Shown here in pieces: positions 1 to 40,328 of a DNA stretch of 40,328 nucleotides (its first letter is position 1; each line of letters begins with the position of its first letter). This DNA is from an uncultured Gemmatimonadota bacterium (GTDB lineage Bacteria; Gemmatimonadota; Gemmatimonadetes; Longimicrobiales; Longimicrobiaceae). The notes beneath the pieces are model-generated. The model worked only from the letters and a program-made list of their open reading frames with translations, was not told the DNA's origin and did no database searches. The DNA lies in the NCBI GenBank assembly GCA_902805735.1, contig CADCTW010000172.1:1-40328 (forward strand). Reading direction: 5' to 3'. Position numbers and translations under genes: made by a program.

Positions 1-2
1 GG

Positions 3-1016
3 GAGGGCGCCGGCACCCGCGCCCGCGGGGACGACGGCTTGCCCCCCGCGGGCGACATGCTGGCCTTCGTGCAGCGCGAGATCGGCGGCGTGGCGTCCGA
101 GCTGGACCGCGCGCTGGACGAGCTCGCGGCCGCCCCCCAGTCGCGCGAGCCGCTGCGGGCCGTGCTGCGGCGGATGCGCCCCGTGCGCGGCGTCAGCGGG
201 ATGACCGCGCTCGCCCCCCTGCTGGAGGTGCTGGAGGCGCTGGAAGACACCGCCGCGGACGCCTTCTCCCGCACCACGCCGCTGGGGGGCGAGGCGCTGG
301 AGCTGCTCACCGCCGCCCGCGACGTGCTGCGCGCCGCCACCGACCTGCTGGGCGCCGGGGCCGCGCTGGACACGCTGCTGGAGCTGGACCGCTTCCGCGA
401 GCTGCGCGACCGCGCCGACGCGGACGCGGGGGAGGAGGACGAGGCCGGCGTGCTCCCCATCAGCCGCCTCTTCTTCGGCGACGCGGGCCCGCACGTCGTC
501 TCGTCGCCCAGCGCGCCGGCGGGGAGCAGCGAGGGCGGGATCCGTGAAGAGGTGGAGGCGTTCCTCCGCATCGAGGCGACGGGCTTCCTGGACCGGGCGG
601 AGGCGCTGATCGCCGGGGCCCCGCAGGCGCGCCGCCGCTTTGGGCGGGTGGCGCGGCAGCTCGCCGGGCTGGCGTCCAGCGTGGCCGAGCTGGCGGGGAC
701 CTACGCCATGAACGCCATCGCGGGCGCGGCGCCCGCGGCGTCGGCCGCGCTGCGTGCCGCCACCTCGGTGGAGGAAGCGCGCGCCGCCCTGCGCAGCCTG
801 CGCGCCGCCCTCCCCGGCGGCACCCCGGCCGAGCCCGACGAGGAGCCGGGCGTGGTGCCGGTCGAGTCCCTCCTGTACTCGCCCGAAGAGGCGCTGCGCG
901 CGGCGCTGGAGCTGCGCGCGCGGCTCGTGGCGCTGGCGGGCCCCGCGGGCACGCCGCTGGGCGACGCCGTCGACGAGCTGTTCGGCCTGCTGGAGCTGGG
1001 CAGCCCCGCGTCGTGA
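3..1016 (+). CDS. Hpt/CheA-P1-like helical protein, 5' end cut by window
   Basis: The frame is open from base 3, so the true start probably lies upstream; an internal TTG at 39 is the first possible start inside the window. Counting from that TTG, residues 35-75 align by eye with a histidine phosphotransfer domain (pattern H-x-L-K-G-x-x-G followed by a helix ending in a Glu-Asp pair). The phosphorylatable His is Arg47 in R-P-V-R-G, so phosphotransfer is unlikely. A second weaker helical segment of similar type lies near residues 175-225, and a short acidic-Pro linker with VPVESLLYS follows. The end overlaps the downstream ispE region by four bases (GTGA at 1013). The role is unknown; it could be a scaffold or an inactive partner of a chemotaxis-like or Hpt kinase. 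The assignment rests on motif resemblance only. Confidence 0.5.
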   Translation, partial: EGAGTRARGDDGLPPAGDMLAFVQREIGGVASELDRALDELAAAPQSREPLRAVLRRMRPVRGVSGMTALAPLLEVLEALEDTAADAFSRTTPLGGEALELLTAARDVLRAATDLLGAGAALDTLLELDRFRELRDRADADAGEEDEAGVLPISRLFFGDAGPHVVSSPSAPAGSSEGGIREEVEAFLRIEATGFLDRAEALIAGAPQARRRFGRVARQLAGLASSVAELAGTYAMNAIAGAAPAASAALRAATSVEEARAALRSLRAALPGGTPAEPDEEPGVVPVESLLYSPEEALRAALELRARLVALAGPAGTPLGDAVDELFGLLELGSPAS

Positions 1017-1033
1017 ACGCCAGGGACGGGAAC

Positions 1034-1948
1034 ATGGTGGGGGGGCCTGAGGCCGTCGTACTGGACGCGCCCGCCAAGGTCAACCTGCGCCTCGCCATCC
1101 TGGCGCGCGAGGAGAGCGGCTACCACTCGCTGGAGTCGCTCTTCTGCGCCATCTCCCTGGGCGACGAGGTGACGGTGCGCCGCGCGGACTCCGGCCTGGC
1201 GCTGGAGGTGGTGGGCGCGGCGGAGACGGGCCCCCCCGAGCGCAACCTGGCGGTGCTCGCTGCGCGGCGATTCTACGCCGAGCTGGGCCAGGAGCCGGCG
1301 CTGCACATCCGCCTGGTCAAGCGCGTCCCCGTGGCGGCCGGGCTGGGGGGCGGAAGCTCGGACGCGGCGGCCACCCTGCGCGCGCTCAACCAGGTGCACG
1401 GCGAGCCGTTCGGGCGGGCGGGGCTGCTGCAGATGGCGGTGGAGCTGGGGAGCGACGTGCCCTTCTTCCTGTGCGGCTCGCCCCTGGCGCTCGGCTGGGG
1501 AAGGGGAGAGCGCCTCCTCGCCCTGCCGCCCCTCCCGGAGCGCGCCGTGCTGGTGGCCCACCCCGGCGTCGCCATGCCCACGCCGGAAGCGTTCGCCGCC
1601 ATCGCCAAGCGGCGCGGTCCCAATCCCCCGCCGCGCGCCTTCGGTTTCGACGCGGCGGAGCTGTCCTCGTGGGGCGCGGTCGCGCGCCTGGCCCGCAACG
1701 ACTTCGGCGAGGTGGTGGCCGAGCGCATCCCGGTGCTGCGCGACGCCCTGGCCACGATGCGCGCGGGCGGCGCCGAGGTCGCGCTGCTGGCCGGGAGCGG
1801 CGGCTCCGTCTTCGGCGTGTTCGCCTCCGAGGGCGCGCGCGACGCCGCCCGCGAGCGTGTGGAGGCGCTGGGAATGGCGTGCTGGGTCGCCCGCACCCTC
1901 GCCGCGCTCCCCGCGCCTCGGGTTGACCCGGCTCCGGACACCGCCTAA
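1034..1948 (+). CDS. ispE: 4-diphosphocytidyl-2-C-methyl-D-erythritol kinase IspE
   Basis: Cytoplasmic GHMP-family kinase of the MEP isoprenoid pathway; it phosphorylates the 2-hydroxyl of CDP-methylerythritol using ATP. The N-terminus carries the family signature A-P-A-K-V-N-L-R-L followed by G-Y-H-x-L-E-S. The ATP-binding glycine-rich loop V-A-A-G-L-G-G-G-S-S-D-A-A is at about residues 99-112. A C-terminal GSGGSVFG loop completes the GHMP fold. The length of about 304 residues is normal. I chose the ATG at 1034 because AGGGA at 1022 gives a good ribosome site; a GTG at 1013 overlapping the previous stop codon is an alternative that adds seven residues. The gene is followed directly by tRNA-Gln, an arrangement compatible with one transcript. 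The MEP pathway is expected in this kind of bacterium. Confidence 0.95.
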   Translation: MVGGPEAVVLDAPAKVNLRLAILAREESGYHSLESLFCAISLGDEVTVRRADSGLALEVVGAAETGPPERNLAVLAARRFYAELGQEPALHIRLVKRVPVAAGLGGGSSDAAATLRALNQVHGEPFGRAGLLQMAVELGSDVPFFLCGSPLALGWGRGERLLALPPLPERAVLVAHPGVAMPTPEAFAAIAKRRGPNPPPRAFGFDAAELSSWGAVARLARNDFGEVVAERIPVLRDALATMRAGGAEVALLAGSGGSVFGVFASEGARDAARERVEALGMACWVARTLAALPAPRVDPAPDTA

Positions 1949-1962
1949 CTTTGGCGCCAGGA

Positions 1963-2033
1963 TGCCCCCTGGTGTAATGGCAGCACAGCGGTCTTTGGAA
2001 CCGTTAGTGGAGGTTCGAATCCTCCGGGGGCAA
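1963..2033 (+). tRNA. tRNA-Gln (anticodon UUG)
   Basis: A full cloverleaf can be folded. The acceptor stem TGCCCCC pairs with GGGGGCA (2026-2032). The anticodon stem is 1988-1992 with 2000-2004, around loop CTTTGGA, with anticodon TTG at 1995-1997. The T stem is GGAGG/CCTCC around TTCGAAT. The discriminator base is A2033. No CCA is encoded, so it must be added after transcription. It starts 14 bases after the ispE stop. Confidence 0.96.
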
Positions 2034-2057
2034 CTCGTGGGAACGCAACGGCGGGCC

Positions 2058-2112
2058 TCACACAGAGGCACAGAGACACGGAGGAAATCGTGTCTTTGTG
2101 CCTCTGTGTGGG
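2058..2112. repeat. Long palindrome, CACAGAG family, copy 1
   Basis: Two inverted arms made of three 8-nt units of the type ACACAGAG/GCACAGAG face each other around a short loop (about GGAAATC). One arm has diverged slightly (GTCTTTGTG). The copy lies between tRNA-Gln and the ribosome site of the downstream barrel gene. Related copies occur at 7001, 10286, 21083 and 24315, with half or worn copies elsewhere. Confidence 0.9.
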
Positions 2113-2155
2113 ATGGCAGTACCTTTTCTCATCGGAACCCCTTTTGGAGAGCTCC

Positions 2156-2779
2156 ATGCCCGTCCGTCCCATCCTCGCGGCGTCCCTCCTCGCGCTCGCC
2201 ACCGCCACCACGGTGTCCGCCCAGGACGCCGCCACGCGCTCCACGACGCGAGGCTTCCACCTGGGGGCGGCCCTTAACGGTTCCTCGATCCAGCTCTCCG
2301 ACGACGATCTCGAGGACCTTGATGTTGAGCGCGAGTCGGGCTCCGGGCTCAGCCTCTCGGCGGGCTACAACTTCACGCCGCAGTTCGGCCTCGTGTTCAA
2401 CGTGGGGGGCGCCAACATGTCCTCCGACGACGGCGACTATGCGCTCGGCCAGGCCGATTTCGGCGCGCGCTTCTCGTTCGCGAACCCCGCTCGCGCTCTG
2501 GTGCCGTACCTCGAGATCGCCTACACGGGCCTTTCGGCGCAGCAGGACGACACGGAGGTGGGCGACGTGGAGCTCGCCGGCAACGGCGTCACCGGTGCGG
2601 TGGGCCTCAACTACTTCTTCAACCCGAAGCTGGCCCTGGACGTGAACTTCCGCTACACCACGGGCGAGTTCAACACGCTGAAGATCGGCGAAGAGTCCGT
2701 GACCAACGAAGATGGGGTGGGAGTCAACACCGGCCGCTTCAACGTCGGCGTCTCCTGGTTCCCGCGCGGCGGGCGCTGA
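2156..2779 (+). CDS. Small outer-membrane beta-barrel protein (OmpA/OprF-like N-terminal barrel)
   Basis: Predicted secreted 207-residue protein. Residues 1-22 form a Sec signal peptide (basic start, Ala/Leu-rich core, cleavage after VSAQ). The mature part alternates short hydrophobic beta strands with turns, for example LSLSAGYNFTPQFGLVFNVGG, FGARFSFAN, VTGAVGLNYFF and LALDVNFRYTTG. The final strand ends in an aromatic residue near the C-terminus (FNVGVSWFP), the usual signature of BamA-inserted barrels. ATG 2156 was chosen because GGAGAG precedes it and the signal peptide begins there; starts upstream would lie in the palindrome. The precise function is unknown; an eight-stranded porin-like barrel is the likely fold. 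No partner gene is visible. Confidence 0.85.
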   Translation: MPVRPILAASLLALATATTVSAQDAATRSTTRGFHLGAALNGSSIQLSDDDLEDLDVERESGSGLSLSAGYNFTPQFGLVFNVGGANMSSDDGDYALGQADFGARFSFANPARALVPYLEIAYTGLSAQQDDTEVGDVELAGNGVTGAVGLNYFFNPKLALDVNFRYTTGEFNTLKIGEESVTNEDGVGVNTGRFNVGVSWFPRGGR

Positions 2780-3138
2780 CGCGGCGTTCCGCCCGGGCGC
2801 GAAGACGCGTGGCATCCGGACAGATCGTCCGGCTGCCCGCGGCTGCTAGGGGCTTCGCTCCGAGAAGGTTGCTCGCGAGCGGAATCCTTGCGCAGGTTGT
2901 TCGAACCCTGTACCTTTCTAGGAATCGCCGCGGCTTCGTGGTGATTGAACGTGCTGTCGTTGGTCCAGGACCAGGACGCCGGGGGGGTTTCTCCCCGGCT
3001 TCGCTCGTGAAGCTCGTCCGCGGTATCTTCCCGACGAATCCTCCGCCCTTCCTGGGCACGCGTCCGCAGTAAGCCTCTCCTCCCGCAGCACGCTCTCCGA
3101 CGAGAAAGCACCTCCCCCTGACGCCAATCGAGTCTATA
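2780..3138 (+). other. Gene-free stretch upstream of the lasso-type precursor
   Basis: I see no convincing gene here; an 87-codon frame (2809-3072) lacks a ribosome site and any family likeness. A 6-bp hairpin CCGGAC/GTCCGG at 2816-2832 might end the barrel-gene transcript but has no T tract. A possible promoter, TTGCGC at 2888 and TACCTT at 2911 with a 17-base spacer, could drive the precursor with a leader of about 220 bases. TATAAT at 3135-3140 matches a -10 box exactly but overlaps the precursor start and has no clear -35 partner. The stretch is less GC-rich than its surroundings. Confidence 0.4.
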
Positions 3139-3297
3139 ATGAACGAGTCCATGTCGTATGTGACTTCGCGTTCCCCGGCGCCGTGGGTCGCGCCCGTGGT
3201 GGAAGAGCTGGGCGCGCTCGCGGACCTGACGCTCCAGAACGGCAGCACGGGTCCCATCGAGTGCGATCCGGATTTCCCCGAGACCTGCGGGGTTTGA
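3139..3297 (+). CDS. Lasso-type RiPP precursor peptide (A gene)
   Basis: A 52-codon gene encoding a leader of about 32 residues and a core of about 20. The leader has the exact spacing of the lasso leader motif Y-x2-P-x-L-x3-G-x5-T, here W16-x2-P19-x-V21-x3-G25-x5-T31. Thr31 is therefore the penultimate leader residue and the core would start at Gln33. Glu41 is then core position 9, the normal acceptor for a nine-residue macrolactam ring (QNGSTGPIE). Cys42 and Cys50 lie in the tail (core positions 10 and 18) and could form a tail disulfide, as in class IV lasso peptides. Oddities are Gln rather than Gly at core 1, and a C-terminus Cys-Gly-Val with no Ser. Ribosome sites are weak; ATG 3151 (48 codons) is an alternative start. 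The genes for recognition, proteolysis, kinase and export follow on the same strand. Confidence 0.82.
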   Translation: MNESMSYVTSRSPAPWVAPVVEELGALADLTLQNGSTGPIECDPDFPETCGV

Positions 3298-3396
3298 GGA
3301 CCGGCGGGAGATCCGCGCCGACCCGCCGGGCGGCGCGGCCCCGCACCAGCTCCGCGCATCGCCCTCCGGCACAGGCTTTCCGGGCGATTGTAAACG

Positions 3397-3439
3397 CGCG
3401 AAAATTCCTCCCGGGCGCGCCGGGGAGGAATTTTTGCGC
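3397..3439 (+). promoter_or_regulatory. Strong hairpin between precursor and processing genes
   Basis: A 17-bp stem (3397-3413 with 3423-3439, one G-U pair) closes a 9-base loop; the 3' arm contains five T residues. It lies 100 bases after the precursor stop and 93 bases before the PqqD-like gene. Lasso clusters commonly carry a hairpin here, giving more precursor than enzyme mRNA by partial termination or RNA stabilisation. Because the T run is inside the stem, stabilisation is as likely as termination. Confidence 0.7.
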
Positions 3440-3531
3440 ATACGGCGCTCCTTGCGTCATCCTGAAGGATCCGCCACTTGTCCAGCGCTCGGGGTGACAG
3501 AAGGTTTGAGCCCTTCCCCGTGAGAATCGAC

Positions 3532-3813
3532 ATGGATCCAGCCACGACGGACCTCTCCAGGGAGGTCCTCTGCACGCGGCTCGACGACGAGATGGTGGTG
3601 CTGCACATGGGCCGCCGCAGCTACTTTCGGCTGAACTCCACCGCCACGCGCGTGTGGGAGGGCCTCGCCGCGGGAAAGAGCTCGGCGGAGATCGTGGCGG
3701 ACCTGTGCGCGACCTACGATGTCGGCGCGGAGGAGGCCGGGCGCTCGCTGGAGGCGCTGCTGGGAGACCTGGAGCGGTGCGGGCTGATCGTGCGCTCCGG
3801 CCAGAACGGGTAG
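3532..3813 (+). CDS. PqqD-like RiPP recognition protein (lasso B1)
   Basis: A 93-residue cytoplasmic PqqD-family protein whose winged-helix RRE domain binds the leader peptide and delivers it to the protease. Visible family features are a beta pair near residues 12-34 (VLCTRLDDEMVVLHMGRRSYFRLN), then N-S-T-A-T-R-V-W-E-G-L and the helix G-K-S-S-A-E-I-V-A-D-L, and a third helix ending L-L-G-D-L-E-R-C-G-L-I. Size and domain fill the whole protein, as in split B1 proteins. It starts at ATG 3532; GTG 3520 in the same frame is possible. It is four bases from the B2 gene, so the two are probably co-translated. The assignment to B1 rests on family likeness and on its neighbours. Confidence 0.92.
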   Translation: MDPATTDLSREVLCTRLDDEMVVLHMGRRSYFRLNSTATRVWEGLAAGKSSAEIVADLCATYDVGAEEAGRSLEALLGDLERCGLIVRSGQNG

Positions 3814-3817
3814 CGAG

Positions 3818-4186
3818 TTGCCCAGCCTCCTGCACGGCGTGGCGGCGGCGCTCCAGGCCCCGCTCTGGCTCCACGGCCGCGGCCTGCGGCACCTCTCCGC
3901 GCCGGCCGCGCGCGCCCGCCCCGGCGGCGACCCCGCTCCCGCGCTGAGGGCGGGGCTGCGGGCGCTGCGTCTGCTCGCCCGGCTCCCGGGCTACCGGGAC
4001 ACCTGCCTCTTCCGCAGTGTCGTGCGCATCCTGGTGCTGCGGCGGTACGGTGTGGACGCGCGCCTGCGCATCGGGGTGCGGCGCGACGGGCCCGCCGCCT
4101 CCGTGCTGGCCCACGCCTGGGTGTGGTGCCCGGAGGGCGAGGACGCCGTGGAGCCCGATTACCAGCCGCTGCAGCCCCTGTCGTGA
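3818..4186 (+). CDS. Lasso peptide leader protease B2 (transglutaminase-like)
   Basis: A 122-residue cysteine protease of the McjB C-terminal/transglutaminase-like family; it removes the leader after the residue following Thr(-2). The catalytic Cys is Cys63 in C-L-F-R-S-V-V-R-I-L, followed by the typical L-R-R-Y-G-V-D-A-R-L-R-I-G-V-R-R-D-G strand region. The catalytic His is His99 in A-H-A-W-V. The Asp of the triad is probably Asp109 or Asp114. The length matches stand-alone B2 proteins. The start is TTG at 3818, the only start near the previous stop; a GTG at 3839 is the next one. The stop overlaps the next gene by GTGA (4183-4186), so translation is probably coupled. With B1 and the precursor it forms the front half of a lasso pathway. 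Confidence 0.92.
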   Translation: MPSLLHGVAAALQAPLWLHGRGLRHLSAPAARARPGGDPAPALRAGLRALRLLARLPGYRDTCLFRSVVRILVLRRYGVDARLRIGVRRDGPAASVLAHAWVWCPEGEDAVEPDYQPLQPLS

Positions 4187-5100
4187 GCAACGCGTGGAGC
4201 CTGCTCGCGCACGGGGAGCTCCGGCTGCGCGCCGAGCCCGCGCTGGCGCCGCTGATCGAGACGTGGCTCCCCTTCTCCGCGTTCCCCGCGGACGGCGCGG
4301 ACGACGGCGCGGCCCTCCTGGAGCTCCGCGAGGGGGCGGCCGGCGCGCGCCCCGACGCGGAGCCGACCTTCCGCTTCGGCACCGCGGCCGGCTGGCTGCG
4401 GCCGGACGGGGGGGTGCAGATGTACGCGGACGGCGGCACGCTGACGGGGCTGGTGGAGCCCGGCCGCCGCCGTGCCCGCCTGCACGCCGCGGGCGCCAGC
4501 GAGAGGGAGCTTCACGACCAGGCCACCATCGCCTCCGCGCTCCTGGTGGACGGGATGGGGCGCGCGCTGCTCCACGCCGCCGCCGCGGTGGGGCCGGGCG
4601 GCGCCTGGCTCCTGGTGGGCGATTCGCACTCGGGGAAGTCCACCACCTGCGTGACGCTGGTGGATGGCGGCTGGGGCTACCTGTCCGACGACCAGGTGAT
4701 CCTCTCCGACGCGGCGGGCGCGGTGGGCGTGGAGGGATGGCCGCGCCGCTTCAACCTGGACGCGCCTCCCCCCGCGGGCCGCAGCCTGTGGCGCCGGGCC
4801 CTGGACCCGCGGGAGCACTGGCCGGGGCGCGAGCACCGCAGCGCGCCCCTCGCCGGCCTCCTCTTCCCCCGCGTGGAGGCGCAGTCGCCGACGGAGCTCA
4901 CCCGCGTGCGCCCCGCCGACGCGCTGGGCCGCCTCATCCGCGCGGCGCCGTGGCTGCTGCTGGGCGCCGCGGGCGCTTCGCGGCTGCTGGCGCTGCTGGG
5001 CGCGGCGGCGGCGGCCCCGTCGTTCTCCCTGCGGATGGGGATGGATACGTATCGCAACCCCGAGGCGCTCCTGCGCTGCCTGGAGCCCGCCGCGCGATGA
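4183..5100 (+). CDS. HPr-kinase-like peptide kinase of the lasso cluster
   Basis: A 305-residue protein with a C-terminal HprK-type P-loop kinase domain. The Walker A motif G-D-S-H-S-G-K-S-T is at residues 146-154, preceded by the family strand L-L-H-A-A-A-A-V. The following Y-L-S-D-D at 166-170 matches the metal/Asp region of HprK relatives. The first 120 residues are poorly conserved. Related kinases in some lasso clusters (ThcoK, PadeK) phosphorylate the side chain of a C-terminal Ser of the precursor. This precursor ends in Cys-Gly-Val, so the target here must differ (Ser36, Thr37 or Thr49 are the only core hydroxyl residues) or the kinase has another role. The start GTG 4183 overlaps the B2 stop. 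Function is inferred from family and position. Confidence 0.83.
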   Translation: MSNAWSLLAHGELRLRAEPALAPLIETWLPFSAFPADGADDGAALLELREGAAGARPDAEPTFRFGTAAGWLRPDGGVQMYADGGTLTGLVEPGRRRARLHAAGASERELHDQATIASALLVDGMGRALLHAAAAVGPGGAWLLVGDSHSGKSTTCVTLVDGGWGYLSDDQVILSDAAGAVGVEGWPRRFNLDAPPPAGRSLWRRALDPREHWPGREHRSAPLAGLLFPRVEAQSPTELTRVRPADALGRLIRAAPWLLLGAAGASRLLALLGAAAAAPSFSLRMGMDTYRNPEALLRCLEPAAR

Positions 5101-5215
5101 CGCGAGGTCCGCGCAAACCGCCTCGGCTCGCCGCGCCCACCGTCTCCGCGCCCCGGCCCGCGGCGCCCGGGGCCGGGCTCCCGGCGACTGATGCCCCCGC
5201 ACCTCCGGGCTCGGC

Positions 5216-6001
5216 ATGAGCCGCTACGGAGCGCGGCGGCAGGTGGAGATCGTGCGCGAGCTGATGCGGCAGGAGCGCCGCGCCCGCTCGCGGGGATCGC
5301 TGCTGGGAAGGTTCGGCGGGCTGCTCCTGCCGTTCCTGCAGACGGCCGTGTTCACCCTGCTCTTCGGCGTGCTGCTGCGGGTGCGCGGCACGCCGGCCGG
5401 CTACCTTTCCTTCGCGCTCGTCGGGATCGTGGCGTGGCGGGTCTACGCGCGCGCCCTTTCCGCGGCGGCCGGGTCGCTGCGGCGGAGCACGGTCCTTTTG
5501 CACAGCTTCCCTCTCCCCGTGCACGTGGTGGCCGCCGCCGCCGTGGGGGGAGCGTTCGGGGACGCGCTGCTCTCCGCGCCCATCGTGGCCGCGGTGGTGC
5601 TGCTGCTGGGCGCGGGGACGATGGAGCCCGCGGCGCTGCTGCTCTGGGGGAGCACCGCGTTGCTCCTGCACGCGATCGTCGCGCTGGGAGCCGGGCTCCT
5701 GCTCGCGGTGGCGGGGGCGTTCTTCTCGGATGTGGGGCGCGCGATCTCGCCGCTGCTGGCGGTGCTCCTCTTCGCCAGCCCCGTGGTCTACCCGCTTTCC
5801 GTGGTCCCCGCGCGCTGGCAGACGCTCTACCTCGCCAATCCCGTCACCGCGGCCATCGAGAGCTACCGGGCGGCGCTGCTGGGAGCCGCGCCCGCGCCCG
5901 CCTCAGGGCTGCTGGCCGCGTTCGCCGTGGCGCTGGCGACGCTGGCGGGCGGCTTCGCGCTCGCGCGCTGGTCCGACCAGCGCGTACGCGACGTGCTCTG
6001 A
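5216..6001 (+). CDS. ABC-2 type exporter permease (Wzm/TagG-like)
   Basis: A 261-residue inner-membrane protein with about six hydrophobic segments, starting with a cytoplasmic basic helix (RELMRQERRARSRGSLLGRF). The core G-L-L-L-P-F-L-Q-T-A-V-F-T-L-L-F and the late A-S-P-V-V-Y-P-L-S-V-V-P-x-x-W-Q-T-L-Y-L-A-N-P segment are hallmarks of the polysaccharide/teichoic-acid exporter family. It overlaps the ATPase gene (TGATG at 5999-6003). It begins 115 bases after the kinase, a gap in which I find no gene. By position it should export the mature peptide, although usual lasso exporters are single-chain McjD-type half transporters, not this type. Export of a glycan or lipid unrelated to the peptide is the main alternative. 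Confidence 0.88.
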   Translation: MSRYGARRQVEIVRELMRQERRARSRGSLLGRFGGLLLPFLQTAVFTLLFGVLLRVRGTPAGYLSFALVGIVAWRVYARALSAAAGSLRRSTVLLHSFPLPVHVVAAAAVGGAFGDALLSAPIVAAVVLLLGAGTMEPAALLLWGSTALLLHAIVALGAGLLLAVAGAFFSDVGRAISPLLAVLLFASPVVYPLSVVPARWQTLYLANPVTAAIESYRAALLGAAPAPASGLLAAFAVALATLAGGFALARWSDQRVRDVL

Positions 6002-6996
6002 TGCCGGCGCACGGCGGGCCCCCGGTCGTCGTCGCCGAGGCGCTGGGGAAGCGGCTCGGGGCCTCCTGGCCCGCGCGGAGGAGAGCGCCGGCGTTCGAGC
6101 TGCGGGACGTGTCCTTCGCCGTCTGGCCGGGGGAGAGCGTGGCGCTGCTAGGGCACAACGGGGCGGGGAAGACGACGCTGCTCCGCCTCTTGGCCGGCAT
6201 CTACCGCCCCAGCCGCGGCCGGGTGGCGATCCGGGGCGTCTGCTCGCCCATCATCGGCTTCACGTCCCCCTTCTCGGCCGCGCTGACTCCGCGCGAGCAC
6301 CTGCGGGGCGCGTCCGTGCTCGCCGGGCATGCGCTGGACGTGGAGGAGGCGATCCGCATCGCCGGGCTGGCGGAGCGCGCGGACCTGCCGGTGCGCCACC
6401 TTTCCACCGGCCAGCGCACGCGGCTGGGGCTGGTCGCGGGGCTGCTGACGCCCGCGGAGCTGTACCTGGTGGACGAGGGGCTGGCGGTGTGCGACGCGCC
6501 GTTCCGCACGTGGGCCGCCGGGGAGCTGCGGAGGCGCTGCGCCGCGGGGAGCGCCGTGCTCATCGCGGGCCAGGACCTGCTCTCCGCGCGGTCGCTGTGC
6601 GAGCGGGGACTGGTGATGCAGGGCGGCTCCCTGCAGCTGGACGCCGACATCGACTCCGCCATCCAGGCCGTCGGCGAAGGCACGCCCGCCGTGACAGGTG
6701 ACGCCGCCGCCGTCGAAGTGGCGGGGACCACGGTGGATGCGGACGCGCGGCTGGTCCACGTTCGCTGCCGCGTCCGCGGCGCGCCCGACGCCTACCAGCT
6801 CACCCTGGCGGTGCGCGACCCCTCCGGCACCGCCGTCTACGCGAGCCGCACGCGCATCTCCGCGCCGGCGGACCCGGTCCTCCTGATCCCCACATCCTAT
6901 CTACCCTCGGGCACCTACAGCCTGCTGATCACCCTGGCCGACGCCGCCGGCGTACCGCTCGCCACGCGCACCAGCGCCGCGCTGATCGACCTCTAA
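6001..6996 (+). CDS. ABC exporter ATPase with C-terminal Wzt-like domain
   Basis: A 331-residue ATP-binding subunit pairing with the permease just upstream. Walker A is G-H-N-G-A-G-K-T-T at 51-59, the Q-loop region holds the Wzt-like I-I-G-F-x-S-P-F-S-A-A-L-T-P-R-E-H, the ABC signature L-S-T-G-Q is at 134-138, and Walker B with its Glu is L-Y-L-V-D-E at 154-159. The H-loop His expected in S-H-D-L is Gln191 (A-G-Q-D-L), which may weaken hydrolysis. Residues 215-331 form a separate beta-rich domain similar in position to the Wzt C-terminal substrate-binding domain (ends SYLPSGTYSLLITLADAAG). It is the last gene of the cluster; the palindrome at 7001 follows four bases later. Confidence 0.88.
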   Translation: MPAHGGPPVVVAEALGKRLGASWPARRRAPAFELRDVSFAVWPGESVALLGHNGAGKTTLLRLLAGIYRPSRGRVAIRGVCSPIIGFTSPFSAALTPREHLRGASVLAGHALDVEEAIRIAGLAERADLPVRHLSTGQRTRLGLVAGLLTPAELYLVDEGLAVCDAPFRTWAAGELRRRCAAGSAVLIAGQDLLSARSLCERGLVMQGGSLQLDADIDSAIQAVGEGTPAVTGDAAAVEVAGTTVDADARLVHVRCRVRGAPDAYQLTLAVRDPSGTAVYASRTRISAPADPVLLIPTSYLPSGTYSLLITLADAAGVPLATRTSAALIDL

Positions 6997-7000
6997 AAAC

Positions 7001-7062
7001 TCACACAGAGACACAGAGGCACAGAGAAAAACCAATCTCTGTGCCTCTGTGTCTCTGTGTGA
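7001..7062. repeat. Long palindrome, CACAGAG family, copy 2 (perfect)
   Basis: Perfect 27-base arms, 7001-7027 and 7036-7062, around an 8-base loop. Each arm is three tandem 8-nt units (two ACACAGAG, one GCACAGAG) plus end bases TC and A. It sits between the ends of two convergent genes, the ABC ATPase and the small membrane protein, and could act as a two-way terminator or mRNA end. Confidence 0.95.
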
Positions 7063-7071
7063 GCCCCGCTT

Positions 7072-7248
7072 CTACCCCCGCCGCAGCGCCCTCTGCAGGT
7101 GCCGCTCGAACTCGCGCTGCTGGCGGCGGCAGCGTGCGTGCGCCAGCACCGAGCCGACGGCCACGACGACGCAGAGCGCCAGGAGGAAGAGCACCATCTG
7201 GTCTGGCGGCAGCGCGCCGAGCGCGCGGCCATGCGGGATGAACGGCAT
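7072..7248 (-). CDS. Small single-pass membrane protein, unknown
   Basis: A 58-residue protein with one strong membrane helix at about residues 19-36 (VLFLLALCVVVAVGSVLA), followed by a basic, helical tail rich in Arg, Gln and Glu. The short N-terminal part has no charge cluster. The start is supported by a perfect GGAGG four bases before the ATG at 7248; an overlapping frame from ATG 7252 gives an Arg/Pro/Ala-rich product without features and is rejected. It is oriented opposite to the peptidase gene and convergent with the ABC exporter. I do not recognise a family; tail-anchored or regulatory small membrane proteins have this shape. The following 250 bases hold only the divergent promoter region, with no other gene seen. 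Confidence 0.5.
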   Translation of the reverse strand: MPFIPHGRALGALPPDQMVLFLLALCVVVAVGSVLAHARCRRQQREFERHLQRALRRG

Positions 7249-7502
7249 CCATCCTCCAGGGCTGTGATTGTGCGGGACTCTCTTACTAATCACCCTGCGC
7301 CACCGTTCGCGCAAGGCCTCCATCCGTTTCCACACGCAAATCCGGCTCCAGCGCGACCTCCTGTGAGGCTTCGGTTAGGAACTCGCGGGTCGGACCCGGG
7401 TTTCAACGCACCGACTGGCGTGCGGCGCGGCGCGGGCGTATGCTTGGTGCTGCCGCGCAAACCCTTTCGCACATCCACGATCTCCAGCAGAAAGGCAGCT
7501 CG

Positions 7503-8849
7503 ATGAAACGCCTCGCGCTCCTGCTGAGCCTTGCCGCGGCCCCCGCCGTGGCGCAGGAAGTCAGCATTCCGCACACCACCTTCACGCTTCCCAACGGGCT
7601 GCGGGTGATCGTGGCGGAAGACCACTCCACCCCGGTGGCCGCCGTAAACGTGTGGTACCACGTGGGGTCGGGGTACGAGAAGGCCGGCCGCACCGGCTTC
7701 GCCCACCTCTTCGAGCACGTGATGTTCGAGGGGAGCCGCAACGTCAAGGAGGGTGACTTCGACAACCTCCTGGAAGCGGCCGGCGGGCAGAACAACGGGA
7801 GCACCAACCGCGACCGCACCAACTACTACGAAGTCGTCCCCTCCAACGCCGTGGAGCTGGCGCTCTGGCTGGAGGCGGACCGCATGGGCGGGCTGCTGGA
7901 CGCGTTCGACGCCACCAAGCTGAACGGGCAGCGCGAAGTGGTGAAGAACGAGCGCCGCGAGCGCTACGAGAACGCCCCGTACGGCGCCCTCGCGGAGACG
8001 GCGTCGGCGGCGCTCTACCCGGCCGGGCACCCGTACTCGTGGACCACCATCGGCTCCATGGCGGACCTGGACTCGGCGTCGGTGGAAGACGTGTCGCAGT
8101 TCTTCCGCACCTACTACGCGCCCAACAACGCCACGCTCACCATCGTGGGCGACGTGAACGCCGCGCGCATCCGGCCGGTGGTGGAGCGCTACTTCGGCGG
8201 CATCGCCCGCGGCGCCGCCGTGGAGCGCCCGCGCATCCCGGTGCCGCAGATCCAGGCTACGCGCTACATCACCCGCGAGGACCGCGTCACGCTGCCGCAG
8301 CTCACCATGTTCTGGCGCGGCGTGCCCCGCGGCCACGTGGACGAGGCGGCGCTGGACGTGGCGGCGTCGCTGCTGACGGACGGCAAGAACGCCCGGCTCT
8401 ACAAGCGCCTGGTGTACGAGCAGCAGGTGGCGGCGCTCACCAGCGCCGGCAACGGGGCCGACCTCCTCTCGGGCGACTTCTCGGTGACCGTGCGCGGCAA
8501 GCAGGGGACGCAGCTCGACTCGATGGAGATGGCCGTGGACGAGGAGATCGCCCGCCTGGCCGCCGCCCCGCCCGCCGCCGCCGAGGTGACGCGCGTGGTG
8601 AACCAGATCGTCACCGGCTTCGTGTCGTCGCTGGAGACGGTGGGCGGCAAGGCCGAGCAGCTCAACAGCTACCAGTACTACTTCAACGACCCCGGCTACG
8701 CGAGCCGCGACCTGGCCCGCTACCGCGCCGTGACCCCGGCCGACGTGCAGCGGGTGGTCCGCCAGTACCTCACCGGGAAGAACCGGGTCGTGATCAGCTT
8801 CGTCCCCACCGGGAAGACGGAGCTCGCCGCCAAGGAGAACGCGCGATGA
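7503..8849 (+). CDS. M16 family zinc peptidase, catalytic subunit
   Basis: A 448-residue secreted/periplasmic insulinase-family protease. Residues 1-18 are a signal peptide (cleavage after AVAQ). The inverted zinc motif H-x-x-E-H is H68-L-F-E71-H72, and the third ligand Glu lies in V-V-K-N-E (about residue 150) followed by R-R-E-R-Y-E-N-A-P-Y-G. The second half has the M16C-type domain with R-L-Y-K-R-L-V-Y and the pattern of an inactive repeat. ATG 7503 was chosen because it starts the signal peptide, with AAAGG ten bases upstream. Its stop overlaps the next start (ATGA, 8846-8849), a coupling typical of M16 pairs that work as heterodimers degrading peptides in the periplasm. Confidence 0.94.
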   Translation: MKRLALLLSLAAAPAVAQEVSIPHTTFTLPNGLRVIVAEDHSTPVAAVNVWYHVGSGYEKAGRTGFAHLFEHVMFEGSRNVKEGDFDNLLEAAGGQNNGSTNRDRTNYYEVVPSNAVELALWLEADRMGGLLDAFDATKLNGQREVVKNERRERYENAPYGALAETASAALYPAGHPYSWTTIGSMADLDSASVEDVSQFFRTYYAPNNATLTIVGDVNAARIRPVVERYFGGIARGAAVERPRIPVPQIQATRYITREDRVTLPQLTMFWRGVPRGHVDEAALDVAASLLTDGKNARLYKRLVYEQQVAALTSAGNGADLLSGDFSVTVRGKQGTQLDSMEMAVDEEIARLAAAPPAAAEVTRVVNQIVTGFVSSLETVGGKAEQLNSYQYYFNDPGYASRDLARYRAVTPADVQRVVRQYLTGKNRVVISFVPTGKTELAAKENAR

Positions 8850-10279
8850 GACGGACCGCAGCCTTTGTACTGGCGGGCGCGCTCGCCGCCGCCCCCGCCG
8901 CCGCGCAGACCACGTTCCCCACCACGCCGCCGCGCCCCGGGCCGGCCGCGCCGGTCGCGCCGCCCACGCCCACCGTGAGGAAGCTGGCCAACGGCCTCAC
9001 GGTGATGTACGTGCGGCGCACCGAGGTCCCCACCGTGCAGGCCACGCTGGTGGTGCGCGGGGCGGGGAACACCGATGACCCGGCCGACGTGCCCGGGCTG
9101 GCCTCCTTCACGGCTTCCATGCTGGACGAGGGCGCGGCCGGCCGCACGTCGCTGCAGCTCGCCGACGCGCTGGAGACGCTGGGCGCCTCCCTCACGGCTA
9201 CGTCGGGGTGGGACGCCACGCAGGTGGGCCTGTACTCCCTGAGCGGCAACTTCGCGCAGGCGCTGCAGCTGATGGCGGACGTGGTGGCGCGCCCCGACTT
9301 CCCGGAGCGCGAGGTCGCCCGCCTGCGCGAGGAGCGGCTGACCGCGCTGGCGCGCAGCCGCGACGAGCCGGGCGCCATCGCCAACAACGCCTTCCCCGCG
9401 CTGGTGTACGGGGCGGAGCACCCCTACGGCCGCTTCGCCACCACCCAGGCCACGCGCATGCTGGACCAGGCCCGCGTGCGTGCCTTCCACGCCGCGCGCT
9501 ACCGCCCGGAGAACTCCACCCTGGTCCTGGTGGGCGACGTGAACCCCACGGCGCTGCACCCCGTCGTCCAGCGCGCGCTGGGCGGCTGGCGCGCGACGGG
9601 CGCCGCGCCCGCGCCGACGCCGGCGCTGACGGCGCCCAGCATCGCCCGCTCTGTGGTGTACCTGGTGGACAAGCCGGGCGCCGCGCAGTCGCAGATCCGC
9701 ATCGGGCACCCCGGCGTGGCGCGCAGCTCGCCGGACTACTACGCCCTCCAGGTGCTCAACACCATCCTGGGCGGCGCCTTCACCAGCCGGCTGAACACCA
9801 ACCTGCGCGAGGTGCACGGCTGGTCGTACGGCGCGGGCTCCGGCTACTCCATGCGCCAGAGCGCGGGCCCCTTCACCGCGCAGGCGGGCGTGGTCACGGC
9901 CAAGACGGACAGCTCGGTGGTGGAGTTCATGCGCGAGCTGAGCCGCATCCGCACGGAGCCGGTGACGGCCGAGGAGCTGGACAAGGCCAAGCGCTACCTG
10001 GCGCTGGGTTTCCCGCAGTCGGTGGAGACCAACCCGCAGGTGGCGGGGCAGCTCGCCGGCCTGGTCACCTACGGGATCGCTCCCGATTTCCTGAGCACCT
10101 ACGTGCAGCGGGTGATGGCCGTGACGGTGGATGACGTGCGCCGCGTGGCCAACCAGTACGTCCGCCCCGGGAACGCGGTGATCGTGGTGGTGGGCGACCG
10201 CTCCAAGGTGGAGGCCGGGCTGCGCGCCGCCAACGTGGCGCCGGTGGAGATCCGGGACGTAACCGAGTTCACGAAGTAA
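8846..10279 (+). CDS. M16 family peptidase-like partner, non-catalytic
   Basis: A 477-residue M16 paralogue with signal peptide (residues 1-20, AAAAQ end) and a Pro-rich linker before the domain. The H-x-x-E-H zinc motif is missing; the equivalent segment reads F-T-A-S-M-L-D-E-G-A. The C-terminal half keeps the M16 substrate-binding signature with L-N-T-N-L-R-E-x-x-G-W-S-Y and G-A-G-S-G-Y. Such paired genes encode the beta-type or regulatory half of a heterodimer like mitochondrial MPP alpha or bacterial M16 pairs. It overlaps the catalytic gene by four bases. A palindrome lies seven bases after the stop. Confidence 0.93.
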   Translation: MRRTAAFVLAGALAAAPAAAQTTFPTTPPRPGPAAPVAPPTPTVRKLANGLTVMYVRRTEVPTVQATLVVRGAGNTDDPADVPGLASFTASMLDEGAAGRTSLQLADALETLGASLTATSGWDATQVGLYSLSGNFAQALQLMADVVARPDFPEREVARLREERLTALARSRDEPGAIANNAFPALVYGAEHPYGRFATTQATRMLDQARVRAFHAARYRPENSTLVLVGDVNPTALHPVVQRALGGWRATGAAPAPTPALTAPSIARSVVYLVDKPGAAQSQIRIGHPGVARSSPDYYALQVLNTILGGAFTSRLNTNLREVHGWSYGAGSGYSMRQSAGPFTAQAGVVTAKTDSSVVEFMRELSRIRTEPVTAEELDKAKRYLALGFPQSVETNPQVAGQLAGLVTYGIAPDFLSTYVQRVMAVTVDDVRRVANQYVRPGNAVIVVVGDRSKVEAGLRAANVAPVEIRDVTEFTK

Positions 10280-10285
10280 CAAGGC

Positions 10286-10349
10286 ATCACACAGAGACAC
10301 AGAGGCACAGAGAAAAGCGGTTCTCTGTGCCTCTGTGTCTCTGTGTGAT
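10286..10349. repeat. Long palindrome, CACAGAG family, copy 3
   Basis: Near-perfect arms of 8-nt units (10286-10314 and 10321-10349) with a six-base loop. It lies between the M16 partner stop and the ribosome site AAGGAGAG of the aminotransferase, so it separates two same-strand genes. Confidence 0.95.
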
Positions 10350-10361
10350 ACAAGGAGAGCC

Positions 10362-11594
10362 ATGAGCACAGAGACACCCTGGCCGCCCCAGAGCAGCGCG
10401 GACTTCCCGCGGCTCGCCAGCCTGCCCGCGTACGTCTTCGCGCAGGTGAACGCCGAGAAGATGGTGCGCATCGCCGCCGGCGAAGACATCATCGACCTGG
10501 GGATGGGAAACCCCGACATCGGCACGCCCTCGCACATCGTGGACGAGCTGGTGGCGCACGCGGGGGATCACAAGCACCACCGCTACAGCGCCTCGCGCGG
10601 CATCTACGGCCTGCGCGACGCCATGAGCGAGCACTACGCCCGCCGCTATGGCGTGGCGATCGATTCGGAGAGCGAGGTGGTGGTCACCATCGGCGCCAAG
10701 GAGGGGATCGCCCACCTGATGCTCGCCATCCTGGACTCGGGCGACACGGTGATCGTGCCGTCGCCCGCGTACCCCATCCACAGCTACTCGGTGGTCTTCG
10801 CGGGCGGGCGCGTGCACGGCATCCCCCTGGCCGAGGGCGAGCGCGGGATGGTGGACGGCGACGCGCTGCTGGAGGCGGTGGAGCAGGCCTGCGCCTCCAC
10901 CTGGCCGCGCCCCAAGGCGCTCATCCTTTCCTTCCCCAACAACCCCACCACGCTCTCGGCGGACCCGGGGTTCATGGAGCGGGCGGTGGAGGTGTGCCGG
11001 CGCGAGCAGCTCCTGCTGATCCACGACTTCGCCTACGCGGACTTCTCCTTCTCCGACGACGAGCCGCCGAGCCTGATGCAGGTTCCCGGCGCCAAGGAGA
11101 TCGGCGTGGAGTTCTTTTCGATGTCCAAGTCGTACGGGATGGCGGGGTGGCGCGTGGGCTTCTGCGTGGGGAACCCCGCGATGGTGGGCGCGCTCACCAA
11201 GATCAAGAGCTACCTGGACTACGGCATCTTCCAGCCGATCCAGATCGCCGCCGCGCACGCCCTGCGCGCGGAGCAGGAGTGCGTCACCGAGGTGCGCGAC
11301 ACCTACCGCCGCCGCGCCGAAGCGCTGGTGGGCGCGCTGAACCGCTCCGGCTGGCCCGTTCCGCCGCCCCTCGCCACCATGTTCGTGTGGGCCAGGATCC
11401 CGGAGCGGTTCGTGGAGATGGGCTCCATCGAGTTCGCGCGCTTCCTGCTGCGCGAGGCGGGCGTGGTCGTTTCCCCCGGCGTGGGCTTCGGCGCGGAAGG
11501 CGAGGGACACGTGCGCTTCGCCCTGATCGCCGACGAGGACCGGCTGCGCGGGGCCGGCGAGCGCGTGGGCCGGGCGCTGCGGCAGAACCCGTGA
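10362..11594 (+). CDS. alaC: Glutamate-pyruvate type aminotransferase (AlaC family)
   Basis: A 410-residue class I/II PLP aminotransferase closely resembling E. coli AlaC along its whole length: opening L-P-A-Y-V-F, D-L-G-M-G-N-P-D, T-I-G-A-K-E-G, F-P-N-N-P-T-T, then H-D-F-A-Y-A-D with the PLP-binding Asp. The PLP-bound Lys is Lys256 in S-K-S-Y-G-M-A-G-W-R. The C-terminal V-S-P-G-V-G-F-G and R-F-A-L-I are also shared. It interconverts pyruvate and alanine with glutamate; LL-diaminopimelate aminotransferase is a sister family and cannot be fully excluded. The start has a strong AAGGAGAG site. Its stop overlaps the start of the next gene (GTGA). Confidence 0.88.
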   Translation: MSTETPWPPQSSADFPRLASLPAYVFAQVNAEKMVRIAAGEDIIDLGMGNPDIGTPSHIVDELVAHAGDHKHHRYSASRGIYGLRDAMSEHYARRYGVAIDSESEVVVTIGAKEGIAHLMLAILDSGDTVIVPSPAYPIHSYSVVFAGGRVHGIPLAEGERGMVDGDALLEAVEQACASTWPRPKALILSFPNNPTTLSADPGFMERAVEVCRREQLLLIHDFAYADFSFSDDEPPSLMQVPGAKEIGVEFFSMSKSYGMAGWRVGFCVGNPAMVGALTKIKSYLDYGIFQPIQIAAAHALRAEQECVTEVRDTYRRRAEALVGALNRSGWPVPPPLATMFVWARIPERFVEMGSIEFARFLLREAGVVVSPGVGFGAEGEGHVRFALIADEDRLRGAGERVGRALRQNP

Positions 11595-12781
11595 ACCGCT
11601 CCTCCGTCTCTCTGTGTCTCCGCGTGAGCCCCGCTGTTTGGTTGCTCCTCGCCGCCGCGTGCGCCCCCGCCGTGCCCGTCCCCGCGACGGAGTCCGGCGC
11701 GTTCGTGGTGCGCTTCGGGCCGGACACGATCGCGGTGGAGCGGTACACGCGCACCGGCGACCGGCTGCAGGGCGAGCTGGTGGTGCGCGACAACGCCACC
11801 GCCACGCGCCGCTACCAGGCGGACCTCAACCGCGACGGCTCGGTGCGCCGCCTGCGCGTGGAGCTGCAGACCCTCGGCACGCCGCAGCCGCTCACCCCGT
11901 ACACGATCACCGAGGAGATGGGCGGCGGGAACATCGTGGAGGTGGAGGAGCGCGCGGGAAGGACCGAGACCTCGCGCGTCGCCACACCCGGCACGGCGCT
12001 CCCGGAGCTTCGCCACTCGCTCGCCTTGCGCGAGCAGGCGATCCGCCACGCGCTCCTCACGGGACGTGGAGGGACGGCCCGCTTCTACCTCTTCCCGATC
12101 GCCCAGGACTCCGTGGTGGCGGTGGAGGTGCGGCGCCAGGGCGACACGGTGGTCCTTCGCTCCATCGACGGCGAGATGCGCGCGACGGTGGACCGCGGCG
12201 GCCGGATCCTGCGCTGGGACGGCACGCGCAGCACCGCCAAGACCACGGGCGAGCGCGTTGCCTCGGTGGACGTGCCCGCGCGCGCCGCAGAGTTCGCGGC
12301 GCGCGACCGCGCCGGGCGGGGGCTCGGCACCCTGTCGCCGCGCGACTCCGTGACGCTGCGCGTGGGCGGGGCCACGGTGTCGGTGGCGTACGGCCGGCCC
12401 TCGCTGCGCGGGCGCACGGCGGTGGGCGGGGTGCTGGTGCCGTGGGGCCAGGTGTGGCGGATGGGCGCCAACACCCCCACCCACCTGCGCACGGACCGCG
12501 AGCTGGAGATGGGCGGCGTTCGCGTGCCGCCGGGCGCCTACTCCCTCTTCACCCTCCCCACCCCGGCGGGCTGGACGCTGATCCTCAACCGCCGCACCGG
12601 CGGCTCCGGCCGCGACTACGACGCGGCGCAGGATTTCGCGCGCATCCCCATATCTACCTCCCCCCTCTCCGCCACCGTGGAGCAGCTCGCCGTGCGCTTG
12701 GAGCCAGGCGGGGAAGCCGCCGGCGTGATGCGGGTCTCATGGGAGCGGACGGAACTGGCCATCCCGTTCCGGGTGCGCTGA
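11591..12781 (+). CDS. DUF2911 domain lipoprotein
   Basis: A 396-residue predicted lipoprotein. From GTG 11591 the signal peptide has basic residues at 3 and 11, the core W-L-L-L-A-A-A and a lipobox Cys near residue 24. Residues about 258-390 are a DUF2911 domain: Y-G-R-P-S-L-R-G-R, G-Q-V-W-R-M-G-A-N-T-P-T, P-P-G-A-Y-S-L-F-T-L-P and W-T-L-I-L-N-R-R-T-G-G. The first 230 mature residues form a beta-rich region of unknown role. The signal sequence is unusual: codons for SVSLCLRVSP come from a half-copy of the intergenic palindrome. A start at GTG 11624 is possible but would give a signal of only 12 residues without basic charge. The function of the DUF2911 family is not known. Confidence 0.85.
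   Translation: MNRSSVSLCLRVSPAVWLLLAAACAPAVPVPATESGAFVVRFGPDTIAVERYTRTGDRLQGELVVRDNATATRRYQADLNRDGSVRRLRVELQTLGTPQPLTPYTITEEMGGGNIVEVEERAGRTETSRVATPGTALPELRHSLALREQAIRHALLTGRGGTARFYLFPIAQDSVVAVEVRRQGDTVVLRSIDGEMRATVDRGGRILRWDGTRSTAKTTGERVASVDVPARAAEFAARDRAGRGLGTLSPRDSVTLRVGGATVSVAYGRPSLRGRTAVGGVLVPWGQVWRMGANTPTHLRTDRELEMGGVRVPPGAYSLFTLPTPAGWTLILNRRTGGSGRDYDAAQDFARIPISTSPLSATVEQLAVRLEPGGEAAGVMRVSWERTELAIPFRVR
11605..11632 (+). repeat. Half palindrome inside a signal-peptide coding region
   Basis: Only the rightward arm of the CACAGAG family is present, with units CTCTGTGT and CTCCGCGTGAG. The other arm is absent. It is read as codons for SVSLCLRVS in the DUF2911 lipoprotein. Confidence 0.8.
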
Positions 12782-12853
12782 CCGGCGAAGCCGCGCAGAG
12801 GCAACTTTCGCGCGGATTGCTCGGGGCACGTAGCGCGAAGAGGAACAGCAATC

Positions 12854-12884
12854 TCACACGGAGGCACGGAGACACAGAGAGAAA
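12854..12884 (+). repeat. Half palindrome, CACAGAG family
   Basis: One leftward-type arm (TCACACGGAGGC..ACACAGAGAG) stands alone between the DUF2911 gene and the cohesin-like gene. No facing arm is found within 100 bases. Confidence 0.8.
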
Positions 12885-12980
12885 GGCTACACCGGAAAAC
12901 GCCGTTTCTTGCGTTGCATCCGCCGTGATGGTTTGAAATTGCTGCTACTTCTCGTGTTGCAGAAAAGCGTGCCGTAGCAG

Positions 12981-13009
12981 TTGCGCGAATGGCTCGCGGG
13001 CACTACACT
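12981..13009 (+). promoter_or_regulatory. Candidate sigma70-type promoter for the cohesin-like gene
   Basis: TTGCGC at 12981-12986 and TACACT at 13004-13009 are separated by exactly 17 bases, within a locally AT-richer stretch. Transcription would start near 13016. It is only a consensus match. Confidence 0.4.
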
Positions 13010-13307
13010 AGTGCTCCTACGTCCGCCGGGCGCTTGCTGTTGCGCTCGAAAGCAGTCCCCGATCCGATTCGATTCGCAGGATTCCCCCGAGCTACACGCC
13101 CCGGAGCGCGCCGCGCGATCCATACCGCGGTTCCGCCGGAGCAACCTGTTTCCGCCGCGATGCTCGCCGGTGAACCCGTTTGTTTCCGGGTCCGGGGGCA
13201 CGCGGGATCGTTGCAGCATCTCAGGGCCCGCGGTCACTGCCCCGCAGCTTTCCCACCCCTCGCGGTAGCGGGGGACCACCCTCGCCTCCCCAGTCACAGG
13301 GTACCCG

Positions 13308-13838
13308 ATGTCCATCACTTCCTTCTGGCACAAGACTCCGCGCCTGCGCGCCGCCCGCCTGCTGCTGGCGGCTTCCGTGCTTGCGCTCGGCGCCTGCACC
13401 GACAAGGGCGATTCCGTCGCCGGCATCCCGCGCGGCGCCGCCGACGGCCTCTACCCCCAGATCGTGGTGAGCGGCGCGGCCTCCACGGCCGACCTGAAGC
13501 TTTCGCTGCTGCGCAAGCCGGCGGGCGTGATGCTGGGGAGCTACCAGGGGGAGCTGAGCTACGACCCGGCGGTGCTCACCCTGGAGCAGTCGTCGCTCCC
13601 GGCCGGCGTCGAGGGCGTGGTCAACGACGAGGTCGCCGGCAAGGTGCGCTTCGTGGCCAGCGCCGTGGAAGGCGTGGGCGAGGTGCCGCTGCTGTCCATC
13701 CGCTTCGCGCGGCGCGGCGCGGTGGACAGCAAGAGCTTCGCGGTCTCCTTCGAGGAAGTGTCCGCGGCCGAAGACTTCACCGACCTGACCCCGCTGGTCT
13801 ACGGCGGCGCCCCCGCGGTGAGCGTGACCTCACGCTGA
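13308..13838 (+). CDS. Cohesin-like lipoprotein
   Basis: A 176-residue lipoprotein: the basic start and Leu/Ala core end at the lipobox L-G-A-C (Cys near residue 28). The mature part, from about residue 45, looks like one cohesin/carbohydrate-binding-like beta sandwich: G-S-Y-Q-G-E-L-S-Y-D-P-A-V-L-T-L-E-Q matches the cohesin pattern of a strand followed by Y-D-P-x-V-L. It continues with G-K-V-R-F-V-A-S-A and a strand P-L-L-S-I-R-F-A, ending near F-E-E-V. Cohesins bind dockerins; the next gene begins with a dockerin, so this would be its lipid-anchored receptor. ATG 13308 has AGGG seven bases upstream. A GC hairpin follows the stop. Confidence 0.78.
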   Translation: MSITSFWHKTPRLRAARLLLAASVLALGACTDKGDSVAGIPRGAADGLYPQIVVSGAASTADLKLSLLRKPAGVMLGSYQGELSYDPAVLTLEQSSLPAGVEGVVNDEVAGKVRFVASAVEGVGEVPLLSIRFARRGAVDSKSFAVSFEEVSAAEDFTDLTPLVYGGAPAVSVTSR

Positions 13839-13845
13839 ACGGCTC

Positions 13846-13880
13846 GCGGCCCGGCGCCCCCACGGGGGTGGCCGGGCCGC
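13846..13880 (+). terminator. GC-rich hairpin after the cohesin-like gene
   Basis: A 10-bp outer stem GCGGCCCGGC/GCCGGGCCGC plus an inner C5/G5 stem. It is followed by TCCTTCGTTCC, with no clean T tract. It is probably a transcription or RNA 3'-end signal separating the two genes. Confidence 0.6.
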
Positions 13881-13932
13881 TCCTTCGTTCCTCCCGCCTC
13901 CTATCGCTTCCCCGTTCCTGCCTGGTATAAAC

Positions 13933-16900
13933 ATGCGTAACCTCGCGCTCCACCGGCTCCTGGGCCTTGCCCTACTCACCCTCGTCCCCGTTTCGGCGCA
14001 CGCGCAGCAGGCGGCCCAGGCCGCCCCGCTCCGTGGCGACGTGAACGGGGACGGTCGCGTTTCCGCGGCCGACGCGCAGGCGGTGCGCGACCACGTGGCG
14101 GGCCGTCCGGCCGCGCCGGGCATCGTGCTGCTTCCCAACGGCGACGCCAACGGCGACGGGCGGATCACGGGCGTGGACGCGGCCATGATCCAGGCATTCG
14201 CGGCGGGCCGCGACGTCAGCCGCTTCGGCGTGGGCCAGCCCATCCGGGGCGGCGGCGGCGGGGAGCAGAAGAAGAACGACAACCTGCTGGGGCTGCACGT
14301 CTGCACCATGGACGTGGAGACGAACACGCACAGCTGCGAAACGCCGCGTCCGCAGATGGGCGCCTCGGCGGACTACCTGCTGGGCAAGCCGAACGTGGCC
14401 TACGTGACCACCGGCGCCGCGAGCTCGCGCGGCAACGCGGCCGACGAGGACACCACCAGCATGAACGTGGCGGTGACCAACAACATCGGGCAGCCCATCG
14501 GCACCGTGGACGGCACCACCGCGGCGGCCAGCGGCGTGCGCGTCTTCTTCCACGACGGCCCGCGCGTGACCTCGGTGAAGAGCGGCACGCTGGCCAGCGC
14601 CACCATCCGCCTGGAAGGCACCGACGGCACGGCCGACTTCGCCGGGCCGGAGGGCGAGTTCGCCAAGACCAACAAGCCGTACTACCAGTACAACGGAGTG
14701 CTGGCGACGGGCGCCACCTCCGCGCCCAAGGGGTGGAAGTTCGTCTACTCCGCCAACACCAAGACCTTCACCTACTCGGTGCAGGTGTCGGCCCCGGTGC
14801 AGTACGAGTTCGGCCTGATCACCGTCGCGCCGGCGTCGCTGGTGCTGGGCGAGGCCGAGGCGAGCTCCGCGCTCACGCCCACCGTGCGCAACCCGCTCTT
14901 CGCGGTGGTGGACGAGGCCGTCACCTGGAGCAGCTCCAACACCGCGGTGGCCACGGTGGACGCGTCGGGCGTGGTCACGGGCGTGGCGCAGGGCACGGCC
15001 ACCATCACGGCCACCTCGCAGGTCAAGGCCCAGCGCAAGGGCTCCATCCCGGTGACGGTGGACAAGGCGCCGACCGTCGTCTCCACCGTTCCGGCCGACG
15101 AAGCGAAGCAGGTGGCGGGCACCAGCAACATCGAGATCACCTTCAGCGAGGCGGTGGACGTCACCACCTCCAGCTTCACGCTGGAGTGCCCGACCGGCAC
15201 GGCGAAGACCTTCACCGTGAGCGGCTCGGGCACGGCGACCGTCACGCTGGACCCGGACGCGGACCTGCCGGCGGGGACCATCTGCACGGTCAAGGTGATC
15301 GGAGCGCAGGTGAGCGACTCGGACACCAACGACGGGCCCAACCACCTGGCCGGCGACCGCACGTTCAGCTTCGAGGTAAACATCCAGGCGGTGGCCGACG
15401 CCTTCGGCACCACCACCACCGGCAACGTGCGGATCAACTCCGCCAGCACGTCGCCCGCGTTCAGCGTCACGGCGAACGACCAGCTCAACCCGGCCAACAC
15501 CACCATCACCTTCGCCGGCTGGAACGCGGTGGCGGGGAAGACGCAGCAGGGCGGCGACGTGGTGATGACCACCACGGGCGAGGGGATGGGGCAGTTCACC
15601 TACAACCCGCCGGCCGGCTTCGAGGGCACGGACAGCCTGGAGTACACCATCACGAGCGGCTCGGCCAGCGCCTCGGCGAAGGTGGCGCTCCCGGTGGGCG
15701 GGATGATCTGGTTCGTGAACAACGGCGGCGCCGCCTGCACCACCCGGGCCGACGGCTGCGGCCGCCTCACCAACCCGTACAGCACGCTGGCCGCCTTCCA
15801 GGCCGAGAACAACGGCACCGGGAACAACCCGGCGGCCAACGAGGCCGTCTTCATCTACCAGAGCACCACCTCCTACGCCGGGCCGGTCACGCTGCTCGCC
15901 GGGCAGAAGCTGATCGGGCAGGACGCCACCGCCACCCTCCAGGCGCTGTCGGGGATCACGCCGGCCACGGGTAGCGACGCGCTCCCGGCCATGGACGCGG
16001 CGGGCGCCGCGGTCACCCTCGCGGGCGCGGACGGGGTGAACCTGGGCACGGGCAACATGCTGCGCGGGCTCACGCTGGCCCCCACGGCGGGTGAGGCGAT
16101 CGGCGGCACCGGCTTCGGCACGCTGACGCTCTCCACCGGCACTCCGGACCTGGTCGTCAACGCGGGCGGCCAGGCGCTGTCGCTCACCACGGGCGCCATC
16201 ACCGGCACCTTCACCTCCGTGGCCTCCTCGGGCGGCACCTACAACGTGCTGCTGAGCGGCGTCACCGGCGACATCGACTTCGGCGCGGGTGCGCTCAGCG
16301 GCTCCACGGCCGGCGCCATCAAGATCGTGGGCGGCCCGCTGACGCTGGACGCGTCGGGCAACATCACGCAGGCCATCGCCGCGCCGCTGCTGGACGTGAG
16401 CGGCACGCACACGGGGACGCTCACCTTCACGGGCACGCTGAACGCCACCACGGGCACCGGCCTGCAGTTCAGCGACGCGGACGGCGTCTACAGCTTCGCC
16501 GGCACCACCACGCTGAACGGCGGCGACGCGGGCATCGACATCATCGGCGGGTCGGGCGGCACCTTCACCTTCGCCAGCGGCACGGGGGTGACCAACCCGT
16601 CGGGCGCGGCGTTCCGCGTGGCCTCCAGCACGCCGGCGGTTACCTTCAACGGCAATCTCACTAAGAGCGGCACGAGCACCGGGCTCCTGGTAGACATCAG
16701 CGACCAGTCCTCGGGGACGATCACCTTCGCCAACGGCACGCTGCAGGGCACGAGCACGAGCACTTTGAGCACGGGCATCCAGCTCTCCAACGTGGACGGC
16801 ACCGTCGCCTTCAACGGCACCACCACGCTCTCCGGCGGCGACAACGGGATCGACGTCATCGGCGGGTCGAGCGGTACGGTCACCTTCAGCGCGAACACGA

Positions 16901-18795
16901 GCATCACCAACCCGTCCGGCAACGTGGTGCAGATCGCGAACAGCGCGCCCACGTTCACCTACTCCGGCTCGTTCACCAAGACGGGCGTCAACGCCGGCAT
17001 CCTGGTGAACGCCAACACGGGCGGCACGGTGACGTTCGAGGGCGCGGGCAAGACGCGGACGCTGAACACCAACACCGGGCACGGCGTGAGCCTGACCGGC
17101 AACTCGAACACCACCGTCGACTTCAAGGACGGCGGCCTGGTGATCACCAGCACGAGCGGGAACGGCTTCAACGCCACCAGCAACAGCGGTAGCGGCACGG
17201 TGAGCGTGCGTGGTACGGGGAACACCATCACCTCGACTACCAGCGGGACGGCGCTGAACTTCCAGAACACCACGATCGGCGCGAGCGGGCTCACCTTCCA
17301 GGCGATCTCCGCCGGGAACAGCAACGGGGACCCGGACCCGGCCAACGGCATCGTGCTCAACAACACCGGGACCACGGCCGGGCTGACGGTGACGGGTACC
17401 GGTACGACCGCGGGTTCGGGTGGGACGATCCAGAACACGTCGGGTGACGGCATCCGGCTTCATTCGACGCAGAACACGTCGCTCAGCTACATGAACGTCA
17501 ACAACGCGGCGAGCACCGCCGGCGCGACGTGCACCATTCAGAGCGCATCGGACTGCAGCGCCAGTCTGGACATGGTGAGCGCCACCGGCGTCACGCTCAC
17601 GGGCCTGGTGCTCAACGGCAGCGGCCAGCAGGGGATCAGCGGCCACAACGTGACCGGACTGACGATCAAGAGCAGCCAGGTGCTCAACGCCGGCAACGGC
17701 AACGACGAGTTCGGGATGCTCTTCTCCAACCTCGCCGGCACCGTGCTCCTGCAGGACGTGACCATCGACGAGACGGAGGAGGGCGGGATCCGGCTGTACA
17801 ACAACACCGGCTCGCTCAACATGACGGTGCTCCGCGGCATCATCTCGGACAACGACCCGCTCAGCGGCAACGGCGAGGACGGGTTCCAGATGGAGATCGA
17901 GGGGTCAGCGACCGCCCGCATCCTGGTGGACGACGTGGACTTCCTCCGCACCCACCGCGATGGGATCGACGCCATCGTGGAGGGGACCAGCGGGGCGCAG
18001 CTCAACCTGACGGCGCAGAACAACTCGTTCCTGGTGAGCAACGGGTCCGGGGGCGTCACGGTGGCGGTCAACAACACGGCCAACGCCAACGTGACCGTCC
18101 ACAACAACCTGATCGAGAACACGGTCAGCAATGCGATCAACGTGGTGACGGGTGTGGAGGCAACCGCCAACCTGCGGATCACCAACAACACCATCCGACA
18201 CCCGGCGCCCCCGGCGGCGCAGATCGGCTTTGGCATCCGGCTGTCGCAGGAGGAGGAGAGCGACATGACCGCGCTGGTGTCGGGGAACAACATCAGCGGC
18301 ACCGGCTACGACCCCATCCGCGCCTTCTCGCGCTACGGCGACCTGGACACCAGCCCGGGAACGGGAGCGGGAGACTACGGCACCCTGCACCTGAGCCTGC
18401 GCGGCAACACCGCCGGCGCTCCCCTCAACCCCGCGTACGGGATCGACATCCAGGCGCAGAACGAGGAGAACCTGGTGTGCCTGGACATCGGCTTCGCCGG
18501 GTCTGCCGCCAACAACTCGAGTTTGGGCACGGGCGGCGCGCTGGGCCTGCGGGTGCGGAAGCAGAACACCAGCTCCGGCACAGGCACCGGGGTGGTTGGC
18601 TTCCAGATCGAGGGGATGCCGACCGGTGCGCAGAGCATCGCCACCACGCAGAACCACATCTACACGTACAACCCGGCGTACAGCAGCGCGACGCCCGCGA
18701 CACAGGTTCTCGCCTCCACCAGCCCGAGCGGCGGCACCTTCGACGGTGTGGGCGCCGGCACCTGCCGCGACGCCGCCACCACCCTGCTTCCCTGA
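13933..18795 (+). CDS. Giant secreted dockerin / Ig-like / beta-helix protein
   Basis: A 1620-residue secreted protein. Residues 1-24 are a signal peptide. A type I dockerin follows: two Ca-binding loops D36-x-N38-x-D40-G41..D47 and D71-x-N73-x-D75-G76..D82, each with its F helix. A Gly-rich linker (105-110) leads to a beta domain with Cys pairs, then a BIG2-like domain (about 300-363), a Big_5/SbsA-like domain (about 381-486) and a cadherin-like domain (about 490-586). From about residue 590 a right-handed beta-helix runs nearly to the end, with an internal repeat of about 105 residues. The dockerin is N-terminal, not C-terminal as in clostridial enzymes. No catalytic site is recognised; adhesion or matrix roles fit. 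The gene lies 94 bases after the cohesin-like gene and ends before a hairpin. Confidence 0.88.
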   Translation: MRNLALHRLLGLALLTLVPVSAHAQQAAQAAPLRGDVNGDGRVSAADAQAVRDHVAGRPAAPGIVLLPNGDANGDGRITGVDAAMIQAFAAGRDVSRFGVGQPIRGGGGGEQKKNDNLLGLHVCTMDVETNTHSCETPRPQMGASADYLLGKPNVAYVTTGAASSRGNAADEDTTSMNVAVTNNIGQPIGTVDGTTAAASGVRVFFHDGPRVTSVKSGTLASATIRLEGTDGTADFAGPEGEFAKTNKPYYQYNGVLATGATSAPKGWKFVYSANTKTFTYSVQVSAPVQYEFGLITVAPASLVLGEAEASSALTPTVRNPLFAVVDEAVTWSSSNTAVATVDASGVVTGVAQGTATITATSQVKAQRKGSIPVTVDKAPTVVSTVPADEAKQVAGTSNIEITFSEAVDVTTSSFTLECPTGTAKTFTVSGSGTATVTLDPDADLPAGTICTVKVIGAQVSDSDTNDGPNHLAGDRTFSFEVNIQAVADAFGTTTTGNVRINSASTSPAFSVTANDQLNPANTTITFAGWNAVAGKTQQGGDVVMTTTGEGMGQFTYNPPAGFEGTDSLEYTITSGSASASAKVALPVGGMIWFVNNGGAACTTRADGCGRLTNPYSTLAAFQAENNGTGNNPAANEAVFIYQSTTSYAGPVTLLAGQKLIGQDATATLQALSGITPATGSDALPAMDAAGAAVTLAGADGVNLGTGNMLRGLTLAPTAGEAIGGTGFGTLTLSTGTPDLVVNAGGQALSLTTGAITGTFTSVASSGGTYNVLLSGVTGDIDFGAGALSGSTAGAIKIVGGPLTLDASGNITQAIAAPLLDVSGTHTGTLTFTGTLNATTGTGLQFSDADGVYSFAGTTTLNGGDAGIDIIGGSGGTFTFASGTGVTNPSGAAFRVASSTPAVTFNGNLTKSGTSTGLLVDISDQSSGTITFANGTLQGTSTSTLSTGIQLSNVDGTVAFNGTTTLSGGDNGIDVIGGSSGTVTFSANTSITNPSGNVVQIANSAPTFTYSGSFTKTGVNAGILVNANTGGTVTFEGAGKTRTLNTNTGHGVSLTGNSNTTVDFKDGGLVITSTSGNGFNATSNSGSGTVSVRGTGNTITSTTSGTALNFQNTTIGASGLTFQAISAGNSNGDPDPANGIVLNNTGTTAGLTVTGTGTTAGSGGTIQNTSGDGIRLHSTQNTSLSYMNVNNAASTAGATCTIQSASDCSASLDMVSATGVTLTGLVLNGSGQQGISGHNVTGLTIKSSQVLNAGNGNDEFGMLFSNLAGTVLLQDVTIDETEEGGIRLYNNTGSLNMTVLRGIISDNDPLSGNGEDGFQMEIEGSATARILVDDVDFLRTHRDGIDAIVEGTSGAQLNLTAQNNSFLVSNGSGGVTVAVNNTANANVTVHNNLIENTVSNAINVVTGVEATANLRITNNTIRHPAPPAAQIGFGIRLSQEEESDMTALVSGNNISGTGYDPIRAFSRYGDLDTSPGTGAGDYGTLHLSLRGNTAGAPLNPAYGIDIQAQNEENLVCLDIGFAGSAANNSSLGTGGALGLRVRKQNTSSGTGTGVVGFQIEGMPTGAQSIATTQNHIYTYNPAYSSATPATQVLASTSPSGGTFDGVGAGTCRDAATTLLP
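16500..17040 (+). repeat. Internal coding repeat of about 315 bases in the beta-helix
   Basis: The stretch starting GGCACCACCACGCT at 16501 recurs at 16816, and protein text between them repeats with the same order (GTTTLxGGDxGIDxIGGSxGTxTF, then TNPSG, then an NxTKxG block). The period is 105 codons. It reflects duplication of beta-helix turns; a third copy is not complete. Confidence 0.7.
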
Positions 18796-18809
18796 GCAGG
18801 CTGTAGGAC

Positions 18810-18840
18810 GGCCCCGCCGCCCTCCGCGGGCGGCGGGGCC
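18810..18840 (+). terminator. GC-rich hairpin after the dockerin gene
   Basis: A perfect 13-bp stem GGCCCCGCCGCCC / GGGCGGCGGGGCC with loop TCCGC begins 15 bases after the stop codon. There is no T tract after it. Confidence 0.65.
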
Positions 18841-18909
18841 GGGCTGTACCCGCAGGACGCTGGTCCCCCCGCAGGTCCGTCCCATACCCCGTGTCAGGAG
18901 AAGAACCCG

Positions 18910-19410
18910 ATGGCCGAACCATTCCTGAGTGAGATCAGGATCTTCTCGTTCGATTTCCCCCCCAAAGGCTGGGCTTTCTGTAATGGGCAGCTCCTGCCCA
19001 TCAACCAGAACCAGGCCCTGTTCGCCCTTCTCGGGACGACCTACGGCGGGAACGGACAGACCACGTTCGCCCTCCCCAACCTGCGGGGACAGGTCCCCAT
19101 CCACACCGGCGACGGGCACACGCTCGGAGAGAAGGCCGGGAGCTCGTCGGCCACTGTGACCCTGCAGCAGATGCCGCAACACCTGCACTTCCTGAACGCG
19201 ACCAGCGGGAACGGCACGACCACGACGCCGACGGGAAACTTCTTCGCGAAGGCGCTGAACAACTCGTACGGCGCGGCACAGGCGCTCACGCCGTTCGATC
19301 CGGCCTCGGTGTCGAGCGTGGGCGGAAGCCAGCCGCACAACAACATGATGCCCTACCTGGTGCTCAACTTCTGCATCGCGCTGCAGGGCCTCTTCCCCTC
19401 CCAGAACTGA
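18910..19410 (+). CDS. Phage tail collar domain protein (MdpB-like), paralogue 1
   Basis: A 166-residue protein with an N-terminal tail-collar domain (PF07484 type). Signature E-I-R-I-F-S-F-D-F-P-P-K-G-W-A-F-C-N-G-Q-L-L-P is followed by A-L-F-A-L-L-G-T-T-Y-G-G-N-G-Q-T-T-F-A-L-P-N-L-R-G. The C-terminal part contains H-L-H and a Q-P-H-N-N-M-x-P-Y-L-V-L-N-F-C-I-A-L-Q-G motif also conserved in the two next genes. No signal peptide is present. AGGAG precedes the start. Proteins of this type (microcystin-dependent protein family) occur as triplets in many bacteria; their function is not established. The collar fold comes from phage tail fibres, so binding of a sugar or a tail structure is a fair guess. 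Confidence 0.9.
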   Translation: MAEPFLSEIRIFSFDFPPKGWAFCNGQLLPINQNQALFALLGTTYGGNGQTTFALPNLRGQVPIHTGDGHTLGEKAGSSSATVTLQQMPQHLHFLNATSGNGTTTTPTGNFFAKALNNSYGAAQALTPFDPASVSSVGGSQPHNNMMPYLVLNFCIALQGLFPSQN

Positions 19411-19423
19411 CGGAGCCTGACCC

Positions 19424-19945
19424 ATGGCACAACCATACGTGGGCGAGATCCGGATGTTCGCCGGGAATTTCGCTCCTTACACCTGGGCGTTCTGCGACGG
19501 GCAGCAGCTCCCGATCGCCGAGAACGAGACGCTGTTCCAGCTCATCGGCACCACCTACGGCGGTGATGGCGAGTCGACCTTCAACCTGCCCAACCTGCAG
19601 AGCCGCATCCCGCTCCACATGGGCAGCGGCCCAGACGGGGTGACCTACGCGCTGGGGCAGATGGGGGGAACCGAGCATGAGACGCTCACCACGCAGCAGA
19701 TCCCCGTCCACACGCACACGATGCTGGGCTCCACGGATTTCGCGCAGCAGACCTCACCAGGCGACCTGGTGCTGGCCCGCTCCACGTCGGCCGACATCTA
19801 TGGTCCGTCGGACCCGCCGATCGCCCAGATGAACGCCGGGGCGGTGACTCCTGTGGGCGGAAGCCAGCCGCACGAGAACGCCCAGCCGTTCCTCTGCATC
19901 AACTACATCATCTCCCTGCACGGGATTTTCCCCAGCCCCACCTGA
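19424..19945 (+). CDS. Phage tail collar domain protein (MdpB-like), paralogue 2
   Basis: A 173-residue paralogue of the gene before, starting 13 bases after its stop. The collar core is G-E-I-R-M-F-A-G-N-F-A-P-Y-T-W-A-F-C-D-G-Q-Q-L-P-I and L-I-G-T-T-Y-G-G-D-G-E-S-T-F-N-L-P-N-L. A later H-T-H-T stretch and the C-terminal N-A-Q-P-F-L-C-I-N-Y-I-I-S-L-H-G-I-F-P are the paralogue-type end. The core differs from the first paralogue in the loop (AGNFAPY against SFDFPPK), suggesting the three proteins are not interchangeable and could form a hetero-oligomer. No secretion signal is seen. It is one operon with its neighbours on spacing alone. Confidence 0.9.
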   Translation: MAQPYVGEIRMFAGNFAPYTWAFCDGQQLPIAENETLFQLIGTTYGGDGESTFNLPNLQSRIPLHMGSGPDGVTYALGQMGGTEHETLTTQQIPVHTHTMLGSTDFAQQTSPGDLVLARSTSADIYGPSDPPIAQMNAGAVTPVGGSQPHENAQPFLCINYIISLHGIFPSPT

Positions 19946-19956
19946 GGAGCGCGCAC

Positions 19957-20475
19957 ATGGCCGATCCATTCGTTGCGGAGATCCGCATCTTTCCCTTCAA
20001 CTTCCCCCCCAAGGGGTGGGCCTTCTGCAACGGCCAGATCATGCCGCTCTCGCAGAACACCGCCCTGTTCGCCCTCCTGGGCACCGTCTACGGTGGAGAC
20101 GGGAAGAGCACCTTCGCGCTCCCTAATCTACAGGGGAGCGCCGCTATGCACCCGGGACAGGGCCAGGGGCTGAGCCTGCGCGACCTGGGTGAGATCGGAG
20201 GCGCCGAGTCCGTCACGCTGCTCATCTCGGAGATTCCCGTCCATACCCACAGTATGTCCGCGCAGACGCTGGCCGGTGACCAGACGATCCCCACCGGGAC
20301 GCTGCCCGCGACATCTCCCGGCGACAACCTGTACGCGCCGTCGGGTGCCATGGTGACGATGGCGCCGCAGGCGCTGCCGCCGGCCGGGGGGAGCCTGCCG
20401 CACAACAACATGCAGCCGTACCTGACGCTGAACTTCAACATCGCCTTGCAGGGCATCTTCCCGCCCCGGGGGTGA
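19957..20475 (+). CDS. Phage tail collar domain protein (MdpB-like), paralogue 3
   Basis: A 172-residue third paralogue, 11 bases after the second, with GAGGAG as ribosome site. It is closer to the first (F-N-F-P-P-K-G-W-A-F-C-N-G-Q-I-M-P and L-L-G-T-V-Y-G-G-D-G-K-S-T-F-A-L-P-N-L-Q-G) than to the second. It keeps H-T-H-S and L-P-H-N-N-M-Q-P-Y-L-T-L-N-F-N-I-A-L-Q-G-I-F-P. Its stop is followed by a strong hairpin, so the triplet is probably one mRNA. The function is as open as for the other two. Confidence 0.9.
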   Translation: MADPFVAEIRIFPFNFPPKGWAFCNGQIMPLSQNTALFALLGTVYGGDGKSTFALPNLQGSAAMHPGQGQGLSLRDLGEIGGAESVTLLISEIPVHTHSMSAQTLAGDQTIPTGTLPATSPGDNLYAPSGAMVTMAPQALPPAGGSLPHNNMQPYLTLNFNIALQGIFPPRG

Positions 20476-20495
20476 GCGAGTCGTCGGCATGAAGA

Positions 20496-20522
20496 GCGAG
20501 GCGGCCCATGTGGCCGCCTCGC
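20496..20522 (+). terminator. GC-rich hairpin after the collar gene triplet
   Basis: A perfect 11-bp stem GCGAGGCGGCC / GGCCGCCTCGC with a five-base loop lies 20 bases after the stop. No T tract follows (TTGCGTC). It also argues against the upstream starts of the GNAT gene, which would lie in this stem. Confidence 0.7.
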
Positions 20523-20587
20523 TTGCGTCACCGTGCGAACGCATAGGGATGCGCGGTGGCTATCCATTCCCGATCTGCCTTCCCAAG

Positions 20588-21076
20588 ATGACGCTTGACA
20601 CGATTTCCGCGCCGTCGCTGCGCGCGATCACCGGCGACGACCTCCCGTTCCTGTTCCGGGTGTACGCCAGCACGAGGCAGGAGGAGCTCGCGCCGGTGCC
20701 CTGGACGGACGAACAGAAGGAAGCGTTCCTGCGCCAGCAGTTCGAGGCGCAGCACGCGTGGTGGCAGGAGCACTACACCGGGGCCAGCTTCGACGTGGTG
20801 CTGGTGGCGGGTAAGCCCGCTGGCCGGCTGTACGTGGACGAATGGCGGGACGAAATCCGCATCGTGGACATCGCCCTGCTCCCCGAGTACCGCGGCGCGG
20901 GGCTGGGAGCGCGCCTCGTACGCGACGTGCTCGCGCGCGGGGACGCCGCCGGGAAGCCGGTGAGCATCCACGTGGAGCGAGCAAATCCGGCGCTGCGGCT
21001 GTACGAGCGGCTGGGGTTCCGGCTGGTGGAGGACAAGGGCGTGTACCTGCTGATGTCGCGCCCGGCGCGAGGCTGA
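20588..21076 (+). CDS. GNAT family N-acetyltransferase
   Basis: A 162-residue cytoplasmic acetyltransferase of the GNAT fold. The acetyl-CoA loop is R-G-A-G-L-G with the preceding strand I-A-L-L-P-E-Y-R, then helix A-R-L-V-R-D-V-L-A-R-G. The C-terminal N-P-A-L-R-L-Y-E-R-L-G-F-R-L-V-E motif (motif B) and the final strand V-Y-L-L-M are typical. The substrate is unknown. ATG 20588 was chosen because the domain starts there and the upstream part lies in a hairpin; a longer form from 20549 is possible. It stands alone between the collar genes and a palindrome, so no role can be read from context. Confidence 0.9.
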   Translation: MTLDTISAPSLRAITGDDLPFLFRVYASTRQEELAPVPWTDEQKEAFLRQQFEAQHAWWQEHYTGASFDVVLVAGKPAGRLYVDEWRDEIRIVDIALLPEYRGAGLGARLVRDVLARGDAAGKPVSIHVERANPALRLYERLGFRLVEDKGVYLLMSRPARG

Positions 21077-21082
21077 GGACAA

Positions 21083-21156
21083 CAGGGGTCACACAGAGAC
21101 ACAGAGGCACAGAGAAGAAGTGACCTCTGTGCCTCCGTGTCTCCGTGTGACCCCTG
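21083..21156. repeat. Long palindrome, CACAGAG family, copy 4 (extended)
   Basis: The arms are longer than usual: the family core is flanked by CAGGGG/CCCCTG, so the complete palindrome runs over 74 bases. A few bases differ between arms (CACAGAG against CTCCGTG). It ends just before the AT-rich promoter region at 21157. Confidence 0.95.
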
Positions 21157-21180
21157 ATTGTTAAGAATGTGTAAATAGGA

Positions 21181-21208
21181 TTGACTGCGCTATACAATCG
21201 TGTAGATT
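21181..21208 (+). promoter_or_regulatory. Candidate promoter in an AT-rich island
   Basis: TTGACT at 21181 and TAGATT at 21203 are 16 bases apart, inside a strikingly AT-rich stretch (21157-21225) of otherwise very GC-rich DNA. A second -10-like TATACAAT is at 21191. It would drive the haloperoxidase gene or a short leader RNA ending at the terminator that follows. Confidence 0.5.
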
Positions 21209-21228
21209 GTTGTCAGGAAAAGTTGAAG

Positions 21229-21269
21229 AGGCCCCGCCCGGCACAGCGCCCGGGCCGGGGCCTTTTTTT
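21229..21269 (+). terminator. Rho-independent terminator in the haloperoxidase leader
   Basis: The stem AGGCCCCG-CCCGG / CCGGG-C-CGGGGCCT (one bulged C at 21255), with an 8-base loop, is followed by seven T (21263-21269). It is the only classical terminator with a T tract in the window. It lies 55 bases before the haloperoxidase start, after the AT-rich promoter, so it is either an attenuator or the end of a short RNA. Confidence 0.8.
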
Positions 21270-21323
21270 GTGCCGGCCGCGGCGGACGCCGTGCCCGGAG
21301 ACCTTTACCCGGCGGGAGAAAAC

Positions 21324-23090
21324 ATGGCACAGCTACCCAGGCGCGAAGAGGAGCGGCGGCTCGCCGCACTCGGCATCCGGCAGCAGGCGGCGGAGATCGC
21401 GGCCGAGCGTCCGCATCCGGTGGACGACAACAACAGCGACGAGATCAACTACAACCAGACGGACGTCATCACGGGCGACCGGCCGTTCATCGGCAACTAC
21501 TCCAAGGGCCTGCGCCACGACGACGTGGGCGACCCCGACCCGGTGTCGTACGGCTCGCTGCTGCGCGCGCTGCAGAGCCGCGACCCGGCCGACTTCCGCG
21601 AGATCCTGCTGGGCACCATCGACCCGGCCGCGCGGCGGCTGAAGCTGACCAACCCGCAGGCGGGGCTCGCCTTCGACCTGGAGGGCCCCGACGCGCAGGA
21701 GAACACCATGCCGCCCGCGCCGCGCTTCGACAGCGTGGTGGAGGCGCACGAGCAGGGCGAGCTGTACTGGATGGCCGTGGCGCGCGACGTGTACTTCGGT
21801 GACTACGGCACCGATCCCATCATCCAGGCGGCCATCCAGTCGCTCAACAACGAGTTCCCGCAGTTCGGCGGGACGCTGCCCGTGACCGCGCAGAACGTCT
21901 TCCGCGGCATCTACCCGGGCGAGCAGGTGGGGCCGTACGTCAGCCAGTTCATGTGGAAGGGGAACAGCGACCCCCGCAAGGCGCCGGGGCAGGGGCGCAA
22001 CGCCAGCGACGGGTACATCGCCTACGGCTCGCAGGTGATCGACCAGCGGCAGCAGACGGTGCAGGGCTTCCCCATGGCGGGGCTGGGGGCCGACTACCTG
22101 TTCGACTTCCCCTGGTGGCTGCGCGCGCAGAACGGCGAGGACTTCCGCGGCAACGACAAGTTCGACTTCACGGCCCGCCGCTTCATCCGCAACCTGCGCG
22201 ACGGGGCCAACTACGTGCACTTCGACCTGGTGATCAACCCGTGGTACAACGCGGCGTGGATCCTCCTGTCGGAGCCCATGGGCGACCAGCAGACGCCGGC
22301 CGCGGGCGCCGTGCCCATGCGCGACCGCGAGTTCCCCAAGGACGCGGGGAACCCGTACGAGATGCCGGCCCCCAGCTCGCCCACCGAGGGCGGCTTCGCC
22401 ACCTTCGGCGACCCGCACGTCATCGAGGTGCTCACCGAGGTGACGGGCCTGGCCTTCCGGGCGGTGTGGTGGCAGAAGTGGGGAGTGCACCGCCGCCTGC
22501 GCCCCGAGGAGTTCGGCGGGCGCATCGACAACTGGCTGACGGGGCGCCGCGACTACCCCATCGACCCCAGCATCAAGAACTCGCTGCTGACCGGCGGCCT
22601 GTCGCCGTACTACGGGCAGGCCACGGACCGCTTCCCCAGCTACCTGCTGCCGCAGGCGTTCCCGGAAGGCGCGCCCACGCACCCGGCGTACGGGGCCGGC
22701 CACGCCACCGTGTCCGCGGCGTGCGCCACGATCCTGAAGGCGTTCTTCGACGAGAGCAAGTCGATCGAGAGCCCGGTGATCCCCAGCGCGGACGGCCTCA
22801 CCCTCCTGCCGTACACGGGCCCCGACGCGGGCGCCATGACGGTGGGGAGCGAGATCAACAAGCTGGCGGGGAACATCGCCCTCTTCCGCAACGCGGCGGG
22901 CGTGCACTGGCGCACCGACTACACCCAGTCGCTGCTGCTGGGCGAGCGGGTGGCGATCGGGCTCCTGCAGGAGATTTCCATCACCTTCAACGAGGACGAC
23001 GCGTTCTTCCAGCTCACGCGCTTCGACGGCACCACCATCCGCATCCGCGACGGCTTCGTGGACGTCGTGCCGACGCAGGTCGGGTCGTAA
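21324..23090 (+). CDS. Vanadium-dependent haloperoxidase (PAP2 superfamily)
   Basis: A 588-residue protein of the vanadium haloperoxidase/PAP2 fold, which oxidises halides with H2O2. The vanadate-binding residues are visible: Lys385 (W-W-Q-K-W-G-V-H-R), Arg393 (L-R-P-E-E), the glycine-His loop A-Y-G-A-G-H with His460, then Arg522 (L-F-R-N-A-A) and the vanadate-ligand His528 (G-V-H-W-R-T-D-Y). The Ser of the usual P-S-G-H is Ala458. No signal peptide is seen, although related enzymes are often exported. ATG 21324 has GGGAGAA before it. It could also be a phosphatase-like relative; halide specificity cannot be read. The gene lies in the surface-protein region, next to the beta-helix gene, with 92 bases between. 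Confidence 0.93.
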   Translation: MAQLPRREEERRLAALGIRQQAAEIAAERPHPVDDNNSDEINYNQTDVITGDRPFIGNYSKGLRHDDVGDPDPVSYGSLLRALQSRDPADFREILLGTIDPAARRLKLTNPQAGLAFDLEGPDAQENTMPPAPRFDSVVEAHEQGELYWMAVARDVYFGDYGTDPIIQAAIQSLNNEFPQFGGTLPVTAQNVFRGIYPGEQVGPYVSQFMWKGNSDPRKAPGQGRNASDGYIAYGSQVIDQRQQTVQGFPMAGLGADYLFDFPWWLRAQNGEDFRGNDKFDFTARRFIRNLRDGANYVHFDLVINPWYNAAWILLSEPMGDQQTPAAGAVPMRDREFPKDAGNPYEMPAPSSPTEGGFATFGDPHVIEVLTEVTGLAFRAVWWQKWGVHRRLRPEEFGGRIDNWLTGRRDYPIDPSIKNSLLTGGLSPYYGQATDRFPSYLLPQAFPEGAPTHPAYGAGHATVSAACATILKAFFDESKSIESPVIPSADGLTLLPYTGPDAGAMTVGSEINKLAGNIALFRNAAGVHWRTDYTQSLLLGERVAIGLLQEISITFNEDDAFFQLTRFDGTTIRIRDGFVDVVPTQVGS

Positions 23091-23128
23091 GCCGCTTTGC
23101 CGAAGCGGAACATGCAACGGATGCACGT

Positions 23129-23157
23129 CCGCGGCCCGCCACTCCGGCGGGCCGCGG
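23129..23157 (+). terminator. GC-rich hairpin after the haloperoxidase gene
   Basis: A perfect 12-bp stem CCGCGGCCCGCC / GGCGGGCCGCGG with loop ACTCC. It has no T tract. It lies between the haloperoxidase stop and the beta-helix gene start. Confidence 0.65.
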
Positions 23158-23182
23158 CGGCCCGGTCTACCGACAGGACATC

Positions 23183-24304
23183 ATGAAGGCACCTCTTCGC
23201 AACTTCATCATCCGCGGCCCCACGGGGATCCGCGAGGCGGAAACGCTGGTGCTCGGCCCGGGCGCCAACTTCCGCGACACCGCCGGCGGGCTCCCCGAGC
23301 TGCTCGGCACCCGCGCGGGGGAGGTGCAGCTCCTCCCCTCCGGCGGCGACGACACGGCGGCGATCGCGGCGGCGCTCCTGAGCGGCAGCCAGGTGCGCCT
23401 GGGGCCCGGCACCTTCCTGGTGAGCGCCACCCTCAACGTGGCGACCGCCATCCTGTCCGGCTGCGGCCCCGGGGTGACGATGATCCAGGCGAGCCACGCC
23501 GGAACGGTGCTCAACGTGGGGAGTGGCGGGCCACAGACCCCCGGGGTGGAACTGCTCTCGGTCCGCGGGCCGGGCGAGTCCGTCGTCGGCTCACGTGCCA
23601 TCCTGGCGGGTGGATCGACCTCGTTCCGCGACTTGCGCCTGGAGGCCGTGAGGACGGGGATGACGCTCACGGGCGGCTACTCGTCGGTGGAGGACGTCTT
23701 CCTCGGCGGTGTGGGCTCCGGGCTCCAGCTCCAGGGGAGCGGCAACGTGGTCCGCGAGATCTCGGTGCAGGGCGCCGCCAACACGGCCATCTCGGTGACG
23801 GGGGAGGCCAACTCGCTGAACGGCATCCGCGTCGAGAGCTGCCTGGCGGCGGGGATCAGCATCGCGGGCAAGTCCAACTCGCTGGCGGGCGCCCGCGTGA
23901 TCTCGTGCGGCAACTCCATCACCATCACGGGGCAGGGGGTGGCGGTGGATGCTACCACGGTGCAGGGATGCACGCGCGGCATCCTGGTGAGCGCCGGGCA
24001 GCGGGTGGTGCTGGACGGCGTCAGCGTGCTCAACACACCCAACCCGCTCGCCATCACCAACGCGCAGGCCGTCACGGCCACTTCCTTCTACTCGGACCTG
24101 CGCCAGACCAGCGTGGACGCGCCGCACGTGGTGGTGACCGCGTCGCCGCTGGTGACGCTGATCTCCTTCCTCCGCACCAACCCCACGGCGGTCGTGCTCA
24201 CGTACGAGGCGGACGTGTCGGCGGCGGGCGGCCGCGTGGTGTTCATCCAGCACAACCTGGACACCACCAAGGTCAACTCCGGCGGCAACTTCACGGCGCT
24301 GTAA
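23183..24304 (+). CDS. Tailspike-like right-handed beta-helix protein
   Basis: A 373-residue protein without signal peptide. Its N-terminal part (residues about 50-110) has the pectate-lyase-3/tailspike entry motif: D-D-T-A-A-I-A-A-A-L-L, then V-R-L-G-P-G-T-F-L-V-S-A-T-L-N-V and I-L-S-G-C-G-P-G-V-T-M-I-Q. From there about ten turns of a parallel beta-helix follow with repeats of about 20-24 residues (for example L-T-G-G-Y-S-S-V-E-D-V-F-L, I-S-V-T-G-E-A-N-S-L-N-G-I). The last 60 residues form a different beta cap. No catalytic residues are recognised; sugar binding or a structural role is more likely than lysis. It is downstream of the haloperoxidase gene and upstream of a palindrome. Confidence 0.87.
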   Translation: MKAPLRNFIIRGPTGIREAETLVLGPGANFRDTAGGLPELLGTRAGEVQLLPSGGDDTAAIAAALLSGSQVRLGPGTFLVSATLNVATAILSGCGPGVTMIQASHAGTVLNVGSGGPQTPGVELLSVRGPGESVVGSRAILAGGSTSFRDLRLEAVRTGMTLTGGYSSVEDVFLGGVGSGLQLQGSGNVVREISVQGAANTAISVTGEANSLNGIRVESCLAAGISIAGKSNSLAGARVISCGNSITITGQGVAVDATTVQGCTRGILVSAGQRVVLDGVSVLNTPNPLAITNAQAVTATSFYSDLRQTSVDAPHVVVTASPLVTLISFLRTNPTAVVLTYEADVSAAGGRVVFIQHNLDTTKVNSGGNFTAL

Positions 24305-24314
24305 CGGCGGGGGG

Positions 24315-24376
24315 TCACACAGAGACACAGAGGCACAGAGACGACTTCATCTCTGTGCCTCTGTGTCTCTGTGTGA
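24315..24376. repeat. Long palindrome, CACAGAG family, copy 5 (perfect)
   Basis: Perfect 27-base arms (24315-24341 and 24350-24376), identical in sequence to those at 7001, with a different 8-base loop. It lies between convergent genes (beta-helix on plus, DUF6916 on minus). Confidence 0.95.
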
Positions 24377-24389
24377 GACCCCTTTTGGG

Positions 24390-24683
24390 TCAGGCGAAGA
24401 CGGCCTCGTAGCGCGTGCCGTCGCTCTCGGGCTTGAGGGGGACCAGGAAAAGCTCGAACGGCTCCATCCCCTCGGTGTCCAGGACGTACATGCGCTGCGG
24501 GATGGAGTGGCCCGGGTCGGCGCGGAAGAGCAGGGTGAACGGGTGGCGCTTGCCGTCGCTGGCGTCACCCCACAACGTGACGGAAAGGAGCTCCGCGGGC
24601 ATGTACTGCCGGTCGTCCACGATCACGCGGAAGGTCTTGCCGACGTGGGGCTGGAAGGTCTCTGCCGTGAAGTCCGCGAGCAT
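24390..24683 (-). CDS. DUF6916 family protein
   Basis: A 97-residue beta-rich protein. The order of features fits the small DUF6916 family: F-Q-P-H-V-G-K-T-F-R-V then a strand with E-L-L-S-V-T-L-W-G, R-H-P-F-T-L-L-F-R, then P-Q-R-M-Y-V-L and the end F-E-L-F-L-V-P. The function of this family is unknown; it is often found near tail-collar proteins, as it is here. The start is ATG 24683, eight bases after the stop of the upstream gene (24692), so both are probably one operon. No signal peptide is seen. Confidence 0.65.
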   Translation of the reverse strand: MLADFTAETFQPHVGKTFRVIVDDRQYMPAELLSVTLWGDASDGKRHPFTLLFRADPGHSIPQRMYVLDTEGMEPFELFLVPLKPESDGTRYEAVFA

Positions 24684-24691
24684 TGGTGACG

Positions 24692-25057
24692 CTATTCTCC
24701 GGGAAGGATCAGCCCGCCCAGGCTGATGCGTGAGAAGCCGCCGTTGCCGGTGAGCTCCGCCTGGCCCAGGTCGTTGAAGCTCACGGTGAGCTGGCCGCCG
24801 CCCTCGTAGCGGAAGACGACTTCCTCGCCCTGGTACGCGACGAGCACGCCCCACGTGGCCTTGCTGTACCCGCCGATCTGCCGGTCCGCGATGTCGTGCA
24901 CCATCATCTCCCCGAGCCCGGGCACGGTGATCGTCGCGTCGCCGAGTGGTCCCGTCGGGTGCCCGGTCCCCTCATGCTGCACGGTGAAGCTGGCGCCGGC
25001 GCTGTTGTAGACGACGACCGGGCGCCAGTAGTGGTTGGTGACGGTGAGCGTGTACAT
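24692..25057 (-). CDS. Hypothetical beta-rich protein (121 aa)
   Basis: I do not recognise the family. The protein has a regular pattern of strands (Y-T-L-T-V-T-N, P-V-V-V-Y-N-S, A-T-I-T-V-P-G, W-G-V-L-V-A-Y, V-V-F-R-Y, L-T-V-S-F-N) and a central acidic turn, without signal peptide or membrane segment. It looks like a small beta-sandwich or jelly roll. ATG 25057 has a clear AGGAG ribosome site (minus strand). The frame upstream to 25162 is Pro-rich and not supported. It is cotranscribed with the DUF6916 gene on spacing. The 140 bases before the operon contain no gene and must hold its promoter. Confidence 0.7.
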   Translation of the reverse strand: MYTLTVTNHYWRPVVVYNSAGASFTVQHEGTGHPTGPLGDATITVPGLGEMMVHDIADRQIGGYSKATWGVLVAYQGEEVVFRYEGGGQLTVSFNDLGQAELTGNGGFSRISLGGLILPGE

Positions 25058-25200
25058 GGGTGCTTCTCCTGGGGTGGGAAACGGAGGGTACGGCGGCGGG
25101 GGTGGTACGGTGGGGCGGGCTGCGCGGGGAAGATGGGGCGCGCACGCGGGGTGCGCCAGCACGCGAACGGAAGGGGCCGCGCCGTGGCACGTGCGGTACG

Positions 25201-25228
25201 GGTGAGGGGCGCTCGGGCGCCCCTCACC
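25201..25228 (-). terminator. Bidirectional-type hairpin at the end of the catabolic operon
   Basis: A perfect 12-bp stem GGTGAGGGGCGC / GCGCCCCTCACC with tetraloop TCGG overlaps the stop codon of the last hydratase gene. It has no T tract on either side. Confidence 0.65.
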
Positions 25229-26000
25229 GCCCCGTGAAGCTCGCCGGGCGCTTCTCCAGGAACGCCGCCACGCCCTCGCGCTTGTCGTCGCTGGCGAAGC
25301 AGGTGGCGAACAGCTCGGTTTCGTAGGCGAGGCCGGCGGCCAGGGGCATTTCGGCGGCGGCGCGGATGGCGGACTTGGCCATCTGCAGCGCGACGGGCGA
25401 TCTGGTGGCCATGGAACGCGCGACTTCGAGTGTCCGCTCGCGTAATTCGGCGGCCGGGTGCACCACGTCCACCAGGCCGATGCGCAGCGCCTCGGCGGCG
25501 GAGACGATCTCGCCGGTGAGGACCAGGCGCATGGCCTGGCCCGTGCCCACCACCCGCGGCAGGCGCTGCGTGCCGCCGCCGCCAGGGATGATCCCCAGGT
25601 TGATCTCCGGCTGCCCCAGCTTGGCCGTGTCCGCGGCGATGCGGAGGTCGCAGGCCAGCGCCAGCTCGCACCCGCCGCCCAGGGCGAAGCCGTTGATCAT
25701 GGCGATCACGGGCTTGGGATACGCGGCGATCTCGTCGAATACGCGGCGCCCCGTCATTGCGGCGCGCTGCTCCAGCGGCGTGCGCTCCGCGAACTCGCCG
25801 ATGTCGGCGCCCGCCACGAACGCCTTCTCCCCCTCGCCCGTCACCACCAGCACGCGCACCTTCGTGTCGCCGCGGAGCGCGTCCAGCGCCGCGATCAGCT
25901 CCGCGCGGACGGCGGCGTTGAGGGCGTTGCGCTTCTCGGGGCGGTCCACGGTGAGGATGGCGACGGCGCCGTCGCGCTCCAGCCGCACCACGGGGGTCAC
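25224..26000 (-). CDS. Enoyl-CoA hydratase
   Basis: A 258-residue crotonase-fold enzyme that hydrates trans-2-enoyl-CoA to 3-hydroxyacyl-CoA. The oxyanion-hole motif A-F-V-A-G-A-D-I-G-E and the segment M-I-N-G-F-A-L-G-G-G-C-E112-L are typical; both catalytic Glu residues are present (Glu112 and Glu132 in Q-P-E-I-N-L-G-I-I-P). The end K-R-P-A-S-F-T-G is normal. The start is GTG 26000, overlapping the stop of the dehydrogenase gene (GTGA, 25997-26000); GGGAGGG is in the upstream gene end. With the dehydrogenase it would convert an enoyl-CoA to a 3-ketoacyl-CoA; PaaF-like function in phenylacetate degradation is possible. Confidence 0.93.
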   Translation of the reverse strand: MTPVVRLERDGAVAILTVDRPEKRNALNAAVRAELIAALDALRGDTKVRVLVVTGEGEKAFVAGADIGEFAERTPLEQRAAMTGRRVFDEIAAYPKPVIAMINGFALGGGCELALACDLRIAADTAKLGQPEINLGIIPGGGGTQRLPRVVGTGQAMRLVLTGEIVSAAEALRIGLVDVVHPAAELRERTLEVARSMATRSPVALQMAKSAIRAAAEMPLAAGLAYETELFATCFASDDKREGVAAFLEKRPASFTGR

Positions 26001-26860
26001 TTGCCCTCCCAGTCGTAGAAGCCGCGCCCGCTCTTCTTCCCCAGCCGCCCCTCGGCCACCATGCGGCGCAGGATCTCGGGGGCGCGGTACTGCTCTCCGC
26101 CCAGCTCGCCGTGCAGGTACTCGGCGATCCCGAGCCGTACGTCGAGGCCGACCACGTCCGTGAGCTTCAGCGGGCCCATGGGATGGTTGTAGCCCAGCTC
26201 CATCGCCCGGTCGATGTCCTGCGGCGACGCGACGCCCTCCTCCACCATCCGCATCGCCTCCAGCCCCAGCACCACGCCCAGGCGCGACGAGGCGAACCCC
26301 GGCGTGTCCGTGACCACGATGGGCTCCTTGCCGATGCGCGCGGCGAAGGCGAGCGCGGCGTCCACCGTCTCCCGTGACGTGTCGCGGCCGCGCACCACCT
26401 CCAGCAGCTTCATGATGTGCACGGGATTGAAGAAGTGCAGCCCCACCACGCGCTCCGCACGTCCCGTGGCCGCGGCGATGCGCGACACGCTGAGTGACGA
26501 CGTGTTGCTGGCCAGGATCGCCTCCGCCGGCGCCGACTGGTGCGCTTCGCGGAAGATGCTCTCCTTGAGCTCCATCGTCTCGGGTACGGCCTCGATCATC
26601 AGCCCGGCGTCCGCCACCGCGTCGCGCAGGTCGGCGGCGGCGCGCAGGCGCTCGCGCGTGGCGGCGGCGTCTTCCGCGGCCACTTTGCCGCGCTCCACGC
26701 CCTTTTGCAGGTTCTCGGCGATCTTGCCCAGCGCGCGCTCGGTGGCGCCGGGCATGGGATCGAAGAGCGCGACCTGGTAGCCGGCCATCGCGCACACCTG
26801 CGCGATGCCGTGGCCCATGGTGCCGGCGCCGATCACGGCGACGCGGGAGTTGGTGGTCAT
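25997..26860 (-). CDS. 3-hydroxybutyryl/3-hydroxyacyl-CoA dehydrogenase
   Basis: A 287-residue NAD-dependent enzyme that oxidises (S)-3-hydroxyacyl-CoA to 3-ketoacyl-CoA. The Rossmann loop is G-A-G-T-M-G-H-G at 11-18. The catalytic region is S-N-T-S-S and L-H142-F-F-N-P-V-H148, followed by K-L-L-E-V-V. The C-terminal domain ends G-R-L-G-K-K-S-G-R-G-F-Y-D-W. The length is that of single-domain HBD/PaaH-type enzymes. It starts one base before the stop of the small lipoprotein gene; its own stop overlaps the downstream hydratase. PaaH or butyryl-CoA metabolism are both possible. Confidence 0.94.
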   Translation of the reverse strand: MTTNSRVAVIGAGTMGHGIAQVCAMAGYQVALFDPMPGATERALGKIAENLQKGVERGKVAAEDAAATRERLRAAADLRDAVADAGLMIEAVPETMELKESIFREAHQSAPAEAILASNTSSLSVSRIAAATGRAERVVGLHFFNPVHIMKLLEVVRGRDTSRETVDAALAFAARIGKEPIVVTDTPGFASSRLGVVLGLEAMRMVEEGVASPQDIDRAMELGYNHPMGPLKLTDVVGLDVRLGIAEYLHGELGGEQYRAPEILRRMVAEGRLGKKSGRGFYDWEGK

Positions 26861-26861
26861 G

Positions 26862-27248
26862 TCAGCGTTTCGTGGCGAGGTTGCCGAGGGCGTTGCACAC
26901 GGTCGCGAAGACGCGCGGCCCGTACGGGTGCTCCTTGAAGGGCCGCGTGGGCCCGGCGTCCAGGTCCGTGACGGTGCGCGCGCCGCAGTCCACGCGGTGG
27001 CGCGACTCCTTTTGCGAGGTCGACTTCGCGGGCGCACCCGCCGAGTCGCGGACCGCGTGCGTCTGGCGAACCCAGACCACGCGCGTGGTCCGTTCGGCCA
27101 CGATGCGGGAGGTGTCGAGAGAAGTGACGATGTCTTTGCTCGCCCCCAGCGTGATCCAGGGGGCGGGGGAGCGGGGGATGTCGGACGCCTTGCAGCCCCC
27201 CAGCACAAGAACGAGCAACGGCAAACTCACACGGAGGCACAGAGACAC
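26862..27248 (-). CDS. Small lipoprotein, surface-adhesin E-like, in a catabolic operon
   Basis: A 128-residue predicted lipoprotein. From GTG 27248 the signal is short with Arg6, then L-P-L-L-V-L-V-L-G-G and lipobox Cys19. The mature part has the pattern W-I-T-L-G... D-T-S-R-I-V... V-V-W-V-R and later H-R-V-D-C-G-A-R-T that recalls the surface-adhesin E family; this likeness is weak. Two further Cys residues could form a disulfide. The region coding for MSLCLRVS is a half-copy of the intergenic palindrome; a start at GTG 27230 is possible but leaves no basic residue. It lies between two beta-oxidation genes, an odd place for a surface lipoprotein. Confidence 0.6.
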   Translation of the reverse strand: MSLCLRVSLPLLVLVLGGCKASDIPRSPAPWITLGASKDIVTSLDTSRIVAERTTRVVWVRQTHAVRDSAGAPAKSTSQKESRHRVDCGARTVTDLDAGPTRPFKEHPYGPRVFATVCNALGNLATKR

Positions 27249-27257
27249 GGAGAGAAC
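27226..27257 (-). repeat. Half palindrome within a lipoprotein start region
   Basis: Only one arm of the CACAGAG family (TCACACGGAGGCACAGAGAC.., read on plus) is present. On the minus strand it codes for the start of the lipoprotein signal (SLCLRVS). The second arm is missing. Confidence 0.8.
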
Positions 27258-27265
27258 GGCTCCTG

Positions 27266-28054
27266 CTACTCGCCGCGGAAGGCGGGAGTGCGTTTCTGGT
27301 TGAAGGCGGCGATCCCCTCGCGCGCGTCGGCGGAGCGGAAGCAGGCCATCTGCTCCGCGCGCTCGGCTTCCAGGATGTCGTCCAGGGTCGAGTCCAGGGC
27401 GCGGGCCAGGGTGCGCTTGGCGGCGGCGAGGGCCAGGGGCGGCTTGGCGGCGAGCTCGGCCGCGAAGGCGCGCACCTCGTCGTCGAAACGGTCCGCGGGG
27501 ACGACGCGCTCGAAGAGGCCGATGGACCGCGCCTCGTCGGCGGGGACCATGCGGGCGGAGAGGATCAGCTCGGCGGCGCGGCCGGCGCCCACCAGGCGGG
27601 GGAGAAAGTAGCTGCCGCCCCAGTCCGGGTGCAGGCCGATGCGGTTGAAGGTGAGCCCGAACGAGGCCCGGTCCGAAGCGATGCGGATGTCGCACGCCAG
27701 CGCCAGCGACGCCCCCGCGCCCGCCGCGGGCCCGTTCACGGCCGCGATCACGGGCTGGCGCACGGCGCGCAGGCGGCGCACGGCGCGCATCCCCGCCTCC
27801 ACCAGCCGCTCAAAGGTCTCGGTGTCGCCGCGGCCCACCAGGTCGCCCGTGACCTCCAGGTCCGCGCCGGTGCCGAAGGCACGGCCGGCCCCCGTGATCA
27901 CCAGCACGCGCACCCCGGGATCCTCGGCGGCGCGGGCGATGGCGTCGTGGAGGTCGTCGCGCATGGTGCCGGCGAAGGCGTTCAGGCGCTCGGGGCGGTT
28001 GAGGGTGATCCAGGCGACGCCGTTTTCCACCCGGAGGAGGACGGTGCCGCTCAC
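27266..28054 (-). CDS. Enoyl-CoA hydratase/isomerase, PaaG-like
   Basis: A 262-residue crotonase-fold enzyme. The oxyanion segment G-T-G-A-D-L and A-V-N-G-P-A-A-G-A-G-A-S are present, but the first Glu of hydratases is replaced (S in G-A-G-A-S) and the second region reads F-N-R-I-G-L-H-P-D144-W-G-G, keeping an acidic residue at the position used by isomerases such as PaaG (1,2-epoxyphenylacetyl-CoA isomerase). The end K-R-T-P-A-F-R-G is usual. The start is GTG 28054, overlapping the thiolase stop (GTGA 28051-28054). An isomerase role in an aromatic CoA pathway fits best, but substrate is unproved. Confidence 0.85.
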   Translation of the reverse strand: MSGTVLLRVENGVAWITLNRPERLNAFAGTMRDDLHDAIARAAEDPGVRVLVITGAGRAFGTGADLEVTGDLVGRGDTETFERLVEAGMRAVRRLRAVRQPVIAAVNGPAAGAGASLALACDIRIASDRASFGLTFNRIGLHPDWGGSYFLPRLVGAGRAAELILSARMVPADEARSIGLFERVVPADRFDDEVRAFAAELAAKPPLALAAAKRTLARALDSTLDDILEAERAEQMACFRSADAREGIAAFNQKRTPAFRGE

Positions 28055-29253
28055 TCGCAGCGCTCCACGATCATGCTGATCCCCTGGCCCACGCCGATGC
28101 ACATGGTGGCGAGGCCGTAGCGCACGCCGCGCCGCCGCATCTCGTGCACCAGCGTGGTGAGGATGCGCGCCCCCGACGAGCCCAGCGGGTGCCCGGTGGC
28201 CACGGCGCCGCCGGTGACGTTGACGATCTCCGGGTCCAGCCCCAGCTCGCGGACGCAGGCCACGGACTGCGCGGCGAACGCCTCGTTGATCTCGGCCAGC
28301 CCGATGTCCTCGATGCGCATCCCCGCGCGCGCCAGCGCCTTGCGCGTGGCCGGCACGGGCCCGATCCCCATCCGCTGCGGCTCCACTCCGGCCACGTCGC
28401 TCGCCACCACGCGCGCCATCGGCTTCACCCCCATCTCTTCCGCCACCTGCGCGGAGGCCACCAGCAGCGCGGACGCGCCGTCGTTGAGCCCCGACGCGTT
28501 CCCCGCCGTCACGGTGCCGCGCTCGGTGCGGAACGCGGCGCGCAGGGCCGTCAGCGACTCCAGCGTGGTGTCGGCGCGCGGGTGCTCGTCGGTGTCCACC
28601 ACCCGGGGCGGCGCCTTGCGCTGCGGCACCTCCACGGGGACGATCTCCCCCGCGAAGTGCCCGGCGCGGATGGCCGCATCGGCGCGCTGCTGGCTGGCCA
28701 GCGCGAACGCGTCCTGGTCCGCGCGCGACACGCCGAACTCTTCCGCCACGATCTCCGCCGTCTCGCCGAGCGAGACCGTCCACTCCTTGGGCATCTTCGG
28801 ATTGACGAAGCGCCATCCCAGGAGCGAGTCCGCCATCTCGGGCACGCCGCGCGCGAAGCCTTCGGTGGGCTTGAGCATCACCCAGGGCGCGCGGGTCATG
28901 CTCTCCACCCCGCCGGCCACGAACAGCTCCCCCTCGCCCGCGCGGATGGCGTGCGCGGCGGACCTCACCGCCTGCAGTCCCGACCCGCAGAGCCGGTTCA
29001 CCGTCTGCCCCGGCACAGTGACCGGCAGCCCCGCCAGGAGCCCGGCCATGCGCGCCACGTTGCGGTTGTCCTCCCCCGCCTGGTTGGCGCAGCCGAAAAT
29101 GACGTCGTCGATGCGCGCCGCGTCCACGCCGGTGCGCCGTACGAGCTCCCGGATGACGTGCGCCGCCAGGTCGTCCGGCCGCACGGAAGCGAGCGAGCCG
29201 CCGTAGCGCCCCACGGGGGTACGGACGGCGTCGAGGATGTATGCGTGGTTCAT
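28051..29253 (-). CDS. Acetyl-CoA acyltransferase, beta-ketoadipyl-CoA thiolase type
   Basis: A 400-residue thiolase. The nucleophile is Cys89 (N-R-L-C-G-S-G-L-Q), with His355 (A-T-G-H-P-L-G-S-S-G) and Cys385 (T-M-C-I-G-V-G-Q-G). The opening A-V-R-T-P-V-G-R-Y-G-G-S-L-A-S-V-R-P-D-D-L-A-A and the F-G-C-A-N-Q-A-G-E-D-N-R-N-V-A-R-M segment are typical of the PcaF/PaaJ subfamily, which cleaves 3-oxoadipyl-CoA and 2,3-didehydroadipyl-type substrates. It starts 86 bases after the aldehyde dehydrogenase stop, across a palindrome. It may serve phenylacetate or general beta-oxidation. Confidence 0.93.
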   Translation of the reverse strand: MNHAYILDAVRTPVGRYGGSLASVRPDDLAAHVIRELVRRTGVDAARIDDVIFGCANQAGEDNRNVARMAGLLAGLPVTVPGQTVNRLCGSGLQAVRSAAHAIRAGEGELFVAGGVESMTRAPWVMLKPTEGFARGVPEMADSLLGWRFVNPKMPKEWTVSLGETAEIVAEEFGVSRADQDAFALASQQRADAAIRAGHFAGEIVPVEVPQRKAPPRVVDTDEHPRADTTLESLTALRAAFRTERGTVTAGNASGLNDGASALLVASAQVAEEMGVKPMARVVASDVAGVEPQRMGIGPVPATRKALARAGMRIEDIGLAEINEAFAAQSVACVRELGLDPEIVNVTGGAVATGHPLGSSGARILTTLVHEMRRRGVRYGLATMCIGVGQGISMIVERCE

Positions 29254-29262
29254 GTGAGAAGA

Positions 29263-29334
29263 AGTGCCTAGTGCCTAGTGCCAAGTGCCGAGTAACCGAA
29301 ACTACTAGGCACTCGGCACTCGGCACTAGGCACT
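29263..29334. repeat. Palindrome of tandem 7-nt units (AGTGCCT family)
   Basis: The left arm is four tandem 7-nt units of type AGTGCC(T/A/G); the right arm carries four matching units of type (A/C)GGCACT; a short AACCGAAA-like loop separates them. The arms match with a few differences. It lies between the ALDH and thiolase genes. Confidence 0.9.
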
Positions 29335-29338
29335 GCGG

Positions 29339-30799
29339 TTATCCCAGGCTCACCCACACGCTCTTCACCTGCGTATACAGGTCGAGCGCGTACTTCCCCA
29401 GCTCGCGGCCGTAGCCGCTCTGCTTGTAACCGCCAAAGGGGGAAGCGGTGTCCAGGTTGTGGTAGGTGTTGATCCACACCGTGCCGGCGCGCAGCCGGTG
29501 CGCGGCACGGTGGGCCTTGCCGATGTCGCGCGTCCACACGGCGGCGGCCAGGCCGTAGATGCTGGAGTTGGCGATGTGGATCGCCTCGTCCATGTCCCTG
29601 AAGGTCGTGATCCCCAGCACCGGGCCGAAGATCTCCTCCCGCGCGATGGTCATCTCCGGCGTCACGCGGTCGAAGATGGTGGGGTTCAGGAAGTAGCCGC
29701 GCATCCCGTTGACCTCCACCCGCTCGCCGCCCGTCAGGAGCTCGGCGCCCTCCGCCTTGCCCTTTTCCACGTAGCTCAGCACGCGGTCCATCTGCTCCTG
29801 CGAGACCAGCGGGCCCAGGCGCGTCTTGGGGTCGAGCGGGTCGCCGGCCTTCATCCCGGCCGCGCGCTTCACCAGCTTGTCCACGAACTCGTCGCGGATG
29901 GACTCCTCCACCAGCAGGCGCGAGCCGGCGGTGCAGGCCTGGCCGGCGTTGTAGAAGATGGCCATGGCCGCGCCCTTGACCGCCGCGTCCAGGTCCGCGT
30001 CGGCCAGGACGATGTTGGGGCTCTTGCCGCCCAGCTCCAGCGACACGCGCTTGAGCGAGCCGGCGGCCTCGCGCTGGATGATCTTGCCGACCTCGGTGGA
30101 GCCGGTGAAGGCGATCTTGTCCACGTCCGGGTGTTTGACCAGCGCGGCCCCCGCGGACTCGCCGAAGCCCGTCACCACGTTCAGCACCCCGGCCGGGAGC
30201 CCCGCCTCGGCGGCCACGCGGGCCAGCTCCAGGGCGGTGAGCGGGGTCTGCTCGGCCGGCTTCAGCACCATGGTGTTGCCGCAGGCGATGGCCGGGGCCA
30301 CCTTCCACGCCGCCATCTGCAGCGGGTAGTTCCAGGGGATGATGGCCCCGCACACGCCCATCGGCTCGCGGCGCGTGTAGTTGAGGTAGGGGCCGGGGAC
30401 GGGGATCACGTCGCCGTCGATCTTGTCCGCCCACCCCGCGTAGTAGCGGAAGCAGTCGATCGACTCCTTGATGTCGATCATCCGCGCCTCGCGCACGGGC
30501 TTGCCGTTGTCCATCGCCTCCATGCGGGCGAGCTCGTCGGCGCGCGCCTCCAGCCCGTCCGCGATCTTGTACAGGAGGCGGCCGCGGGCGCGGGCGTCCA
30601 TCCCGGGCCAGGCGCCGTTTTCGAACGCCTCGCGGGCGGCGCGCACGGCGCGGTCCACGTCCTCCGCGGCCCCGGACGCGACCTGCGTGAGCGCCTCGGC
30701 CGTGGACGGGTTCAGCGTCTCGAACGTCTCTCCGGAAGCCGCCGCCTGCCACTCGCCGCCGATGTGGAGCTGCCCCGCCTGGATATTGGTGTCTGACAT
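29339..30799 (-). CDS. NAD(P)-dependent aldehyde dehydrogenase
   Basis: A 486-residue aldehyde dehydrogenase. The catalytic Glu is Glu255 (S-L-E-L-G-G-K-S-P) and the nucleophile is Cys289 (N-A-G-Q-A-C-T-A-G-S). The NAD-binding segments I-I-P-W-N-Y-P-L and F-T-G-S-T-E-V-G are normal. The length matches betaine/phenylacetaldehyde dehydrogenases. It oxidises an aldehyde to a carboxylic acid, likely feeding a CoA ligase not seen in the window. In this operon phenylacetaldehyde is a reasonable substrate, though the sequence itself does not decide it. The gene lies between two palindromic regions, which may set separate transcript segments. Confidence 0.94.
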   Translation of the reverse strand: MSDTNIQAGQLHIGGEWQAAASGETFETLNPSTAEALTQVASGAAEDVDRAVRAAREAFENGAWPGMDARARGRLLYKIADGLEARADELARMEAMDNGKPVREARMIDIKESIDCFRYYAGWADKIDGDVIPVPGPYLNYTRREPMGVCGAIIPWNYPLQMAAWKVAPAIACGNTMVLKPAEQTPLTALELARVAAEAGLPAGVLNVVTGFGESAGAALVKHPDVDKIAFTGSTEVGKIIQREAAGSLKRVSLELGGKSPNIVLADADLDAAVKGAAMAIFYNAGQACTAGSRLLVEESIRDEFVDKLVKRAAGMKAGDPLDPKTRLGPLVSQEQMDRVLSYVEKGKAEGAELLTGGERVEVNGMRGYFLNPTIFDRVTPEMTIAREEIFGPVLGITTFRDMDEAIHIANSSIYGLAAAVWTRDIGKAHRAAHRLRAGTVWINTYHNLDTASPFGGYKQSGYGRELGKYALDLYTQVKSVWVSLG

Positions 30800-30822
30800 G
30801 GTCCTGAGGTTCAGAGGCGAAC

Positions 30823-30930
30823 GGCGCGGGAACGGGAACGGGGAGCGGGGAACGGTTACCGCGAAGAGCCAGAGCCTCGCCGGGCTGTTCGCTTCTACCG
30901 TTCCCCGCTCCCCAATCCCCCTTCCCCTCT
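30823..30930. repeat. Imperfect palindrome of GGGAACG-type units
   Basis: GGGGAGCGGGGAACGGT (from 30840) faces ACCGTTCCCCGCTCCCC (30897-30913), with outer worn units GGGAACG and a pairing TACCGCGAA/TTCGCTTCTA near the loop. It lies between the hydratase and ALDH genes. Confidence 0.75.
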
Positions 30931-30932
30931 TC

Positions 30933-31757
30933 TTACTTCCCGATGAACTGCGGCGCGCGCTTCTCCACGTACGCGTTCAGCCCTTCCTTGGCGTCCTGCG
31001 AGTTGAAGAGAAGGGCCTGCAGCTCGCGCTCCAGGGCCAGGCCCTGCTCCAGCGGCAGCTCGGCGCCGCTCTGGCAGGAGCGCTTGATGTTGCCCACCGC
31101 GAAGGTGGCCTTGTTGGGGCGGGTGAACTGCTTGGCGTAGGCGATCACCTGCTCCAGGAACTCGTCACGACCCGCCGCGTCCAGCACCGTGTTCACGATC
31201 CCCAGCGCCGCGGCCTGGTCGAAGTCGAAGTTGGTCCCCTCGGCCATGAGCTGGATGGCCTTGCTGGCGCCGATCAGCTTGGTGAGGCGCTGCGTGCCGC
31301 CCGTGCCCGGGAGCACGCCCAGCGCCACCTCCGGAAGCCCCACCTTGCCCGCGCCGCGGCGCGCGATGCGCAGGTCGGCCGCCATGGCGATCTCCAGCCC
31401 GCCGCCCACCGTGTGGCCGTTCAGCGCCGCGATCACCAGCTTGGGGGTGTGCTCCAGCTTCAGCAGCGTCTCGTTGGCGTGCAGGCAGAAGTAGTACTTC
31501 CAGGTGGGGTCGGCCTTCTGCAGCATGTTGATGTTGGCGCCCGCGCAAAAGAACTTCTCGCCCTTCCCCACGATCACGATCACGTCCACGCTCGTGTCGA
31601 AGCGCGCGCGGAGGATGGCGGCGTCCAGCTGCACCATCATCTCGTGCGTGTAGGTGTTCGCCGGCGGGTCGTCCAGCGTGAAGACCGCCACGCGGTCCTG
31701 CACCTCGTAGTGGACGAGCGTCGTCTGGGTGGGCACTTCGGTGGTCGCGGTCGCCAT
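30933..31757 (-). CDS. Enoyl-CoA hydratase
   Basis: A 274-residue crotonase-fold enzyme. The oxyanion strand F-F-C-A-G-A-N-I-N-M and the core A-A-L-N-G-H-T-V-G-G-G-L-E-I-A-M carry the first Glu; L-P-E-V-A-L-G-V-L-P-G-T-G-G-T-Q-R-L carries the second, so it should hydrate enoyl-CoA. It has a 20-residue N-terminal extension and a longer C-terminal helix (K-R-A-P-Q-F-I-G) compared with the other two. It lies 60 bases after the regulator stop. Its substrate is unknown; the set of three crotonases suggests divided work on successive intermediates. Confidence 0.93.
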   Translation of the reverse strand: MATATTEVPTQTTLVHYEVQDRVAVFTLDDPPANTYTHEMMVQLDAAILRARFDTSVDVIVIVGKGEKFFCAGANINMLQKADPTWKYYFCLHANETLLKLEHTPKLVIAALNGHTVGGGLEIAMAADLRIARRGAGKVGLPEVALGVLPGTGGTQRLTKLIGASKAIQLMAEGTNFDFDQAAALGIVNTVLDAAGRDEFLEQVIAYAKQFTRPNKATFAVGNIKRSCQSGAELPLEQGLALERELQALLFNSQDAKEGLNAYVEKRAPQFIGK

Positions 31758-31817
31758 CGTTGCTCCGGGTGTTGAATAAGGGTGCGAAACGGATGCGCGC
31801 CCCGCGCGGCCGCGGGG

Positions 31818-32477
31818 TTACGGCTGCTCGGAGCGCCACATCGCGGGGTGCGCGTCGCCCGGCGCGGTGGCGCGGGCGGCGTCGGACACGGCTGCGCCCG
31901 CGGGGAGAAACCCCTCGGCGAAGATCCGGTACATGTCCTCCACCAGCTGGTCGATGGGGACGTCCGTCTCCGGGCGGTGCCAGTTGTACAGCCAGTTCAT
32001 CATCCCGAACAGGGCGAAGGTGGCCACCCGCAGGTCCACCCCGCCGTCCGGCCGCAAATCCTGCAGGATCTCCATGGCGACCTCGGTGAGCCGCTTCTTC
32101 TTCGCGTTCACCCGCCGCCGGAAGTCGCCCGTCAGCGAGTCGCCCTCGTGCGAGAGCACCTTCATCTCCGCCGTGTTGGCGGTGAAGTAGCGCAGGTGGT
32201 TCTCCACGAGGATGCGCAGGCGGCGCTGCGGGTCCGTCTCCGCCTCCAGCAGCCGCTCCAGGTTGCTGAGCAGCGTGCCGAAGGCGTGGTCCTGGATGAG
32301 GAAGAGGAGCTCTTCCTTGCTGTTGAAATAGTAGTACAGCCCCGACAGCGACACGCCCGTGGCGCGCGCGATGTCGCGGATGCTCGCCTGGTGGTACCCC
32401 TTCTCGGCGAAGATCCCCGCCGCCGTGCGGAGGATGCTCTCCAGCTTCTCGTCGTACGCGCTGCGCTCGTCCGTCAT
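31818..32477 (-). CDS. TetR family regulator of the acyl-CoA operon
   Basis: A 219-residue TetR/AcrR regulator. Helix-turn-helix region at about residues 14-60: I-L-R-T-A-A-G-I-F-A-E-K-G-Y-H-Q-A-S-I-R-D-I-A-R-A-T-G-V-S-L-S-G-L-Y-Y-Y-F-N-S-K-E-E-L-L. The ligand domain contains W-L-Y-N-W-H-R-P near residue 172, typical of acyl-CoA-sensing TetR members (FadR/PaaR type), which release DNA on binding an acyl-CoA. It is the first gene of the catabolic operon. Upstream, the repeated GTTCGGAC/GTTCGAT words at 32505-32518 are a possible but weak operator. C-terminal 30 residues are Ala/Pro-rich and unconserved. Confidence 0.93.
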   Translation of the reverse strand: MTDERSAYDEKLESILRTAAGIFAEKGYHQASIRDIARATGVSLSGLYYYFNSKEELLFLIQDHAFGTLLSNLERLLEAETDPQRRLRILVENHLRYFTANTAEMKVLSHEGDSLTGDFRRRVNAKKKRLTEVAMEILQDLRPDGGVDLRVATFALFGMMNWLYNWHRPETDVPIDQLVEDMYRIFAEGFLPAGAAVSDAARATAPGDAHPAMWRSEQP

Positions 32478-32567
32478 CTGCCAGACTTCGAGGGGCGGGG
32501 TGTATCGAACGTCCGAACAACCTAGCCCGCGCCGCGAAGGGGTGTCAAGCCACGGCCCGCCCCTTGC

Positions 32568-32596
32568 TTGACGGGGGGAAAACCCTTGTTTAGCTT
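32568..32596 (+). promoter_or_regulatory. Candidate promoter with overlapping inverted repeat
   Basis: TTGACG at 32568-32573 and TAGCTT at 32591-32596 are 17 bases apart and fit a sigma70 promoter starting near 32603, 24 bases before the lipoprotein gene. GTCAAGC (32544-32550) and GCTTGAC (32566-32572) form an inverted repeat that overlaps the -35 box and might be an operator. Confidence 0.5.
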
Positions 32597-32626
32597 GGAC
32601 TTTCTCCCCGTCTGGGCCCCGTACGC

Positions 32627-33370
32627 ATGACCCGTCCCATGCCGCTCCGTTCCCGCAGCGCTCTCCGGGCGCTCTACGCGGCGCTCGCCTGCGCCGCCCT
32701 CGGCGCCTGCGCCGACGCGCCGAGCGCCCCCGAGTCGTTCGTGCGCGAGGCCGGGGGCGCCACCTGGGTGGCGGTGGTGGAGCCGGCGGGGCTCCCCTCC
32801 GCGCGCACCTGGCTGGCGGGCGGCGGCGCCGAGGGCGACGCGGCGCGGGCCACCCTGGCAGAGGCCGCGCGGGTGCGCAGGACGGGGGCGATCGAGGCTT
32901 CGCTGGCGCTGGAGAACCGGGCCGCCCGCGAGGCCGCCGCCGCCCTCACCCGCGCCCCCGACGCGCAGGTGGTTCTCTCCGCCCTCGCCGCGGCGGACGA
33001 GTGGGTGCAGCGCTCGTCCGTGCGCACCGCGGGCGCGCGCTTCCCCGATCTGGCGCGCGCCGAGGCAGGCGTGCGCGAGCTGGCCGCCCGCTCCCGCTCC
33101 CTGTTTGCCGCGGGCGACACGCTGGGCGCCGTGCGCGAGCTCACCCGCGCGGCCGAGTGGGCGCGCTCCTGGGCGCCGATGTCCGTCGCCCTCCGCGTCG
33201 TGCGCGACGCCGAGGCGCGCATCGACGCCACGCCCAACCCCTCCGCCGGCCTGGTCCGCGCGCGCCGCCTGCTGCGCGGCGCCCGCGAGGGCATCGCCAT
33301 CGGCGACCACGCGCGTGCGCTGCAGCGCGCCATGTACGCGCTGCAGCTCATCGAGCAGGAAGGGCGCTAG
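32627..33370 (+). CDS. Helical lipoprotein, unknown function
   Basis: A 247-residue predicted lipoprotein: basic start, core A-L-Y-A-A-L-A-C-A-A and lipobox L-G-A-C with Cys near residue 28. The mature part is almost entirely alpha-helical and Ala/Arg-rich, with repeated A-x-x-A-L-x-x-A-x-x-W-x motifs and a final R-A-R-R-L-L-R-G-A-R-E-G-I-A-I-G-D-H-A-R-A-L-Q-R-A-M-Y segment. It recalls tetratricopeptide-like helical hairpins but no family is clear. Two ATG codons (32627 and 32639) are possible starts. It is preceded by a promoter candidate and followed 40 bases later by tRNA-Leu. Confidence 0.8.
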   Translation: MTRPMPLRSRSALRALYAALACAALGACADAPSAPESFVREAGGATWVAVVEPAGLPSARTWLAGGGAEGDAARATLAEAARVRRTGAIEASLALENRAAREAAAALTRAPDAQVVLSALAAADEWVQRSSVRTAGARFPDLARAEAGVRELAARSRSLFAAGDTLGAVRELTRAAEWARSWAPMSVALRVVRDAEARIDATPNPSAGLVRARRLLRGAREGIAIGDHARALQRAMYALQLIEQEGR

Positions 33371-33412
33371 GCGTTGTATCGGCGCCCGTGCGCGATTAGA
33401 TTGGCGCGGAAC

Positions 33413-33496
33413 GCTGCGGTGGCGTAATCGGTAGCCGCAATCGCCTCAAAAGCGATCGGGAGCAATCCCGTGTGGGTTCGAGTCCCACCCGCAGCA
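33413..33496 (+). tRNA. tRNA-Leu (anticodon CAA)
   Basis: A class II cloverleaf. The acceptor stem GCTGCGG pairs with CCGCAGC (33489-33495). The anticodon stem ATCGC/GCGAT holds loop CTCAAAA with CAA at 33447-33449. A long variable arm CGGGAGCAATCCCG follows. The T stem is GTGGG/CCCAC. The discriminator is A33496; no CCA is encoded. Confidence 0.96.
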
Positions 33497-33539
33497 TTTA
33501 TCCAGAAGTATAGACCTTAGTTCAGGGCGAGAGCTGCCT

Positions 33540-34076
33540 GTGCCTCGTTCTCGGAAGTGGACGGACCCCCAGATGGCCGACGCCGTCATGTCGTCGGCGT
33601 CCATCCGGCAGGTCCTTATCGCGCTCGGCCTCAACGCCACCGGCGCGAACTACCAGTCCGTCCACGGGGCCGTCGCGCGCCTGCAACTGGACACCAGCCA
33701 CTGGACGGGACAGGCGCACCTTCGCGGCAAGACCCACAGCTATCACACGCCGATCCCGCTGTCGGAGATCTGCGTCTCGAACAGTACGTATACCAACACT
33801 TCGTCACTGAAACTCCGCCTTCTCAAGGAAGGCGCAATGGAGGAGAAGTGTGCTGTCTGCGGGATCACTCACTGGCTCGGTGAGAAGCTCTCGCTTGTTC
33901 TCGATCATATCAACGGCGAGAACCGGGACCATCGGCTGGAGAACCTTCGTCTCCTTTGTCCGAACTGCAACTCGATTCAGCCCACCTTAGCCGGCCGAAA
34001 TAAGGCGTTGCGTTTCAAAGGACCACGTCGCCGGCAACGGCGAGGCTCACACAGAGACACGGAGGCACAGAGATGA
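33540..34076 (+). CDS. HNH endonuclease, probably mobile
   Basis: A 178-residue HNH nuclease. Residues 1-95 match the usual N-terminal DNA-binding part of this group (S-I-R-Q-V-L-I-A-L-G-L-N-A-T-G-A-N-Y, then L-D-T-S-H-W-T-G-Q). The nuclease core is zinc pair Cys104/Cys107, D-H at 122-123, N-G-E-N-R-D-H-R-x-E-N-L, and zinc pair Cys140/Cys143. Codon use is visibly less GC-rich than neighbours, and the gene begins 43 bases after tRNA-Leu, both signs of a horizontally gained homing-type nuclease. The start is GTG 33540. The last residues (GSHRDTEAQR) and the stop are within a worn palindrome, so the original C-terminus may have been lost. Confidence 0.87.
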   Translation: MPRSRKWTDPQMADAVMSSASIRQVLIALGLNATGANYQSVHGAVARLQLDTSHWTGQAHLRGKTHSYHTPIPLSEICVSNSTYTNTSSLKLRLLKEGAMEEKCAVCGITHWLGEKLSLVLDHINGENRDHRLENLRLLCPNCNSIQPTLAGRNKALRFKGPRRRQRRGSHRDTEAQR

Positions 34077-34105
34077 ATGCATCTCGTGCCTCCGTTTCTG
34101 TTGCT
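34047..34105. repeat. Worn palindrome, CACAGAG family, overlapping the HNH gene end
   Basis: The left arm is intact (TCACACAGAGACACGG..), the right arm is damaged (TCTCGTGCCTCCGTTTCTGTT). The HNH stop codon is at the arm boundary (34074-34076). Confidence 0.75.
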
Positions 34106-34787
34106 AGCCCGCGCGGGTGAAGACGGCGGGGTGGGGGGTGCCGGAGTCTTCCGGGGAGGTGTAGAGGGTCAGGGTGCCCTCCATGCGCTCGGGGCCGGTG
34201 ATGACGCCCTGGAACTGGAGGGTGCGGCCGCCCAGCTTCATGCGGTCCACGTTGACCACCGTGTCCGACGGGCCGCTGCGGCTCCCGCGGACGTACGCGT
34301 CCACGCTGGCGATGCCGTCGGGGCGCTGGAGCTTGGCGGTCCAGCGGGCGTAGAGGGTGCCGCCCAGGTCGGCCATCATCACCGAGAAGTCGGTGACGGA
34401 AGCGACGGTGGCGGACGAGCGCCACAGGCCCGCGAGGTCCACCCACGGCTGCGGCGCGGCTTTCTCCACGGGAGCCGGCGCGCTCTCGGCGACGGGCTCG
34501 GGCGGAGCTTCGCCGACGGGCGGCGTGGAGCCGGCGCGTCGTGCGGCGACCTCCGCGCGCAGCTCCACGAACGCGGCGTCCAGCGCCTCCTCGGATGGCT
34601 CCTCGGCGCGGATGCAGGCGGCGAGGCGGGCGAGGGCGTCGCGCATGGACACGGGCACCTTGAGCGTCACCATCTCAAGCCCCCGCGCCCGCTCCCGGGC
34701 CCGGAAGTTCGCCTGCCGCGTGCGCGCGGCGGCCCGCCGCGCATCCCGCCTCTGCTGCTCCACGTCGGACGATTGGCTCGGCATCAT
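34104..34787 (-). CDS. RHH-like N-terminal plus secreted-type beta domain, unknown
   Basis: A 227-residue protein that I do not place in a family. Residues about 8-75 are basic and helical, with V-T-L-K-V-P-V-S-M-R-D-A-L-A-R-L-A, a pattern like ribbon-helix-helix DNA-binding proteins. A Pro/Ala/Glu linker (about 78-115) leads to a C-terminal beta domain (D-L-A-G-L-W-R-S-S, G-T-L-Y-A-R-W-T-A, L-Q-F-Q-G-V-I-T-G, G-T-L-T-L-Y-T-S-P) of the sort found in lipocalin-like small-molecule or lipid binders. No signal peptide is present. ATG 34787 has TGGAG five bases before; the next codon is also ATG. It could be a one-component sensor. Confidence 0.75.
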   Translation of the reverse strand: MMPSQSSDVEQQRRDARRAAARTRQANFRARERARGLEMVTLKVPVSMRDALARLAACIRAEEPSEEALDAAFVELRAEVAARRAGSTPPVGEAPPEPVAESAPAPVEKAAPQPWVDLAGLWRSSATVASVTDFSVMMADLGGTLYARWTAKLQRPDGIASVDAYVRGSRSGPSDTVVNVDRMKLGGRTLQFQGVITGPERMEGTLTLYTSPEDSGTPHPAVFTRAG

Positions 34788-34845
34788 CACTCCAGGGCGC
34801 GTAAGAAGTAACGTACCGCACTCGACGGCAACAACCGCGCCCCCA

Positions 34846-34903
34846 CGACGCACAGAGCCACGGCAAAGGCTTCTCTCCGTGTCTCCGTGCCTCTGTGTGA
34901 GCC
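34846..34903. repeat. Worn palindrome, CACAGAG family
   Basis: The right arm is clear (CTCTCCGTGTCTCCGTGCCTCTGTGTGA), the left arm is reduced to GACGCACAGAGCCACGG. It lies between the histidine kinase stop and the RHH-like gene start (both minus strand). Confidence 0.7.
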
Positions 34904-34923
34904 CGCCTTTCAGCCTCTGCGGG

Positions 34924-36705
34924 TCAGCTCGAATCGTCCAGGGGAAGGGTGAAGAAGAAGGTGCTGCCGGTACCGGGAACGCTCTCCACCCAGATGCGCC
35001 CGCCGTGCTGCTGGAGGATGCCGCGGCAGATGGCGAGCCCCAGCCCGGTGCCGCCCAGCTTGCGCGCGTCGGATGCGTCCACCTGGCCGAAGCGCTCGAA
35101 GATGGACTCCAGCTTGTCGGCCGGGATCCCGCGCCCCTCGTCGGCCAGGCTGAACACGGCCTCCGCGCCGCTCGTCTCCACCGACACGCGGACGCGCGAG
35201 CCCGGGGGGGAAAACTTGATGGCGTTGGAGAGGAGGTTGACCAGCACCTGGACGATGCGGTCGGCGTCGGCGCGCACCTGGACCTTGCCGGCCGAGGCCA
35301 CGATGCGCGTGCGGGACTTCTCCGCCATCCCGCGCACGGCCGCGACGGCATGCTCCACCAGCGCGGCGGCGGCGGCGGGGCGCATCTCCATCGCCACCTG
35401 GCCGGAGCCGATGCGCTCCACGTCCAGGATGTCGTTGATGAGGCGCACGAGGCGATCGGTGTTCTGCACCGCCACCTCCAGCATCCGCTGCGCCTGGTGA
35501 TTGTTGAGGCGCCCGCTGGCCAGCAGCCCCAGCGAGCCGCGCAGCGAGGTGAGCGGCGTGCGCAGCTCGTGGCTCACCACCGAGACGAACTCGTCCTTGA
35601 GCCGCTCCACCACGTGCTGCTCGCTGAGGTCGCGCACCGCCACCACGCGCGCGGTGCGCCCCCCGTGCACGATGGGCCGCTCGCGGAGCTGCACCGGGAA
35701 GCGCGTCCCGTCCCTCCGCAGCCCGGAAACGTCCAGCGGATCGGGGGTGCCGGACGCCAGGTGGCGCCGCGCGATCTCCCGCGACTCCGGCGCGATCGAC
35801 TCGAACAGGGGGCGCCCCAGCAGCTCGCGCGCGTCGCCGAAGCCGAAGATGTGCGCCGCGGCCCGGTTCGCGTCCAGTACCGTGCCCGCGTCGTGGATCA
35901 CGATCCCCTCCTCGGAGGCTTCGGAAAGGCGGCGGAAGCGGTCGTCGGCTTCGGAGCGCGCCTGCTCGGCCTGGCGGCGCCCGGTCATGTTGCTGACGGT
36001 CACCAGCGTCCCGACCACCGCGCCGTCGGGGCCCAGGCGCGGCGCCCCGGCCGTGTACGCGTGGAGCGTCTCGCCGTCTTCGCGCGTGAGGCGCACCTCG
36101 CCGCCGGAGCGTTCGCCCGCCAGCGCCCGTGTGTGGATCGCCTCCAGCGCGGCGCCGTCCTCGGCGCGGGCCCAGAGCGGCTGCCCGGCGAGCCAGGACG
36201 GCTCCGCCGCCAGCATGCGCAGCAGGGAAGGGTTGGCGTACTCCACGCGCCCGTCGCGCTCCAGCACGGCGATCCCCTGGCCCAGAGCGCTCATCACCTG
36301 CACCCCGAAGTCGCGCTCACGCGCCAGCGCCGCCTCTGCCCGGCGGCACGCCACCTCCGTCGCGGCCGCGGCGGCGAGCGCCTCCAGCGCCTCGCGGTCC
36401 GCCTCGCTCCACTCGCGCGGGGCCGTGCCGCCCACGCACAGCGCGCCCCGCGTGCGCCCGTCACCGTCACGCACCGGCACCCCCCGCGTATCCTCAGCCG
36501 AGAGCGGCGCGTCCGCCTCGGCCACCGCCCGGCAGTAGGGCGCGAGCCCCTCCGTCTCACCATCGCCGTAGAGCTCCTCGTCTAGCAGGAGCATGGCGCC
36601 CTTCGCGCCGGTCACGCCGCGCGCGAGACGCGCCAGCCGGCGGAACGCCCGTGCCGACGGAGCCTCTGGCGGAGCGGCGGGGCGCGCCGCATCGTGGGGA
36701 CCCAA
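34924..36705 (-). CDS. Sensor histidine kinase (GAF-PAS-PAS-HisKA-HATPase)
   Basis: A protein of about 593 residues without membrane segments. The N-terminal part (about 15-150) fits a GAF domain (A-R-A-F-R-R-L-A-R-L-A... A-M-L-L-L-D-E-E). Two PAS domains follow (V-L-E-R-D-G-R-V-E-Y-A-N-P-S-L-L-R-M and G-I-V-I-H-D-A-G-T-V-L-D-A-N-R-A-A). The HisKA phosphorylation site is His379 in S-H-E-L-R-T-P-L. The catalytic domain has N-A-I-K-F-S-P, D-E-G-R-G-I and G-L-G-L-A-I. No response regulator gene is adjacent. The frame stays open far upstream with no ATG; TTG codons at 36705, 36729 and 36756 are the possible starts, so the first residues are uncertain. Confidence 0.88.
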   Translation of the reverse strand: MGPHDAARPAAPPEAPSARAFRRLARLARGVTGAKGAMLLLDEELYGDGETEGLAPYCRAVAEADAPLSAEDTRGVPVRDGDGRTRGALCVGGTAPREWSEADREALEALAAAAATEVACRRAEAALARERDFGVQVMSALGQGIAVLERDGRVEYANPSLLRMLAAEPSWLAGQPLWARAEDGAALEAIHTRALAGERSGGEVRLTREDGETLHAYTAGAPRLGPDGAVVGTLVTVSNMTGRRQAEQARSEADDRFRRLSEASEEGIVIHDAGTVLDANRAAAHIFGFGDARELLGRPLFESIAPESREIARRHLASGTPDPLDVSGLRRDGTRFPVQLRERPIVHGGRTARVVAVRDLSEQHVVERLKDEFVSVVSHELRTPLTSLRGSLGLLASGRLNNHQAQRMLEVAVQNTDRLVRLINDILDVERIGSGQVAMEMRPAAAAALVEHAVAAVRGMAEKSRTRIVASAGKVQVRADADRIVQVLVNLLSNAIKFSPPGSRVRVSVETSGAEAVFSLADEGRGIPADKLESIFERFGQVDASDARKLGGTGLGLAICRGILQQHGGRIWVESVPGTGSTFFFTLPLDDSS

Positions 36706-37077
36706 AGAGTCCGGAGGGAAGCTGTGCAAGGCGGGGCTTGGGTTGGGAGATGGCAAAAAGGTAAGGGGTGGCCGGGCGCGAGGCCAGCGTTGCGCGCCCT
36801 CTGGTTCCCCTTCGGGAACGCGGGGCTGTTCCCGCACGGGAACGCGACGGCTCGCGCACCGTCTCGCCCGATCCGCCAAGTGGCTATCTCCCAACGATTT
36901 GCGCAATGCGGCCCGGATGGCGCGCAACTTGTAAAAAGGGAGTGCTGCCGGTGCTCCCTCCGCGGCCCTCCGGAACACGCCCGCCGCGGCCGAGGGAAAG
37001 TCAGCCACGCTTCGTTCACGGCCTTTCACGGCCGCCGTGCCAGCACCCTCCCCCGTACGCCCACCGCAACTCCTGCA
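36706..37077. other. Divergent intergenic region with two tandem palindromes
   Basis: No gene is supported here. Two 16-base palindromes GTTCCC-N4-GGGAAC stand at 36804-36819 and 36828-36843. A hairpin GGGAGTGC/GTGCTCCC (two wobble pairs) is at 36938-36958. An AT-richer stretch ACTTGTAAAAAGGG lies at 36927-36940. The region must contain promoters for the kinase and the DUF11 protein. Confidence 0.5.
36804..36843. promoter_or_regulatory. Two tandem palindromic sites, possible operators
   Basis: GTTCCC-CTTC-GGGAAC and GTTCCC-GCAC-GGGAAC have identical arms and different spacers, with centres 24 bases apart. Identical arms with free spacers suggest a dimeric protein binding twice, upstream of both divergent genes. 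Confidence 0.45.
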
Positions 37078-39456
37078 ATGTCTGCGAGACTCCGGGCCAT
37101 CCTGCTCACCGTGGCGTTCGCGCTGCTGGCCTTCGCGCCCCGCGCGTGGGCCGCGCCGGGCGTGACCGTGAGCATGATCTCCAGCCCGGCGCTCACCCTG
37201 GACAGCAACAAGCCCTGCCTGGAAGGCCCGCAGGCGGCGTACGTCGCGTTCAAGATCACCAACACCTCCGGTGGCGCCCTCACCAACGTGCGCGCCGTGA
37301 TCAGCGGGTTCGCCAACGGCATCTCCTTGGGCGGCAGCCAGCCGGCCGACCAGTACATCGGGTACATGGCGGCGGGCGCGGAACGGGTGCTCTACTGGTT
37401 CACGCAGTACCCCTGCGGTGTCTTCGGCGCGACGGCGAACCTGGCCGTAAGCGTTACCGATAACACCACGGGCGCGACCACGGGCACCGGCACCGTCACC
37501 ACCACCAGCATGGTGAGCGCCCAGGCGGGAGGCGTGCTCACCAGCGGCACCATGGGCGCCGGCGCGGTGGTGGGGCAGACCATTCATTTCGACGTGGCCT
37601 ACGAGTTCGGCGGGGCCAGCGCGGGCGACAGCCACAACCTGCAGGTGGCGGGGAACCAGGACTTCCTGGCCGGCTGCTTCCAGCTCGTGAAGATGCAGGT
37701 GCTGACCTCCAGCGTGGGAGGCGCGCCCGCCGGGCAGACGGACACCCCGTACTTCTTCGCGCCCGCCAACGCCGGCGGGTCCAAGATTCCCATTACGGTG
37801 CGGTACTTCTTCAAGTACAAGTGCGCCAACACCATCTCGCGCGCGCGGCCCTACGGCAACCAGTTCAGCGGCGGGCAGCTCAAGTACTCGTCCAACTACG
37901 AGACCTTCGTCGGCCCCATCTTTCCCAGCGCGACCAACCCGTTCGTGGTCACCAAGTCCGCCACGCCGGACAAGATGGCCGCGGGCGGGCTCGCCACCTT
38001 CACGGTCACCGTGCGGAACCCGTCGCAGTGGGCGTCCGAGCTGGACTCCATCGTGGACGTGCTGCCGGCGGGGGTGGCGTACCAGGGGATCGCCGCGGGG
38101 AGCGGGGTGACGTCGGGGAACTCCGGCTCGACGCCCGCGGCGAACGCCACCGGCACCCTGATCTTCCGGGGAATCCCCACCACCTCGTACGCGCTCCCGG
38201 CCTACGACTCGCTCGTGCTGCGCTACACGGCCCAGATCCCCTCCGCTCCGAAGCGCTACACCAACACGGTGGCCGGCTACTCGGGCGGGTGGCAGCTCGG
38301 CTCGTCCGCGTCGGCCACCGTCATCGTGGGCACGGCCAACCTGTCGGTGGGGAAGACGGGTCCCACGGCGGCCGTGGCGAGCGACACGGTGGTCTACGTC
38401 CTCACCCTCGCCAACCAGGGCCCGGACACGGCGTTCAGCGTGGTGATGAGAGACACGCTCCCGTCCGGGGTGACGTTCGTGCGCGCGACCCGCGCTCCCA
38501 CGCTGTCGGGGCGCGTGCTCACCTGGCCCGCGGTGACCATGGCCAGCGGGGCCACGCGCCAGGACACCGTGGTGGTGGTGGCGCCGGCGTCACTTGGAAC
38601 GCTGGTGAACGTGGCGGCCGCCACGTCGGGCACCTTTGACGGCACGCCGGGCAACAACAACGGCTCCGCGCCGGAATCCAGGGTGACCACCACGGTGGGC
38701 TCGCCGGTGGTGGTGACGCCCGACGGGCTGCCCACGCCCACGCCGCGGCTGCCGGGCGGCGCGTACGGGCAGCCCTTCACGGTGCAGAACGCTTCTCCTG
38801 CGTCCGGCAACTACACGCTGTCACTGCGCACCACGGCCGTGGGAGCGGCGGGGGTGTTCGTCGCGGTGGACAGCGTCACGGGCCCGGGGATCGCGACTCC
38901 CGCCACTTACGGCGCCGCCCCAGTACCGCTGGCGGGGCGCACGGCGTACGTCTACACCGTCTGGTACCGCGTGGCGGCCGGCGACACGGCCGTCAACACG
39001 CAGTTCCTCCGCGCCCAGGCCGTGACCGACACGCTGCTGCGCGACGACGGCTTCGCCGAGGTCCGCCGCGTGCGCCCGGTGCTGACGCTCACCAAGAGCG
39101 TCTCGCCCACCGGCATGCTGGCCGTGGGGACGGACCTGACGTACACCCTGAACGTGGCCAACGTGGGCGAGTACGCCGCGCGCTCCGTGACGGTCACGGA
39201 CTCGGTGCCGACGCAGGTGGCGCTCAAGATGGGGAGCGTCACGCAGGTGCTGCCCTCCGGCGTCACCGCGGCCGTTTCGTACTTCAACTCGGCGGGGACG
39301 GCGATCACTCCCGGCGGGGCAGGGTGCGTCGGCCCGTCCGGCTACGACACCTGTGTGCGCCGCATCGTGTGGACCCTCTCCGGCGATCTCGCGGCGACCG
39401 CGCCGTCTTCCACGGCTTCGACGGGCTCCTTCCAATTCATCGCGCGAATACGGTGA
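37078..39456 (+). CDS. Secreted DUF11-repeat surface protein
   Basis: A 792-residue exported protein. Signal peptide at residues 1-26 (A-F-A-P-R-A-W-A-A). The first 290 residues form a beta domain with several Cys and a V-R-Y-F-F-K-Y-K-C segment. Three DUF11 (conserved repeat) domains follow, with openings V-V-T-K-S-A-T-P-D, L-S-V-G-K-T-G-P-T and L-T-L-T-K-S-V-S-P-T-G, each with the typical Y-x-L-x-x-x-N-x-G and D-x-L-P core. No C-terminal anchor or sorting motif is seen. DUF11 proteins are mostly cell-surface stalks or adhesins. ATG 37078 was chosen for the signal peptide; its ribosome site is weak. Confidence 0.9.
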   Translation: MSARLRAILLTVAFALLAFAPRAWAAPGVTVSMISSPALTLDSNKPCLEGPQAAYVAFKITNTSGGALTNVRAVISGFANGISLGGSQPADQYIGYMAAGAERVLYWFTQYPCGVFGATANLAVSVTDNTTGATTGTGTVTTTSMVSAQAGGVLTSGTMGAGAVVGQTIHFDVAYEFGGASAGDSHNLQVAGNQDFLAGCFQLVKMQVLTSSVGGAPAGQTDTPYFFAPANAGGSKIPITVRYFFKYKCANTISRARPYGNQFSGGQLKYSSNYETFVGPIFPSATNPFVVTKSATPDKMAAGGLATFTVTVRNPSQWASELDSIVDVLPAGVAYQGIAAGSGVTSGNSGSTPAANATGTLIFRGIPTTSYALPAYDSLVLRYTAQIPSAPKRYTNTVAGYSGGWQLGSSASATVIVGTANLSVGKTGPTAAVASDTVVYVLTLANQGPDTAFSVVMRDTLPSGVTFVRATRAPTLSGRVLTWPAVTMASGATRQDTVVVVAPASLGTLVNVAAATSGTFDGTPGNNNGSAPESRVTTTVGSPVVVTPDGLPTPTPRLPGGAYGQPFTVQNASPASGNYTLSLRTTAVGAAGVFVAVDSVTGPGIATPATYGAAPVPLAGRTAYVYTVWYRVAAGDTAVNTQFLRAQAVTDTLLRDDGFAEVRRVRPVLTLTKSVSPTGMLAVGTDLTYTLNVANVGEYAARSVTVTDSVPTQVALKMGSVTQVLPSGVTAAVSYFNSAGTAITPGGAGCVGPSGYDTCVRRIVWTLSGDLAATAPSSTASTGSFQFIARIR

Positions 39457-39562
39457 CGCCGCTCTCCCGCCAGGCTCCGGACTCCGTTACCCGTCACGCA
39501 CTCCGCGCGGCGGGTATTCGCGCGTCCGCGGCTCGATGCACTTCCCGCCCGAGGCCCACGTG

Positions 39563-40328
39563 ATGCTCCACCGGATGCGGCGGACGGCGGTGCTCGGTAT
39601 GGTGGCCGCCGCGACCGCGGGCGGAGCCGGGGCGGCGTGGGCCCAGGTGGAGGTGGACTCGCCCCCCGCGGGGGTGGAACTGGGCGTCTACACGGGCGGC
39701 TCGTACACAACGGACTGGTTCACGACGCCCGGGGCGAACGAAGCCGAGGAGTGGCGGCCGGGGTACGCCCCCGCGTTCGGCCTGACGGCGCAGCTCTGGT
39801 TGGAGCCGCGCGTGGGCGTGCGGCTCCACGGCGCGTACCTGCCGCAGAACCTTCCCGGCGGCGGCGGGCTGGACCAGCGGCTGCGCGTGGTGAACAGCTA
39901 CCTGTACGACGTGGACCTGGTGGTGCGGCCCTTCGCCCTCTCCACCCCCAACACGCTCCTGCAGACGGTCTACCTTTTCGCGGGCGGCGGGGGATACACG
40001 GCGGACGTGGCGGACCTCATGGCTCCCGCTGGCGGATGCGTCCCGCACCCGTCCTGGACCCCCGCCGAGGTGTGCGTTCCCACCGACGCGGGGCAGGGGA
40101 CGACAGGGATGGGCGTGGTGGGCGGCGGGATCAGTCTGGCGCGCGTCAGCTCGCGCGTGGAAGCGTTCGGCGAGGCGGCGGTGCACCTGTACGATTCGCC
40201 CGCACACGTTACCAGTAACGCAAACGGCGAGGACCGCCTCTCGCTCACCCCGCGCGCGGTGATCGGCCTCAAGGCCTCGCTGCGCCCGCGGCGGGCGCGC
40301 AGGGCGGAGCCTGTGCCCGCCCCCGTGC
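39563..40328 (+). CDS. Outer-membrane barrel-like protein, cut by window end
   Basis: The frame stays open to the last base, so the gene is partial (255 residues seen). A signal peptide with basic start (M-L-H-R-M-R-R-T) and an Ala/Gly core ends at W-A-Q (about residue 28). The mature part shows barrel-type strands: V-E-L-G-V-Y-T-G-G-S-Y, F-G-L-T-A-Q-L-W-L-E-P-R-V-G-V-R-L-H-G-A-Y, Y-L-Y-D-V-D-L-V-V-R-P-F, Q-T-V-Y-L-F-A-G-G-G-G-Y-T and G-V-V-G-G-G-I. One Cys pair is likely (C-V-P-H-P, C-V-P-T-D). GAGG eight bases before ATG 39563 supports this start; ATG 39536 is the alternative. Only 106 bases separate it from the DUF11 gene, so they may be expressed together. Confidence 0.75.
   Translation, partial: MLHRMRRTAVLGMVAAATAGGAGAAWAQVEVDSPPAGVELGVYTGGSYTTDWFTTPGANEAEEWRPGYAPAFGLTAQLWLEPRVGVRLHGAYLPQNLPGGGGLDQRLRVVNSYLYDVDLVVRPFALSTPNTLLQTVYLFAGGGGYTADVADLMAPAGGCVPHPSWTPAEVCVPTDAGQGTTGMGVVGGGISLARVSSRVEAFGEAAVHLYDSPAHVTSNANGEDRLSLTPRAVIGLKASLRPRRARRAEPVPAPV

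Follow-up and report, generated by a model that had tools for sequence, protein, structure and literature searches.

The locus examined here raises the question of what product may arise from a cluster that carries the front end of a lasso peptide pathway without a macrolactam cyclase. The window, that is, the whole stretch of DNA that was analyzed (40,328 nucleotides), is one whole contig of an uncultured Gemmatimonadota bacterium, and the cluster is enclosed on both sides by flanks common to its relatives. As summarized in Table 1, a precursor, B1, B2, an HprK-like kinase, and a two-gene ABC exporter were all found on the plus strand within positions 3139-6996, as a first-pass annotation of the sequence had described, with intergenic gaps of 222 bases (3298-3519) and 115 bases (5101-5215). 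Every frame of the cluster was open and was chosen by a codon-usage gene caller. Based on blastn and synteny, the accessory segment around the cluster is missing in one relative (G004), which has about 0.24 kb there instead, and in another (G006) its place is taken by about 1.3 kb with a different ORF. Two terminator-like repeats were found in the region versus 1.1 expected, and the one listed in Table 1 was called from its consensus match only.

Table 1. Positions of the cluster features and their borders in the window
Feature	Positions	Strand	Basis or remark
tRNA-Gln(TTG)	1963..2034	+	Left border of inserted segment; homology to closest relatives ends at tRNA 3' end
5.0-kb accessory segment	2035..7070	.	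blastn and synteny
Putative outer-membrane beta-barrel protein, 207 aa, inside segment	2156..2779	+	PF13505, E 8e-16
Precursor peptide, 52 aa	3139..3297	+	Leader-model match, motif scan, family comparison
Core Ser4-Thr5, proposed phosphate acceptors	3244..3249	+	Ser/Thr at core positions 2-4 (23/23); likeness to Ser3 of linear polyphosphorylated peptides (PMC13381572)
22-base inverted repeat with terminator-like stem and T run, between precursor and B1	3396..3439	+	Consensus match
B1, PqqD-type RiPP recognition element (RRE), 97 aa	3520..3813	+	PF05402, NF033530
B2, predicted transglutaminase-like leader protease, start uncertain	~3818..4186	+	PF13471, NF033537, alignment
HprK-like kinase, 305 aa	4183..5100	+	Profile matches, kept motifs
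ABC-2 permease, polysaccharide-export type	5216..6001	+	PF01061, E 6e-16
ABC ATPase	6001..6996	+	Among solved structures, matches O-antigen/lipopolysaccharide exporter ATPases best

The absence of a cyclase from the cluster, a central claim of the first-pass annotation, was borne out. Scans of the window contig with PF00733 and NF033535 revealed no cyclase, and a cyclase remnant in the window was dismissed, as the best tblastn match of eight cyclases (E 0.058) lay at 38.4 kb, distant from the cluster. None of 29 related loci, window included, gave a cyclase match, and all 13 positive controls did, 8 of these control loci having supplied the cyclase queries. NF033535 was likewise matchless on the contigs carrying related B1/B2/kinase loci in nine genomes. 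The genome-wide search that the annotation had advised recognized no lasso cyclase in the organism's own assembly, which is 86% complete. Only two full-length Asn-synthase-like proteins were encoded there, and both were rejected as lasso cyclases because they begin with MCG, as glutamine-dependent synthetases do. The Asn-synthase-like gene of L002 adjoins what we take to be an aminotransferase-like gene. Two further, weak matches were found (L003 and L004), the latter presumably a tRNA-thiouridylase-like protein.

The three proteins encoded behind the precursor retained recognizable signatures. B1, with a GTG start at 3520 in a reading frame that opens at 3466, matched PqqD (PF05402, E 7e-18) and NF033530 (E 3e-14). 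B2 scored above the cut-offs of both PF13471 (54 bits) and lasso_biosyn_B2 (NF033537, 54.4 bits), and phmmer gave no match to solved structures; in the alignment, it keeps the Cys (TCLFRS) and the His (AHAWV) and does not keep the NED motif of YxxP lasso B2s, a loss that weighs against the reading we prefer below. The kinase matched HprK_rel_A at E 1e-8, under the model cut-off, and a profile built from 15 relatives matched HprK structures (2.6e-5). Its conserved His131, GDSHSGKST, and SDD are the motifs of HprK-type Ser kinases.

The precursor matched lasso_leader_L3 slightly below its 19-bit cut-off (17.5 bits, E 0.003). Its leader ends with WVAPVVEELGALADLTL at 3234, and the proposed core is QNGSTGPIECDPDFPETCGV (3235-3294). 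The motif [WF]xxPx[VIL]xx[LMA]xxLxx[LI]TL had a single occurrence in the window, that of the precursor, and none in 300 first-order Markov windows; the leader matches the WxxPx[VIL]xxLxxLxxLTL type of the set that combines radical SAM protein, B1, B2, and HprK-like kinase. All 23 distinct family precursors, a set that omits a short F-type precursor with other leader spacing (L033), have Ser/Thr at core positions 2-4, and none has Gly directly after Thr-Leu or a YxxP leader, the search pattern having permitted Tyr. Eleven of these cores contain no Asp/Glu; six, namely the window's and 5 of the 22 others, carry Asp/Glu at positions 7-9. Counted from the proposed cleavage site, the window core has Gln1 and Glu9; it opens with QNGSTGPI, resembling QTGSPI of L162, and has a Cys-containing tail where relatives have a Gly-rich STV-type tail. 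Ser/Thr fourth from the C-terminus held in the first set and was discarded as a universal feature, since it fails in three W-type precursors (L168, L170, and L040). The last of these, on contig C83, is accompanied by a kinase, and the stretch read there contained no B1/B2.

The canonical lasso precursors of the same family presented a distinct profile. Each of the 11 scored, drawn from L108-L112 and L117, combines YxxP and Thr-x-Gly with an Asp/Glu at place 8, Gly1 following from a selection rule that sought Thr-x-Gly. Left out were a near-identical second precursor of L112, which fits the rule, and the precursors of L106, L107, and L099; Thr-x-Gly is lacking in those of L106 and L107 and in one from L099, whose other precursor has a core beginning with Gly and an Asp at about 9, not at 8. 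The lasso clusters (L108-L113 and L117) resemble the window in their separate B1 and B2 proteins, aromatic-xxP leader, and Thr ahead of the proposed cut, but differ in possessing a cyclase of 603-684 aa.

Phylogenetic comparison placed the cluster with cyclase-free relatives, which recur across the Gemmatimonadota. A search for related loci among genome contigs returned a single 3.3-kb locus, equal in length to contig G281:C281. In the combined B1 and B2 tree (8 of the 11 lasso-labelled loci used; L112, L116, and L117 out), the window joined 13 cyclase-free loci (97/95), apart from the 8 lasso loci. In the kinase tree (26 of 35 loci; L045, L046, L048, L099, L106, L107, L114, L170, and L172 out), it was sister to 8 same-family kinases from cyclase-free loci (86/89). 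The lasso-type origin that the first-pass annotation had assumed was therefore not upheld, as both B1 and B2 cluster with proteins of the cyclase-free set. Because of this grouping and the recurrence of cyclase-free clusters in the phylum, the absence of the cyclase looks old rather than a recent loss; the proposed comparison of related loci yielded no cyclase match (0/29) and no recurrence of the exporter, and the open frames and kept B2 and kinase motifs speak against the gene decay that the annotation had named as part of a refutation.

Some results count against grouping the window so simply. In the tree of B1 alone (32 of 34 loci; L099 and L104 out), the window was sister to the radical SAM types and not within them (93/94), and in the B2 tree (all 31 loci) three cyclase-bearing loci (L106, L107, and L116) shared its 19-row clade. 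Eight more distant kinase-match loci included one with a cyclase (L045, E 2e-99) and one with a weak match (L020, 6e-5). The trees give the window a long branch, and three loci labelled there as radical-SAM type (L160, L163, and L172) lie on contigs that end before the gene could be seen.

Taken together, we consider it probable that the cluster belongs, as a diverged member, to a Gemmatimonadota RiPP set having a lasso front end and no macrolactam cyclase, and that its product is an RRE-guided, leader-cleaved, phosphorylated, non-lasso peptide, which makes the third option of the first-pass annotation the best supported of those it had listed. In the proposed pathway, B1 would bind the WxxP leader, the HprK-like kinase would phosphorylate Ser/Thr near the core start, probably Ser4 or Thr5 in the window, and B2 would cleave after the leader-terminal Thr-Leu; the product may also hold a Cys10-Cys18 disulfide, and the adjoining ABC pair may export it. 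Most of the uncut relatives would add a radical SAM step, presumably on the Gly-rich core; the gene for this step is missing from the cluster in the window, and none was found in the assembly.

That missing step underlies the most serious competing explanation. A radical SAM gene was present in 10 of the 11 loci having B1 and kinase and uncut by a contig end, the window being the exception, and an A1-type gene was absent from both the window and its own assembly. An enzyme encoded outside the assembled sequence could serve the precursor and yield a phosphopeptide with a radical SAM modification, as the relatives would; the incompleteness of the assembly (86% complete) and the resemblance of the core start to that of L162 speak for this, as does G005, where a second radical SAM gene stands with a precursor (L168) and the 19 kb read gave no match to B1, B2, or the kinase, so that precursor and radical SAM enzyme can stand apart from the other three. 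We nevertheless regard this as rather unlikely, given that the own genome had no match at E 1e-20 (best, 25% identity, E 1.5e-7), that G002 (98% complete) and G015 (93%) have B1, B2, and kinase and yet no such match, and that the Cys-containing tail stands in for the Gly-rich one. A decaying remnant that has lost the enzyme and makes no product would account for the long branch, the missing gene, and the inserted segment beside a tRNA; it is improbable in view of the intact frames and catalytic motifs noted above.

A true lasso peptide closed by a cyclase acting in trans appears slightly less probable still. Core Glu9 and the Cys pair would suit a disulfide-bearing ring of 9 residues, a B2-like protein truncated where contig C32 ends (L114) could stem from a lasso cluster with an unassembled cyclase, and G015 and G002 hold loci with cyclase-like and B1 genes without a B2 match (L099 and L104). 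Against this stand the negative cyclase searches of the own genome and of the related contigs, the 11 family cores devoid of Asp/Glu, the Gln that begins the window core, and its WxxP leader versus the YxxP of all scored lasso precursors. Ring closure by the kinase through an acyl phosphate on a side-chain carboxylate, for which the reasoning of the first-pass annotation and the presence of Glu9 can be cited, is scarcely credible, since the kinase-adjoining precursors of L030, L031, L032, L038, L039, and L042 have no Asp/Glu and the kinase motifs are typical of Ser kinases; activation of the C-terminal carboxylate instead is still conceivable.

For the preferred reading, that of a phosphorylated non-lasso peptide, the linear polyphosphorylated peptides (LPPs) reported in 2026 from Bacillota, with the lpp cluster of Paenibacillus alginolyticus, offer a precedent: RRE and HprK without a cyclase give a linear, phosphorylated product (PMC13381572). 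Both systems combine a [Y/W]xxP-leader precursor, a discrete RRE, an HprK-like kinase, and an exporter without a macrolactam cyclase, a frequent position near polysaccharide loci is a further likeness, and window Ser4 is the predicted counterpart of the phospho-acceptor Ser3 near the LPP core start. LPPs differ (PMC13381572) in their leader YxxPxVLxHQxIxFET, versus the WxxP leader ending in LTL; in the signal-peptidase-like LppS, in place of which the window has the B2 cysteine protease; in an NTP transferase; and in an MsbA-like pump, versus the Wzm/Wzt-type pair. Most uncut relatives of the window have, in addition, the radical SAM enzyme. Pfam and NCBIfam found no SipW/SpI-like leader peptidase among the six proteins of 3139-6996. 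Thr was not accepted by LppK at the phosphorylation site (PMC13381572), whereas many family cores have Thr2, which counts against our reading. The view of the first-pass annotation that all three of its options would be new was too strong given the published LPP clusters, which, as reported there, have a different leader peptidase and belong to a different phylum from the Gemmatimonadota set (PMC13381572).

Paeninodin-type lasso clusters (A, C, B1, B2, and HprK-like kinase) share the WxxP leader, B1, B2, and kinase, as described there (PMC13381572), but the window has no cyclase and 11 of the 23 family cores offer no Asp/Glu as a ring residue. The SynChlorMet cassette and HPr-rel-A system (NCBIfam TIGR04248-04251 and TIGR04352-04353) resemble the cluster in a PqqD-like protein and an HprK-like kinase, to which SynChlorMet, by model names, adds radical SAM proteins; the window matches to these models were weak, all under the curated cut-offs. 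To our knowledge, neither system has a B2, and a literature search on SynChlorMet found no paper.

The exporter, also listed by the first-pass annotation, was confirmed as present and discounted as a recurring part of related clusters. No permease homologue was found in 19 other loci scanned, which ruled the exporter out as a member of the conserved set; ATPase-domain matches in the same loci were limited to L045 and L046, and permease relatives elsewhere shared 24-36% identity. The ATPase has a C-terminal extension of about 100 aa without a Pfam match. Judged by its matches, the pair is of the polysaccharide/O-antigen type.

These results indicate that B1 and B2, the usual lasso markers, have a second role in a conserved pathway without a cyclase, and genome miners calling lasso clusters from B1/B2 would mislabel such loci. 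A wider picture, which as a whole we advance tentatively and put a little short of an even chance, is that of a separate cyclase-free RiPP class across the Gemmatimonadota, in which a lasso-type RRE would bring a WxxP-led precursor to three enzymes (radical SAM, HprK-like kinase, and lasso-type B2), and one B1/B2 pair per genome would serve in trans several scattered loci of kinase and precursor, some with five-residue cores. A leader Trp/Tyr code, its assignment the reverse of that reported for Bacilli, would separate this class from the same cell's true lasso pathways, and the window would represent a branch working without the radical SAM step. Following LPPs, the cluster provides a second example in which the front end of a lasso pathway is put to making a phosphopeptide, B2 gains a possible radical SAM partner, and the model of leader discrimination by RREs can be tested in a further phylum, where the roles of Trp and Tyr are reversed.

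The genes that the first-pass annotation had claimed, namely the precursor, B1, B2, the HprK-like kinase, the permease and the ATPase, were confirmed to be real and all oriented in one direction, and the cluster was indeed found to have no space for an Asn-synthetase-like lasso cyclase, its gaps amounting to only 222 and 115 bases. The precursor scored 17.5 bits against the NCBI lasso leader domain, slightly under the cut-off of 19, and the stretch separating it from B1 contains a hairpin bearing a T run. B1 was identified as a PqqD-type RRE (PF05402, E 7e-18), and B2 exceeded the cut-offs of both PF13471 (54 bits) and lasso_biosyn_B2 (54.4 bits). As a single sequence the kinase matched weakly (HprK_rel_A, E 1e-8, under the model's cut-off); a profile of 15 kinase relatives matched HprK structures (1jb1, E 2.6e-5), with invariant His, P-loop Lys and DD residues across these relatives. 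The ATPase was closest to O-antigen exporter ATPases, and the permease to polysaccharide-export models, with scores under their cut-offs.

Because the window comprises an entire contig (40,328 bases) from a 254-contig, 86% complete assembly, the data from its own genome alone are insufficient regarding the absence of a cyclase. This genome, whose host we take to be Longimicrobium-like, holds two full-length Asn-synthase-like proteins, both with an MCG start, a trait of glutamine-dependent synthetases. The comparison with relatives provides stronger evidence. Kinase relatives were found in 16 of 61 genomes (the own genome and 60 relatives, E 1e-3) and, at E 1e-15, in 43 of 395 genomes of a phylum sample, seven of which lie outside the host's bacterial family with kinase matches at E < 1e-80; the surrounding genes were called with a simple codon-usage caller. 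Eight cyclase queries from cyclase-bearing loci of the same family (threshold E 1e-4) gave no match in 29 loci including the window (449,597 bases; partly non-independent through the overlaps L032/L033 and L043/L173), and the same queries recovered 13/13 cyclase loci as a positive control, eight being the query sources and five independent of them. Eight more distant kinase-match loci, outside this count, were scanned separately: a cyclase was present in L045 (E 2e-99), a weak match occurred in L020 (6e-5), and L027, L046, L048, L166, L167 and L174 gave no match. The NCBIfam cyclase model, applied to 18 genomes, had no matches on the contigs bearing B1/B2/kinase loci in nine fragmented genomes, and in the single-contig genome G045 it matched only one protein, of MCG type, at a distance of 2.9 Mb on the same record.

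Homology to the closest relatives stops at the 3' end of a tRNA-Gln gene and restarts at position 7071; between the same border points one relative (G004) has ~240 bases and another (G006) ~1.3 kb with a different ORF. No integrase-like gene was seen among the genes called in the inserted segment. The whole segment is accessory, and recent loss of a cyclase from a conserved site, named in the first-pass annotation as a possible refutation, is therefore disfavoured. Imperfect palindromes of up to ~62 bases with ACACAGAGGCACAGAG arms are dispersed over the window, two of them near the segment borders, and recur on contig C83 (L040) of the same genome.

Features of the window and of related loci
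Sequence	Coordinates	Feature
Window	1963-2034	tRNA-Gln
Window	2058-2109	Imperfect palindrome
Window	3139-3297	Precursor
Window	7001-7062	Imperfect palindrome
Window	10287-10348	Imperfect palindrome
Window	13933-18795	1620-aa protein, one dockerin and several bacterial Ig domains
Window	18910-20475	Three similar proteins in tandem, the first a phage tail-collar match (PF07484)
Window	21089-21150	Imperfect palindrome
Window	24315-24377	Imperfect palindrome
Window	34044-34074	Imperfect palindrome
L030	5131-5665	Small Cys-containing proteins in tandem (74-76 aa)
L031	6851-7673	Small Cys-containing proteins in tandem (74-76 aa)
L031	10630-11991	Lipoprotein-like, WD40-like propeller repeats; between radical SAM gene and B1
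L033	4569-6729	Secreted, YadA-head repeats and endosialidase-chaperone domain (Pfam, one protein)
L034	5790-6938	Secreted, YadA-head repeats and endosialidase-chaperone domain (Pfam, one protein)
L038	4619-6760	Secreted, YadA-head repeats and endosialidase-chaperone domain (by likeness)
L038	8680-8748	Precursor, core LGGSL
L039	8681-8758	Precursor, core QLSGGGGL
L040	3245-4948	RCC1-repeat protein directly 3' of the own genome's second precursor
L042	8705-8773	Precursor, core ISGGF

In the B1+B2 tree the window grouped with 13 cyclase-free loci (97/95), separate from eight lasso loci, with L044, L167 and L174 outside both groups. It fell within the cyclase-free group by B2 alone (95/82) and as its sister by B1 alone (93/94), and its kinase adjoined a set of eight from same-family loci without a cyclase (86/89). 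The B2 motif TCLFRSV resembles TCLYRSV of most of the cyclase-free group, whereas five YxxP lasso loci have VCLEQSL; Cys and His are retained, and the NED-like motif of YxxP lasso B2s is not. Against this grouping, the window branch is long and the cyclase-bearing L106, L107 and L116 lie within the larger B2 clade. L106 and L107, which combine cyclase, B1 and B2 with a WxxP precursor and give a weak match of HprK type, are somewhat paeninodin-like, and their genomes (G006 and G005) also hold the cyclase-free cluster. Two other loci, L099 (G015:C163) and L104 (G002:C93), pair a cyclase-like protein with a B1 of PqqD type and have no adjoining B2 match; L099 has two YxxP precursors, and in either genome PF13471 matches only the cyclase-free cluster's B2.

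The leader motif [WF]xxPx[VIL]xx[LMA]xxLxx[LI]TL, with fixed spacing, occurs once in the window and was absent from 300 Markov windows, from flank loci (120,796 bases) and from lasso or Asn-synthase loci (165,742 bases). It was present in 20/26 related loci and yielded 23 distinct precursors, many of them related, so that fewer cases are independent; 19 carry Trp and four Phe, and none was of Tyr type even with Tyr permitted. With cores numbered from a cut assumed to follow Thr-Leu, on the model of the Thr preceding the lasso cleavage site, 11 of the 23 are without Asp or Glu, none begins with Gly, six bear Asp/Glu at positions 7-9, and all have Ser or Thr at positions 2-4. Of 11 precursors taken from six canonical lasso loci (L108-L112, L117), all showed YxxP, Thr-x-Gly and Asp/Glu at place 8, the core start being fixed by a Thr-x-Gly rule; precursors of other cyclase loci differ, with WHTP in L106 and L107, where Thr-x-Gly is missing. 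The window core begins QNGSTGPI, recognisably like QTGSPI of L162, and its tail has two Cys where relatives have a Gly-rich end.

Six loci (L033, L038, L039, L040, L041 and L042; the L040 sequence breaks off 1.5 kb from its kinase) had a kinase and precursor with no B1/B2 match in the stretch read, L042 additionally bearing a radical SAM gene and two W-type precursors. All six genomes also hold a B1/B2/kinase locus: L033 and the B1/B2 of L032 lie ~13 kb apart on one contig, and the own genome has kinase and precursor on C83 and B1/B2/kinase in the window. This co-occurrence is most simply read as a single B1/B2 pair that may act on several precursors. The precursors with cores of only 5-8 residues in L038, L039 and L042 adjoin such kinases without B1/B2.

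A radical SAM protein of one family (331-357 aa; 52-100% identity to one of three queries, five aligned) was found in 10 of 11 B1+kinase loci uncut near the cluster (L029, L030, L031, L032, L034, L043/L173, L161, L162, L164, L165 and the window; B2 was not found in L162), the window being the sole exception; L035, L036, L037, L160, L163 and L172, cut by contig ends, were left out. Genome-wide, at E 1e-20, the enzyme occurred in 11/61 genomes and was not found in G000 (the own genome), G002 and G015, three genomes that do carry B1, B2 and kinase; the window may therefore not be unique in lacking it, its locus being the only one of these seen complete. In the distant L044 (G016:C22) a radical SAM gene (36% identity) likewise accompanies PqqD, B2-like and kinase genes, and a precursor-motif search found no precursor there. 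YadA-head proteins recur near kinase or radical SAM loci, along with ~590-aa proteins without Pfam match. The propeller protein of L031 weakly matches TolB and the lasso isopeptidase model, under their cut-offs, and the tandem small proteins close to the L030 and L031 clusters have nearly identical N-terminal signal-like stretches.

For the window we propose a pathway whose steps, export included, are predictions: B1 would guide phosphorylation close to the core start, and subsequent B2 cleavage would release a phosphorylated peptide that is not a lasso and may carry a disulfide. The linear polyphosphorylated peptide (LPP) pathway is the direct precedent; as reported (PMC13381572), an RRE, an HprK-like kinase and a signal-peptidase-like enzyme make, without a cyclase, a linear peptide carrying several phosphates on Ser3, the final product not being identified by its authors. 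According to the same paper, the LPP kinase LppK did not accept Thr as its target residue, a contrast to the Thr2 of many cores in the window family, and RRE choice is set by leader Trp (paeninodins) or Tyr (LPPs). The loci compared here show the reverse pairing, Tyr with canonical lasso clusters and Trp/Phe with cyclase-free ones, L106/L107 (cyclase and WHTP) being exceptions. In mainly open-access titles and abstracts we found no account of radical SAM enzymes with B2 or HprK-kinase clusters, nor of such clusters in Gemmatimonadota. The window is not classed as an LPP cluster, because two of the LPP features examined were absent, nor as a lasso cluster; we place it as a variant among the cyclase-free RRE/HprK clusters with a predicted phosphopeptide product.
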